A stretch of DNA of 64,000 bases from Herbaspirillum frisingense. GTDB lineage: Bacteria > Pseudomonadota > Gammaproteobacteria > Burkholderiales > Burkholderiaceae_D. The stretch spans positions 1-64,000 of the forward strand of contig WNDX01000005.1 in NCBI GenBank assembly GCA_009914615.1, given 5' to 3'. Shown in pieces: positions 1-64,000 of this stretch (within the stretch, counting starts at the first letter, position 1; each line of letters starts with the position of its first letter). Position numbers and translations under genes: made by a program. A model generated the notes under the pieces. It had not been told where the DNA came from, ran no database searches, and saw only the letters and a program-made list of their open reading frames with translations.

Positions 1-58
1 TGAGAACCTCTATATTCTCACTTTGGGCACTCGATGCCGCCGGAACGTGAGGATCCAC
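1..58 (-). CDS. Possible N-terminal fragment of a small ORF (VDPHVPAASSAQSENIEVL...), open to the window edge; possibly an IS66-type accessory transposase protein
   Basis: GTG at 58 preceded by a purine-rich stretch; frame open to the edge; adjacent sequence GTAAGGGCGAGATGC resembles an IS66-like end. Only 19 codons visible. Confidence 0.2.
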   Translation of the reverse strand, partial: MDPHVPAASSAQSENIEVL

Positions 59-100
59 CTCTTACCGCAACTCCCTCACTTCAACTTTAGCATCTCGCCC

Positions 101-265
101 TTACGGGGGAGGCGTCCATTCCATTTCCTGCGAGCCATCGCACCAGTAAATGCGAGCCGGCTTGGTCAGGGCGGCGATTTCCGCGACCCAGTTGATCAGT
201 TTCTGGTGTTTGACGTACGCGGGAGCATTCACCGCGGGAACGCCAGCCATGAGGGGTTGGTTCAT
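101..265 (-). pseudogene. pckG: Truncated 5' end of GTP-dependent phosphoenolpyruvate carboxykinase
   Basis: [47 protein letters not shown] matches the PEPCK (GTP) N-terminus, then diverges to MEWTPPP-stop. Confidence 0.75.
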
Positions 266-659
266 AGATGCTACCTCCAATGCCACAAGTTGATGAATTC
301 GTTTTGGCACGGCAGGATCGTCGTTGCTAGAAACCGGCGGGGCGATACTCACGCCAGCCAGCGATACGGCGGTCTTGTCGACGGCGACCGCCATCCTGGG
401 ATATCGGCCGCTAGGCCCGCAACCATGCTTGGCGCGGGCTTGGCTCACTCTTCGACAATGAAAAGTGGAAGAAAGTGGCAGCGATTGTACCCCGATAAAA
501 AAGAATTTACTGAAATTTGTAGCGAAAAATACCCGACTTATGTAGTAGGTAATTACAAATTGAAAAATTCTGTTTTTTCATTACTGTGGCGCATAACATG
601 ATTTTACACAGAATCCGCTTAAACAGTGGATTTGCGCGGGATTGCGGGCGACACACCAT

Positions 660-1550
660 TCACGATGTGAATATCTCGCGCAGAAAATCAACGAAAACTT
701 TCACTTTGGCGGTTTCGCGACGAGTGGGCTGATAGAGCGCGAAGATGTCCGGACCGGCCGCTTGCCAGTCCGGCAACACCGGCACCAGCTCGCCATTGCG
801 CAAGGCGGGAACCAGCGACACCGACATCTGCTGGATGATGCCGCAGCCGGCTTTGCCCGCTTCGATCATGGACTCCACGTGATCCATCATGACCGCGCCT
901 CCTGGCGTATGCGAGCTATCTTTTCCGTTCCGGGAAAATCGCCACGGCCGGATCATGCGCGTGCGCGGGTTGAGAAAGCCCAGGCACGCAAACTGATCCA
1001 GCGATTCGGGCGAGTGCGGCCAGCCGTTCTGCTGCAGGAACGCGGGCGCGGCGCAGCAGACATAGCGCGTGGCCGCCAGCTTGCGCGCCACCATGCCGGA
1101 ATCGGGCAGCTCGCCGATGCGCACCAGCACGTCGATGCCCTCCTCCACCATGTCGATCATGCGATCGCTCACGGTGATGCGCAGCTCCAGTTCCGGATAG
1201 CGCTGCAGGAAGCGCGGCAGGGCCGGCGCCACGTACTGGCGGCTGATCACGCTGGGCAGATCCACCCGCAGCACGCCGGCGGGTGTGGCGTCCGATTCCC
1301 GCAGCCCGGCTTCCAGCTCGCCCATGTCGGCCAGCAGGCGCAGCGCCTGGACGTGACAATGCCGGCCCTCCTCGGTGAGCGACATGCTGCGCGTGGTGCG
1401 GTTGATCAGCCGGACCTTGAAATGCGCCTCCAGTGCGGCGACATGGTTGGTCACCGAGGAAGTGGACATGGCCAGCTTCTCCGCCGCGCGGCTGAAGGCG
1501 CCGGCTTCGACCACCGCGCAAAACACCTTGAGCATGTCCAGCCTGTCCAT
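660..1550 (-). CDS. LysR family transcriptional regulator
   Basis: MDRLDMLKVFCAVVEAGAFSRAAEKLAMSTSSVTNHVAALE wHTH start and LysR effector-domain layout. Confidence 0.93.
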   Translation of the reverse strand: MDRLDMLKVFCAVVEAGAFSRAAEKLAMSTSSVTNHVAALEAHFKVRLINRTTRSMSLTEEGRHCHVQALRLLADMGELEAGLRESDATPAGVLRVDLPSVISRQYVAPALPRFLQRYPELELRITVSDRMIDMVEEGIDVLVRIGELPDSGMVARKLAATRYVCCAAPAFLQQNGWPHSPESLDQFACLGFLNPRTRMIRPWRFSRNGKDSSHTPGGAVMMDHVESMIEAGKAGCGIIQQMSVSLVPALRNGELVPVLPDWQAAGPDIFALYQPTRRETAKVKVFVDFLREIFTS

Positions 1551-1742
1551 CGCGCTCTCCCGTTGAGCTTTGCATTGGTTCCGATTCTAGGGCATGCGGC
1601 CGCGGCGATTATCCAGCGTTGCGCAATTCTGACTTGCGCGCCGCCCTGTTTTTCCGCGCGGCCGGTCTCCCTACACTGCCCTGCATCGACCGCGCCGCAC
1701 CCGGCGGCCGGCGAGTTCCCATCCAACAGCCAGGAGCAGATC

Positions 1743-2744
1743 ATGACCGTCAACACCATGCAAGCCGCCGTCCTCGCCCAGTTCGGCGCCCCGCTTACCC
1801 TCGCCGACACCGACATCCCGCCGCTGCGCCCCGGCCAGGTACTGGTGCGTGTGTCCGCCAGCGGCGTCAATCCGCTGGACACCAAGATCCAGTCCGGCAA
1901 TGCCGCCCACGCCCAAATCCGGCTGCCGGCCATCCTCGGCATCGACCTGGCTGGCGTGGTGCATGCCGTGCATCCGGATGAAACCGGCTTCCGGCCCGGC
2001 GACGAAGTCTATGGCATGACCGGCGGGGTAGGCGGCGTGTCCGGCTCGCTGGCGCAATTTGCCGCGGTGGACGCCGATCTGCTGGCGCTCAAGCCGCGCC
2101 GGCTGGACATGCGCCAGGCCGCCGCGCTGCCGCTGATCTTCATCACCGCCTGGGAGGGCCTGGTCGATCGCGCCCGGGTGCGCCCCGGACAAAAGGTGCT
2201 GGTGCACGGCGGTGCCGGCGGTGTCGGCCATATCGCGGTACAGATCGCCCGTGCCTTCGGCGCCGAGGTTTATGCCACCGGCAGCGCCGAACAGAAAGCC
2301 GTGATCGAAAGCTTCGGCGCGGTCGCCATCGATTACCGCAGCGAAGGCGTGGAAGATTACGTGGCCCGCCACACCGGCGGCGAAGGCTTCGACATCGTCT
2401 ACGACACCGTCGGCGGCGCTACCCTGGATGCGTCTTTCGCCGCCGTCCGCCGCTACCACGGCCACGTGGTCAGTTGCCTGGGCTGGGGCGCGCACAAGCT
2501 GGCGCCGCTGTCCTTCCGCGCCGCCACCTATTCGGGCGTGTTCACGCTGTTGCCGCTGCTGTCCGGCCAGGGCCGCGCCCATCACGGCGACATCATGCGT
2601 GAAGCCGCGCGCCTGGCCGACGCCGGCCAGCTCAGCTTGTTGATGGACGAGCGCCGCTTCACGCTGGGCCAGGTCAACGAGGCGCATGCGATCGCCGCCG
2701 GCGGCCAGGCGCGCGGCAAACTGGTGATCGATGTGGCGATCTGA
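1743..2744 (+). CDS. Zinc-type alcohol dehydrogenase/quinone oxidoreductase (MDR superfamily)
   Basis: MQAAVLAQFGAPLTLADTDIPPLRPGQVLVRVSASGVNPLDTKIQ; VHGGAGGVGHIAVQIARAFGAEV nucleotide-binding motif. Start reassigned from the over-extended ORF at 642. Confidence 0.92.
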   Translation: MTVNTMQAAVLAQFGAPLTLADTDIPPLRPGQVLVRVSASGVNPLDTKIQSGNAAHAQIRLPAILGIDLAGVVHAVHPDETGFRPGDEVYGMTGGVGGVSGSLAQFAAVDADLLALKPRRLDMRQAAALPLIFITAWEGLVDRARVRPGQKVLVHGGAGGVGHIAVQIARAFGAEVYATGSAEQKAVIESFGAVAIDYRSEGVEDYVARHTGGEGFDIVYDTVGGATLDASFAAVRRYHGHVVSCLGWGAHKLAPLSFRAATYSGVFTLLPLLSGQGRAHHGDIMREAARLADAGQLSLLMDERRFTLGQVNEAHAIAAGGQARGKLVIDVAI

Positions 2745-2887
2745 TGGCGTTTGATGGCGTTTGATGGCGCCCATGGAGCCTGGCGCGCCGGCAAGCCGAA
2801 AGGCGGCAATCCCTTTATGATGACGCCCAGGCGCCCTCATCCAACCGCGACGGCGCACCTCGACAACGCCAAGCCACGGAGACCATC

Positions 2888-3874
2888 ATGAAAATTGCCA
2901 TCCTCGACGACTATCAAGACGCGGTGCGCCACCTGGACTGCTTTCGCATGCTGGACGGCCACGACGTCAAGGTATTCACCAACACCGCGCGCGGCGCCGG
3001 CCAGTTGGCCGCGCGACTGGCGCCGTTCGACGCCCTGGTGTTGATCCGCGAGCGCACCGTCTTCAACAAGCTGCTGCTGGACAAGCTGCCGCTGCTGAAG
3101 CTGATCTCGCAGACCGGCAAGGTCAGCGGCCACATCGACGTGGCCGCCGCCACCGAGCGCGGCATCGCGCTGGCCGAGGGCGTGGGCGACCCGACCGCGC
3201 CGGCCGAGCTGACCTGGGCGCTGATCATGGCCGCCATGCGCCGCGTGCCGCAATACTGCAGCGCGCTGCGCGCAGGCGCCTGGCAGCAGGTATCGGCCAC
3301 GCCGCATCACAATGCCATCGGCAGCGCGCTCAAGGGCCGCACACTGGGCGTCTGGGGTTATGGAAAGATCGGCAAGATGGTCGCCGGCTACGGCCGCGCC
3401 TTCGGCATGAACGTGGTGATCTGGGGACGCGACGCCAGCCGCGAACAGGCGCAAAAGGATGGCTATCAAGCCGCCGCCGACAAGGAAGAATTCTTCAGCC
3501 AGGCCGACGTGCTGACGCTGCATCTGCGCCTCAACGATGCCACCCGCGGCATCGTCAAGGCGGCCGACCTGGCGCGGATGAAGCCCACGGCCTGCTTCGT
3601 CAACACCAGCCGTGCCGAACTGGTCGAAACCGGCGCGCTGGAAGCTGCCCTGCAGCAAGGCCGTCCCGGCCTGGCCGCGCTCGACGTGTACGAGCAGGAA
3701 CCGCTGCCGGTCGATTCACCCTTGCTGAAAATGGATAACGTGGTGGCCGCGCCGCACCTGGGCTATGTGGAGAAAGACGGCTACGAACTCTACTTCCGCG
3801 CCGCCTTCCAAAACATCCTCGACTACGCCGCCGGCGCGCCGAAGAACATCCTCAATCCTGAGGCTCTGGGGTAA
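2888..3874 (+). CDS. D-2-hydroxyacid dehydrogenase (NAD-dependent)
   Basis: KGRTLGVWGYGKIGKMVAGYGRAFGMNVVIWGRD; FVNTSRAELVETGALEAAL; DVYEQEPLP. Confidence 0.93.
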   Translation: MKIAILDDYQDAVRHLDCFRMLDGHDVKVFTNTARGAGQLAARLAPFDALVLIRERTVFNKLLLDKLPLLKLISQTGKVSGHIDVAAATERGIALAEGVGDPTAPAELTWALIMAAMRRVPQYCSALRAGAWQQVSATPHHNAIGSALKGRTLGVWGYGKIGKMVAGYGRAFGMNVVIWGRDASREQAQKDGYQAAADKEEFFSQADVLTLHLRLNDATRGIVKAADLARMKPTACFVNTSRAELVETGALEAALQQGRPGLAALDVYEQEPLPVDSPLLKMDNVVAAPHLGYVEKDGYELYFRAAFQNILDYAAGAPKNILNPEALG

Positions 3875-4616
3875 TCCGGTGAATGGTGCGCACCGGCGGA
3901 TTGTAGTGCAGTAGCGGCGACTTGCCGGACGCCTTCCACAGGTGCCGCCAGCCCGGCGGCCATGGCAGCGGCGGTCCGGAATATTCGGGCACATTGCGCC
4001 GCACCGGGATCACCGGGAGATGCTCGGGCATCTTGCCGTTGTAGTGCCAACCCAGGCTGTACGCGTAATCCGGCAACAACGTGGCGCACACCAACTCGAA
4101 CCAGTTGGCGTGCTCCTCATCCTCGCCCAGCGCCTGCGCCAGGCCCTGCGGATCGAATTGCGCCAGCAGGCGCGCCAACTCTTCCGGCGACGCCGCGGGA
4201 CTGTCGCCCCAGCCCATCACCGGATTGAAGTTGTAATCCGCGCCCGACCCATACCAACCCTCGCGCCACGGCCGTTCTATCCACTGCCGCGGGCCGCCGA
4301 ACAGATGCCAGCGCCAATGCAGGCCGGACGGCTTGGGCCAACTGTAAAGATACAGCCGCTGGTAGCCAGCGCGATGCAGCTCGCGCACCATCGCCATCAA
4401 CCGTGCATGCGGCATGCGATCCGACGGCGCAAGACGGAACAGGATGGGCGTGCCATCCGCATGCTGGACTTCATCCGACGACAGGTTCAAATCCAGCGTA
4501 CGCACCTCGCTGCCGAAGCGCGCGGAAATCCATCCCGTCAGCAGATTGACGAGCACGATCACGCCATAGCCGCGATGACGGTGGAAAATGACGGTGCCGG
4601 GTGCCAGTGGTTTCAT
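3852..4616 (-). CDS. Conserved hypothetical protein
   Basis: ORF with likely start MKPLAPGTVIFHRHRGYGVIVLVN; convergent with and slightly overlapping the upstream dehydrogenase. Confidence 0.6.
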   Translation of the reverse strand: MKPLAPGTVIFHRHRGYGVIVLVNLLTGWISARFGSEVRTLDLNLSSDEVQHADGTPILFRLAPSDRMPHARLMAMVRELHRAGYQRLYLYSWPKPSGLHWRWHLFGGPRQWIERPWREGWYGSGADYNFNPVMGWGDSPAASPEELARLLAQFDPQGLAQALGEDEEHANWFELVCATLLPDYAYSLGWHYNGKMPEHLPVIPVRRNVPEYSGPPLPWPPGWRHLWKASGKSPLLHYNPPVRTIHRITPEPQD

Positions 4617-4948
4617 ATCCGTTCCATTATATGACTCATTTCTCTGCAGCATTTCCACCGCCGCAAAACGCGGCGCGCACGCGACGGATTGCCTTGCGAC
4701 ATGATGGAAAAACCCTATAGGAAAGAAGCTGTGGCGCCGATGGAGGATTTCAAGTTCTGAAGGTGGCAATGCGTCCATGAGCTTCGCAGGCCTGCATTCT
4801 CCGACGCGAAGAACACCTCCGGAACATCCCGTCATTGCACAGGCGCAAAAACCGGCACAGCCGCATGCCCGCACCCAGGCAAAGGAGAACCGCGTCGCCG
4901 TCCGTGTAAGATAGCGGACGGCGTTTTTCACTTCTTGATAGGAATATC

Positions 4949-5437
4949 ATGAGCCTGCGCATCATCGCCACCGGCGGCACCTTCGACAAGCACTACGACG
5001 AGATCGCGGGTCAGCTTGATTTCGGCGTCAGCCATCTGCCGCAGGTCATCTCGCGCGCGCGCATCACCGCCGAAGTGATCCTGGAAGAATTGCGCCTGCT
5101 CGACTCTCTGGAGATGCAAGACGCCGACCGCCAGCGCATCCTGGCTTCCTGCAAGAGCTCCACCCAGCAAGCCATCGTCATCGTGCACGGCACCGACACC
5201 ATGCAGCTCACCGCGCAGGTGCTGGGCCAGGCATTGCAGGACAAGACGGTGGTGCTGACCGGCGCCATGATTCCCTATGAAATCGCCAATTCGGATGCCC
5301 TGTTCAATTTCGGCTTCGCCTGCGGTGTGGCCCAGGTGCTGCCGCCCGGCGTCTATGTCGCCATGAACGGACAGATCTTCGCCTGGAACAAGGTGGCAAA
5401 GAATCGCAGCGCGGGCGTGTTCGAACCGATCAGGTAA
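4949..5437 (+). CDS. Asparaginase-domain protein (N-terminal domain only, 162 aa)
   Basis: IIATGGTFDKHYDE; IVIVHGTDTMQLTAQ; KTVVLTGAMIPYE asparaginase motifs. Confidence 0.88.
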   Translation: MSLRIIATGGTFDKHYDEIAGQLDFGVSHLPQVISRARITAEVILEELRLLDSLEMQDADRQRILASCKSSTQQAIVIVHGTDTMQLTAQVLGQALQDKTVVLTGAMIPYEIANSDALFNFGFACGVAQVLPPGVYVAMNGQIFAWNKVAKNRSAGVFEPIR

Positions 5438-5459
5438 TGATTTTCGCGGGATGGCCGGC

Positions 5460-6362
5460 TCAGCCCGGCTGCTGCCCGCGCGCCCATTCGCGGCAGAATT
5501 CCAGCAGCGCCGACAGGCTGGGCGACGGCGCCCGATGGCGGCTCACCACCATGTAGAAATGCCGGCGCAGCAGCGGCAACGGCGTCGCCAGCTCGACCAG
5601 CTTGCCCGACTCGATCAGATCCTCCACCACCGCGCGCGACAGGCAACTGATGCCCAGCCCTTCGGCCGTGGCGCGCTTGATGGCTTCCGAATTGCCGAAC
5701 TCGAAGGAGGACGGCAGATGGTGCAGGTAGGGAATCAGCGCATGCTCCACCGCCTCGCGCGTGCCCGATCCCGCTTCGCGCAGCAGCCAGTCGGCCTCGC
5801 GCAGCATCTTCAGGCTGATCTTGCGGCCGCTCTCGACGATCGGATGATGCGGCGCGGCCACCACGATCAATTCGTCGGTCATCCATGGCTCGACGTTGAC
5901 GTCGTCGGCGTGGCAGGGGCCTTCGATCAGCGCCGCATCGACTTCGAAATTGACCACCGCATCCACGATGTCGGCGGTATTGGCCACCAGCGCCCGCACG
6001 CGCGCGCCGGCATGGCGCTTGCGGTAAGACGAAATCATCGCCGGCAGCATGTAACTGCCGATGGTGGTGGAGGCGCCGATGTGCAGCTCGCTGCCCGAGG
6101 CCGGATCGGCGAACTGGCGCTCGATGGTGTGCGCGGCATCCAGCATGTGGCGCGCCTGCGGCAGCAACAGGCGGCCACTGTCATTGAGGATCAGGCGCTT
6201 GCCGACGCGGTCGAAAAGCTGCACGCCGAGCAGGCTCTCCAGCTCGTTGAGCGAAGCGCTGGCGGCCGACTGCGATAGCGCCACCATCTCGGCGGCGGCC
6301 GTGGTGGAGCCCGATTGCGCGACCGCGAGGAAGATCTGCAATTGCCTGAGTGTAATTTTCAT
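5460..6362 (-). CDS. LysR family regulator, divergent from the YeiH-type gene
   Basis: MKITLRQLQIFLAVAQSGSTTAAAEMVALSQSAASASLNELE; divergent location. Confidence 0.92.
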   Translation of the reverse strand: MKITLRQLQIFLAVAQSGSTTAAAEMVALSQSAASASLNELESLLGVQLFDRVGKRLILNDSGRLLLPQARHMLDAAHTIERQFADPASGSELHIGASTTIGSYMLPAMISSYRKRHAGARVRALVANTADIVDAVVNFEVDAALIEGPCHADDVNVEPWMTDELIVVAAPHHPIVESGRKISLKMLREADWLLREAGSGTREAVEHALIPYLHHLPSSFEFGNSEAIKRATAEGLGISCLSRAVVEDLIESGKLVELATPLPLLRRHFYMVVSRHRAPSPSLSALLEFCREWARGQQPG

Positions 6363-6412
6363 GGGGATCCCGTTGGCCTGCGCGTTCCCCCGCATGGGGA
6401 TGCCCAGACAAC

Positions 6413-6431
6413 CTACCTGTTCAATAGGTAG
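6413..6431. promoter_or_regulatory. Inverted repeat CTACCT-N7-AGGTAG in the LysR/yeiH divergent intergenic
   Basis: ctacctgttcaataggtag read directly; placed between divergent promoters. Confidence 0.5.
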
Positions 6432-6506
6432 ATCTTAACAAGATAACGCGTTTTTCTTTTATAGCGGCCGCGCTTACAGTGCACTCCATCGACAAAGCAT
6501 CTCAGC

Positions 6507-7553
6507 GTGGAGAGCAACATGCGTACCGCAAGCCATCCTCAAATCCTGCATCCAGCCCTGGCCGGCCTGGCGCTGTCCGGCGCCGTGGCCTGGGCCGCCA
6601 TGGGCCTGGGCGATATTGCCTGGCTGCAAAACCATGGCTTTTCGGCGCTGACCGTGGCCATCGTGCTGGGCATCGTGATCGGTAACACCCTGTATCCGCG
6701 CATCGCCGCCCCCTGCGGCGAAGGCGTGCGCTTTTCCAAGCAGACGCTGCTGCGCGCCGGCATCATCCTGTACGGCTTCCGCCTGACCTTCCAGGACATC
6801 GCCCATGTCGGCGTGGCCGGCGTGGTGATCGATGCGGCCATGCTGCTCTCGACCTTCGGCCTGGCCTGGCTGGTCGGCGTGAAACTCCTGAAACTGGATC
6901 GCAATGCGGCGCTGCTGATCGGCGCCGGCAGCTCGATCTGCGGCGCGGCCGCGGTAATGGCGACCGAACCGGTGCTGCGCGCGCGCAGCGAACAGGTGAC
7001 GGTGGCGGTCTCGACAGTGGTCATCTTCGGCTCGCTGGCGATCTTCCTCTACCCGCTGCTGTACACCTTGCAAAGCGAACCGGCCTGGGGCGCGCGCCTG
7101 CCCGACTTCGGCATCTACATCGGCTCCACGGTGCATGAAGTGGCGCAGGTGCTGGCCGCGGCCCGCTCGATCGACCAGCATACGGCTGACGTCGCGGTGA
7201 TCACCAAGATGGTCCGCGTGATGATGCTGGCGCCCTTCCTGCTGATGCTGTCGATGAAGGCCGGCCCCTCGGTGTCGGGCGAACGCGGCAAGCTGTCGAT
7301 TCCCTGGTTCGCCTTCATCGCGGTGGTGCTCTTCAACTCGTTCATGCCGCTGCCGGAGAGCATCAACAAGCTAGTCCTGCAAGCCGACACCCTGATGTTG
7401 GCGATGGCGATGGCGGCGTTGGGCCTGTCCACTCACCTGTCGGCGATCCGCAATGCGGGCATGAAGCCGCTGATCCTGGGCGCCATCCTGTTCGGCTGGC
7501 TGGTGGTGGGCGGCGCGCTGGTCAACGGCGCACTGGGACGCCTGCTGGCCTGA
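6507..7553 (+). CDS. YeiH/UPF0324 family putative membrane exporter
   Basis: Polytopic membrane protein; GAGSSICGAAAVMATEPVL and GSTVHEVAQVLAA motifs of UPF0324. Confidence 0.9.
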   Translation: MESNMRTASHPQILHPALAGLALSGAVAWAAMGLGDIAWLQNHGFSALTVAIVLGIVIGNTLYPRIAAPCGEGVRFSKQTLLRAGIILYGFRLTFQDIAHVGVAGVVIDAAMLLSTFGLAWLVGVKLLKLDRNAALLIGAGSSICGAAAVMATEPVLRARSEQVTVAVSTVVIFGSLAIFLYPLLYTLQSEPAWGARLPDFGIYIGSTVHEVAQVLAAARSIDQHTADVAVITKMVRVMMLAPFLLMLSMKAGPSVSGERGKLSIPWFAFIAVVLFNSFMPLPESINKLVLQADTLMLAMAMAALGLSTHLSAIRNAGMKPLILGAILFGWLVVGGALVNGALGRLLA

Positions 7554-7573
7554 TCCCCGCAACACGCCACATG

Positions 7574-7608
7574 AAAAAGCGCGGACCGTTTCCGGTTCGC
7601 GCTTTTTC
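7574..7608 (+). terminator. Intrinsic terminator after the yeiH-type gene
   Basis: aaaaagcgcggaccgtttccggttcgcgcttttt stem-loop. Confidence 0.8.
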
Positions 7609-7634
7609 CTGGTCTTGCGGAATGTTCAGGGCAT

Positions 7635-8105
7635 TCAATGCAGCGCGCCGCGCGCCGTCAGTTCGCGGATGATGCGCACGGTGTCGATATCGGCTTCCTG
7701 ATAGGCCGAGCGACGGAACTCGTTGTAAAAGGCTTCTTCGCTACCCGCGGTCTCCGTCTGGCCGTCGTCGTATTCGAAGCGTACGAAGAGGACGCCCTCC
7801 TGCGGCTCCTCGATGGTCATGCTCATGCGCGAGGCCGGGATTTCACCCTGTGCCGGCACTTCGTAGAGCACCTGGATCTGCGCCAGATAGATCACCTTGT
7901 CCACGATCACCAGCCCACCGTAGCGCAGCTCGCGGCGCACGCTGTCCAGGCTCTTGTCGGACAACCGGCAGTCGTCAAGATGCGGCATGAACAGCTTCGG
8001 CGCCTCGGCGCGCATGACCAGCCCACGCCACACCTGGTCGCGTGTCAGGGAATCGATCAGCGGATTGAGGGGGTCGTTGATCTGGATGAGATGATTGAAT
8101 TTCAT
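7635..8105 (-). CDS. DUF1857/AtaL-like (SRPBCC fold) protein
   Basis: MKFNHLIQINDPLNPLIDSLTRDQVWRGLVMRAEAPKLFMP; start reassigned to 8105. Confidence 0.7.
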   Translation of the reverse strand: MKFNHLIQINDPLNPLIDSLTRDQVWRGLVMRAEAPKLFMPHLDDCRLSDKSLDSVRRELRYGGLVIVDKVIYLAQIQVLYEVPAQGEIPASRMSMTIEEPQEGVLFVRFEYDDGQTETAGSEEAFYNEFRRSAYQEADIDTVRIIRELTARGALH

Positions 8106-8214
8106 GGTTGTGCTCTGACTGTGTTGCTTCACCTTGTAAGCGGCCATTGTCCCACATCGGACGTCCGAACCGGGACTGATACAATGACGCGTTTTTCTCC
8201 CCCGCCCGCTCCGT

Positions 8215-10287
8215 ATGTCCGCCCCATCGTTCGGTCTGAACAAGCCGCAAAGCGAAGCCGTCCACTACATGGCCGGCCCCTGCCTGGTGCTGGCCGGCGC
8301 CGGCTCGGGCAAGACGCGCGTGATCACGCAGAAGATCGCGCACCTGATCGAGAACTGCGGCTACGAGTCGCGCAACATCGCCGCGCTGACCTTCACCAAC
8401 AAGGCCGCGCTGGAAATGCAGGAACGCATCGCCAAGCTGCTCAAGGATCCGAAGCAGGCCAAGCACCTCACGGTCTCGACCTTCCACTCGCTGGGGGTCA
8501 AGATACTGCGCCAGGAGTCCAAGCATCTGGGGTTGAAGGATCGCTTTTCAATCATGGACAGCGACGATTGCTTTTCCCTGGTGCAAGAGCTGGCGGTGAC
8601 CACCGACAAGGCCATCATCCGCGGCATCCAGAACTCCATCTCGCTGTGGAAGAACGGCCTGGTCGATCCCGAGGTCGCGCTCAAGAGCGCCACCACCGAA
8701 GACGAAGCCCAGGCAGCCCGCATCTTCCGCAGCTACGTGGCCACGCTGAAGGCCTATCAGGCGGTCGATTTCGATGACCTGATCCGGCTGCCGGTGGAAC
8801 TGTTCCAGAGCAACGAAGAAGTGCGCGACCGCTGGCAGCGCAAACTGCGCTACCTGCTCATCGACGAATACCAGGACACCAATACCTGCCAGTACGAGCT
8901 GGTCAAGCTGCTGGTGACCGGCGTGGGCAAGAAGCCCATGTTCACCGCGGTGGGCGACGACGACCAGGCGATCTATGCCTGGCGCGGCGCCACCATGGAG
9001 AACCTCAAGCTGCTGGGCGTGGATTTTCCCAACCTGCACCTGATCAAGCTGGAACAGAACTACCGCTCCAGCACCCGCATCCTGAAGGCCGCCAACTCGG
9101 TCATCGCCAACAATCCCAAGCTGTTCGAAAAGACCTTGTGGTCCGAACACGGCCTGGGCGATCCGATCAGCGTGATGGCGATGGACGACGAGGAATCGGA
9201 AGCCGACCAGATCGCCATCTCGCTGTCGGCCCACCGTTTCGAGCGGCACGCCAAGTTCGCCGACTACGCCATCCTGTACCGCGGCAACCACCAGGCGCGC
9301 ATCCTGGAAAAGGCGCTGCGCCGCGAGCGCATCCCCTATGTGATGTCGGGCGGCCAGAGTTATTTCGACCGCGCCGAGATCAAGGACATCATTGCCTACC
9401 TGCGCCTGATCGCCAACCAGGACGACGATCCCGCTTTCATCCGCGCCGTCACCACGCCACGCCGCGGCGTCGGCCAGGCCACGCTGGAAGTGCTGGGCAC
9501 GCTGGCCGGCCAGTGGCAATGTTCGCTGTTCGAAGCGGTCTACAAGGGCGGCCTGGAAGACAAGCTGACCGACCGCCAACTGCTGCCGCTGCGCAAGTTC
9601 TGCGATTTCATCAATGCACTGGAATCGCGCGCCACCCGCCCCGGCCCCTCCGGCAGCGGCGAGAATGCCGGCAAGGTGCTGGACGACATGATGGAAGCCA
9701 TCAACTATGAGTTCTATCTCTACGACAGCTTCGAGGAGCGCGCCGCGCAGGCGCGCTGGCAAAACGTGGTGGACTTCACCAACTGGCTCAAGGAACGCGC
9801 CTGCGGCGGCCGCGATCGCGACGGCGAGGAAAAGAACCTGCTCGAAATCACGCAGATGGTGGCGCTGATGAGCATGCTGGAAGGCCGTGACGAAGAACAG
9901 GACGCGGTGCGCATGTCCACGCTGCACGCCTCCAAGGGGCTGGAATTCCCGCACGTGTTCCTGGTCGGCGTGGAAGAAGGCATCCTGCCGCACAAGGGCG
10001 ATCCCGACACCCCGCCCGAGCAAGCCGCGGCGCGCATCGAAGAGGAACGCCGCCTGATGTACGTCGGCATCACGCGCGCCCAGCGCACGCTGCATCTGTC
10101 GTGGTGCAAGCGCCGCAAGCGCGCCAAGGAAGTGATCGAGTGCCAGATCTCGCGCTTCGTGAAAGAGATGCGCCTGGACGAAGGCGAAGCGGTGCCGCAG
10201 GAAGCCGAAAAGATCACGCCGCAAGCGCGCCTGGCCAACCTCAAGGCCTTGCTGCAAAAACCCAAGCCGGCGCCGGATCCGGCCTGA
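8215..10287 (+). CDS. rep: ATP-dependent DNA helicase Rep/UvrD family
   Basis: GAGSGKTRVITQKI (Walker A), LIDEYQDTN, GDDDQAIYAWRGA, LEQNYRSS, STLHASKGLEFPHVF. Confidence 0.93.
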   Translation: MSAPSFGLNKPQSEAVHYMAGPCLVLAGAGSGKTRVITQKIAHLIENCGYESRNIAALTFTNKAALEMQERIAKLLKDPKQAKHLTVSTFHSLGVKILRQESKHLGLKDRFSIMDSDDCFSLVQELAVTTDKAIIRGIQNSISLWKNGLVDPEVALKSATTEDEAQAARIFRSYVATLKAYQAVDFDDLIRLPVELFQSNEEVRDRWQRKLRYLLIDEYQDTNTCQYELVKLLVTGVGKKPMFTAVGDDDQAIYAWRGATMENLKLLGVDFPNLHLIKLEQNYRSSTRILKAANSVIANNPKLFEKTLWSEHGLGDPISVMAMDDEESEADQIAISLSAHRFERHAKFADYAILYRGNHQARILEKALRRERIPYVMSGGQSYFDRAEIKDIIAYLRLIANQDDDPAFIRAVTTPRRGVGQATLEVLGTLAGQWQCSLFEAVYKGGLEDKLTDRQLLPLRKFCDFINALESRATRPGPSGSGENAGKVLDDMMEAINYEFYLYDSFEERAAQARWQNVVDFTNWLKERACGGRDRDGEEKNLLEITQMVALMSMLEGRDEEQDAVRMSTLHASKGLEFPHVFLVGVEEGILPHKGDPDTPPEQAAARIEEERRLMYVGITRAQRTLHLSWCKRRKRAKEVIECQISRFVKEMRLDEGEAVPQEAEKITPQARLANLKALLQKPKPAPDPA

Positions 10288-10561
10288 TGCCGCCGGCGTG
10301 GCCGCGGCGGCACACAAAGCTTTCCGGTTTCGCAACTTTGCCGCACTTTTATCCGGCAAACGACACCGATCGCGGCGAAAACGTGGCTTTCGCAGAATTT
10401 ATTTACGGATTTCACCCGCAATTGCCCGCCTGCAGGGCTCAGCGGTTTACAATCTCGCCTGCAAAAAAATCCCGTCGTTTCACCCAGGAAACACCGAGCG
10501 CGGCGCATGCGGCGCGGGCGGCGGCGATCCTTCCCTTATTCGATTCTAGGAAACCCTGAAG

Positions 10562-11368
10562 ATGATCAAGATGTTTTCCCGCCACGCCCGCGCGCTGGCG
10601 CTGACCGCCGGCTTCATCGGCATGCTGGGCCTGGCCGCCTGCGGCAAGCAGGAAGAAAAGGCCGCTGCGCCGCAAGCCGCCGCCCAGCCGCGCGTCTACC
10701 TGGTCGGCGTGGAATCGGCCTATGCGCCGTTCTCCTCGGAAAACGAACAAAAGACCGTCGTCGGTTTCGACATCGACGTCATGAAGGTGCTGGCCAAGAA
10801 GATCGGCATCGAAGTGAAGTTCGTGCCGACTCCGTTCGAAAGCATCTTCAACTCGCTGGCCCAGGGCGACCTCGACCTGCTGATCTCGGCCATCACCATC
10901 ACCGACGAACGCAAGAAGTCGGTCAGCTTCTCCGATCCCTATTTCGTCGCGACCCAGGCCATCGCCGTGCCGGCCAATGACACCAAGGTCACCAAGATGG
11001 ACGACCTCAAGGCGCTGACCGTGGGCACCCAGAGCGGCACCTCGGGCGACGACCTGGTGCAGCAGGTGCTGGGCAAGAACAGCGCCAAGATCAAGCGCTT
11101 CGAATCGACCCCGCTAGCCCTGAAGGAACTGGAAAGCGGCGGCGTCGATGCGGTCGTGGCTGACGAACCGGTGGTGAAGAACTACATCGCCAACAACCCC
11201 AACAGCAAGCTGCGCACCGTCAACGACCCGACCTTCCCGAAGGAAGACTACGGCATTGCCGTGCGCAAGGATGACCCGGAACTGCTGGCCAAGGTCAACA
11301 AGGCGCTGGCCGAGATGAAGGCCGACGGCAGCTTCGCCGCGATCAACGCACAATACTTCGGCAAGTAA
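10562..11368 (+). CDS. ABC transporter substrate-binding lipoprotein (amino-acid type)
   Basis: Lipobox GLAACGK; SBP_bac_3 motifs. Confidence 0.9.
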   Translation: MIKMFSRHARALALTAGFIGMLGLAACGKQEEKAAAPQAAAQPRVYLVGVESAYAPFSSENEQKTVVGFDIDVMKVLAKKIGIEVKFVPTPFESIFNSLAQGDLDLLISAITITDERKKSVSFSDPYFVATQAIAVPANDTKVTKMDDLKALTVGTQSGTSGDDLVQQVLGKNSAKIKRFESTPLALKELESGGVDAVVADEPVVKNYIANNPNSKLRTVNDPTFPKEDYGIAVRKDDPELLAKVNKALAEMKADGSFAAINAQYFGK

Positions 11369-11463
11369 GCAAGGCATGATCCGATGACGGCGGCGGCATG
11401 CCGCCGTCGCGCTTTGCGGATCCAGGCAATTCCCAACGTATCTACCCACCGATAGAGTCCGAC

Positions 11464-12207
11464 ATGGATTTCCGCTGGAGCATCATCCAAGGCTATGCCC
11501 CGCTGTTCGCCAAAGGCGTCCTGATGACGCTGCAGGTGTCGCTGATCAGCATCGTGATCGGCACCCTGATCGGCCTGCTGGTGGGCATGCTGCGCCTGGC
11601 CGATGTGCGCCACGGCCCCTGGAAGTGGCCGCTCAAGGCGGCGCGCTGGCTGGCCGGCTTCTATGTCGCGTTCTTCCGCGGCACGCCGCTGTTCGTGCAG
11701 ATCATGCTGGTGCACTTCGCGGTGATGCCGGCCCTGGTGCACTAGGAACACGGGCTGCTCATCTCCGGCGAACTGGCGCGCACCATCAAGCAAGACTACG
11801 GCGCTTTCCTGTCGGGCGCCGTGGCGCTGTCGCTCAATGCCGGCGCCTATATCTCGGAGATCTTCCGCGCCGGCATCCAGTCGATCGAGCGCGGCCAGTC
11901 GTATGCCGCCGCCAGCCTGGGCATGAATTACTCGCTGACCATGCGCTACGTGGTGCTACCGCAGGCGTTCCGCCGCATGCTGCCGCCGCTGGGCAACGAA
12001 GCCATCACCCTGCTCAAGGATTCCTCGCTGGTCTCGGCCATCGGCCTGGCCGAGCTGGCCTATGCCGCACGCACCGTGGCCGGCACCTATGCCCGTTACT
12101 GGGAACCCTACATCACCATTTCCGTGATCTACTTCGCCATGACCATCTGCCTGGCGCTGGTGGTCGCCCGCCTGGAAAACAAATACAGCGCGCCCCATCG
12201 CCGCTGA
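11464..12207 (+). pseudogene. ABC transporter permease (amino-acid type) interrupted by an in-frame TAG at 11743-11745
   Basis: MDFRWSIIQGYAPLFAKGVLMTLQVSL...ALVH-TAG-EHGLLISGELARTIKQDYGAFLSGAVALSLNAGAYISEIFRAG... both parts are in the same frame and together give a full-length permease. Confidence 0.85.
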
Positions 12208-12270
12208 TGTCGCGGGCGATCATATCGCCGGGCTATCGCAGGACCGCGTGCGGGCGGTATCATCCCGCGC

Positions 12271-13566
12271 ATGACAACGATGCAGAACCTACCTTCCCTC
12301 GCCCCTGGCCAGCGCGTGGCCGTGATCGGCGCCGGCCCGGCTGGCCTGATGGCCGCCGAAGTGCTGGCGCAGCACGGCGCCGCGGTGGACGTCTATGACG
12401 CCATGCCCTCGGCCGGCCGCAAATTCCTGCTGGCCGGCAAGGGCGGCATGAACATCACCCATTCCGAACCGCAGCCGGACTTCCTGCCGCGCTACGGCAA
12501 CCGGCGCGAACAGTTGGCGCCCTTCATCCGCCGCTTCGACGCCGATCGCCTGCGCGACTGGATCCACGCACTGGGCATAGAAACCTTCGTCGGCAGCTCC
12601 GGCCGCGTGTTCCCGCGCGAGATGAAAGCCGCGCCGCTGCTGCGCGCCTGGCTGCACCGCCTGCGCGAGGCCGGCGTGCGCTTCCACATGCGGCACCGCT
12701 GGCTGGGCTGGCGGGAAGACGGCGCGCTGCGCCTGGCCGCACCCGACGGCGAGATCGGCGTACAGGCCGACGCCGTGGTGCTGGCCCTGGGCGGCGCCAG
12801 CTGGCCGCGCCTGGGATCGGACGGCGCCTGGGCGCCGCTGCTGCAAGACAAACAGGTCGAAGTGGCGCCGCTGGTGCCCTCCAATTGCGGCTTCGACGTG
12901 GACTGGAGCGCGCACTTCCGCGAGCGCTGCGCCGGCGAACCGGTCAAGCCGGTGGTGGCCAGCGTGGCGCTGCCCAGCGGCGGCATGCACAATCGCCGCG
13001 GCGAATTCATCATCACCGCCGACGGCATCGAAGGCGGCCTGGTCTATGCGCTCTCGGCCGGACTGCGCGACGCCATCGCCGCCGATGGTTCCGCCCGCCT
13101 GTATCTCGACCTGCTGCCGGACTGGACCTTGGAAAAAGTGCAGGCCGAGCTGTCGCACCCGCGCGGCGCGCGCTCGATGTCCAGCCACCTGCAAAGCCGC
13201 CTGCACCTCAAAGGCGTGAAGGCCGGTCTGTTGCGCGAACTGGTGAGCAAGGAAGATTTCGCCGATGTCGTCAAACTGGCGCGCGCCATCAAGGCCCTGC
13301 CGCTGACGCTGCAACGACCGCGCCCGATCGCCGAAGCCATCAGCAGCGCTGGCGGCGTCAGCTTCGAGGCGCTGGACGATGCGCTCATGCTGCGTGCCCT
13401 GCCCGGCGTGTTCTGCGCCGGCGAAATGATGGATTGGGAAGCGCCCACCGGCGGCTATCTGCTGACCGCGTGCTTCGCCACCGGACGCGCGGCCGGCGCC
13501 GGTGTATTACACTGGCTGTCCGCCGATGACCGGCAGCCGAGGCAGCAAGAGGAGCAACCGAAGTGA
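12271..13566 (+). CDS. HI0933-like FAD-dependent oxidoreductase
   Basis: VAVIGAGPAGLMAAEVLAQHGAAVDVYDAMPSAGRKFLLAGKGGMNITHSE. Confidence 0.9.
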   Translation: MTTMQNLPSLAPGQRVAVIGAGPAGLMAAEVLAQHGAAVDVYDAMPSAGRKFLLAGKGGMNITHSEPQPDFLPRYGNRREQLAPFIRRFDADRLRDWIHALGIETFVGSSGRVFPREMKAAPLLRAWLHRLREAGVRFHMRHRWLGWREDGALRLAAPDGEIGVQADAVVLALGGASWPRLGSDGAWAPLLQDKQVEVAPLVPSNCGFDVDWSAHFRERCAGEPVKPVVASVALPSGGMHNRRGEFIITADGIEGGLVYALSAGLRDAIAADGSARLYLDLLPDWTLEKVQAELSHPRGARSMSSHLQSRLHLKGVKAGLLRELVSKEDFADVVKLARAIKALPLTLQRPRPIAEAISSAGGVSFEALDDALMLRALPGVFCAGEMMDWEAPTGGYLLTACFATGRAAGAGVLHWLSADDRQPRQQEEQPK

Positions 13567-13772
13567 GCAGCGAAGACCGCATCATCGATATCGAAACGAA
13601 GCTCGCGCATCAGGAAGATCTGGTGGACGAGCTCAACAAGACCGTCTATCGCCAGCAAAAGAAGATCGAGGAATTGGAGATGCTGCTGGGCGCGCTGGCC
13701 AAGCGCTTCCGCGAACTGTCCGACGCCAGCCAGGATCGCGCCGCGGCCAACGAAAAGCCGCCGCACTACTGA
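13563..13772 (+). CDS. slyX: SlyX family protein (GTG start, 4-bp overlap with upstream gene)
   Basis: IETKLAHQEDLVDELNKTVYRQQKKIEELE...PPHY C-terminus. Confidence 0.88.
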   Translation: MSSEDRIIDIETKLAHQEDLVDELNKTVYRQQKKIEELEMLLGALAKRFRELSDASQDRAAANEKPPHY

Positions 13773-13811
13773 TCTTCCTCCCCGCTTCCGTCTCAGCGTC
13801 TGCCCGCCGCC

Positions 13812-14969
13812 ATGGATTCCGACCGCCGCCGCATCGCCCACCTGGACATGGATGCCTTCTATGCCTCGGTGGAGCTGTTGCGCTATCCGGAACTGCGCGG
13901 CCAGCCGGTGGTGATCGGCGGCGGTTCGGCCGCCAGGCCGGTGGATCTCCCGGACGGCAGCCGCCAGTATTTCCGCATGCGCGACTACGCCGGGCGCGGC
14001 GTGGTCACCACCTCCACCTACGAAGCGCGCGCGCTGGGCGTGTTTTCCGCCATGGGCATCATGAAGGCGGCGCAACTGGCGCCGGACGCCATCCTGCTGC
14101 CGACCGACTTCGAGGCTTATCGTCGTTATTCGCGCCTGTTCAAGGAAGCGGTGGCGGGCATCGCGCCGCAGATCGAGGATCGCGGCATCGACGAGATCTA
14201 TATCGACCTCTCCGCCTGGCCCGACACCGTGGAAGACGTCGCCCGCAGCATCAAGGAGGCGGTGCGCGCGGCCACCTCGCTGACCTGCTCCATCGGCGTG
14301 GCGCCCAACAAGATGCTGGCCAAGATTTCCTCGGAGCTGGACAAGCCCGACGGCCTCACCATCCTCACCCGCGACGACATCGAGCGCCGCATCTGGCCGC
14401 TGCCGGCGCGCAAGATCAACGGCATCGGCCCCAAGGCCGCCGAGAAGCTGGCCACGCTGGGCATCGAGACCGTGGCCGATCTGGCGCGCGCGGCGCCGGA
14501 GATGCTGCGCGCGCATTTCGGCCGCAGCTATTCGGAATGGCTGGGCCGCGTGGCGCAAGGCGTTGACGAACGGCCGGTGCAGACGTCGTCCGAGCCGAAA
14601 TCGATCAGCCGCGAAACCACCTTCGAGCGCGACTTGCATGTGCGCAACGACCGCGCGCGGCTGTCCGAGATTTTCACGGCGCTGTGCGTCAAGGTGGCCG
14701 AGGATCTCAAGCGCAAGGGCTACGTCGGACGCACCATCGGCATCAAGCTGAAGTACGCCGATTTCCGCGGCGTCACGCGCGACGTCACGCTGCCCGAACC
14801 GACCGGCGACGCCGCCACGATCCGCCAGGCGGCCGGCGAATGCCTCAAGCGCGTACCGCTGGAAAAGAAGCTGCGCCTGCTCGGCGTGCGCGTGGGCACG
14901 CTCGCCAGAAAGGATGAATTGCCCGCCGCGCCGCGCGCGGTGCAGGGCGAATTGCCGTTCTCTTCCTGA
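13812..14969 (+). CDS. dinB: DNA polymerase IV
   Basis: IAHLDMDAFYASVELL; CSIGVAPNKMLAKISSELDKPDGL Y-family motifs. Confidence 0.95.
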   Translation: MDSDRRRIAHLDMDAFYASVELLRYPELRGQPVVIGGGSAARPVDLPDGSRQYFRMRDYAGRGVVTTSTYEARALGVFSAMGIMKAAQLAPDAILLPTDFEAYRRYSRLFKEAVAGIAPQIEDRGIDEIYIDLSAWPDTVEDVARSIKEAVRAATSLTCSIGVAPNKMLAKISSELDKPDGLTILTRDDIERRIWPLPARKINGIGPKAAEKLATLGIETVADLARAAPEMLRAHFGRSYSEWLGRVAQGVDERPVQTSSEPKSISRETTFERDLHVRNDRARLSEIFTALCVKVAEDLKRKGYVGRTIGIKLKYADFRGVTRDVTLPEPTGDAATIRQAAGECLKRVPLEKKLRLLGVRVGTLARKDELPAAPRAVQGELPFSS

Positions 14970-15069
14970 GCGGGCGCGCGCGCGGAAATTTATGCGCTTA
15001 ACGTGGACAATCCGACATCGCTTGGCCGAAGGCAGGCGTGTAGAATGAACCCTTTTGCCCCGGAACGTT

Positions 15070-15996
15070 ATGTGGTTTAAGAATCTCCAGATCTATCGCC
15101 TGCCCGCACCGTGGGCGGTCAACGCCGACGAGCTCGAATCCCATCTCGCTCCCCAGGCATTCGCCGCTTGTTCCAGCCTGGAAATGCAAAGTCAGGGCTG
15201 GGTCTCGCCGCGCAACAATGACAAGCTGGTGCACGTGGTCAACCGCCAGTTGCTGCTGCAACTGTCCACCGAGAAAAAACTGCTGCCCTCCAGCGTGATC
15301 AACCAGGTCACCAAGGCGCGCGCCGCCGAGCTGGAAGAACAACAAGGCTTCCCGCCGGGCCGCAAACAGACCAAGGAGTTGAAGGAACAGGTCACCGATG
15401 AGCTGCTGCCGCGCGCCTTCAGCGTGGTGCGCAGCACCTGGGTGTGGATCGATCCGGTCAACGGCTGGCTGCTGGTCGATGCCGGCAGCCCGTCCAAGGC
15501 CGAGGAAGTGCTCAAGCTGCTGTTCAAGGCGATTCCGAAGTTCCCGCTGGAAACCCTGCGCACCGTGATGTCGCCCGGCGCGGCCATGACCGACTGGCTG
15601 GTGAGCGACGAGGCGCCCAACGGTTTCACGGTGGACCAGGATACGGAGCTGCGCTCCACCGCCGAAAGCAAGGCCACCGTGCGCTACGTGCGCCACACGC
15701 TGGAAGCCGAAGACATCCGCCGCCATATCGAGTCCGGCAAGCAATGCACGCGCCTGGCGCTGACCTGGGCCGACAAGGTGTCCTTCGTGCTGACCGAGAA
15801 CCTGTCGGTCAAGCGCATCGCACCGCTGGACGTGCTCAAGGAAGACACCGACATCACCGGCAAGAACGACGACGAGCGTTTCGACGGCGACTTCATGCTG
15901 ATGAGCGGCGAACTGGCCAAGCTGCTGGCGGCGCTGGTCGATGCACTGGGCGGCCAGTTGAAGGAAAACGACGGCGCCATGGCGCAGGCCGCCTGA
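15070..15996 (+). CDS. rdgC: Recombination-associated protein RdgC
   Basis: [26 protein letters not shown]; start reassigned to 15070. Confidence 0.94.
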
Positions 15997-16040
15997 TCCT
16001 GCCGCAAGCATCGGACGCGTGGTCGTCCGTCAATGAAAAA

Positions 16041-16070
16041 AGGGAGCAACGCTGGTTGCTCCCTTTTTTC
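16041..16070 (+). terminator. Intrinsic terminator between convergent rdgC and tetR genes
   Basis: agggagcaacgctggttgctccctttttt. Confidence 0.85.
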
Positions 16071-16099
16071 GTTATCAGGCGCCGCGCGAGGCGGCAGGA

Positions 16100-16777
16100 T
16101 CAGGCGGCCTGTCTGGCGAGCTTGCGGCTGCCGGTCTGGAGCGCGCCCTTGGGCTGCACCAGCACGTTTTCCAGCGGCAGCATCGCATGCCGCAGCGTGG
16201 CGGCCAGCCGCGCATTGGACACGCCGTCGCGCGCGCCCAGGGCCAGCCCGTTCAGGAAGCTCGTATAGAAATCCCCCAGCGCCGTGACGTCGGCATCGGC
16301 CCGGATCTCGCCCTCGCGCTGCGCCCGCAACAGCCGCGCGCGGATCTCGTTACGGCGCTTGTGGCGACGTTGCGAAAGCGCATCGCTGTGCTCGGCGTTT
16401 TCCGGAGCACAGTTGATGGCCGAGATCACCACCATGCATCCCCGCCCCGTCGGCAGCCCCGGCGCGCCGCTCTTGCCGGAATACATCCGCACGCTGGCGC
16501 GCAGCATGCCGTACAAGTCCTCATGAATGCCGTTGCCGGCCTGCAATTGCCGCAGCGGCTCGGCGCTGACGGTGCGCGAATAGAAATCGACCGCCTCGCG
16601 GAACAGCGCGTTCTTGTCGCCGAAAGCGGCGTACAGGCTGGGCGCCTTCACGCCGATGGCCTCGGTCAGGTCGGCCATGGTGGTGCCTTCGTAGCCCTTG
16701 CTCCAGAAGACTTGCATGGCCTGCTGCAGCGCCTGTTCGCGGTCGAAGCTGCGCGGGCGGCCGCGTGTTCGTATCAT
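16100..16777 (-). CDS. TetR/AcrR family regulator
   Basis: RGRPRSFDREQALQQAMQVFWSKGYEGTTMADLTEAIGVKAPSLYAAFGDKNALFREAV. Confidence 0.93.
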   Translation of the reverse strand: MIRTRGRPRSFDREQALQQAMQVFWSKGYEGTTMADLTEAIGVKAPSLYAAFGDKNALFREAVDFYSRTVSAEPLRQLQAGNGIHEDLYGMLRASVRMYSGKSGAPGLPTGRGCMVVISAINCAPENAEHSDALSQRRHKRRNEIRARLLRAQREGEIRADADVTALGDFYTSFLNGLALGARDGVSNARLAATLRHAMLPLENVLVQPKGALQTGSRKLARQAA

Positions 16778-16795
16778 CGGTGTCCTTTGCGGGGT

Positions 16796-16813
16796 ATTAC
16801 CCGTTGCGGTAAT
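16796..16813. promoter_or_regulatory. Palindrome ATTACC-N6-GGTAAT, likely TetR operator
   Basis: attacccgttgcggtaat immediately upstream of the TetR start. Confidence 0.55.
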
Positions 16814-17084
16814 GGATTTGTCACGCAGTGTAGTTTATTTTAATCTGCATTACAAAAATATCGCTTCTTGCTCTTGAAGAAACCCTTCCACATTCTTATT
16901 ATCTAATCCTCGTTACATAAATGTGGCGGGAAAGGTAAGAAAACGGCGGCGCTGCGGAGAGGACAATATTTCCATTGCGCCAACAGGAAGGGCGCCAGCA
17001 GCGCCTTGTTCCTCAACGAAAAATCATTTCATCCATCACACGCTCCACCCAAGGAATGACGGCACCCATCAGAAAGGACATGCC

Positions 17085-19190
17085 ATGAGCCGCAAGACCC
17101 GAATAGAAAACTACCGCAACATCGGTATCAGCGCGCACATCGACGCGGGCAAGACCACGACCACCGAGCGCATTCTTTTTTATACCGGCGTCAATCACAA
17201 AATCGGCGAAGTGCATAACGGTGCGGCCACCATGGACTGGATGGAGCAGGAGCAGGAACGCGGCATCACCATCACCTCGGCCGCCACCACCGCTTTCTGG
17301 AAAGGCATGGCCGGCAATTATCCCGAGCACCGCATCAACATCATCGATACCCCGGGCCACGTGGACTTCACCATCGAAGTCGAGCGCTCCATGCGCGTGC
17401 TGGACGGCGCCGTGATGGTGTACGACTCGGTGGGCGGCGTGCAGCCGCAGTCCGAGACGGTCTGGCGCCAGGCCAACAAGTACAAGGTGCCGCGCATCGC
17501 CTTCGTCAACAAGATGGACCGCATCGGCGCGGATTTCTTCCGCGTGCAGCGGCAGATAGAGGAGCGCCTGAAGGGCAAGGCCGTGCCGATCCAGATTCCG
17601 GTCGGCGCGGAAGACCACTTCTCGGGCGTGATCGACCTGGTCAAGATGAAGGCCATCATCTGGGACGATGCCAGCCAGGGCGTGCTGTTCAAGTATGAAG
17701 ACATCCCGCTGGAGCTGGAGGACACCGCACGCAAGTGGCGCGACAACATGGTCGAGCAGGCCGCCGAAGCCAGCGAACAGCTGCTGGAGAAATATTTGTC
17801 CGGCTCGCCGCTGACCGAAGAGGATATCAAACGGGGTCTGCGCCAGCGCACGGTGGCCAATGAGATCGTGCCCATGCTGGCCGGCAGCGCCTTCAAGAAC
17901 AAGGGCGTGCAAGCCATGCTGGACGCGGTGATCGACTACCTGCCCTCGCCCATCGACGTGCCGGCGATCGCCGGCCATGCCGAAGACGATTCCGAGATCG
18001 AACGCCATCCGTCCGACGAGGAACCGTTCTCGGCGCTGGCCTTCAAGATCATGACCGACCCGTTCGTGGGCCAACTGACCTTCTTCCGTGTGTACTCGGG
18101 CATCGTCAATTCCGGCGATACCGTGTACAACCCGGTGAAGGGCAAGAAGGAACGCCTGGGCCGCATCCTGCAGATGCATGCCAACGAGCGCAAGGAGATC
18201 AAGGAAGTGTTCGCCGGCGACATCGCCGCTGCCGTGGGCCTGAAGGACGTGACCACCGGCGACACGCTGTCGGATCCGGAGCACCCGATCATCCTGGAAC
18301 GCATGATCTTCCCCGAACCGGTGATCTCGCAGGCGGTGGAACCGAAGACCAAGGCCGACCAGGAAAAGATGGGCATCGCCCTTAACCGTCTGGCGCAGGA
18401 GGATCCCTCCTTCCGCGTGCATACCGACGAGGAGTCGGGCCAGACCATCATGTCCGGCATGGGCGAGCTGCACCTGGAAATCTTGGTGGATCGCATGAAA
18501 CGCGAGTTCAACGTCGAAGCCACCGTCGGCAAGCCGCAGGTGGCCTACCGCGAAGCGATCCGCAAGGCGGTGGAAGACGTCGAGGGCAAGTTCGTCAAGC
18601 AGTCCGGCGGACGCGGCCAATACGGCCACGTGGTGATCAAGCTGGAACCGCAGCCGGCCGGCAAGGGCTATGAGTTCGTCGATGCCATCAAGGGCGGCGT
18701 CGTGCCGCGCGAGTTCATCCCGGCGGTGGACAAGGGCATCCAGGAAACCCTGAAGGCAGGCGTGCTGGCGGGCTATCCGGTGGTGGACGTGAAGGCCACC
18801 CTGACCTTCGGCTCGTACCACGATGTGGACTCGAACGAAAATGCGTTCCGCATGGCCGGCTCGATGGCCTTCAAGGAAGCGATGAAGCGGGCCGGTCCGA
18901 TGCTGCTGGAGCCGATGATGCAGGTCGAGGTGGAAACGCCCGAGGAGTTCATGGGCAACGTGATGGGCGACCTGTCGTCCCGCCGCGGCATGGTGCAGGG
19001 CATGGAAGACATGGTGGGCGGCGGCAAGCTGGTGCGCGCCGAAGTCCCGCTATCGGAAATGTTCGGCTACTCGACCACGCTGCGTTCCTTGTCCCAAGGG
19101 CGCGCGACCTACTCGATGGAGTTCAAGCACTACGCCGAGGCGCCGCGCCAGGTGGTGGACCAACTGACCGGCAGCAAGGCCAAGGGCTGA
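17085..19190 (+). CDS. fusA: Translation elongation factor G, isolated (probable second copy)
   Basis: [35 protein letters not shown]; full EF-G layout; not flanked by rpsG/tuf. Confidence 0.93.
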
Positions 19191-19210
19191 TCTTCGACGC
19201 CCGTTGAAAA

Positions 19211-19243
19211 GCCGATGCATCTTGGGATGCATCGGCTTTTTTC
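19211..19243 (+). terminator. Intrinsic terminator after EF-G gene
   Basis: gccgatgcatcttgggatgcatcggcttttttctt. Confidence 0.9.
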
Positions 19244-19279
19244 TTGCCCGCTGCACTGATGGTCAGCGCAGCGGCGCGC

Positions 19280-20593
19280 TCAGCGTTGCTGGTTGACCTT
19301 GTCCTTCGCCATTGACAAGGCGATCGCGGCCGCCACCACCAGGCTGGCGGCAATCACGTACAGGCCGTTGTTGGTGCTGTGCGTGACGTCCTTGATCCAG
19401 CCCACGATGAAGGGACTGACGAAGCCGGCCAGATTGCCGACCGAGTTGATCACCGCGATCCCGGCAGCCGCCGCGGCGCCGCGCAGGAAAGCCGGCGGCA
19501 GGCACCAGAACTGCGCCAGGCCGGTGATGATGCCCATGGTCGCCAGCGTCAGCGTGGCCACCGCCACGCCCGGCGTCTGCGGCAGCAGGGTGCTGGCGAT
19601 CAGGCCGACCACGCCGGCCAGCGCGGGCAGCGCGACGTGCCAACGGCGTTCGCCGGTGCGGTCGGAGTTGGTGCTGGTCCAGATCATGCACAAGGTCGCC
19701 GCGGCATAAGGGATCGCCACCAGCCAGCCGATGGTTTCCGGATTGCTGACGCCGGCCGACTTGATCAGCGTCGGCAGCCAGAAGCCGATGCCGTACAGGC
19801 CCATGATGAAGCCAAAGTAAGCCGCCGACAGCACCCACACCATGGGATGACGGAAGCCACCCAGCACCGAATGCTCGCTGACCTTGGCGTCGTCGGCATC
19901 GATATTGGCTTGCAGCACGCGCTTCTCGTCGTCGTTGAGCCATCTGGCCCGGGCGATGCCGTCGTCGAGATACTTCAGCTCCATCACGCCCAGCGCCAGC
20001 GATGGCAGCGCCTCGATCAGGAACAGCCACTTCCAGCCGGACATGCCGTGCGTGCCATCGAAGCTCGCCAGGATCCAGCCCGACAGCGGGCCGCCCAGCA
20101 CGCCGGCCATGGGAATCCCGGTCATGAACAGCGAGGTCACCTTGGCGCGGCGCGCCGAGGGATACCAGTAGGTCAGGTAAAGAATGATGCCGGGGAAGAA
20201 CCCGGCCTCGGCCACGCCCAGGAAGAAGCGCATGATGTAGAACACCGTCGGTGTCTGCACGAACATCATGGCGCCGGAGATGATGCCCCAGCTGAACATG
20301 ATGCGCGCGATCCAGCGCCGCGCGCCGAAGCGATGCAGCATCAGGTTGCTGGGCACCTCGAAGATGAAATAGCCGATGAAGAAGATGCCGGCGCCCAGGC
20401 CGTACACCGCTTCGGAGAATTGCAGTTCATTGAGCATCTGCAGCTTGGCGAAGCCGACGTTGACGCGATCCAGATAGGCGACCACGTAGCAGATGAACAG
20501 GAAGGGAATCAGGCGCCAGGTGACTTTGGCATAGAGCCGTTCTTCGGCTGCCGGCGCGAAACCGGCGTGGCCGGTGGCGGTAGTGCTGGTCAT
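19280..20593 (-). CDS. MFS transporter (ACS/phthalate-permease-like)
   Basis: 12-TM pattern; YLDRVNVGFAKLQMLNELQFSEAVYGLGAGIFFIGYFIFEVPSNLMLHRFG. Confidence 0.92.
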   Translation of the reverse strand: MTSTTATGHAGFAPAAEERLYAKVTWRLIPFLFICYVVAYLDRVNVGFAKLQMLNELQFSEAVYGLGAGIFFIGYFIFEVPSNLMLHRFGARRWIARIMFSWGIISGAMMFVQTPTVFYIMRFFLGVAEAGFFPGIILYLTYWYPSARRAKVTSLFMTGIPMAGVLGGPLSGWILASFDGTHGMSGWKWLFLIEALPSLALGVMELKYLDDGIARARWLNDDEKRVLQANIDADDAKVSEHSVLGGFRHPMVWVLSAAYFGFIMGLYGIGFWLPTLIKSAGVSNPETIGWLVAIPYAAATLCMIWTSTNSDRTGERRWHVALPALAGVVGLIASTLLPQTPGVAVATLTLATMGIITGLAQFWCLPPAFLRGAAAAAGIAVINSVGNLAGFVSPFIVGWIKDVTHSTNNGLYVIAASLVVAAAIALSMAKDKVNQQR

Positions 20594-20681
20594 GGTGTCT
20601 CCATTGTGTGGATGGGCCGGCCACCTCTGTGGGCGGCTGCCGGCGAATGCGGGGCGCGCCTCCGCCGGTGGCTGCGCGGGC

Positions 20682-21494
20682 TCAGGCGAACATGTCGGGT
20701 TGGCTCGCCACCAGTTCTTCGTAGATGGGCTGGAAGTGCAGCCAGCCGATGTAGTCGCTGCCGACGTGTTCGCGGCTGTAGCGCGCCTTGTCTTCCGGCA
20801 CCAGACGGGGTGTCTGGCCGGTCGCGGCGATCAACAGTTGCTGCTTGCAGCAGCGCTCCAGCGCGATGAACCAGAAGGCGGCCGATTCGATGCTGTGGCG
20901 GCTGGCGGTCAAGAGACCGTGGTTCTGGTGGATCGCGGCCTTCACGCCGGCGAAGGCATTGGCCACGCGGTGACCGGCTTTCACTTCCACCGCCACCTGG
21001 CCGGCCTCGTCACCGATGACCACGTGGTCTTCATAGAAGGCGGCGGCGTCCTGGCTGATCGGCAGCAGCGGCTGGCCCAGCGTCGAGAAGGCGGTGCCGT
21101 ATTCGGTGTGGGCGTGGCACATCGCCACGATTTCGGGATGGGCCTCATGCACCGCCGCGTGCAGCACGAAGCCGGCGCGGTTGACGGCATATTCGCCCTC
21201 CACCACGCGGCCTTCGTGATCCACCAGGATCAGATTGGAAATGCGCACCTGGGCGAAATGCACGGCCATCGGATTGGTCCAGTAGAGGTGCGGATGCTCC
21301 GGATCGCGCACGGTCAGGTGGCCGGCGAAGCCGTAGTCGAACCCCTGCCGGGCGAAGGCGCGGCAAGCCGCCACCAGGCGCTTCTTCAGATAGAGGCGAT
21401 GCTCTTCGGTGCTCTTGAAATCGGGGATCTCGGGGAATGTCAGGCCCCGTTGTTCGGGCTGGTAGACGGATGTGCGTTTGACGCTGTCGAGCAT
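20682..21494 (-). CDS. Class II aldolase/adducin family protein
   Basis: HLTVRDPEHPHLYWTNPMAVHFAQ; MCHAHTEYGTAFSTLG; NHGLLTA. Confidence 0.9.
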   Translation of the reverse strand: MLDSVKRTSVYQPEQRGLTFPEIPDFKSTEEHRLYLKKRLVAACRAFARQGFDYGFAGHLTVRDPEHPHLYWTNPMAVHFAQVRISNLILVDHEGRVVEGEYAVNRAGFVLHAAVHEAHPEIVAMCHAHTEYGTAFSTLGQPLLPISQDAAAFYEDHVVIGDEAGQVAVEVKAGHRVANAFAGVKAAIHQNHGLLTASRHSIESAAFWFIALERCCKQQLLIAATGQTPRLVPEDKARYSREHVGSDYIGWLHFQPIYEELVASQPDMFA

Positions 21495-21649
21495 GATGCG
21501 GTCTCCTGTTTATGCGTGGCGGCAATGCCTGAATGGCTGGCGCCATGGTGGCAGCGCGCGTGCGCGTTGACAAAAGAGCAGTTTTCACCGATTGTTGAAT
21601 CAGGCTCAACCATGCGGTCGATGGTTGTCACCCATTCATCCCACCTTTC

Positions 21650-22564
21650 ATGCGCAAACTTCCTTCGTTCTTTTCGCTGCGTGCCTTCGAGGCAGCCGCC
21701 CGTCTGGGCAGCTTCACCCTGGCGGCCGACGAACTGCATCTGACCACTTCCGCCATCAGCCATCAGGTGCGCGCGCTGGAAGAATGGTGCGGCAAGGATC
21801 TCTTCATCCGTCAGACGCGGCGCGTGACGCTGACCATGGAGGGTCAACTGTTGCTCAATAAGCTCTCGCCGGCTTTCGACGCCATCGAGGACGCCTGCGC
21901 CGTGTTCCGCCAGGCCGACGAACGCGCGGTGCTGGCCGTGCACTGCGCGCCCAGCTTCGCCAGCAAATGGCTGAGCCCGCGCCTGGGACAATTCATGCAG
22001 GCGCATCCGGCGATCACGCTGCAGATGTCTTCCAGCGCCGAGCCCATCGATCTGCAGCGCGACAGCGGCATCGATATCGACATCACCTACGGCGCGCCGC
22101 CGCATCGCGAGGGTGTGATCGTCGAGGCGCTGGGAACCGAGCCGACCCTGCCGCTGTGCTCGCCGGCGCTGCTGCAGCGGCATGCGGTGCGCGGTCCGCT
22201 GGATCTGCTGGAGCTGACGCTGATCGAATCCAAGCTCAATCCGGTGCGCTGGAAGGATTGGTTCGACCTGCATGGCGTACGCTTGCCGGCCCGCGCGCAC
22301 CCGTCGTTTGACCGCGGCTCGCTGGCGGTGGCGGCGGCGGTGGATGGATTGGGCGTGGCGCTGGAGACGGCGCGCTTCGCCGAAGCGGAACTGGCGCGCG
22401 GTGATCTGGTGATCGTCGGGAATGGAGAATTCAGGACAATAGAACAGGAAATGCACTTCCTGTGCTATCGGCGGGGAGATGCCGGCATGCGCGGGATCAA
22501 GGCGTTCCGGGAGTGGGTCCGAGGGGTGACCGGAGATGCGCCGGCCGCCGCCGGAACCGCTTAG
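21650..22564 (+). CDS. LysR family regulator (GcvA-like)
   Basis: MRKLPSFFSLRAFEAAARLGSFTLAADELHLTTSAISHQVRALEEW. Confidence 0.92.
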   Translation: MRKLPSFFSLRAFEAAARLGSFTLAADELHLTTSAISHQVRALEEWCGKDLFIRQTRRVTLTMEGQLLLNKLSPAFDAIEDACAVFRQADERAVLAVHCAPSFASKWLSPRLGQFMQAHPAITLQMSSSAEPIDLQRDSGIDIDITYGAPPHREGVIVEALGTEPTLPLCSPALLQRHAVRGPLDLLELTLIESKLNPVRWKDWFDLHGVRLPARAHPSFDRGSLAVAAAVDGLGVALETARFAEAELARGDLVIVGNGEFRTIEQEMHFLCYRRGDAGMRGIKAFREWVRGVTGDAPAAAGTA

Positions 22565-22660
22565 GCCGACGCGCCTTCGATCTGCGACCACAGGTTGACC
22601 TGGTGCGAACGCATCCGCTCCCGGTTTGAAGAACGGAAACACCGGAAGCGCAAAAGCAAA

Positions 22661-22690
22661 ACGCCTGTTCAACTTTCATTGAACAGGCGT
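22661..22690 (-). terminator. Intrinsic terminator of tRNA-Asp
   Basis: acgcctgttcaa-ctttca-ttgaacaggcgt perfect 12-bp stem; T-rich tract on the minus-strand 3' side. Confidence 0.85.
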
Positions 22691-22696
22691 CTTTAT

Positions 22697-22773
22697 TGGC
22701 GGAGCGGACGGGGCTCGAACCCGCGACCCCCGGCGTGACAGGCCGGTATTCTAACCAACTGAACTACCACTCC
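22697..22773 (-). tRNA. tRNA-Asp (anticodon GTC)
   Basis: ggagtggtagttcagttggttagaataccggcctgtcacgccgggggtcgcgggttcgagccccgtccgctccgcca folds as a cloverleaf; anticodon loop CTGTCAC; CCA encoded. Confidence 0.96.
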
Positions 22774-22870
22774 TAAAACCGTTTTCAGCGTTGCTGCTTG
22801 CTGAAAGACAGCTATTCTATAAGAGCCTTTTCAGAAAAGCCAGCACTTTGTCGCGCTTTTGCGAAATTTT

Positions 22871-23464
22871 TTACGCCTTGAATTTCCCTTCGAACGCCAG
22901 CTTGGACAGCGGCTCGCGCGGGCTGGGCAGCTCGCGGGCTTGCAGGCCTTCCGGCAGTGAGGACTTGTCGCCCAGCTTGCCGATGGTGACCATGGCTTCC
23001 ACGGAGAATTCGGCCGGCACGTTCAGTTCCACACGGGCCTTTTCCTTGTCGAAACCGGCCATGCCGTGCGCGTGCCAGCCGGAGATGCTGGCTTGCAGCG
23101 CCATGTAGCCCCAGGCCGCACCGGTGTCGAAGGAATGGGTCGGCGCCGGCACGGCTTCGCTGGCGCCCGGCGGGACCATCACGGTGCGCGACAGCACCAC
23201 GATCAGCACCGATGCCTTCTCGGCCCAGCTGCGGTTGAATTCGTTGAGCAGGCCCAGCAGGCTGTTCCATGCCGGCGTGCCGCGGCGCGCATAGACGAAG
23301 CGCCAGGGTTGCGCATTGTAGGCGGACGGCGCCCAGCGCGCGGCTTCCAGGAAAATCAGCACGGTTTCTTCCGAGATGTCGGCGCCGGTGTAGGCGCGCG
23401 GCGACCAGCGATTGATGAAGTGCGGATCGATAGGATAGTCGGCGATGCGCGGATTGGAAGACAT
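22871..23464 (-). CDS. Nitroreductase family protein
   Basis: RWSPRAYTGADISEETVLIFLEAARWAPSAYNAQPWRFVYARRG. Confidence 0.9.
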   Translation of the reverse strand: MSSNPRIADYPIDPHFINRWSPRAYTGADISEETVLIFLEAARWAPSAYNAQPWRFVYARRGTPAWNSLLGLLNEFNRSWAEKASVLIVVLSRTVMVPPGASEAVPAPTHSFDTGAAWGYMALQASISGWHAHGMAGFDKEKARVELNVPAEFSVEAMVTIGKLGDKSSLPEGLQARELPSPREPLSKLAFEGKFKA

Positions 23465-23593
23465 GCTTGCTCCTGTGGATGAGTTCATGAGAATGAAAAG
23501 CGGCATCTTAGCAGCGCGCTCTGTTTCCTGCTGGCGCGGTCGCGCTTTTGCCGGACCGGCAACGCGAGCCCGGCGTATCTCGGAACGATGGAC

Positions 23594-23725
23594 GTAAAAA
23601 AACCCGCGCGCCTTGCGGCGGCGGGTTAAATCCAATTCTCAGGGGTGATGAATTGGAGGGGGAGGACCTTCAGAATAACCACGGCCCTTAGCCACCTCCA
23701 CCGTTTTTACACGCTGTAACATCCG
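23594..23725 (-). ncRNA. Candidate structured small RNA downstream of mnmE
   Basis: Minus strand: GGTGGAGG...GGTCCTCCCCCTCC, hairpin CCAATTC-N11-GAATTGG, then AACCCGCCGCCGCAAGGCGCGCGGGTTTTTTT terminator with GCAA loop; no ORF. Confidence 0.5.
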
Positions 23726-23814
23726 CTGCGAAGTTTTATCAACCGGTCAAGCGTTTAAGCCCAAACGCTAACTTCTTGTTACGTTCTTCAGCCTGATGTC
23801 AGCTGTGCAGCTCA

Positions 23815-25215
23815 TCACTTGCCGATACAGAAGCGCGAGAAGATCACGCCCAGCAGATCGTCGGGCGTGAACTTGCCGGTGATGCCGGACAGCCTTTCCT
23901 GTGCGAGCCGCAGCTCTTCCGCGAACAGATCCAGCGCATGCTCGCCGGCTTCGTTGTCGAGCGCGGCATGCGTGGCAGCCTGCTCCAGATGTTCGCCGGC
24001 CGCCTTCAGCGCCAGCAGATGGCGCTCACGCGCCAGATAGCGCGATTCGACCGTTTGCTGCCAGCCGGCGATGCGCAGCAGTTCGCCGCGCAGCAGCCCC
24101 ACGCCTTGCCCTTCCGAGGCCGAGATGTAGACGTGGGTGGCGTCCGGCATCTGGTCCACCGCAGCCTTGTGCCCGGAGCGGTCGATCTTGTTCCAGATGC
24201 GGATGATGGGCACGCCTTCCGGAAAGCGCGCGGTGATCTTTTCGTCTTCCAGCGTCGGACCGCGGTCGGCATCCAGCATGTGCAGGATGACGTCGGCCTT
24301 GGCCACTTCGACCCAGGTGCGTTCGATGCCGATGCGCTCGACTTCGTCCGGGCCGCTGCCGTCTTCTTCCGCTTCGCGGATGCCGGCGGTGTCGATGATG
24401 TTCAGCGGCATGCCTTCGATCTGGATGGTCTGCGTGACCTTGTCGCGCGTGGTGCCGGCAATCGGGGTGACGATGGCCACGTCCGAGCCGGCCAGCACGT
24501 TCAGCAACGAGGACTTGCCGACATTGGGCTTGCCCGCCAGCACCGCGTTCAGGCCGTCGCGCAGCAGCGCGCCTTGGGCGGCATGCTTGAACACGTCTTC
24601 CAGCGTGGCGCGGATTGTCGCGAGCCGGCCGCGCGCGTCGGATTGCTTGAGGAAGTCGATTTCCTCTTCCGGGAAGTCGAGCGTGGCTTCCACCAGCATG
24701 CGCAGGCTGGTGACCTGTTCCACCAGTTCGTGGATCACCTTGGAGAAGGCGCCGGACAGCGATTCCGACGCCGACTTGGCGGCGGCCTCGGTGGTGGCCT
24801 CGATCAGGTCGGCCACGGCCTCGGCCTGGGCCAGGTCGATCTTGTCGTTGAGGAAGGCGCGCTGGGTGAACTCGCCCGGCTCGGCCAGGCGCAGGCCGAC
24901 CCCGGCGCCGGCTTCCAGGCAGCGCGCCAGTAGCATCTGCATCACCACCGGACCACCATGGCCCTGCAGCTCCAGCACGTCTTCGCCGGTGTAGGAATGC
25001 GGCGCCGGGAAATGGATCGCCAGCCCCTGGTCGATCATGCCGCCGTCGGCGCGGCGGAATGGCAGGTAGGTGGCGTGGCGCGGCTGCAGGCTGTCGCGGC
25101 CGCATAGCGCCGCGATCACCGGCGCCAGGTTCTTGCCCGAAATACGGACCACGCCGATGCCGCCGCGCCCGGGCGCGGTGGCAATGGCGGCGATGGGAGA
25201 AGAATCGAAAGTCAT
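23815..25215 (-). CDS. mnmE: tRNA modification GTPase MnmE
   Basis: [37 protein letters not shown]-terminal FCIGK. Confidence 0.97.
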
Positions 25216-25308
25216 CTGCGAATAGTTGTTGTCCTGGGTAGTCGGCCGGAATCGCGTTTGCATCTCCGGCCAGTTCTCATGTTAAGGCCTGAACGGAATC
25301 CGGGAACG

Positions 25309-25340
25309 AAAAAAAACCCGTGAATTCCCACGGGTTTTTC
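25309..25340 (-). terminator. Intrinsic terminator between yidC and mnmE
   Basis: aaaaacccgtgaattcccacgggttttt. Confidence 0.75.
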
Positions 25341-25387
25341 ATTGCCGGCCCCGGTGCGAGCGGGACCGGCCTGGCACGGACCTGGAA

Positions 25388-27088
25388 TTACTTGGTCTTG
25401 CCGCTCTCGATGTTGCGCGTGATCACCCACTGCTGCGCAATCGACAGCACGTTGTTCGTCACCCAGTACAGCACCAGGCCGGACGGGAAGAAGAAGAACA
25501 TGAACGAGAACACCAGCGGCATGAACATCATCACCTTGGCCTGGACCGGGTCCGGCGGCGTCGGGTTCAACTTGGTCTGCAGGAACATCGACGCGGCCAT
25601 GATGATGGGCAGCAGGCCGATCGGCATGTTGAAGTAGGGGATGGTGCCGAACAGCGTATCCGGCGCAGTCAGATCATGGATCCAACCCAGCCACGGCGCG
25701 CCGCGCATTTCCACGGAAGCCAGCAGAGCCGAATACAAGGCGATGAACACCGGGATCTGGATCGCGATGGGCAGGCAGCCGCCCAGCGGGTTGATCTTTT
25801 CGGTCTTGTACAGCGTCATCATCTCGCGGTTCATGGCCTGCGGATCGCCCTTGTGGCGTTCGCGGATGGCTTGCATCTTGGGCGAAACCGCCTTCATCTT
25901 GGCCATGCTGCGATAGCTGGCGGCCGACAGCGGGAAGAAGACCAGCTTGATCAGCACGGTCAGCAGGATGATGGTCCAGCCCCAGTTGCCGACGACGGCA
26001 TGGATGTGGGTCATCAGCCAGAAGATCGGCTTGGCGATGATGGCAAGGTGGCCGTAGTCACGCACCAGATCCAGGCCGGGGGCGATGGCTTCCAGCGTCT
26101 TGTTGACCGTCGGGCCGGAATACAGCTGGGCGTCCGACGTCAGGCTGGCATTGGGCGCAATGGAGCCCAGTGACAGCTTCACGCCGACGCGATAGAGATT
26201 GGGCGCAACCTGTTCGGCGTAGATGTCGCGCTGGGCCTGCTGCGGCGGGATGATGGCCGACACGAAATAATGCTGCACCATGGCGATCCAGCCGTTGTCG
26301 GCCTTCTTCACGTGCTCTTGCTTGCCGGTGGCGATCTTCTCGAAGTCCAGCTTCTCGAACTTCTCGGCGTCGGTATAGACGGCCGGGCCGGTGAAGGTGC
26401 TGTAGAAATGCGACTCGCCGCCGGGCTTGTTGCCATCGCGCACCAGCTGCAGGTACAGGGTCGGATTGATCGCCGCGGCCGTCGTATTGGTCACGGTGTG
26501 CTTGACGTCGATCAGGTAGCTGCCGCGCTTGAAGGTGAAGGTCTTGGTCAGCTTCACGCCATCCTGCTCGGCATTTAATACCAGTTGCACGGTGTCGCCA
26601 TTGCTCAGCGTGCGCGGGCCGGCTTCGGCGGTGAACAGCGACTTGTGGTTGGGGAAGGCGCCGCCGATCAGGCCGCTTTCCGCCAGGTAGTTATGCCCGG
26701 CGGCGGAGTCGAACAGCACCAGGTTCTTGGTCGGATCCACCACGTCGCGCTGGTTCAGCAGCTCCAGGCGCTTGAGTTCGCCGCCGACGGTGTCGAAGTC
26801 GGCCTTGACCACGTCGGTGGTGATGGTGATGGTCTCACCCTTGGCCGCGCCGACATCCGCTGCCGGCACAGCGCCGGCAGGCGCCGGAGCTGGCATACCG
26901 GCCTGCGGCACCGGCGAACCGGTCGGGCTGGCGGTAGGCGCGGCGGGATTGGCCGCGGCTTGCTCCTGAGTCGGGGTGGCCGACGGGAAGAACATCGACT
27001 GATGTCCGTTATGGCGCATCCAGCTATCCCAGAGCAGCAGCAGGGAGAAGGAGAATACAACCCACAGGACGGTACGTTTGATATCCAT
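25388..27088 (-). CDS. yidC: Membrane protein insertase YidC
   Basis: [55 protein letters not shown]; start reassigned to 27088. Confidence 0.97.
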
Positions 27089-27104
27089 ATGCGTATTGAT
27101 GAGT

Positions 27105-27434
27105 TCAGGAGTGGCTGCAACCGTCAGCGGCCACAGAGGGGGAAACTCGCGCAGCGGGAAGCTGCGGCGAAGAATGCGAAGACACGGAAGAAGCCTCGGC
27201 CTGGGCCGCGGCGTCGGGCGAGCCCGGCACCGGATCGAGACCGCCGGGATGCCAGGGATGGCATTTGCACAAGCGTTTGCCCGCCAGGAAGCTGCCCTTG
27301 AGCGCGCCATGGATGCGCACCGCTTCGGCGGCATAGTCGGAACAGCTGGGATAGAAACGGCAATTCTGCCCGAGGAAAGGGCTTACTCCCAGCTTGTAGG
27401 CGCGTAACAGCAGGAGCAAAGGCGTTTTCATCAC
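27105..27434 (-). CDS. yidD: YidD membrane protein insertion efficiency factor
   Basis: [63 protein letters not shown]. Confidence 0.95.
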
Positions 27435-27437
27435 TTC

Positions 27438-27842
27438 CTATTTCCTGGCAAACGCTGGCGCGTTCGGCAAAAAGGCGAACAGTTGCGCCAGTTCGGCCCT
27501 CAGCGCCGCCTTGAGCGCGGCGGTGGTCGCCGGATTGCTCTTGGTGTTGACCGGGCGCGACAGGCGCACGATGCAATCGACGGCGGGCAGGGAAGTCTGG
27601 CGGAACAGCTCGCGCGTAGCGCGCTTGATCGTATTGCGGGTCACCGCGCGCGGCGCGAACCGCTTGGCCGCGACGACGCCCAGGCGGGCGTGCTGCAGGC
27701 TGTTGCGGCGCGCATACAACACGAAATGCTCCGTACGATGCACGGGGCGCAAACGAAAAACGGATGAGAACTCATCCGTTTTAACGATTCGCCGATCGCG
27801 TGGGAAGTCGCGTGATTGAAGCTGTGAACGTACGTCCGTCAC
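27438..27842 (-). CDS. rnpA: Ribonuclease P protein component
   Basis: RLGVVAAKRFAPRAVTRNTIKRATRELFR motif; synteny. Confidence 0.93.
   Translation of the reverse strand: MTDVRSQLQSRDFPRDRRIVKTDEFSSVFRLRPVHRTEHFVLYARRNSLQHARLGVVAAKRFAPRAVTRNTIKRATRELFRQTSLPAVDCIVRLSRPVNTKSNPATTAALKAALRAELAQLFAFLPNAPAFARK
27757..27782 (-). terminator. Terminator-like hairpin within rnpA 5' coding sequence
   Basis: aaaacggatgag-aa-ctcatccgtttt perfect 26-nt palindrome; minus strand continues TTTTTCG. Confidence 0.65.
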
Positions 27843-27868
27843 ACGAAACGGCAGCGCAATGTCCCGGC

Positions 27869-28006
27869 TTAAACAGCAGCCAGACGCTTGCGGCCCTTGG
27901 CGCGGCGTGCGTTGATCACGGCACGGCCGCCACGGGTTGCCATACGGGCGCGGAAACCATGGGTACGCTTGCGACGCACGACGGAAGGTTGGTAAGTACG
28001 TTTCAT
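27869..28006 (-). CDS. rpmH: 50S ribosomal protein L34 (missing from supplied ORF track)
   Basis: Minus strand [45 protein letters not shown]-stop. Confidence 0.97.
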
Positions 28007-28861
28007 GTTGGACTCGCTTAGTTGGGCTGCCTATTCAGCAAACAGCAAAATATAAATCGAAATTCTGGAACCGCTTTCGGTGTGCCTGTTCCGCATCACC
28101 GATGCCCTGACGCCTGTCATAGCCGGCAGCCCCTGCATCGCTGACACCATTTGTTGGCCCGCTTCGTCCCCTTGCCTTATACGTTTTCGTATTCCGACTG
28201 GTCGAAAGCTGAAACAGCACTGCGACGGCACCGTGCGCAATTCTTCAGATGGTGAACCCTGAATTAGACTGCATTTTCTACTTAGCTGTCAATGACTTAT
28301 GAGCTTTGACGGCGGCCCGGCGGCCGTAACCGCCGCGTTTGGCGATGGAGCGTGGCGGATTTGCCATGCTGGCGGAGGGATGCGCGGAAAAAGTTTCCTG
28401 ACGGGCATCATTTCCCTCCCGATGCAGGAAGTATCGGCAGCCCGGAAAGAATGCACCAGGGAAAGTTTCTGCCAATGCCCATCAAACATGGCAAACATGA
28501 AACTTCCCCATTCATGCCCATGAATATGTTCTAAAGAATTTCCGCCGCTGCAAATGCGGGTCTCGCGCTCCCCTCACCCAAGACGCACGCCGCATATGCA
28601 TCTGCGGAAAATCGCCGGACGCATGCCGCACGCGCCGCAAATGAGGCTGATCAGCAACACCCGTCGCCGGCAAAACCGCACCGTTACAAAAAAGTTTTCC
28701 CGCGTTCATCCCAGGCGCGCGCGATGCCGACGAGGCATCCCATCGCAACGTCAGCCGCACCCGGTGCACCTTGCACGCGCGCAGCGCAACTCGCCGCAAC
28801 CTCATCCCTCGCAGCGCAGCAGAACTTATCGGCGCGCCGGCGGCAGAAGTTTTTCCCTATC

Positions 28862-28877
28862 TGGCACGATTCCAGCT
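28862..28877 (+). promoter_or_regulatory. Weak sigma-54-like promoter TGGCACGATTCCAGCT
   Basis: GG-N10-GC spacing kept; -12 half imperfect (CAGCT rather than TTGCW). Confidence 0.3.
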
Positions 28878-28928
28878 ATAACGAAGTAGAGGGAAAAAGC
28901 CGGCTTGCGCCGACGGAGGAACAACAGA

Positions 28929-29105
28929 ATGGCAATCCGCCGGCAGGCACCGGCAACAGGCGGACAGCGCTTGCGAGGGATACGCGGGCACACCGGCCAC
29001 GGAACGGGAAACAGCGCGGCAAGACGCCGCTGGAAATGTCATTCTCGCGCCATTTCCCCCTACCGCCTATCAGGGTTTATACGATGGCGTAACGCGCAAA
29101 AATAG
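28929..29105 (+). CDS. Possible 58-aa basic protein
   Basis: GGAGGA 8 nt before ATG; MAIRRQAPATGGQRLRGIRGHTGHGTGNSAARRRWKCHSRAISPYRLSGFIRWRNAQK; no recognised family. Confidence 0.3.
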   Translation: MAIRRQAPATGGQRLRGIRGHTGHGTGNSAARRRWKCHSRAISPYRLSGFIRWRNAQK

Positions 29106-29488
29106 CGCACTGTGAAGTCAACCGCAGCGCCTTGCTGCACATTGAAAGAGCATGAGGGGAAGACATCTTCGCGCATTTCCGCACGGCCCCGTGCGAGCGG
29201 TTTGCCCATTCCTGCAAGAAGGGATGCAAAACAATGACTGTTTGTGGTCACGCGAAAATAAATCCGTCCTATGCTGAAACAAAGCAAGTAGGTTTCGATC
29301 AGTAGCTGAAAGAGAAAAGGAATAGAATAAAAACGACGTTTTTTGCATCGTGCTGTTGATGCTACGGCTTTCAAAGAACACTTCGGCAATGGCGCTTTCC
29401 AGAGCCACCGACGCGTTCTTTGATAACCGCAGATGGCAAGTCCAGACATATAAATCTGTTTCGTATTTTTTGGAGCGACGGAGGTGGT

Positions 29489-31411
29489 ATGGATATCTAC
29501 AGCAGCTTTGCAAGCCGGTTCGACAAGACCAGAGAAGAAGAAATTTCGCTTGAAGAGTATCTGAATCTTTGCAAGAACGATCCGGCGGTCTATGCATCTG
29601 CTGCCGAACGGATGCTGATGGCCATCGGCGAGCCCGAGAAGGTGGACACTCGGGAAGATCCGCGGCTGTCGCGCATCTTCGCCAACAAGGTCATCAAGGT
29701 CTATCCCGCGTTCCGGGAATTCTACGGCGCCGAAGAAGTCATCGAGCAGGTCGTCGCCTACTTCCGCCACGCCGCGCAAGGCCTGGAAGAAAAGAAGCAG
29801 ATCCTCTATCTGCTGGGCCCGGTCGGCGGCGGCAAGTCGTCCATTGCGGAACGCCTGAAGCAGCTCATGGAACAGGTGCCCTTCTATTCCATCAAGGGTT
29901 CGCCGGTCAACGAATCGCCGCTCGGGCTGTTCGATTACGACGAGGACGGCCCCATCCTGGAAGAACAGTTCGGCATCCCGCGCCGCTATCTCAAACCCAT
30001 CCTGAGCCCATGGGCCGTCAAGCGCCTGCACGAGTACAACGGCGACATCCGCCAGTTCCGCGTGGTCAAGCGCTACCCGTCCATCCTGCGCCAGATCGCC
30101 ATCTCCAAGACCGAACCGGGCGACGAAAACAACCAGGACATCTCGACGCTGGTCGGCAAGGTCGATATCCGCAAGCTGGAACAGTATTCGCAGGACGACG
30201 CCGACGCCTACAGCTACTCCGGCGGTCTGTGCCTGTCCAACCAGGGCCTGCTGGAATTCGTGGAAATGTTCAAGGCGCCGATCAAGGTGCTGCACCCGCT
30301 GCTGACCGCGACCCAGGAAGGCAACTTCAAGGGCACCGAAGGTTTCGGCGCGATCCCCTTCGACGGCGTGATCCTGGCGCACTCCAACGAATCGGAATGG
30401 AAGGCCTTCCGCAACAACAAGAACAACGAAGCGCTGCTGGACCGTATCTTCATCGTAAAGGTGCCGTACTGCCTGCGCGTCTCCGAAGAAATCAAGATCT
30501 ACGAAAAGCTGATCCGCACCTCGTCGCTGTCGCAGGCCACATGCGCGCCGGGCACGCTGAAGATGATGGCGCAGTTCTCGGTGCTCACGCGCCTCAAGGA
30601 GCCGGAAAATTCCAGCCTGTTCTCCAAGATGCAGGTGTATGACGGCGAAAACCTGAAGGACACCGATCCCAAGGCCAAGTCGTATCAGGAATACCGCGAC
30701 TACGCCGGCGTGGACGAAGGCATGAACGGCATCTCGACGCGTTTCGCGTTCAAGATTCTGTCGCGCGTGTTCAACTTCGACACCACCGAAGTGGCGGCCA
30801 ACCCGGTGCACCTGATGTATGTGCTGGAGCAGCAGATCGAGCGCGAGCAGTTCCCGCAGGAGGCCGAGCAGAAATATCTGTCCTTCGTGAAGGACACGCT
30901 GGCGTCGCGCTACGCCGAATTCATCGGCAAGGAGATCCAGACCGCCTATCTGGAATCGTATTCGGAGTATGGCCAGAACGTGTTCGACCGTTACGTGACC
31001 TACGCCGATTTCTGGATCCAGGACCAGGAGTACCGCGACCACGACACCGGCGAGAGCTTCGACCGCGCGGCCCTGAACGCGGAACTGGAAAAGATCGAGA
31101 AGCCGGCCGGCATCAGCAATCCCAAGGACTTCCGCAACGAGATCGTCAACTTCGTGCTGCGCGCGCGGGTCAACAACGGCGGCAAGAACCCGCTGTGGAC
31201 CAGCTATGAAAAGCTGCGCGTGGTGATCGAGAAGAAGATGTTCTCCAACACCGAAGACCTGCTGCCGGTGATCTCCTTCAACGCCAAGGGCTCCACCGAG
31301 GAAATGCAGAAGCACGAGGACTTCGTCAACCGCATGGTCAGCAAGGGCTACACGCCCAAGCAGGTGCGCCTGCTGTGCGAATGGTACCTGCGCGTGCGCA
31401 AGTCCTCGTAA
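29489..31411 (+). CDS. prkA: PrkA-type serine protein kinase/AAA+ protein
   Basis: MDIYSSFASRFDKTREEEISLEEYL; LGPVGGGKSSIAERLK; GGAGGT SD before 29489. Confidence 0.95.
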   Translation: MDIYSSFASRFDKTREEEISLEEYLNLCKNDPAVYASAAERMLMAIGEPEKVDTREDPRLSRIFANKVIKVYPAFREFYGAEEVIEQVVAYFRHAAQGLEEKKQILYLLGPVGGGKSSIAERLKQLMEQVPFYSIKGSPVNESPLGLFDYDEDGPILEEQFGIPRRYLKPILSPWAVKRLHEYNGDIRQFRVVKRYPSILRQIAISKTEPGDENNQDISTLVGKVDIRKLEQYSQDDADAYSYSGGLCLSNQGLLEFVEMFKAPIKVLHPLLTATQEGNFKGTEGFGAIPFDGVILAHSNESEWKAFRNNKNNEALLDRIFIVKVPYCLRVSEEIKIYEKLIRTSSLSQATCAPGTLKMMAQFSVLTRLKEPENSSLFSKMQVYDGENLKDTDPKAKSYQEYRDYAGVDEGMNGISTRFAFKILSRVFNFDTTEVAANPVHLMYVLEQQIEREQFPQEAEQKYLSFVKDTLASRYAEFIGKEIQTAYLESYSEYGQNVFDRYVTYADFWIQDQEYRDHDTGESFDRAALNAELEKIEKPAGISNPKDFRNEIVNFVLRARVNNGGKNPLWTSYEKLRVVIEKKMFSNTEDLLPVISFNAKGSTEEMQKHEDFVNRMVSKGYTPKQVRLLCEWYLRVRKSS

Positions 31412-31512
31412 GCGCCGCTTTGCGCGCCGGCCACGGCGGCCGCGCGCGCGAGGCGACCCTTCGGCGCCGCCCGTCGAGGCGACGGGCCGCCGACCACTAG
31501 CAGGAGAACCGA

Positions 31513-32778
31513 GTGCTGCATCAGATCATCGACCGCAGGCTGGCTGGCAAGAACAAGAGCATTGCTAACCGGGAGCGCTTCCTGCGGCGCTTCAAGGGGC
31601 ATATACAACGTTCGGTGGCGGACGCCGTGCGCGACCGCAGCATTACCGATCTGGACAAGTCCAAGAGCATCAGCATTCCGCGCAAGGATGTCTCCGAACC
31701 CTTCTTCCATCACGGCAAGGGCGGCCGCCGCGAAGCCGTGCATCCGGGCAACGAAGATTACCTGCAGGGCGACCGCATCCCACGCCAGGGCGGCGGCGGG
31801 GGGGAAGGCGGCAGCAGCGCCAGCAACGAGGGCGAAGGCCAGGACGATTTCACCTTCGAGCTTACGCGCGAAGAGTTCATGAATTACTTCTTCGAAGACC
31901 TGGAGCTGCCGCGGCTGGTGGAAACCAACCTGCTGGCCGTCCCCAGCTGGAAGAACATGCGCGCCGGTTATTCGGTGGACGGCTCGCCCACCAACATCGA
32001 CATCGTGCGCTCGCTGCGCAGCTCGCTGGGCCGCCGTATCGCCCTGGGATCGCCGCTGCAGCGCCAGCTCGACGACGCCGAAGAACAGCTGCTGCTGCTC
32101 AAGCGCAAGCCGGAAGAACACCGCGCCGACATCAAGCTGCTGGAAGAGGAAATCAAGCAGCTGAAGGCGCGCATCCTGCGCATCCCCTTCATCGATCCGT
32201 TCGACCTGCGCTACGTGAACCGCGTGCGCCAGCCGCAACCCTCCAGCCGCGCCGTGATGTTTTGCGTGATGGACGTCTCGGGCTCGATGGACGAACAGCG
32301 CAAGGACCTGTCCAAGCGCTTCTTCATCCTGCTCTACCTGTTCCTGACCCGCAACTACGAGCACATCGAGGTGGTCTTCATCCGCCACCACACGCGCGCC
32401 GATGAGGTCGATGAGAACACCTTCTTTCACTCGCAGGAAAGCGGTGGCACCGTGGTGTCCAGCGCGCTGGAGCTGATGCACGACATCATCGCCAAGCGCT
32501 ACTCGCCCAGCGAGTGGAACATCTACGGCGCCCAGGCGTCCGACGGCGACAACTGGAACGACGACTCGCCCAAGTGCCGCGAACTGCTGGAAAACGCCAT
32601 CCTGCCGCTCACACGCTACTTCGCCTACATCCAGGTGGCGGAACCGGAACAGAACCTGTGGACCGAATACATGCAGCTCATCGATACGCACCCCCACTTC
32701 GCGATGAAGAAGGTGCAATCGGCGGCCGAGATCTACCCGGTGTTCCGCGAACTCTTTGAAAAGCAGGTGCACGCATGA
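31513..32778 (+). CDS. yeaH: YeaH/YhbH (DUF444) family protein, GTG start
   Basis: IIDRRLAGKNKSIANRERFLRRFK; MDVSGSMDEQRKDLSKRFF; operon with prkA and spoVR. Confidence 0.93.
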   Translation: MLHQIIDRRLAGKNKSIANRERFLRRFKGHIQRSVADAVRDRSITDLDKSKSISIPRKDVSEPFFHHGKGGRREAVHPGNEDYLQGDRIPRQGGGGGEGGSSASNEGEGQDDFTFELTREEFMNYFFEDLELPRLVETNLLAVPSWKNMRAGYSVDGSPTNIDIVRSLRSSLGRRIALGSPLQRQLDDAEEQLLLLKRKPEEHRADIKLLEEEIKQLKARILRIPFIDPFDLRYVNRVRQPQPSSRAVMFCVMDVSGSMDEQRKDLSKRFFILLYLFLTRNYEHIEVVFIRHHTRADEVDENTFFHSQESGGTVVSSALELMHDIIAKRYSPSEWNIYGAQASDGDNWNDDSPKCRELLENAILPLTRYFAYIQVAEPEQNLWTEYMQLIDTHPHFAMKKVQSAAEIYPVFRELFEKQVHA

Positions 32779-34304
32779 ATACCCGCTTCAAGTACGATCC
32801 GCTGCCCTGCCCGTCGGACTGGAGCTTCGATCTGATCGAGCGCTACAACGACGAGATCGCGCGCGTGGCCAAGGGTTACCAGCTGGACATCTACCCGATC
32901 CAACTGGAGATCATCTCGGCCGAGCAGATGATGGATGCCTATGCCTCGCACGGCATGCCGGTGAATTACCGCCACTGGTCCTACGGCAAGCATTTCATGC
33001 TCACCGAGCGCGACTACAAGCGCGGCCAGATGGGGCTGGCGTATGAGATCGTGATCAACTCCGATCCCTGCATCGCCTATCTGATGGAAGAGAACACGAT
33101 GACCATGCAGGCGCTGGTCATCGCGCACGCGGGCTATGGCCACAACTCCTTCTTCAAGGGCAATTACCTGTTCCAGTTGTGGACCGACGCCAGCGCCATC
33201 ATCGATTACCTGGTGTATGCCCGCAATTACATCGCCGAATGCGAGGAGCGGCATGGCTTCGAGCGCGTCGAGGAATTGCTGGACTCCTGCCACGCGCTGA
33301 TGAATTACGGGGTGGATCGCTACAAGCGACCGCAACGCCTGTCGCTATCCCAGGAACGGGCGCGCCAGCGCGAGCGCGAAGCCTATGCGCAATCGCAGGT
33401 CAATGAACTGTGGCGCACGCTGCCGGCCAAGAAGGAAGCAGCCGCCGCGCAATCGGAAGAACGCTATCCCGCCGAGCCGCAGGAGAACCTGCTCTATTTC
33501 GCCGAGAAGAACGCGCCGCTGCTGGAGCCCTGGGAGCGCGAAGTGGTGCGCATCGTGCGCAAGGTCGGCCAGTACTTCTATCCGCAACGCCAGACCCAGG
33601 TGATGAACGAGGGCTGGGCCACGTTCTGGCACTACACGCTGCTGAACACGCTGTACGACCAGGGCCGGCTGACCGATGGCTTCATGATGGAATTCCTGCA
33701 TTCGCACAGCAATGTGGTGTTCCAGCCGCCCATCACCAAACCCTATTACAACGGCATCAACCCGTATGCACTGGGCTTCTCGATGATGAGCGACATCCGC
33801 CGCATCTGCGAGCGCCCGTCGCCCGAAGACCGCGAATGGTTCCCCGAGATCGCCGGTCGCGACTGGTTGGAAACCCTGCACCACGTGATGCGCAACTTCA
33901 AGGACGAGAGCTTCATCGCGCAATATCTGTCGCCCAAGCTGATGCGCGACATGCGCATGTTCGCCGTGCTGGACGACGAAGCGCGCAGCGAGATGGAAGT
34001 CTCGGCCATCCATAACGAACGCGGCTTCCAGTACGTGCGCCAGGCGCTGTCGCGGCAGTACGATATCAATCACCGCGAGCCCAATATCCAGGTGTGGTCG
34101 GTCAACACGCGCGGCAACCGCAGCCTGACGCTGCGCCACTTCCGCAGCGACGGCCGCTCGCTGGGCGAGAGCACCAACGAAGTGCTGCGCCACATGGCGC
34201 GGCTGTGGCAGTTCGACGTCTATCTGGAAAGCGTGGACGACAACGGCTACATCGTGCAGCGCTACGAGTGCGTGGCGGAAAACCGGTATATGCTGCGGCC
34301 ATGA
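32775..34304 (+). CDS. spoVR: SpoVR family protein
   Basis: HWSYGKHFM; NEGWATFWHYTLLNTLYDQG; operon position. Confidence 0.94.
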   Translation: MNTRFKYDPLPCPSDWSFDLIERYNDEIARVAKGYQLDIYPIQLEIISAEQMMDAYASHGMPVNYRHWSYGKHFMLTERDYKRGQMGLAYEIVINSDPCIAYLMEENTMTMQALVIAHAGYGHNSFFKGNYLFQLWTDASAIIDYLVYARNYIAECEERHGFERVEELLDSCHALMNYGVDRYKRPQRLSLSQERARQREREAYAQSQVNELWRTLPAKKEAAAAQSEERYPAEPQENLLYFAEKNAPLLEPWEREVVRIVRKVGQYFYPQRQTQVMNEGWATFWHYTLLNTLYDQGRLTDGFMMEFLHSHSNVVFQPPITKPYYNGINPYALGFSMMSDIRRICERPSPEDREWFPEIAGRDWLETLHHVMRNFKDESFIAQYLSPKLMRDMRMFAVLDDEARSEMEVSAIHNERGFQYVRQALSRQYDINHREPNIQVWSVNTRGNRSLTLRHFRSDGRSLGESTNEVLRHMARLWQFDVYLESVDDNGYIVQRYECVAENRYMLRP

Positions 34305-34335
34305 CCGCGCATCCGACCGCGCGGCGGAGCTGAAC

Positions 34336-34989
34336 ATGCCCGCCGCCCCCGCCACGCCCCGCCCGCCGATCTCGGCGCAGACCATCCCGCTGTTTCCGCT
34401 GGCCAGCACGCTGTTCCCGGAAGGGCGGCTGCCGCTGCAAATCTTCGAGGTGCGCTATCTCGACATGATCGGCAAGTGCATCGCCGAGGGCAGCAGCTTC
34501 GGGGTGGTAGCGCTGACCGAAGGGTCGGAAGTACGCCGGCCCGGCCAGAGCGAGCGCTTCGTCGGCGTGGGCACGCTGGCGCAGATCAAGGAATGGTCCT
34601 CGCCTTCAGTGGGCCTGATGCGGATCTCATGCACCGGCGGCGGACGCTTCCGCATCCTGCAGGCCGAGCAGCAGAAGCACGGCCTGTGGACTGCCGAGGT
34701 CGAGATGATGGAAGACGACCATGCGGTCGCGATACCCGACGAACTGAAGAACACCGCACAGGCGCTGGAGCACCTGTTGCAATCGGTGATGCGCCAGGGC
34801 CTGCCCGAGAGCGAAGTGCCGATCGCCCTGCCCTTCAGGCTGGACGACTGCGGCTGGGTCGCCAACCGCTGGGCCGAGATGATGCCGGTGTCGGTGGAGA
34901 TGAAGCAAAGCCTGCTGGCGCTGGACAATCCGCTGCTGCGACTGGAACTGGTGCAGGATGCGCTGGATGAACTGGGCTGGCTGAAATAG
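34336..34989 (+). CDS. LON N-terminal substrate-binding domain protein
   Basis: IPLFPLASTLFPEGRLPLQIFEVRYLDMI; no ATPase or protease domain. Confidence 0.9.
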   Translation: MPAAPATPRPPISAQTIPLFPLASTLFPEGRLPLQIFEVRYLDMIGKCIAEGSSFGVVALTEGSEVRRPGQSERFVGVGTLAQIKEWSSPSVGLMRISCTGGGRFRILQAEQQKHGLWTAEVEMMEDDHAVAIPDELKNTAQALEHLLQSVMRQGLPESEVPIALPFRLDDCGWVANRWAEMMPVSVEMKQSLLALDNPLLRLELVQDALDELGWLK

Positions 34990-35016
34990 CACCGCCCTCG
35001 GGATATCAGCAGGGCA

Positions 35017-35706
35017 TCAGGGCGCCACGCCGCTGATGCCCGCTTCCGCCAGCAAGGCCGACAAACCCGACCAGAAGATCTGGATGCCGATGCACAGCAG
35101 GATGAAGGCAGACAGGCGCAGCACCACCATGGTCCCCAACCTTCCCATGAGGTTCACCAGCTTGTGCGCGTAGTTGTAGCACAGGAAGATCACCATTGCG
35201 GTCAACGCCGCACCCAGGGCCGCGCTACCCACCGAAATCACCCAGTCCAGCAGGCGCGTGGGCGTATTGGCGCCCAGCGTGATGGAGGCGGCGATGGTGC
35301 CCGGCCCCACCGTCAACGGGAAGCTCATCGGATAAAAGCTGCGCGCCTTGATCTCGTCGTCCGGCAGGTCCTCGTCATAGGTCTTGGCGACCTGGGTCGG
35401 GATGGAACTGTCCTGGCTGTTGTCGTTCAGGAGCTTCCAGCCCGACACCGCCACCAGCAGGCCGCCGCCCACGCGCACGATGGGCAGCGAAATGCCGAAG
35501 AAGGTCAGCACGTGCGAACCGATGAAGATCGCCGCCACCAGCATGAACCAGCAATTGATCGCCACCTGGCGCGCGATGCGCTTTTCCGTGCTGCGGCTGA
35601 CGTTGCCCAGCAGGTTGGCGAACACCGGCGCGATGCCCAGCGGATTCAGGATGGGCAAGAGCGTGATCGGGATCAGGACAACTGCTTTGAGGAAGAGGAT
35701 CAGCAT
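35017..35706 (-). CDS. MarC family integral membrane protein
   Basis: LPILNPLGIAPVFANLLG; FYPMSFPLTVGPGTIAASI. Confidence 0.9.
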   Translation of the reverse strand: MLILFLKAVVLIPITLLPILNPLGIAPVFANLLGNVSRSTEKRIARQVAINCWFMLVAAIFIGSHVLTFFGISLPIVRVGGGLLVAVSGWKLLNDNSQDSSIPTQVAKTYDEDLPDDEIKARSFYPMSFPLTVGPGTIAASITLGANTPTRLLDWVISVGSAALGAALTAMVIFLCYNYAHKLVNLMGRLGTMVVLRLSAFILLCIGIQIFWSGLSALLAEAGISGVAP

Positions 35707-35824
35707 GGCTGGAGCGGCAAATCGTTATTCGAATTATCCAGCCCGTGGATCGGGCCGGCTGCCCACAGCGTAGCCGAAAGCCGTCCGGCTGCCAACCGCG
35801 ACCGGACGGATGTTCAATGTCCGT

Positions 35825-37069
35825 TCAAGCCGCCTTCAGGCGCGCACCGCGCACGCGCGTGAGCAAGAGGAAGGCGATGGCGAAGTTCAGCAGGTTCCAG
35901 CCGATGCCATTGGCGAAGGCCGCATGGTAGGAGCCGGTAAGATCGAAGATCTTGCCTGACATCCAGCCGCCGATGGCCATGCCGAACATGGTGGTCATGA
36001 TCACCGCGCCGACGCGCTGGCCGGCTTCGGCGGCGGGAAAATATTCGCGCACGATGATGGCGTAGGACGGCACGATGCCGCCCTGGAACAGGCCGAACAG
36101 GGCCGAGATCACATACAGCGAGGCCAGGCTATCGAAGGGCAGGAACAGCAGCAGCGACACGCCCTGCAGGAAAGAGCCCAGCAACAGGGTACGCAAGCCG
36201 CCGATGCGGTCGCAGATGGCGCCCGACACCAGCCGGCTGACCACGCCGCAGGCCAGCATCAGCGACAGCATCTGCGCGCCGCGCGCCGGCCCGTAGCCGA
36301 GGTCGCCGCAATAGGCGACGATATGCACCTGGGGCATGGCCATCGCCACGCAACAGGCGATGCCGGCCACGCACAGCAGCAGTTGCGCCGAACCGGTGGA
36401 CAAGCCGAACGGACGGTTGCCGGCACCGGCCCGGGCCGCGCCCGTGCCCGCCGCCTGCACGGGCGGACGCGCGCGCATCAGCAAGGCCAGCGTACACATC
36501 ACCGCTGCGCAGACGATTCCCAGGCCGATATAAGTCTGGCGCCAGCCGACCGCCTCGACGAAATGCTGGACGATGGGTGGCCAGATGGCGCCGCCCAGAT
36601 AATTGCCGCTGGCGCACACCGCCACCGCGATGCCACGGCGCTTCAGGAACCACAGCGAAGTATCGGCCACCAGCGGCGAGAAGGTCGCGGAGGTGCCCAG
36701 CAGGCCGATCAGGATACAGTGCGCCGCCATGAAGGCCCAGATGTTGGGCGCCAGCGCCGCCGCGATGAAACCGCCGCCCAGGCAGGCACCGCCCAGCATC
36801 AGCGGCTTCATGATGCCGGCCTTGTCGGCCATGCGGCCCATCAGCATGCCGCCCGCGCCCACGCCCAGCATGGTCAGCGTATAGGGCAGCGACGCCAGTC
36901 CGCGATCCACGCCGAAATCGGCCTGTACCGCCGGCAGCACCACCGCCATCACATACATGCCGCTGGCGCCGACGATCATCAGGATCAGCGTAATGAAGAG
37001 CCGCATGACGGCATAGGACGAATCGACCCGATGCAGGCTGGCCGCGTGGCCGGATGGGCTGGAATCCAC
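35825..37069 (-). CDS. MFS transporter
   Basis: 12-TM MFS pattern. Confidence 0.9.
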   Translation of the reverse strand: MDSSPSGHAASLHRVDSSYAVMRLFITLILMIVGASGMYVMAVVLPAVQADFGVDRGLASLPYTLTMLGVGAGGMLMGRMADKAGIMKPLMLGGACLGGGFIAAALAPNIWAFMAAHCILIGLLGTSATFSPLVADTSLWFLKRRGIAVAVCASGNYLGGAIWPPIVQHFVEAVGWRQTYIGLGIVCAAVMCTLALLMRARPPVQAAGTGAARAGAGNRPFGLSTGSAQLLLCVAGIACCVAMAMPQVHIVAYCGDLGYGPARGAQMLSLMLACGVVSRLVSGAICDRIGGLRTLLLGSFLQGVSLLLFLPFDSLASLYVISALFGLFQGGIVPSYAIIVREYFPAAEAGQRVGAVIMTTMFGMAIGGWMSGKIFDLTGSYHAAFANGIGWNLLNFAIAFLLLTRVRGARLKAA

Positions 37070-37281
37070 TGTTTGTCTCCGTGTTCTTATTGAATTGAGG
37101 TGGCCGCGCGATTTGTTGTTATCGCTTCGACATCAGGGCGAAGGCGTGGCGGCGCGAGCTGCACAGACTAACACGGGGAGAACTTGCCTGCAGATGGCCT
37201 GCCGGCAGGAATGGGCGGCTCCCGTGGCGGCTCCCCTGGCGGTGCGACGAACGCCGCTGATTTTCCACCATCGCAACGAAA

Positions 37282-37304
37282 AAAGCCCGCTTCACGGCGG
37301 GCTT
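37282..37304 (-). terminator. Intrinsic terminator of WGR-domain gene
   Basis: aaaagcccgcttcacggcgggcttt. Confidence 0.7.
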
Positions 37305-37327
37305 TCAAGACAATCACGACTCAGGCA

Positions 37328-37684
37328 TCACAAGCCCGGCGAACGCACATGGTAAGGATGCACCTGGTCGTAGCCGTTGCGCTCCTTCTTTTCCGTGATC
37401 TTCTGCAGCATCTGCAGGCCGGCCTCATGACCATCGACCACGATGCGTTTGCCGCCGCCGCGCAACATCTGGGCGCCGCCCCAGGTCTGGGTCAGGATCC
37501 AGTCGCCCAGCAGATCTTGCCCGAGATCAACCGTGAAGGTGCTGCGCGCATTGTCGGTGAAATGCAGGCGCGTGGCGCCGGTGACGGGCAGCGAATGAGT
37601 GGCATTGTCGGCGGAATCGATCATGGCGCGGATGTGGGCAAAGCAGCGGGCGGAGGATGATAGCAGGACGGCGGGCGAATTCAA
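37328..37684 (-). CDS. WGR-domain protein (start uncertain)
   Basis: WILTQTWGGAQMLRGGGKRIVVDGHEAGLQMLQKITEKKERNGYD matches a WGR pattern. Confidence 0.65.
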   Translation of the reverse strand: MNSPAVLLSSSARCFAHIRAMIDSADNATHSLPVTGATRLHFTDNARSTFTVDLGQDLLGDWILTQTWGGAQMLRGGGKRIVVDGHEAGLQMLQKITEKKERNGYDQVHPYHVRSPGL

Positions 37685-37753
37685 GTGTATCCGGCGGGCT
37701 TTCAGCTTGCAACGCCAAGCCGCAAGCCCGCCAGACCAGGCCGAACCGGCCGC

Positions 37754-41497
<3,744 letters not shown>

Positions 41498-41533
41498 CTG
41501 GCGTTTTTCTCTTGTTCCGGCAACAATGCGGCC

Positions 41534-41584
41534 CTTGTCGCCCCGGATTTCCCGGGACAAGAACCGGCCGTCGGCCGACCGGTT
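41534..41584 (-). promoter_or_regulatory. Two abutting stem-loops in the metH 5' leader
   Basis: cttgtc-ccccgg..ccgggg-acaag (41534-41561) and aaccggccgtcggccgaccggtt (41562-41584), between a TATAAT-like -10 (41607-41612, minus) and the metH ATG. Confidence 0.5.
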
Positions 41585-41690
41585 TTATGGGCGAAAATAG
41601 GGGCAAATTATACGCCAAACGGCCTTCTTTCCCGAGCCGGGAGAGGCCGTCCGCCCCCTCCGATCATTGCAAAACAACAACTTACGACGC

Positions 41691-42272
41691 ATGCCAGCCG
41701 CTCACCGCATCCTTATCCTCACCGCCCTGGAAAACGAACTGAACGCCGCCGACGCGCCCGAGGGCGTGGAGGTGCTCTATTGCGGCGTCGGCAAGGTCAA
41801 TGCCGCGCTGTGCGCCACCCAGGCGATCCTGGAGCGCCGCCCCGCGCTGATCATCAATTTCGGCACGGCCGGCAAGATTGATCCGCTGCACGACGGCTTG
41901 CTGGAAATCGCCTCCGTGGTCCAGCGCGACATGATGGCCATGCCGCTGGCGCCGCGCGGCGTGACACCCTTGATGCCCGAAGAGCAGCAGCCGCCGCGAC
42001 TGGAATCCGGCCATCCGGGCGTGGTCTGCGGCACCGGCGACAGCTTCGTCACCGCCGCCGATGACTGGCTGCTGCAGCAAAAGGTCGATCTGGTGGACAT
42101 GGAACTGTTCGCCATCGCCCGCGTTTGCCGCCACTTCGGCGTGCCGTGGCGCGCCTTCAAGTTCATCACGGACGGCGCCGACGACGACGCGGCAAACGAC
42201 TGGCAAGCCAAGGTGCATCTGGGCGCCGAGCTGTTCTGGAGGCATCTGCCCCACGTCCTGAAGCAGTCCTGA
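41691..42272 (+). CDS. Phosphorylase superfamily (MTA/SAH nucleosidase-like) protein
   Basis: ILILTALENEL; YCGVGKVNAALCATQAI; INFGTAGKID; VDMELFAIARVC. Confidence 0.85.
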   Translation: MPAAHRILILTALENELNAADAPEGVEVLYCGVGKVNAALCATQAILERRPALIINFGTAGKIDPLHDGLLEIASVVQRDMMAMPLAPRGVTPLMPEEQQPPRLESGHPGVVCGTGDSFVTAADDWLLQQKVDLVDMELFAIARVCRHFGVPWRAFKFITDGADDDAANDWQAKVHLGAELFWRHLPHVLKQS

Positions 42273-42331
42273 AGCAATCCTGAAGCAATCCTGAAACAGC
42301 ACGACCAGGCCGCTTTCGGCCCCGGTGAAAC

Positions 42332-42366
42332 GACAAGGCCCCGCGGCTTGCACAGCGGGGCCTTGC
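42332..42366. terminator. Bidirectional-type terminator hairpin
   Basis: caaggccccgcggcttgcacagcggggccttg between convergent genes. Confidence 0.65.
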
Positions 42367-42381
42367 TTCATGCGCCCTTGT

Positions 42382-43269
42382 TCAGGCGCTGCGGCGCTTG
42401 CCGTCGATGCCGTGCAAGGGCGCATTGGCGGCGCGCCGGCGCGGCTCGGTCATCTTCAGCGTCAGGCACTTGGCGGCGCCGCCGGCTTTCATGAATTCCG
42501 ACAACGGTGTCACGTGTACCTCGAAGCCCTTGCCTTCCAGTTGCGCGCGCAGGGTGGCGGAGGCGTGATTCAGGAACACGTGGCGGCCGGCGTTGACGGT
42601 GTTGCAGGCAAAGTGCAGCGCGTCCTCTTCGCCCACCGCGATCAGCCGGTGCGGCGCCACGCGGCTGGTGATGGCCTTTTGCGAGGCAGCATCGAAGGCG
42701 GGCAGATAGACCATCAGGTAACCGCCTTCCAGCGGACAGAAACAGGTGTCCAGGTGGTAGAAGCGCGGATCCACCAGCTGCAGCGATTGCACTTCGATAT
42801 CCAGCCAGCCCGCGATCAGCGGCGCCGCGCGCACGCCGGTGCGGTGGCCGTAGCCCATCCACAGCAGCTCGGACTCGCGATCGAGCAGCGCATCGCCGGC
42901 GCCTTCGAAGGGCACGTCGTCAGGCATGGTCAGCACGCGCAGACCCTGTGCTTCGAACCAGGCCCGGAAGCGCGGTTCTTCGGGCTGGCGCTCGGCATGG
43001 CGGAAGTGCGACAGCACCACCGTGTCCGCCAGCACCAGGCCGCCGTTGGCGGTGAACACCATGTCCGGCACGCCGGACGCCGACGGCATCTCGCGCACCT
43101 CCGCCACGCGCGCGATACCCTCGCGCAGCGTGCGCCACTGGCGCGCGGCCAGCGAGAGATCCGCGTGGGCGACGTTGCCCTCCATCCACGGATTGATCAC
43201 ATAGGAAACCTCGTAGTGCTCCGGCGGGCACATCAGGAAGGCATTGTGGCGTTGTTGTTGCATGATCAT
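42382..43269 (-). CDS. Amidinotransferase-fold hydrolase, arginine-dihydrolase-like
   Basis: FLMCPPEHYEVSYVINPWMEGNV; PDMVFTANGGLV; FEGAGDALLD; HLDTCFCPLEGGYL. Confidence 0.8.
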   Translation of the reverse strand: MIMQQQRHNAFLMCPPEHYEVSYVINPWMEGNVAHADLSLAARQWRTLREGIARVAEVREMPSASGVPDMVFTANGGLVLADTVVLSHFRHAERQPEEPRFRAWFEAQGLRVLTMPDDVPFEGAGDALLDRESELLWMGYGHRTGVRAAPLIAGWLDIEVQSLQLVDPRFYHLDTCFCPLEGGYLMVYLPAFDAASQKAITSRVAPHRLIAVGEEDALHFACNTVNAGRHVFLNHASATLRAQLEGKGFEVHVTPLSEFMKAGGAAKCLTLKMTEPRRRAANAPLHGIDGKRRSA

Positions 43270-43288
43270 TCTCCTTGGTTGGTTTGCT

Positions 43289-44545
43289 TCAATGTTCGTG
43301 CAGCGCTTCCCCGATTTCGCTGAACACCGCGCGGATCGCGGCCAGCGCGAAATCGACCTGCTCCGCGTCGATCAGCAGCGGCGGCGCGAAGCGCACCACC
43401 GTGTCGTGCGTCTCGCGCGAGAGGATGCCGCGTGCCATCAGGCGCTCACAGAAAGCGCGTCCGCCGATCAACGCCGGATCGAGATCCATGCCGATCAGCA
43501 GGCCGCGCCCGCGCACTTCGCGGATCGCCGGATGGCCGATGGCGCGCAGGCCTTCCCTCAATCGCCGGCCCATGCGCTCGGCGTTGTCGATCAATACGCC
43601 GTCGGCCAGCAACTCCAGCGCCTTGGTGGCCACCGCCGCCGCCAGCGGATTTCCGCCGAAGGTGCTGCCGTGATCGCCCGGCGTGAATACCGCCATCACA
43701 TCCGCCCTGGCGAGGAAGGCCGACACCGGCAGCAAGCCGCCGCCCAGCGCCTTGCCCAGCACCAGGCCGTCAGGACGGATGCCGTCGTGGTCGCAGGCCA
43801 GCAGGCGGCCGGTGCGGCCCAGGCCGGTCTGCACCTCGTCGCAGATCAGCAGCACCTGGCGGCGCGTGCAAATCTCGCGGCAGCGCCGCAGGTAACCCTC
43901 CGGGGGCACCACGATGCCGCCCTCGCCCTGTATCGGTTCGACCAGGAAAGCCGCGGTATCCGGCGTGATGGCGGCTTCCAGCGCGTCGGCATCGCCGAAC
44001 GGCACGCTGTCGAAACCGCCGTCGAAGGGACCGAAGCCGGCGCGGTATTGCGCCTCCGACGAAAAACCGACGATGGTGGTAGTGCGTCCGGCGAAATTGC
44101 CCTTGCACACCACGATGCGCGCCCGCCCTTGCGGCACGCGCTTGCTGGTATAGGCCCATTTGCGCGCCGCCTTGATGGCGGTCTCGACGGCTTCGGCGCC
44201 GCTGTTCATCGGCAGCGCCCGTTCCATCCCCACTGTCTCGCACAAGCGCTGCAGGAACAGGCCGAGTTTGTCGCTGTAAAACGCCCGCGACGTGACGGCA
44301 AGACGCTGCGCCTGCGACGCCAGCGCGGCCACCAGTTGCGGATGTGCATGGCCGAAGCTGACGGCGGAATAGGCCGACATCATGTCCATGTAACGGCGCC
44401 CCTGCTCATCCCACAGCCAGATGCCCTCGCCGCGGCTCAACACCACCGGCAGCGGCGCATAGTTGTGGGCGCAATAGCGGCGCTCCAGCGCAATGTGCGG
44501 ATTGGTCGGCGGGTTGTCCCGTCGCTGCTCTTGCTGAATGTCCAT
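43289..44545 (-). CDS. rocD: Ornithine aminotransferase
   Basis: Class III aminotransferase; MNSGAEAVETAIKAARKW; ICDEVQTGLGRTG; LGKALGGG. Confidence 0.92.
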   Translation of the reverse strand: MDIQQEQRRDNPPTNPHIALERRYCAHNYAPLPVVLSRGEGIWLWDEQGRRYMDMMSAYSAVSFGHAHPQLVAALASQAQRLAVTSRAFYSDKLGLFLQRLCETVGMERALPMNSGAEAVETAIKAARKWAYTSKRVPQGRARIVVCKGNFAGRTTTIVGFSSEAQYRAGFGPFDGGFDSVPFGDADALEAAITPDTAAFLVEPIQGEGGIVVPPEGYLRRCREICTRRQVLLICDEVQTGLGRTGRLLACDHDGIRPDGLVLGKALGGGLLPVSAFLARADVMAVFTPGDHGSTFGGNPLAAAVATKALELLADGVLIDNAERMGRRLREGLRAIGHPAIREVRGRGLLIGMDLDPALIGGRAFCERLMARGILSRETHDTVVRFAPPLLIDAEQVDFALAAIRAVFSEIGEALHEH

Positions 44546-44675
44546 GTGCCCTCCTCTGGCCACCACCGGGGCGTATCCAAGTTGATTTCACCGGCCGGCG
44601 CAGGTTCATTGCATGCGTACAGGATAATTGCAGGAGCGGGAAATTACTTTGCGTTTTTATTCTCGATTTCGGACT

Positions 44676-44698
44676 ATCATGAACGATAATTTCATGAT
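44676..44698. promoter_or_regulatory. Perfect inverted repeat ATCATGAA-N7-TTCATGAT, probable Lrp/AsnC operator
   Basis: Read directly in the rocD/lrp divergent intergenic. Confidence 0.6.
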
Positions 44699-44708
44699 TA
44701 TGCGAAAA

Positions 44709-45179
44709 ATGGAAAAATTCGATCGTTATGACCGCATCATCCTCGAAACCTTGCAAGCCGACGGCCGGGCCAGCAACGTCGAGCTGTCCGATCGCGTGAA
44801 CCTGTCGCCGCCGCAGTGCTACCGCCGCGTGCAAAGACTGGAACAGGAAGGCGTGATTCGCGGTTATGCCGCGCAGGTGGAGCCGGCGGCGCTGGGGCTG
44901 GGCGTGACGGCCTTCGTCAGCCTCAGCCTGGCGCGCGAACAGTTCAAGCAGGTGCGCAGCGTGGAAAAGGCGATCCGCCAGTTTCCGGAGATCCTCGAGT
45001 GCTACACCATCTCGGGCGACTTCGATTACCTGCTCAAGGTGGTGGCGACCGATCTGAAGAGCCTGTCGGCCTTCCTCACCGATCGCCTCATGCAGGTGCC
45101 GGGCGTGGCCGGCGTGCGCTCAATGGTGTGCATGGAAGAAATCAAGCCGGCCAGCCCCTTGCCGGTGCCGGGGGATTAA
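44709..45179 (+). CDS. Lrp/AsnC family regulator (start uncertain)
   Basis: FDRYDRIILETLQADGRASNVELSDRVNLSPPQCYRRVQRLEQEGVIRGY. Confidence 0.93.
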   Translation: MEKFDRYDRIILETLQADGRASNVELSDRVNLSPPQCYRRVQRLEQEGVIRGYAAQVEPAALGLGVTAFVSLSLAREQFKQVRSVEKAIRQFPEILECYTISGDFDYLLKVVATDLKSLSAFLTDRLMQVPGVAGVRSMVCMEEIKPASPLPVPGD

Positions 45180-45253
45180 GAGAGAAATGAAGCCGGATGC
45201 ATGAAGCCGGATGCGTCGCGCACATCCGGCGCCGGCGGCCGATATGCCCGGAA

Positions 45254-46207
45254 TCAGGCGAAGCGGCCGCCTTCGAGCGGGAAGCCCTTGAGGAATTCAG
45301 TCGCCGGCAAACGCTTGCCGCCCGGCTTCTGCAGCTCGGTCAGCAGCAGCGCGCCTTCGCCGCAGGCCACCACGATGCCCGCCTGCGCGTCGGCCGACAG
45401 CACCTGGCCCGGTTCGCCGCGCTGGGCGACCGTTACGGGATGGGCCTGCCACAGCTTGACCACCGTCTCGCCGAAGCGGCCGGTCGCGCCGGGGAAGGGA
45501 TTGAAGGCGCGAATGCGGCGCGCCAGTTGCTCCGCGCTTTGCGTGAAATCGAGCGCGGCCTCTTCCTTGGCGATCTTGGCGGCGTAGTTGGCGCCCTCTT
45601 CCGGCTGCGGCGTGGCGGGCAGTTCGCCGCGCTCCAGCTTGGCCAGCGCATCCACGATCATCTTGCCGCCCAGTGCGGCCAGCTTGTCGTGCAGGCTGCC
45701 GGTGGTGTCGTTCTCCAGGATGGGCAAGCTTTCGATCAGCAGCATCGGGCCGGTATCCAGCCCTTCTTCCATCTGCATGATGGTGATGCCGGTCTCGGCA
45801 TCGCCGGCCTCGATGGCGCGATGGATGGGCGCGGCGCCGCGCCAGCGCGGCAACAGCGAGCCGTGGATATTGATGCAGCCATGGCGCGGGATGTCCAGCA
45901 CGCTGCGCGGCAGGATCAACCCATAAGCGGCCACCACCATCACATCGTGCGGCGTGGCTTGCAGCAATGCATGCGCTTCCTGCGCCACCTCCGGATACTT
46001 GCCGTTGAGTCGCAGCGACACCGGCTGCGCCACCGGCGTGCCGTGCTTCTGCGCGCATTGCTTGACCGGCGAGGCCTGCAGCTGCATGCCGCGGCCGGCG
46101 GGACGATCGGGCTGGGTCAGCACCAGCGTGATGTCGTGGCCGGCGGCGTACAGCGCTTCCAGCGCGACGGCGGCGAATTCCGGGGTGCCGGCAAAGATGA
46201 TCTTCAT
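45254..46207 (-). CDS. fmt: Methionyl-tRNA formyltransferase
   Basis: [57 protein letters not shown]. Confidence 0.93.
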
Positions 46208-46254
46208 GAGGGACTCCAAACTCGGCGGCCGATGCAAGCCGGCCGCCGCAAAGG

Positions 46255-47061
46255 TTACAGGTTGCGCTTCTTGTGCGGGGCGCGCGCGAACACCATATCG
46301 TACAGCCAGTTCGGCGCCATCCTGAGCAGCTTGGCGACCACGCCCATCTGCCAGGGAATGACGCGATAGCTGACACCGGCGGCGATGCTTTGCAGGGCGC
46401 GCTCGGCGAAGCGCTCGACCGGCATCAGGAAGGGCATGCGGTAGTGATTGATCCGGGTCATCGGCGTATCGATGTAGCCCGGGGCGATGGTCACCACCTT
46501 GATGCCGGAAGTGCGCAGCTCCACCCGCAGCGATTCGCAATAGCTGATGATCGCCGCCTTGGAGGCGCTGTAAGCCTCGGCGCCCGGCAAGCCGCGAATG
46601 CCCGCCACGCTGCCGATGCCGACCAGGCGGCAACGGCGACGCTGCGGTTCGGGCAGCGCCTTCATGCGCGCCACGAAGGGCGAAAACGTAGCGAAAGCGG
46701 CGGTGACGTTGACCGCCATGATGCGCTCGAAGGCGGCCAGGTCTTCCTGGTATTCGGTCAGCGTGCCTTGCGAAATGCCGGCATTGGCGATCACCACGTC
46801 GGCGCCGCCGAATTCTTCCATGAAGGCGCCGGCCACGGCTTGCAGTGCGGCGTGGTCGGTCACGTCCAATGCGTAGATGCGATGCGCGCCGGGATTGGGC
46901 AAGGCCGCGCGCAGGCTCTCCAGCTCGGCCACGCGCCGCGCCACCAGCCCCAGCACTGCGCCCTGCTGCGCATAGGCGCGCGCCAGCGCCATGCCGATGC
47001 CGCTGGATGCACCGGTCAGAAAGACGCGCGGCCCGGTCGCGCCAGCCTGGGAATGTGCCAT
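46255..47061 (-). CDS. SDR family oxidoreductase
   Basis: [34 protein letters not shown]. Confidence 0.92.
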
Positions 47062-47161
47062 GCCTGCTCCTCGCTAGAAATGAAACCCCGGCTCAACGCC
47101 GGGCTGAAATGAAAACGGCCCGCGGCCTTGCGGACGCGGACCGTTTGCGGATGCTCAGCGC

Positions 47162-47866
47162 TTACTTCTTCTTGGCTGCGGCGCCGCCGGCCTTCTCGGC
47201 AGCGGCCTTGGCGACCAGGTGATCCATCACCTGCAGCGCCGCGGCTTGCTGCATCGATTCCGGCTGGTTGGCCAGCGCCACGCCGACCACGGCCGGCGAG
47301 GTCACGTAACGGCCGTCGATGGCGATCATCGGCACGCCATCCACCTTGTAGGCTTCCTGCAGCTGGGCCGCGCGGCGGGCCTTGGTCTGCACGCCGAAGG
47401 AGTTGTACAGGTCCTGGAACTTTTGCTTGTCGATACCCAGCTTCTCGATGTAAGCCAGGATGGTCTTGTCGGTGTTGACGCGCTGGCCTTCGACGTGGAT
47501 TGCATGGAAGATCTTCGGGCTCAGTTCTTCAGCCTTGCCCATGGCTTCCAGCGTGTAGTACAGCTTCTGCTGCGGCACGAAGCTGTCGCGGAAGGCCACC
47601 GGCACCTTCTTGAAGTTGATCTTGTCGCCTTGCTTCTTGACCCAGGCGGTCAGCGAGGGATCCCAGGCCGCGCAGTGCGGGCAATCGAACCAGAAGAACT
47701 CGGTAACCTCGACCTTATTGCCCGAATCGGTAGGCTGAGCCTGCTCCAGCACGCGATAGTCACTGCCCACTTGCGGATTGGCCGGCGAAGCCGATGCACT
47801 GACGCTAGCCGACAAGGCCAGCACGCCAAAGCTGACGGCTGCCAGCAGCTGTTGATAGAAACGCAT
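47162..47866 (-). CDS. dsbA: Thiol:disulfide interchange protein DsbA
   Basis: Signal peptide; EFFWFDCPHCAAWDPSL CPHC motif. Confidence 0.93.
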   Translation of the reverse strand: MRFYQQLLAAVSFGVLALSASVSASASPANPQVGSDYRVLEQAQPTDSGNKVEVTEFFWFDCPHCAAWDPSLTAWVKKQGDKINFKKVPVAFRDSFVPQQKLYYTLEAMGKAEELSPKIFHAIHVEGQRVNTDKTILAYIEKLGIDKQKFQDLYNSFGVQTKARRAAQLQEAYKVDGVPMIAIDGRYVTSPAVVGVALANQPESMQQAAALQVMDHLVAKAAAEKAGGAAAKKK

Positions 47867-47977
47867 GAAAATTACCCTCTCTGATGGATATTCGGCAAGG
47901 ACCGATGCGGTCCCCGCATCCGCCCGGTCCGCCGGCTATCCCCTGCCGTCGGGCCAAACGGTTGCTGTCATTACTGA

Positions 47978-48622
47978 TTACTTGGGAATGCGGACGATCG
48001 CCGCATCAACCCCGTTATCGGACAGTTTGCTGCGCGTCCGGTTCATCGATTCAGCCTGTTCGAAGGGACCGATGCGCACGCGGTACAGCACGCCGCTATC
48101 GGCGGTGCGTTCGGTGACCTTGGCTTCGAAGCCCAGCAACGCCAGCTTGGCGCGCGCGCTGTCGGCATCGGCCTGGTCGCGGAAGGCGCCGGTCTGCAGG
48201 AAGTAGGTCCACTTGTCATCCGCAGCGTCGCTCTTGGCCGGGGTGGACGAGGACGGCTTGGCGTCCGCCACCTTGGGCTCGGGCTTGGCCGGCGCGGCCG
48301 GTTGCGGTGCTGGCACCACCGGCGCGGCCGGCTGGGCGGCGGCGGTGTTGGGCGGCACCGGCGTCTGCGACTGCTGCTGTTCCTTGGCCGCTTCGCGCGC
48401 GATGTCGCGATTGCCGTACAGCGGACGGTTGGGATCGGCCGCCTGGGCCGGGGTCGGATCGGCGCGCTCGGGCCGCACCACCTTGTTGACGAAGGGAATC
48501 GGCGACTTGGTGATCATCAGCGCCACGCCGACGGCGATGCCCAGGCCGACGATCAAACCCAGGATCAGGCCGAGCAGCGTACCGCCGGCCTGCTTTTGAT
48601 GTTTCGCGTTCAACTGTTTCAC
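47978..48622 (-). CDS. SPOR-domain protein
   Basis: One TM, Pro/Ala linker, C-terminal YFLQTGAFRDQADADSARAKLALLGFEAKV. Confidence 0.92.
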   Translation of the reverse strand: MKQLNAKHQKQAGGTLLGLILGLIVGLGIAVGVALMITKSPIPFVNKVVRPERADPTPAQAADPNRPLYGNRDIAREAAKEQQQSQTPVPPNTAAAQPAAPVVPAPQPAAPAKPEPKVADAKPSSSTPAKSDAADDKWTYFLQTGAFRDQADADSARAKLALLGFEAKVTERTADSGVLYRVRIGPFEQAESMNRTRSKLSDNGVDAAIVRIPK

Positions 48623-48646
48623 GTTTCTCTTGTTTATCAGCTTGTT

Positions 48647-50380
48647 TTACATTCTGGCCGGCGCCGATACGCCCAGCAGGGCCAGGCCGTTGCGCAGCAC
48701 CTGGCGCGTGGCGGCCATCAGGGCCAGGCGCGCGGACCTGGTTGGGACATCGTCCACCAGCACGCGTTCCGCATTGTAGTAGCTATGCAGTTCGCCTGCC
48801 AGATCGCGCAGATAGAAGGCCACCTGGTGCGGGCCCAGCTCCTGCAGCGCATAGGCCAGCATGTCCGGATATTCGGCCAGCTTGGCCAGCAGCGCGGCTT
48901 CGCGCGGCGCGGTCAGCGGCGACAGGTCGGCCACGGACTTGAGCTCGGCCTCGTCGCCGCCCCACTTGCCCAGCACGGTGCAGATGCGCGCATGCGCGTA
49001 CTGCACGTAATAGACCGGGTTTTCGTCGGATTGCGCCAGCGCCAGATCGACGTCGAACACGAACTCGGTATCGGCCTTGCGCGAGATCAGGAAGAAGCGC
49101 ACCGCATCGCGGCCGCGGGTCAGGTCACGTTCGGCGCCATCGGCGGTCTCGCCGGCGGACCATTCGATCAGGTCGCGCAGCGTGACGTAGGAACCGGCGC
49201 GCTTGGAGATCTTCACCTCTTCGCCGTTGCGCATCACGGTCACCATCTTGTGCAGCACGTAGTCGGGATAGCCTTCGGGAATGCCCACGCCGGCCGCCTG
49301 CAGGCCGGCGCGCACGCGCGCGATGGTGCCGTGGTGGTCGCTGCCCTGGATATTGATGACCTTGCCGTAGCCGCGCTGCCATTTGTTGATGTGATAGGCG
49401 ACGTCGGGCACGAAGTAAGTGTAGGTGCCGTCGGTCTTCTTCATGACGCGATCCTTGTCGTCGCCATAGTCGGTGGTGCGCAACCACAGCGCGCCGTCCT
49501 GCTCGTAGGTCTTGCCGGCCTTGATCAGCGCCTCGACCGCGGCGGCTACCTTGCCGTCCGCATACAGCGAGGATTCCAGATAGTAGTTGTCGAACTTCAC
49601 GCCGAAGGCTTGCAGGTCGAGATCCTGCTCGTGGCGCAGATAGGCCACGGCGAAGCGGCGGATCGATTCGATGTCCTCGACATCGCCGCTGGCGGTGACC
49701 GGCGCGCCGTCGCTGGCGGAGACGGTCTTCTTGTCCAGGAAGTCGCGCGCGATGTCACCGATGTAGTCGCCGTTGTAAGCCGACTCGGGCCACTGGGCGT
49801 CGCCCGGCTTGAAGCCGCGCGCGCGCGCCTGCACCGAGGTCGCCAGCGTGGCGATCTGCACCCCGGCGTCGTTGTAGTAGAACTCGCGCAGCACGTCATA
49901 GCCCTGCACTTCCAGCAGCGACGACAGTGCATCGCCCAGCGCACCCTGGCGACCGTGACCGACGTGCAGCGGGCCGGTGGGGTTGGCGGAGACGAACTCG
50001 ACCAGCACCTTCTTGCCTTCGCCGGCGCGGCTCTTGCCGAAATCGTCGCCCTGTTCGTGGATGATCTTGACCACGGCCTGTTTGGCGGCTGCGGCCACGC
50101 GCAGGTTGATGAAGCCGGGGCCGGCGATCTCCGCCGACTCGACCAGGCCTTCGCGGGCCGGATCGGCCATCACGGCGGCGACGATGGCTTGCGCCAGCTC
50201 GCGCGGATTCTTCTTCAGCGGCTTGGCCAGCTGCATCGCCACGTTGCAGGCGATATCGCCGTGCGCGGCGTCGCGCGGACGTTCCAGCGCGATGACCGGC
50301 TGCAGGTCGGTGCCTGCCAGCAGGGGCTTCAATGCGGACGAGAACAGGTCGGAGATGCTTTGTTTCTGTTGTGCGAGCAT
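48647..50380 (-). CDS. argS: Arginyl-tRNA synthetase
   Basis: [25 protein letters not shown]; class I motifs. Confidence 0.96.
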
Positions 50381-50531
50381 GGGAATGACGGTAAAGCGGA
50401 AGCGGCCGCGGCGCCGGCCTTGCTGTGCGCCGCGCGAAGGAATCGCTTGAAATTGGTTGAGCAGCCGAGATTATACCGGCTTGCCGATCCGCTTTGCGCC
50501 CGAAGGCGGCACCCGGACCGCCTTTTTGCCT

Positions 50532-50591
50532 GCCATTTCCAGCCGTACTCCGCCATTTCCGGCCATTTCCCGACATTTCCCGCCGTGCTCA
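50532..50591. repeat. ~10-bp tandem repeat (GCCATTTCC[A/G/C]-type, ~6 units)
   Basis: gccatttcca gccgtactcc gccatttccg gccatttccc gacatttccc gccgtgctca. Confidence 0.7.
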
Positions 50592-51116
50592 GCCGGCGGC
50601 GGCCGGCGTCTCGCCGTCGCCGGCCAGCGCGCGGCGATAAAGATGCATGATTCGCAACAAACGGCCGGTAAAGATGCCGGCGAACGCGCCGTAGAGCAAG
50701 GACTGCGGCAGCGCGAACCAGGGATCGGCAGCCAACTGCGGATGCAGGGCCAGCGCCACCGCGGCCGAATACTTCACGGCAAAGATGCCCACCGTCAGCA
50801 ACAGCGGCTGCCAGCTGCCGCGCTGGGCGATGCGGTGGCGGGCGGCATCGACGCGGATGGCGGCCGTGGCCCGGCTGCGGAAGCTGAAGAAACCCGCGAC
50901 CAGTAGCGCCGCCGCACCCAGCACGGCATTCAGCGGATGCGCGCCGAAGCTCAGTAGCAAGCCCGACACCGACAGGGCGAACATCACCAGCGGCACCGCC
51001 AGCGCTTTCAGCAACGGAGTCTCGCGGTCGCGGCCGGCCTGCCAGCCGCGATACAGCAGAAAGGCCAGCAGCGGCCAGACCCACAAAGGCGTGTGCGAAA
51101 CGATGGCGGCGATCAT
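50589..51116 (-). CDS. DUF6622-like integral membrane protein
   Basis: Hydrophobic multi-TM ORF MIAAIVSHTPLWVWPLLAFLLYRGWQ. Confidence 0.75.
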   Translation of the reverse strand: MIAAIVSHTPLWVWPLLAFLLYRGWQAGRDRETPLLKALAVPLVMFALSVSGLLLSFGAHPLNAVLGAAALLVAGFFSFRSRATAAIRVDAARHRIAQRGSWQPLLLTVGIFAVKYSAAVALALHPQLAADPWFALPQSLLYGAFAGIFTGRLLRIMHLYRRALAGDGETPAAAG

Positions 51117-51252
51117 GGGATGCTCCTGTGCAATGGATGAGAACAGGCGCCAGCTTAGGATGGGCCGCTCATGCGGCCCAGGGCTTTGCGACGAAATGCG
51201 GAAATCCGGGCGGCAGCGACACCCGGATGGCGCAAAGCGCACCGCGACGACC

Positions 51253-53406
51253 TCAGATATCGACCGGATCGACTTCCAGCGACCAGCGCGCGCGTGTCTT
51301 CACCTGCCGCAGGAGCGCCAGCCATTCCTTGAGGAAAGCCTGCAACGCCGGGCGCGATGGGCATTCGACCAGCAACTGCGCGCGCTCGACATTGGCCACC
51401 CGCATCAGGGTCATGGGAATGGGTTCGTTGATGGTAATGGCGGGGTTGTCGAGGATCGCCGCCGCCTCCTTCAGGAAGGCCATGGCCAGTTCCAGCTGGC
51501 GCGCCTCCGCGCGCAGCAGGGCCTGATACATGAAAGGCGGGAAGTAAGCTTGGCGGCGCTCGTCCAGCAGCGTGCCGGCGAAGCCGTCGTAGTCGTGGCG
51601 GATCACGGCCTGGTACAGCGGATGATGCGGATAGCGCGTCTGGATCAGCACCTCCCCGGAACTGCCGTCGGCCGACAGCCCGGCCCGCCCGGCCCGGCCC
51701 GCCACCTGCATCAGTTGCGCGAACAGCCGCTCGCTGGCGCGGTAGTCGTGCGAGAACAGCGCGGTGTCGGGGTTCATCACGCCCACCAGCGTCAGCTTTT
51801 TGAAGTCATGCCCCTTGGCCACCATCTGGGTGCCGATCAGGATATCCACCTCGCCCCGGTGCACGCTGTCGAAGGCGCTCTGCGCCGAACCCTTGAGGCG
51901 GGTGGAATCGGCGTCGATGCGCAACACGCGCGCCTCGGGGAAGATCGCATGCAAGCCCTCCTCCACGCGCTGGGTGCCGCGCCCCAGGGGCTGCAAGTCC
52001 ACGTTGCCGCAGGTCGGGCAGGACTTGGGGATAGCCAGTTCCAGGCTGCAGTGGTGGCAGCGCAGACGGCGCTCCGGACGGTGCACCACCATGAAGGCGT
52101 CGCAGCGCATGCAGTTGCTGATCCAGCCGCAGGCGTCGCACGCCAGCACCGGCGCATAGCCGCGGCGGTTAAGGAAGAGCAGCGACTGCTCGCCATGTTC
52201 CAGGCGCTTGCGCACGGCGGCGATGAGCGTGGAGGTCAGGCCGTCGGCGGGCTTGTCTCGCTCCATGTCGATCACCTTGACCTTGGGCAGCACCGCCTGC
52301 TGCGCCGCGCGCTGGCGCAGTTCCAGGCGGCGGTAGCGGCCGGCCTGGGCGTGGTGCCAGGTTTCCAGCGACGGCGTGGCCGAGCCAAGCACCACCGGGA
52401 TGCCGAGCTGGCGGGCGCGCCAGACGGCCAGGTCGCGCGCCGAATAGCGCAGGCCTTCTTGCTGCTTGTAGGAAGGATCGTGCTCTTCGTCGATGACGAT
52501 GAGCTTGAGCGCCGGCAGCGAGGACAGGATCGCCAGCCGCGTGCCCAGCACGATGTGGGCCTGGCCCAGATGCGCGGCCAGCCAGTTGCGGGCGCGCTCG
52601 CCTTCGGCCAGGCCGCTGTGCAGCGCCACCACATTCAGGTGCGGGAAACGCGCGCGGATATTGCCTTCCAGCTGCGGCGTCAGGTTGATTTCGGGGACCA
52701 GCACCAGGATCTGCGCGGGCGCCGGCTGGTCCGCCTGCCACGGCCGGCCGTCAGCGGCCAGCGCATCGGCTTCGCGGCGCAGGATGGCGGCTGCGGCTTG
52801 CAGATACACCTCGGTCTTGCCGCTGCCGGTCACGCCGTACAGCAGCAGCGGCGCGAAACCCCGGGCCTGGGCGATGGCATCGGCAGCCTCTTGCTGGGCC
52901 ACGTTCAGCGGCGGTGCGACGCCGAATTGCATGGGATCGGGCGCGGCCTGCGCTTCAGATTGCGGCGACTCTGGCGACGCGACGTCGGCGGCCTTGGATT
53001 TGGCCTTGCGCTTCCTGGGCGCGGGCGTCTTGTCCAGCGCCTTGAGCGCCTTGTCCAACGCCACCGTGGTCAGCGCGCGCAGGTTCTTGGGCAGGCCGGG
53101 CAACATCACCTCGCCCAGCGGACGCTGATAGTAGTCGGCGGCGAAACCGCACAGCGCCAACCAATGCGCGGACAGCGGCGGCAGCTGGCTGCGCACGGCG
53201 ATCACGTCCTTGATCTTGTCGGCGCCGAGCTCGCTCTGCCCGGCATGGCCGACCACCACGCCGACGACCTCGCGCCGGCCGAACGGCACCACCACCAATT
53301 GGCCGATGGCGGGAATCGCCTCGCTCGGCGCCTGCGGCCGCCAACAATAGTCGAAGACGGTATGCAAGGGGGTATCGAGGGCGACCTGGAGGATACTTTG
53401 TTCCAC
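51253..53406 (-). CDS. priA: Primosomal protein N' (PriA helicase)
   Basis: LLYGVTGSGKTEVYLQ; IDEEHDPSYKQQEG; zinc cysteines CDACGWISNCMRCD..CHHC..CPTCG. Confidence 0.96.
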   Translation of the reverse strand: MEQSILQVALDTPLHTVFDYCWRPQAPSEAIPAIGQLVVVPFGRREVVGVVVGHAGQSELGADKIKDVIAVRSQLPPLSAHWLALCGFAADYYQRPLGEVMLPGLPKNLRALTTVALDKALKALDKTPAPRKRKAKSKAADVASPESPQSEAQAAPDPMQFGVAPPLNVAQQEAADAIAQARGFAPLLLYGVTGSGKTEVYLQAAAAILRREADALAADGRPWQADQPAPAQILVLVPEINLTPQLEGNIRARFPHLNVVALHSGLAEGERARNWLAAHLGQAHIVLGTRLAILSSLPALKLIVIDEEHDPSYKQQEGLRYSARDLAVWRARQLGIPVVLGSATPSLETWHHAQAGRYRRLELRQRAAQQAVLPKVKVIDMERDKPADGLTSTLIAAVRKRLEHGEQSLLFLNRRGYAPVLACDACGWISNCMRCDAFMVVHRPERRLRCHHCSLELAIPKSCPTCGNVDLQPLGRGTQRVEEGLHAIFPEARVLRIDADSTRLKGSAQSAFDSVHRGEVDILIGTQMVAKGHDFKKLTLVGVMNPDTALFSHDYRASERLFAQLMQVAGRAGRAGLSADGSSGEVLIQTRYPHHPLYQAVIRHDYDGFAGTLLDERRQAYFPPFMYQALLRAEARQLELAMAFLKEAAAILDNPAITINEPIPMTLMRVANVERAQLLVECPSRPALQAFLKEWLALLRQVKTRARWSLEVDPVDI

Positions 53407-53439
53407 GAACTTAATGTAAATCCTGAAAAACCGGCCTAA

Positions 53440-54050
53440 CTCACGGTTTAGACGCTATTTTTTGACCTATCCACAAATACTGTGGATAACTTTGGGGACA
53501 AGTGCCTATTGACAGGTTCACCGCCAGACTGGGGGCGGCTTTCGACAAGATGCCCAAATCAAAAGCAAAAAAATATCCCAATAAAATCAGTCACTTATAT
53601 TTCCATCGCCGGATTGGAAAAATATTTTCTCAAAAAATTTCGGGAGCCATCCGCCGCCCCTTCCATGTGCATAAGTCCCACCGGAGAGATGAGGCTATGG
53701 ACATTTGTCAAGCGTTCTCCGACCAAACTGTGAAGGTTTTTTCCGGCGAACGGCGTCGCTCGCTGTCCTACATATTTAAAGTAAAACTTCAAAATCACCC
53801 GTAAACGACGGTTTACTAAGTGTTTTTGTGATTTATTCACACAACTTGTGGATAACTTTGTTGACAAGTGCCTCTTGACAGCCCCGCAGCCCGCCAAGGG
53901 GGTGGTTTACAAGGATTTGCCCAAAAGCGTGGCAAAAAATTATCCCAATAAAATCAATCACTTACAAATATGCCGCTGCCAACCGAATCCGCATGTCGAT
54001 ATTAGCGATTCTCAATAAGAAGCAAGCGGGAAATGTGCATAAGTCGAGCT
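53440..54050. repeat. Imperfect tandem duplication with DnaA boxes and AT-rich tracts (candidate oriC or DnaA-binding locus)
   Basis: DnaA-like boxes 53467-53475 (CTATCCACA), 53481-53489 (TGTGGATAA), 53666-53674 (TGTGCATAA); second copy 53833-53841 (TTATTCACA), 53847-53855 (TGTGGATAA), 54034-54042 (TGTGCATAA). Last two box pairs offset by 366-368 bp. Confidence 0.75.
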
Positions 54051-54110
54051 GCAACTTGCCAAAAGAATCATTTTCTGCTTCACCGCGCTTCACGCAGCGG
54101 CATGGACGAC

Positions 54111-55190
54111 TCAGGCGCGCATCGAACGGCTGAAGTCGTGCACCGCCTGCGCGAGCGTGGACACCGCTTCCGGCGGGGTATGCTGGGAAATGCCGTGGCC
54201 GAGGTTGAAGACATGGCCACTGCCCGCGCCCGGCTTGCCAAAGGATTCCAGCAACTTGCGCACTTCGGCGCGGATAGCCTCGTCGCCGGCAAACAGCACA
54301 TTGGGATCGAGATTGCCTTGCAGCGCGACCTTGTCGCCCACGCGGCGGCGCGCTTCGCCCAGATTCACGGTCCAGTCCAGGCCAACGGCGTCGGCGCCGA
54401 TGGCGGCAATCTGCTCCAGCCACAGGCCGCCGCCCTTGGTGAACACGATCACCGGAATGCGCTCGCCGTTCTGCTCGCGCTTCAGCTGGCTGACCACCTG
54501 GGCCATGTAGGCCAGCGAGAATTGCTGGTAGATGCCATCGGCCAGCGCGCCGCCCCAGGTGTCGAATATCATCACGGCCTGCGCGCCGGCGGCGATCTGC
54601 GCATTCAGATACGCGGCCACGGCGTCGGCATTGGTCTTGAGGATGTGGTGCATCAGATCAGGGCGGCCGTACAGCATGCTCTTGACCAGACGGAAGTCGT
54701 CCGAGCCGCCGCCCTCCACCATGTAGCACGCCAGCGTCCACGGGCTGCCCGAGAAACCGATCAGGGGCACGCGGCCGTCCAGCTCGCGGCGGATCTGGGT
54801 GACGGCGTCGAACACGTAGTTGAGCTTGGCCAGATCCGGCGCCCGCAGGGCCCTGACGGCGGCCTCGTCACGCAGCGGACGTTCAAACTTGGGACCTTCG
54901 CCCTCGGCGAAATACAAGCCCAGCCCCATGGCATCGGGCACGGTCAAGATGTCGGAGAACAGGATGGCGGCGTCCAGCGGATAACGCTCCAGCGGCTGCA
55001 GCGTGACTTCGGTGGCATAGTCGGGATTGGTCGCCAGACCCATGAAGGAGCCGGCGCGGGCGCGCGTGGCGCGGTATTCCGGCAGGTAGCGGCCGGCCTG
55101 GCGCATCAGCCATAGCGGCGTGTAGTCGGTGGGTTGGCGCAGCAGGGCGCGCAGGAAGGTATCGTTTTTGAGCGGTGCGAATGGGGACAT
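54111..55190 (-). CDS. hemE: Uroporphyrinogen decarboxylase
   Basis: [39 protein letters not shown]. Confidence 0.96.
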
Positions 55191-55340
55191 GATCGGCCTT
55201 GATGCTAACTGACGGCAATCCGTCATTATCTCATCCAAAGCGCGACGCTTCTGCCTAATTGTCGCTATCGCCCTGCGCTGATATTGACGCAGATCGTGGC
55301 GGGCGCAAATCAGCAGCCGCCGCGATCCGCCCACCCGGCT

Positions 55341-56801
55341 TCAGATGCCGCCCATGCAGAGGTACTTGATCACCAGATAATCGTCCATGCCGTAATGCGA
55401 ACCTTCGCGCCCCAGCCCCGATTGCTTGACGCCGCCGAACGGCGCCACTTCGTTGGAGATCAACCCCGTGTTGATGCCCACCATGCCGGATTCCAGCCCC
55501 TCGGCCACGCGCCAGATGCGGCCGATGTCGCGCGAATAGAAATAGCTGGCCAGGCCGAATTCAGTATCGTTGGCCAGGGCCACCGCTTCCTCGTCGTTCT
55601 TGAAGCGGAACAGCGGCGCCATCGGACCGAAGGTCTCTTCGCGCGCCACGCGCATGTCCTGCGTCACATCCGCCAGGATGGTCGGCTCGAAAAAACTGCC
55701 GCCCAGGGCGTGGCGCTTGCCGCCCAGCAGCACGCGCGCGCCCTTGCCGGTAGCGTCGGCGATGTGTTCCTCGACCTTCTTCACGGCGTCCTCGTTGATC
55801 AGCGGCCCTTGCGTGACGCCGTTCTCGACGCCATTGCCGACCTTGAGCTTCTTGACGGCCTCGATCAGCCTGGCGGCGAAGGCGTCATACACGCCGTCCT
55901 GCACATAAATGCGATTGGCGCAGACGCAGGTCTGGCCGGCATTGCGATACTTGGAGGCAATCGCGCCCTCGACTGCGGCATCGAGATCGGCGTCGTCGAA
56001 GACGATGAACGGCGCATTGCCGCCCAGCTCCAGCGACAGTTTCTTGATGGTGGGCGCGGATTGCTCCATCAGCTTGCGCCCGATGTCGGTGGAGCCGGTG
56101 AAGGAAAGCTTGCGCACCAGCGGATTGGCCGCCATCTCGCCGCCGATCGCGCCGGACGAGCCGGTCACCACGCTGAACACGCCCTTGGGTACCCCCGCGC
56201 GCTCGGCCAGCACGGCCAGGGCCAGCGCCGAGAACGGCGTGGCGCCGGCTGGCTTCAACACCATCGGACAACCCGCCGCCAAGGCCGGACCGACCTTGCG
56301 CGTGATCATCGCCGCCGGGAAATTCCACGGCGTGATCGCCGCGCACACGCCGATCGGTTCCTTGGTGACAAGGATGCGATTGCCCGCCAGCGGCGACGGA
56401 ATCACGTCGCCATAAGCACGCTTGGCTTCCTCGCCGAACCACTCGATGAAGGACGCGGCATAGCCGATCTCGCCCTTGGATTCGGCTAGCGGCTTGCCTT
56501 GCTCGGTGGTCATGATCAACGCCAGGTCGTCGGCATTGGCCAGCATCAGCTCGCTCCACTTGCGCAGGATCTTGCCGCGCTCGGCGGCCGTCCTGGCGCG
56601 CCATTCCTTCCAGGCCGCGTTCGCGGCTTCGATGGCGCGACGCGTCTCGGCCGCGCCCATCTTCGGAATCGTGCCTATCGTCTCGCCGTTGGCGGGGTTC
56701 TGCACGGCGGTGGTCTCGCCGCCGTCGGCATCCACCCATTTGCCATCCACATAGGCTTGCTGGCGCAGCAGCGCCGGATCGTTCAGCTTGAGCATTCGCA
56801 T
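55341..56801 (-). CDS. gabD: Succinate-semialdehyde dehydrogenase
   Basis: LSLELGGNAPFIVFDDADLD; NAGQTCVCANRIYVQ. Confidence 0.92.
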   Translation of the reverse strand: MRMLKLNDPALLRQQAYVDGKWVDADGGETTAVQNPANGETIGTIPKMGAAETRRAIEAANAAWKEWRARTAAERGKILRKWSELMLANADDLALIMTTEQGKPLAESKGEIGYAASFIEWFGEEAKRAYGDVIPSPLAGNRILVTKEPIGVCAAITPWNFPAAMITRKVGPALAAGCPMVLKPAGATPFSALALAVLAERAGVPKGVFSVVTGSSGAIGGEMAANPLVRKLSFTGSTDIGRKLMEQSAPTIKKLSLELGGNAPFIVFDDADLDAAVEGAIASKYRNAGQTCVCANRIYVQDGVYDAFAARLIEAVKKLKVGNGVENGVTQGPLINEDAVKKVEEHIADATGKGARVLLGGKRHALGGSFFEPTILADVTQDMRVAREETFGPMAPLFRFKNDEEAVALANDTEFGLASYFYSRDIGRIWRVAEGLESGMVGINTGLISNEVAPFGGVKQSGLGREGSHYGMDDYLVIKYLCMGGI

Positions 56802-57046
56802 CTCCCTGGCATGGTTTCGGTTGCACTTCGCGCTTGACCCGTGCCTCACGAATGCGGCATCGGCGCGCTGATCACTTTTAGTAAGCGATGCGCCCGGGGA
56901 GTTCAGAAACGGCACGTTGTCCTACGAAAGGACGGCCGGTTTTGCTATGATCGGCAAGCTGCCACGAGACAGCACAGCAGACGGCGCGCCAATCATGACA
57001 ACAAGCCGGCGCCGCATGGCCAACACATCAATCAGGAGACAACAAC

Positions 57047-57835
57047 ATGAAGAAGTTCATCGGCGCCGCCATCCTGGCCGGCCTCGCCCTCGTTTCGCTT
57101 GCGCTTCAACCGGCCATGGCCGACGACGCCGCGCCTTCGCGGCTGGATCAGATGATCAAATCCGGCAAGTTGCGCGTATGCATGACCGGTGACTACAAGC
57201 CTTTCACTTACTACCGCCCCGACCAGACTTTCGAAGGCATGGACGTCGAACTGGCGCAATCGCTGGCCAAGTCGCTGGGCGTGGAAGCGCAGTTCGTGAA
57301 GACCACCTGGAGCAACCTGATGAACGACTTCATCGCCCAATGCGACATCGCCATGGGCGGGGTCTCGATCACGCTGGACCGCGCGCGAAAGGCGGCATTC
57401 TCGGCGCCGACCATGGTGGACGGCAAGGCGCCGGTGGTGCGCTGCGCCGACAAGGAGAAATTCCGCAATTTCGACATGATTGACCAGCCCGCAACGCGCG
57501 CCATCGTCAATCCCGGCGGCACCAACGAACGCTTCGCCCGCGCCCGCTACAAGCGCGCCACGCTGACGCTGCACCCGGACAACGTCACCATCTTCCAGCA
57601 GATCGTGGACGGCAAGGCCGACGTGATGGTGACCGACGCCAGCGAAACCATGTGGCAAGCCAAGCTGCATCCGGAACTGTGCCCGGTCAATCCCGACCAG
57701 CCGCTGCAATTCGCGGAGAAGGCTTACATGCTGCCGCGCGGCGATGTGGCATTCAAGGAATACGTGGATACCTGGCTGCACCTGGCGAAGGCGACCGGGG
57801 AATATCAGCAGGTGTTCGACAAGTGGCTCAAGTAG
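57047..57835 (+). CDS. Periplasmic SBP_bac_3 protein, cyclohexadienyl dehydratase (PheC)-like
   Basis: Signal peptide; LRVCMTGDYKPFTYYRPDQTFEGMDVELAQSLAKSLG; CDIAMGGVSITLDR; NPGGTNERFAR. Confidence 0.8.
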   Translation: MKKFIGAAILAGLALVSLALQPAMADDAAPSRLDQMIKSGKLRVCMTGDYKPFTYYRPDQTFEGMDVELAQSLAKSLGVEAQFVKTTWSNLMNDFIAQCDIAMGGVSITLDRARKAAFSAPTMVDGKAPVVRCADKEKFRNFDMIDQPATRAIVNPGGTNERFARARYKRATLTLHPDNVTIFQQIVDGKADVMVTDASETMWQAKLHPELCPVNPDQPLQFAEKAYMLPRGDVAFKEYVDTWLHLAKATGEYQQVFDKWLK

Positions 57836-57929
57836 GACATCCAGGGCGGCGCTCGACTCCGCGCTGAACCCTGCCGGGGTCGGGATGTGATGGCGTCTGC
57901 GATGGCTCGACCGCGGCTGAACACACAGT

Positions 57930-57958
57930 ATGCCGGCCTGCGCCGGAATCACGGTGAG
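57930..57958. repeat. REP-like palindrome (single)
   Basis: atgccggcctgcgccggaatcacggtgag, related to 58249-58343. Confidence 0.55.
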
Positions 57959-58041
57959 ACGTCGATGCGCATTCCCACTCGTGGGAGCGGGCTTTGCGGT
58001 GCGCCATTCGATCCAACTGAGATGAGCCGGTGATGCCAGGA

Positions 58042-58201
58042 GCGATGCGATAGTCGCCCGATGAGTAAAACAATGCTCATCCGACAGGCAAGGCCACGGC
58101 CGTCCGGGGACAAGGAAATCATCCTCCACGGGATAACAAAATAATCATCCAGGGAATAACGAGATAGCCGTCCGAGGAGCAACGAGACAGTTATCCGGGC
58201 A
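58042..58201. repeat. Degenerate tandem repeat, 23-bp period, seven units
   Basis: 58042 gcgatgcgatagtcgcccgatga; 58065 gtaaaacaatgctcatccgacag; 58088 gcaaggccacggccgtccgggga; 58111 caaggaaatcatcctccacggga; 58134 taacaaaataatcatccaggga; 58156 ataacgagatagccgtccgagga; 58179 gcaacgagacagttatccgggca. Confidence 0.75.
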
Positions 58202-58209
58202 ATAGAAAA

Positions 58210-58245
58210 AAGGCCGGCGCCAAGAGAATGGCGCCGGCCTTTCTT
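58210..58245. terminator. Strong perfect terminator hairpin
   Basis: aaggccggcgcca-agagaa-tggcgccggcctttctt. Confidence 0.8.
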
Positions 58246-58248
58246 GCG

Positions 58249-58343
58249 CCGTCATCCCGGCGCAGGCCGGGATCCAGTGGCGCTTGTCATGCCTCGGCCA
58301 CCGTTGAACGACGCTGGGTTCGGGCCTGCGCCGGAACGACGGA
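58249..58343. repeat. Pair of inverted REP-like elements (REPIN/BIME-like)
   Basis: ccgtcatcccggcgcaggccgggatccagtgg ... cgctgggttcgggcctgcgccggaacgacgg are inverted relatives. Confidence 0.65.
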
Positions 58344-58478
58344 TGAAGCGATGGAGCGCGCCCGACGCCTTGAATGGATCGCTGTCCAGCCCCCGCATCA
58401 CCCTCGGCAGGCGAGGAACCCCGACGCCCCTCAAGAAGCCCCGCCACGCCGGCTGCCCGCCACGCCGCTGCCCACTGC

Positions 58479-59291
58479 TCAATCGAACTTGAGCTTCTTC
58501 AACTCCGGTTTCGGATCGGGATACTTGAGCTTCAGCTTCTGCAACGTCTCCAGCACGATATTGGCCACCACCAGATTGCGGTGCGGCTTGGAATCCGCCG
58601 GCACCACATACCACGGCGCGTGCGGCGTGCTGGTGGCGTGCAACGTGTTCTGATAGACCTTCTGATAACTGTCCCAGAACTTGCGCTCGGCCAGATCCTG
58701 GGGGGCGAATTTCCAGTGCTTGTTGGGATCGTCGATCCGCGATTGCAGGCGCGCCTTCTGCTCGTCCTTGGAGATGTGCAGGAACAGCTTCAGCACCACC
58801 GTCCCGGTCTCGGCCAGCATGCGTTCGAAGTCGTTGATCTGCCGGTAGCGGCGCTTGCATTCCTTGTCGTCGATCCAGTCGTGCACGCGGGTGATCAGCA
58901 CATCCTCATAGTGGCTGCGGTTGAAGACGGCGATCTCGCCGGCCACCGGCACTTGCTCATGAATGCGCCACAGGTAATCGTGGGCCAGCTCGATCGCGGT
59001 CGGCGCCTTGAAATTGGCGATGCGAATGCCCTGCGGATTGACGCTCGCAAACACATCGTTGACGGTGCCGTCCTTGCCACTGGTATCCATGCCCTGCAGG
59101 ATCACCAGCACCTTGTGCTTGCGGCCGGCGTAAAGCATCTGTTGCTGCTCGCCGATGGCCGCGGCCAGGCGCGCCGCCTCGGCGCGATCCTTTTCCTTGT
59201 CGCCGCTCGAGAGCGGTTTTTCCGCCGCGCTGGCGTCTTCGATGACGGTCTTGGGATGGACGATGAATTGCGGGGCGATTTTCTTCGGCAT
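58479..59291 (-). CDS. ppk2: Polyphosphate kinase 2 family protein
   Basis: KVLVILQGMDTSGKDGTVNDVF; FNRSHYEDVLITRVHDWID. Confidence 0.94.
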   Translation of the reverse strand: MPKKIAPQFIVHPKTVIEDASAAEKPLSSGDKEKDRAEAARLAAAIGEQQQMLYAGRKHKVLVILQGMDTSGKDGTVNDVFASVNPQGIRIANFKAPTAIELAHDYLWRIHEQVPVAGEIAVFNRSHYEDVLITRVHDWIDDKECKRRYRQINDFERMLAETGTVVLKLFLHISKDEQKARLQSRIDDPNKHWKFAPQDLAERKFWDSYQKVYQNTLHATSTPHAPWYVVPADSKPHRNLVVANIVLETLQKLKLKYPDPKPELKKLKFD

Positions 59292-59363
59292 GTTGTCTCG
59301 CTATGTCGTTATGAATTGTTTACTGGCTTCTTACCCGGCCCGGCATCCTTGCCTCCTTGCCGT

Positions 59364-59819
59364 TCACAGCACGCCCAGGTCATTGCCCATACGGTGCTCG
59401 ATCTTGATGCACTTGTCCATGATCACCTTCAAACCGGCGGCGCGCGCCTTGGCGGCAGCCTCTTCGTGCTGGATGTCCAGCTGCATCCACACGCATTCGG
59501 CCTGGATGGCGATGGCCTCATCGACCACCGGCGGGATATCGGCCGACTTGCGGAAGCAATCGACGATGGAGATGCGCAGCCCGTCCCTGGCCAGCGCGGC
59601 ATTGGCATCCCGCAGGGTCGCATGGCAATGCTCGCCGAGGATGGTCTGGCCGGCATACATGGGATTGACCGCGACGATGCGATAGCCGGCGTCCTGCATG
59701 TAGGCCGCCACGTCGTAGCTGGCCCGTTCCGGGCGATTGGACAAACCGACCACCGCGATGACCGGCTTGCCGCCGGCGCGGGAGGATGTCTGGGCTGCGT
59801 TGGTGGCGGTGGACGCCAT
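59364..59819 (-). CDS. CoA-binding domain protein (YccU-like)
   Basis: IAVVGLSNRPERASYDVAAYMQDAGYRIVAVNP; VWMQLDIQHEEAAAKARAAGLKVIMDKCIKIEH. Confidence 0.92.
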   Translation of the reverse strand: MASTATNAAQTSSRAGGKPVIAVVGLSNRPERASYDVAAYMQDAGYRIVAVNPMYAGQTILGEHCHATLRDANAALARDGLRISIVDCFRKSADIPPVVDEAIAIQAECVWMQLDIQHEEAAAKARAAGLKVIMDKCIKIEHRMGNDLGVL

Positions 59820-60212
59820 GCTGTTCTCCTGTCTCGATGCGGCCTGCGCCGAACGCGCGATCTGGATCAGGCCATATGATCTCAATGATTTGCGCCGTGC
59901 GATTTGGTTCGATTGCGCAGCGGATGCGTGCCGTGGCCGGCCCGCCTGCATTCACTTTAACCGATTGGAGGATTGCCGGCAGGCGGCCGGGTGTTTGTAC
60001 TGCCTGACGGCTCACAGGAGCCACGTCAAGGGGCAATTGATGCAGGGGGAATAGGGAGGCCGCCGAAGTTCGGTCCGAGGCCTCACGCCGGCTCTGATGC
60101 GACCGCAGGATCTTGCCGCGTTATCTTCGCGACGACACGACGAATCAACAAGACAAATCGAACAAGACGACATGGCCGTCGCAAGATTGGTGACACCGCC
60201 ACGCCAATGAAA

Positions 60213-60234
60213 AAAGGCAGCCGAGGCTGCCTTT
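60213..60234 (-). terminator. Terminator downstream of atpC
   Basis: aaaggcagccgaggctgccttt. Confidence 0.8.
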
Positions 60235-60283
60235 CTTGACTTGCTGTCATCGCCTTCCGCGAAACGGAGGCAATGCCGACGCA

Positions 60284-60706
60284 TCAGCGCTTCTGACGCA
60301 ACTTCTGGATCGCGGCCAACTGCGCCACCGCTGCGGCCAGTTCGGCCTGGGCTGCGGCGTGGTCGATCTTGGAATCGCGGTTGGACAGTGCTTCTTCCGC
60401 CAGCCTCTTCGCTTCCGCCGCCTTGGCTTCGTCCAGGTCGGCACCGCGGATCGCGGTGTCGGCCAGCACGGTCACTGCATCCGGCTGCACTTCCAGCAGG
60501 CCGCCGGCCACGAACACGAATTCATCCTGCGCCTGGCCCGGCACCTTGATACGGACGGCACCCGGCTTGATGCGTGTGATCAGCGGAGTGTGGCGGGGAT
60601 AGATACCCAGCTCGCCCGCTTCACCCGGCAACGCGACGAATTCAGCCTCGCCGGAGAAGATTTCCTCTTCCGCCGAAACAACGTCCACGTGAATAGTATG
60701 TGCCAT
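60284..60706 (-). CDS. atpC: ATP synthase epsilon subunit
   Basis: [49 protein letters not shown]. Confidence 0.97.
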
Positions 60707-60779
60707 GTCGTTTCCTAGTCGATTGACCGCTCCCGTTCATCAGCAATGCGCGGGAGCGGCGCCGAAAATCAATGAATGC

Positions 60780-62204
<1,425 letters not shown>

Positions 62205-62237
62205 TTAAATTCTGTTTCGCTGCGCTACGCCGGCTGA

Positions 62238-63110
62238 TCAGCCAACCGCGGCCGCGCCGGCAACGATTTCCGACAGCTCTTTGGTAATCGCTGCCTGACG
62301 AGTCTTGTTGTAGACCAACTTCAACTCGCCGATCACGCTACCGGCGTTGTCGCTCGCTGCCTTCATCGCCACCATGCGCGCCGATTGCTCGGACGCCATG
62401 TTTTCCGCGACGGCTTGGTAAATCAGCGCCTCAACGTAACGCACCAGCAGTTCGTCCACCACGGATTGCACATCAGGCTCGTAGATGTAGTCCCAGGAGT
62501 GCGCACCCTCGTCAGCCTTCAGCTTGTCGCTGGTCAGCGGCAGCAGTTGCTGCAGGGTGGCTTCCTGCTTCATCGTGTTGATGAACTTGGTGTACACCAG
62601 GTACACCGCGTCCAGCTTGCCTTCCTGGTAAGCATCGAGCAGCACCTTGACGGGGCCGATCAGCTTTTCCAGGTGAGGCGTATCACCCAATTGCGTCACG
62701 TTGGCGGCCACGCGGGCGCCGATACGATTCAGAAAACCCAGACCCTTGTTGCCGATGGCGACGGATTCGATCGCCTTGCCCTGGCCTTCCAGTTCACGGA
62801 ACTTGGTCGTCATCAGGCGCAGCGAGTTGGTGTTCATGCCGCCGCACAGACCCTTGTCGGTCGTGACGACGATGAAACCAACGCGCTTGGCCGTGTCCTG
62901 CTGGACCATGAACGGGTGCACGTACTCCGGATTGGCCTGCGACAGGTTGGCCGCGATGTTGCGGATCTTGTCGCTGTACGGGCGGGCTGCGTGCATCCGG
63001 TCCTGCGCCCTGCGCATTTTGGATGCCGCGACCATTTCCATCGCCTTGGTGATCTTCTTCGTATTTTCTACGCTTTTGATCTTGCCACGTATCTCTTTAC
63101 CTGTAGCCAT
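62238..63110 (-). CDS. atpG: ATP synthase gamma subunit
   Basis: [39 protein letters not shown]. Confidence 0.98.
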
Positions 63111-63139
63111 GAGTAAGACTCCTTATAGCTTCAGTAAAA

Positions 63140-64000
63140 TTAGTACGCGCCGGATTTCTTGAAGTCAGCGATGGCGGCCGCCAGGGCTGCTTCAGCATCC
63201 TTATCCAGTTGCTTGGTGTCTTCGATCTTCTTCAGCAGGTCGGCATGGCTGGTCTTCACGAAGTTGTGCAGACCGGCTTCGAACGCCAGGATCTTCTTCA
63301 CTTCGACGTCGTCCATGAAGCCCTTGTTGACGGCGAACAGGGAGACGGCCATGATCGAGATCGATTGCGGCGTGTATTGAGCCTGCTTCAGCAGTTCGGT
63401 CACGCGCGCACCGCGGTCCAGCTGCTTGCGGGTGGCTTCGTCCAGATCGGAAGCGAACTGCGCGAACGCAGCCAGTTCACGGTACTGCGCCAAGTCGGTA
63501 CGGATACCGCCGGACAGGCCCTTGATGACCTTGGTCTGGGCAGCGCCACCGACGCGCGACACCGAGATACCGGCGTTGATCGCGGGACGGATACCGGCGT
63601 TGAACAGCGAGGTTTCCAGGAAGATCTGGCCGTCGGTGATCGAGATCACGTTGGTCGGAACGAAGGCGGACACGTCGCCGGCCTGGGTTTCGATGATCGG
63701 CAGTGCGGTCAGCGAGCCGGTCTGGCCCTTGACTTCGCCGTTGGTGAACTTCTCGACGTAGTCGGCGTTCACGCGGGCAGCACGTTCCAGCAGACGGCTG
63801 TGCAGATAGAAGACGTCGCCCGGGTAGGCTTCGCGGCCCGGCGGACGGCGCAGCAGCAGCGACACCTGACGGTAAGCCACGGCTTGCTTGGACAGATCGT
63901 CATACACGATCAGGGCGTCTTGACCGCGGTCGCGGAAGTATTCGCCCATGGCGCAACCCGAGTAGGCCGACACGTATTGCATCGCAGCCGATTCGGAGGC
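63140..64000 (-). CDS. atpA: ATP synthase alpha subunit, partial (5' end beyond window)
   Basis: [63 protein letters not shown]. Confidence 0.97.

Follow-up and report, generated by a model that had tools for sequence, protein, structure and literature searches.

A tandem array of DnaA boxes and IHF sites between priA and hemE of Herbaspirillum frisingense as a candidate pair of DARS-type sites

Composition of the priA-hemE array

The window, a 64,000-nt stretch of the Herbaspirillum frisingense genome (contig WNDX01000005.1), contains an array of boxes for DnaA, the replication initiator, located just upstream of priA and just downstream of hemE. Pfam analysis identifies both genes, as well as atp genes located on the minus strand to the right of hemE. 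An aldehyde dehydrogenase gene (55341-56915, minus strand) is located directly upstream of hemE, on the atp-operon side. The only known RNA element in the window is a tRNA, and no promoter or terminator is predicted above chance at the array. The features of the locus are as follows:

51253..53406, minus strand: priA
53467..53475, plus strand: copy A DnaA box I, CTATCCACA, 8/9 match in the box scan (geometry as in E. coli DARS1 and DARS2)
53481..53489, minus strand: copy A DnaA box II, TTATCCACA, 9/9 match, 5 bp from box I
53493..53501, minus strand: copy A weak DnaA box III, TTGTCCCCA, 7/9 match, 3 bp from box II
53585..53597, plus strand: copy A IHF-consensus site, AATCAGTCACTTA, one mismatch, +118 from box I
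53666..53674, minus strand: copy A distal DnaA box, TTATGCACA, 9/9 match, +199 from box I
53833..53841, plus strand: copy B DnaA box I, TTATTCACA, 9/9 match in the box scan
53847..53855, minus strand: copy B DnaA box II, TTATCCACA, 9/9 match in the box scan
53859..53867, minus strand: copy B weak DnaA box III, TTGTCAACA, 7/9 match in the box scan
53952..53964, plus strand: copy B IHF-consensus site, AATCAATCACTTA, exact, +119 from box I
54034..54042, minus strand: copy B distal DnaA box, TTATGCACA, 9/9 match, +201 from box I
54111..55334, minus strand: hemE (coordinates of the longest ORF; translation probably starts further in)

All five exact TTATNCACA sites of the window fall inside 53481-54042, as compared with 0.48 expected and a maximum of 2 in 100 shuffles; the sixth box, at 53467, matches at 8 of 9 positions. 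Copies A and B can be aligned over ~240 nt, including the sequence blocks named in the original prediction, and its description of two imperfect box-bearing copies, five of six boxes exact, flanked by priA, hemE, and minus-strand atp genes is borne out. The scan further reveals two features that the prediction had overlooked: an additional, weaker DnaA box III, located 3 bp past each TGTGGATAA, and the identity of AATCA(G/A)TCACTTA as a consensus site for the DNA-bending protein IHF, having no mismatch in copy B and one mismatch in copy A. In both copies, DnaA boxes I (+), II (−), and III (−) are positioned at offsets 0, +14, and +26, such that boxes I and II face each other and box III stands in tandem behind box II; the IHF site follows at +118/+119 and the distal box at +199/+201. 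Boxes I and II match at 8-9 of 9 positions, within the single misfit allowed for DARS boxes, and box III matches at 7 of 9 in both window copies and at 7-9 of 9 in relatives.

A TTGACA motif directly follows each core (53509-53514 and 53875-53880) and is present at ~+42 in many relatives; it is kept in many Oxalobacteraceae modules and absent from Duganella and Rugamonas. A role of this motif as a −35 box was rejected, the motif lacking a following −10 element and not being universal.

Distribution, spacing, and helical phasing of the module

The genome contains exactly two cores within 2 mismatches of the pattern, the adjacent cores of the array; the next best match has 3 mismatches. Two similar 3-mismatch matches, 716 bp apart (G000:C170:391-424 and 1107-1140), probably belong to an unrelated repeat. 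In background sequence of two relatives, ~0.002 box triples are expected per genome, and none was found in 1.5 million positions. Of 399 genomes of the order, 68 have the strict core pattern, and of 239 genomes of the class, 82 have a pattern that is slightly looser; reversed control patterns gave no match in either set. Within the family, DNA of the array is matched in 247 of 295 genomes.

As an unselected test set, we used 110 loci fetched solely for encoding hemE, and not for geometry. The 5/3-bp spacing accounts for 63 cores in 43 of these loci, as compared with 38 cores in total for the remaining 255 spacings, 23 of which have the same 5-bp I-II pair; many of the loci are related, and the counts are not independent events. 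An IHF site with at most one mismatch is located at +118 to +120 in 61 of the 63 cores of 5/3-bp spacing, and an exact distal box is located at +175 to +215 in 60. In gammaproteobacterial loci, the IHF site is mostly at +119 to +121, and an exact minus-strand box is at +200 to +213. A Fis consensus is located between core and IHF site in 11 of 19 gammaproteobacterial modules (2.9 expected from shuffles), usually at +85/+86 (L225-L253); betaproteobacterial modules show no such enrichment (18 of 82, as compared with 13.6 in shuffles).

Carriers of the module beside hemE include Herbaspirillum, Noviherbaspirillum, Herminiimonas, Undibacterium, Duganella, Rugamonas, Massilia, Ralstonia, and Aquitalea; several betaproteobacterial families have no module at hemE. 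Copy number is one, two, or three, depending on the genus, with Herminiimonas fonticola (L096) having three tandem modules at hemE (minus strand, 12250, 11864, and 11443). Modules also occur at other positions: genome G280 has, besides its priA-hemE module, two modules next to a response-regulator gene and a chromate transporter; one family (f4) has a module between exbD and xseA; and genome G410 has a module between a Mg-chelatase-like gene and a redoxin gene. In genus g6 (G280, G238, and G123), an additional module locus is roughly mid-arm, at ~30% of the chromosome length from dnaA, a position reminiscent of that of E. coli DARS2.

The distance from IHF site to distal box is variable and periodic. 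In betaproteobacterial modules it clusters at 60, 69-74, 79-83, and 91-92 bp, with a best period of 10.5 bp (R 0.83, n = 138); the period stays at 10.3-10.6 when related sequences are thinned to as few as 31 representatives, and none of 5000 smoothed nulls matches the observed R. Gammaproteobacterial modules are too uniform in length for a phasing test. Because the distal-box distance is phased at 10.5 bp, a protein on the distal box would have to face another protein across the IHF bend.

Comparison with DnaA-regulatory sites of E. coli

For comparison, DARS1, DARS2, and datA were taken from E. coli MG1655 and scanned in the same way as the array. DARS1 and DARS2 each have boxes at 0 (+), +14 (−), and +26 (−), in exact, base-pair-level agreement with the triple of the array. 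The DARS core is defined by three DnaA boxes, with box I opposite to boxes II and III (PMC5742627); the array has this orientation and the 5-bp and 3-bp gaps of DARS1 and DARS2.

Outside the core, the three E. coli sites differ from the array in distinct ways. DARS1 (101 bp, upstream of uvrB) has the identical core geometry, but has neither an IHF site nor an equivalent distal box. DARS2 (455 bp, upstream of mutH) shares with the array the spacing and orientation of boxes I-III and has IHF sites on the same side of the core. Differences from DARS2 include IHF sites at +93/+109 in E. coli as compared with a single site at +118/+119 in the array, about one helical turn from IBS2; Fis sites FBS2-3 in E. 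coli as compared with no recognised Fis site in betaproteobacterial modules; an oppositely oriented distal box; and the tandem duplication of the array. Since its IHF sites are not at +93/+109, we do not call the array a DARS2 orthologue.

In its IHF/distal-box half, the array resembles datA at the sequence level. With datA flipped and its box 3 set to 0, IHF comes at +93 and box 2 at +162; taking box III of the module as zero puts its IHF site at +92/+93 and its distal box at +173/+175 in the window and at +162/+163 in G280. In both systems, same-direction boxes flank one IHF site, with equal orientations, and both are oriC-proximal; the distances are those of datA in G280 (93 and 162 bp), and in the window the distal box is farther away by about one helical turn. 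Differences from datA include the I-II-III core, which datA does not have, and the low-affinity box 7 next to datA box 2, for which the window scan found no equivalent (no box of at least 7/9) 3 bp beyond either distal box.

Boxes II and III also resemble the double DnaA boxes of E. coli purH, polA, and mutH, being in tandem and 3 bp apart, the tandem-box spacing that DnaA prefers in vivo (PMC11317965), but here they are embedded in a bigger fixed arrangement that also comprises box I, the IHF site, and the distal box.

Candidate activity of the array and alternative readings

The array very probably belongs to the DARS/datA class of DnaA/IHF control elements, in keeping with the original prediction of a DnaA-binding regulatory locus. 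Within this class, we favour, with some reserve, a tandem pair of DARS-type (DnaA-reactivating) sites, a reading to which the box geometry points and which the prediction had not considered. The following evidence argues for this reading: the 0/+14/+26 geometry and orientation common to DARS1 and DARS2; the excess of the 5/3-bp spacing (63 versus 38 cores) in unselected hemE loci, with an IHF site at +118 to +120 in 61 and a distal box in 60 of the 63; the reversed controls without matches, the phasing of the distal box, and the modules away from priA and hemE; the presence in the genome of Hda and IHF-alpha, both over curated cut-offs, and of a Fis homologue; and the retention in its DnaA of D269, R285, and L290, among other residues that act at DARS and datA in E. 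coli. Against it stand the weak box III of both window copies; the +119 IHF site and distal box, which fit datA better than DARS2; the missing Fis enrichment in betaproteobacterial modules, whereas E. coli DARS2 needs Fis; and the oriC-proximal location, as for datA.

In the proposed mechanism, ADP-DnaA would bind boxes I-III, IHF would fold the DNA, and DnaA on the distal box would touch the core assembly; head-to-head DnaA contacts, from box I to box II, would open the nucleotide pocket; and ADP would leave, with apo-DnaA rebinding ATP and being able to fire oriC again. Two copies would raise the dose. Reactivation, rather than inactivation or titration of DnaA, is what we infer as the activity, and it is probably, although by no means securely, the main one.

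Hydrolysis of the datA kind is the main rival to reactivation. In such a site, IHF would loop same-direction boxes (II/III and the distal box), and ATP-DnaA would oligomerise head to tail and hydrolyse its ATP, turning DnaA off after initiation. The original prediction had listed a datA-like role among its possibilities, and the distances and orientations in G280, the lack of Fis enrichment in betaproteobacterial modules, and the usual closeness of the module to dnaA (0.50-0.66 Mb away in six complete genomes of the same genus and 21-311 kb away in seven genomes from other genera) uphold it as such. We consider it unlikely as the main identity of the array: the I-II-III core, the most conserved part of the module, is missing from datA, and the box 7 equivalent was not seen.

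Plain titration, in which high-affinity boxes would sequester DnaA and leave its nucleotide unchanged, has a precedent on the E. coli chromosome (PMC12371093) and fits the density of high-affinity boxes, but sequestration alone needs no fixed 5/3-bp spacing, IHF site, or 10.5-bp phasing, making this reading improbable. Slightly less probable again is control of priA transcription by DnaA and IHF. Copy A begins ~60 bp upstream of priA, and other modules are upstream of xseA or, in E. coli, of uvrB and mutH; against this, the module is away from priA in several lineages and no promoter rises above chance. Such control might be a by-product and not the principal role.

The reading preferred in the original prediction, a chromosomal oriC, or an ancestral copy of it, is very improbable in spite of the clustered boxes, AT-rich stretches, and IHF site, and was rejected on GC skew, KOPS counts, and dnaA location: dnaA and a cluster of nine exact boxes (8663-9268) are on a separate contig, C26; in the same-genus genomes, 0.50-0.66 Mb separate the array from dnaA; the array is not at the GC-skew minimum, and sampled skew does not change sign there in the manner of an origin in G280 or in G142, where skew is weak and noisy; and loci of this kind occur at two separate places in G280. 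The proximity of hemE to the Caulobacter origin, also invoked, looks like a coincidence of neighbours. A plasmid or phage origin was likewise rejected, GACAAGTGCCTNTTGACAG having no plasmid match and no viral-contig match.

Three further observations concern DnaA boxes and skew elsewhere. Over 9 kb, the dnaA contig (G000:C26:464-9268) carries 19 exact TTATNCACA sites, and many of these are not in the dnaA-dnaN gap. Exact DnaA box pairs in opposite orientation, 57-64 bp apart and without DARS geometry, are located at G000:C175:35020-35094 and G000:C201:20983-21064, and are possible DnaA-regulated promoters. In G280, skew changes sign at ~4.40-4.44 Mb of C1 (L260/L261), at a distance of ~0.29 Mb from dnaA, which is at 4.131 Mb, and of 0.16 Mb from the hemE-priA module; this would reflect either an inversion that recently took place close to the origin or an origin located away from dnaA.

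DARS itself is already known. Conservation of DARS2 has been described for gammaproteobacterial species close to E. coli (PMC4245941, PMC8682772), and a review mentions DARS in betaproteobacterial species, naming none (PMC5742627). Among the papers covered by our literature searches, none joins DARS with betaproteobacteria or Neisseria, and DnaA boxes with hemE and priA gave only a genome annotation paper. As far as could be checked, the composite architecture, its broad beta- and gammaproteobacterial spread, the phasing, and the tandem duplication are new. More speculatively, the module may be an ancestral beta/gammaproteobacterial DnaA switch, comprising DARS core, IHF site, and phased distal box, often with Fis at +85/+86 in gammaproteobacteria; such a switch would be a possible source of the single-purpose E. 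coli sites DARS1, DARS2, and datA, and might both recharge and discharge DnaA, depending on IHF.

The DARS-type array probably helps to time chromosome copying. If this reading is true, E. coli DARS2 would be a divergent case; the layout would be usable to find DnaA-regulating sites in many genomes; the 10.5-bp phasing would directly predict a DnaA-to-DnaA contact over the IHF bend; and the control of replication timing would become testable in Herbaspirillum, Ralstonia, and their relatives.
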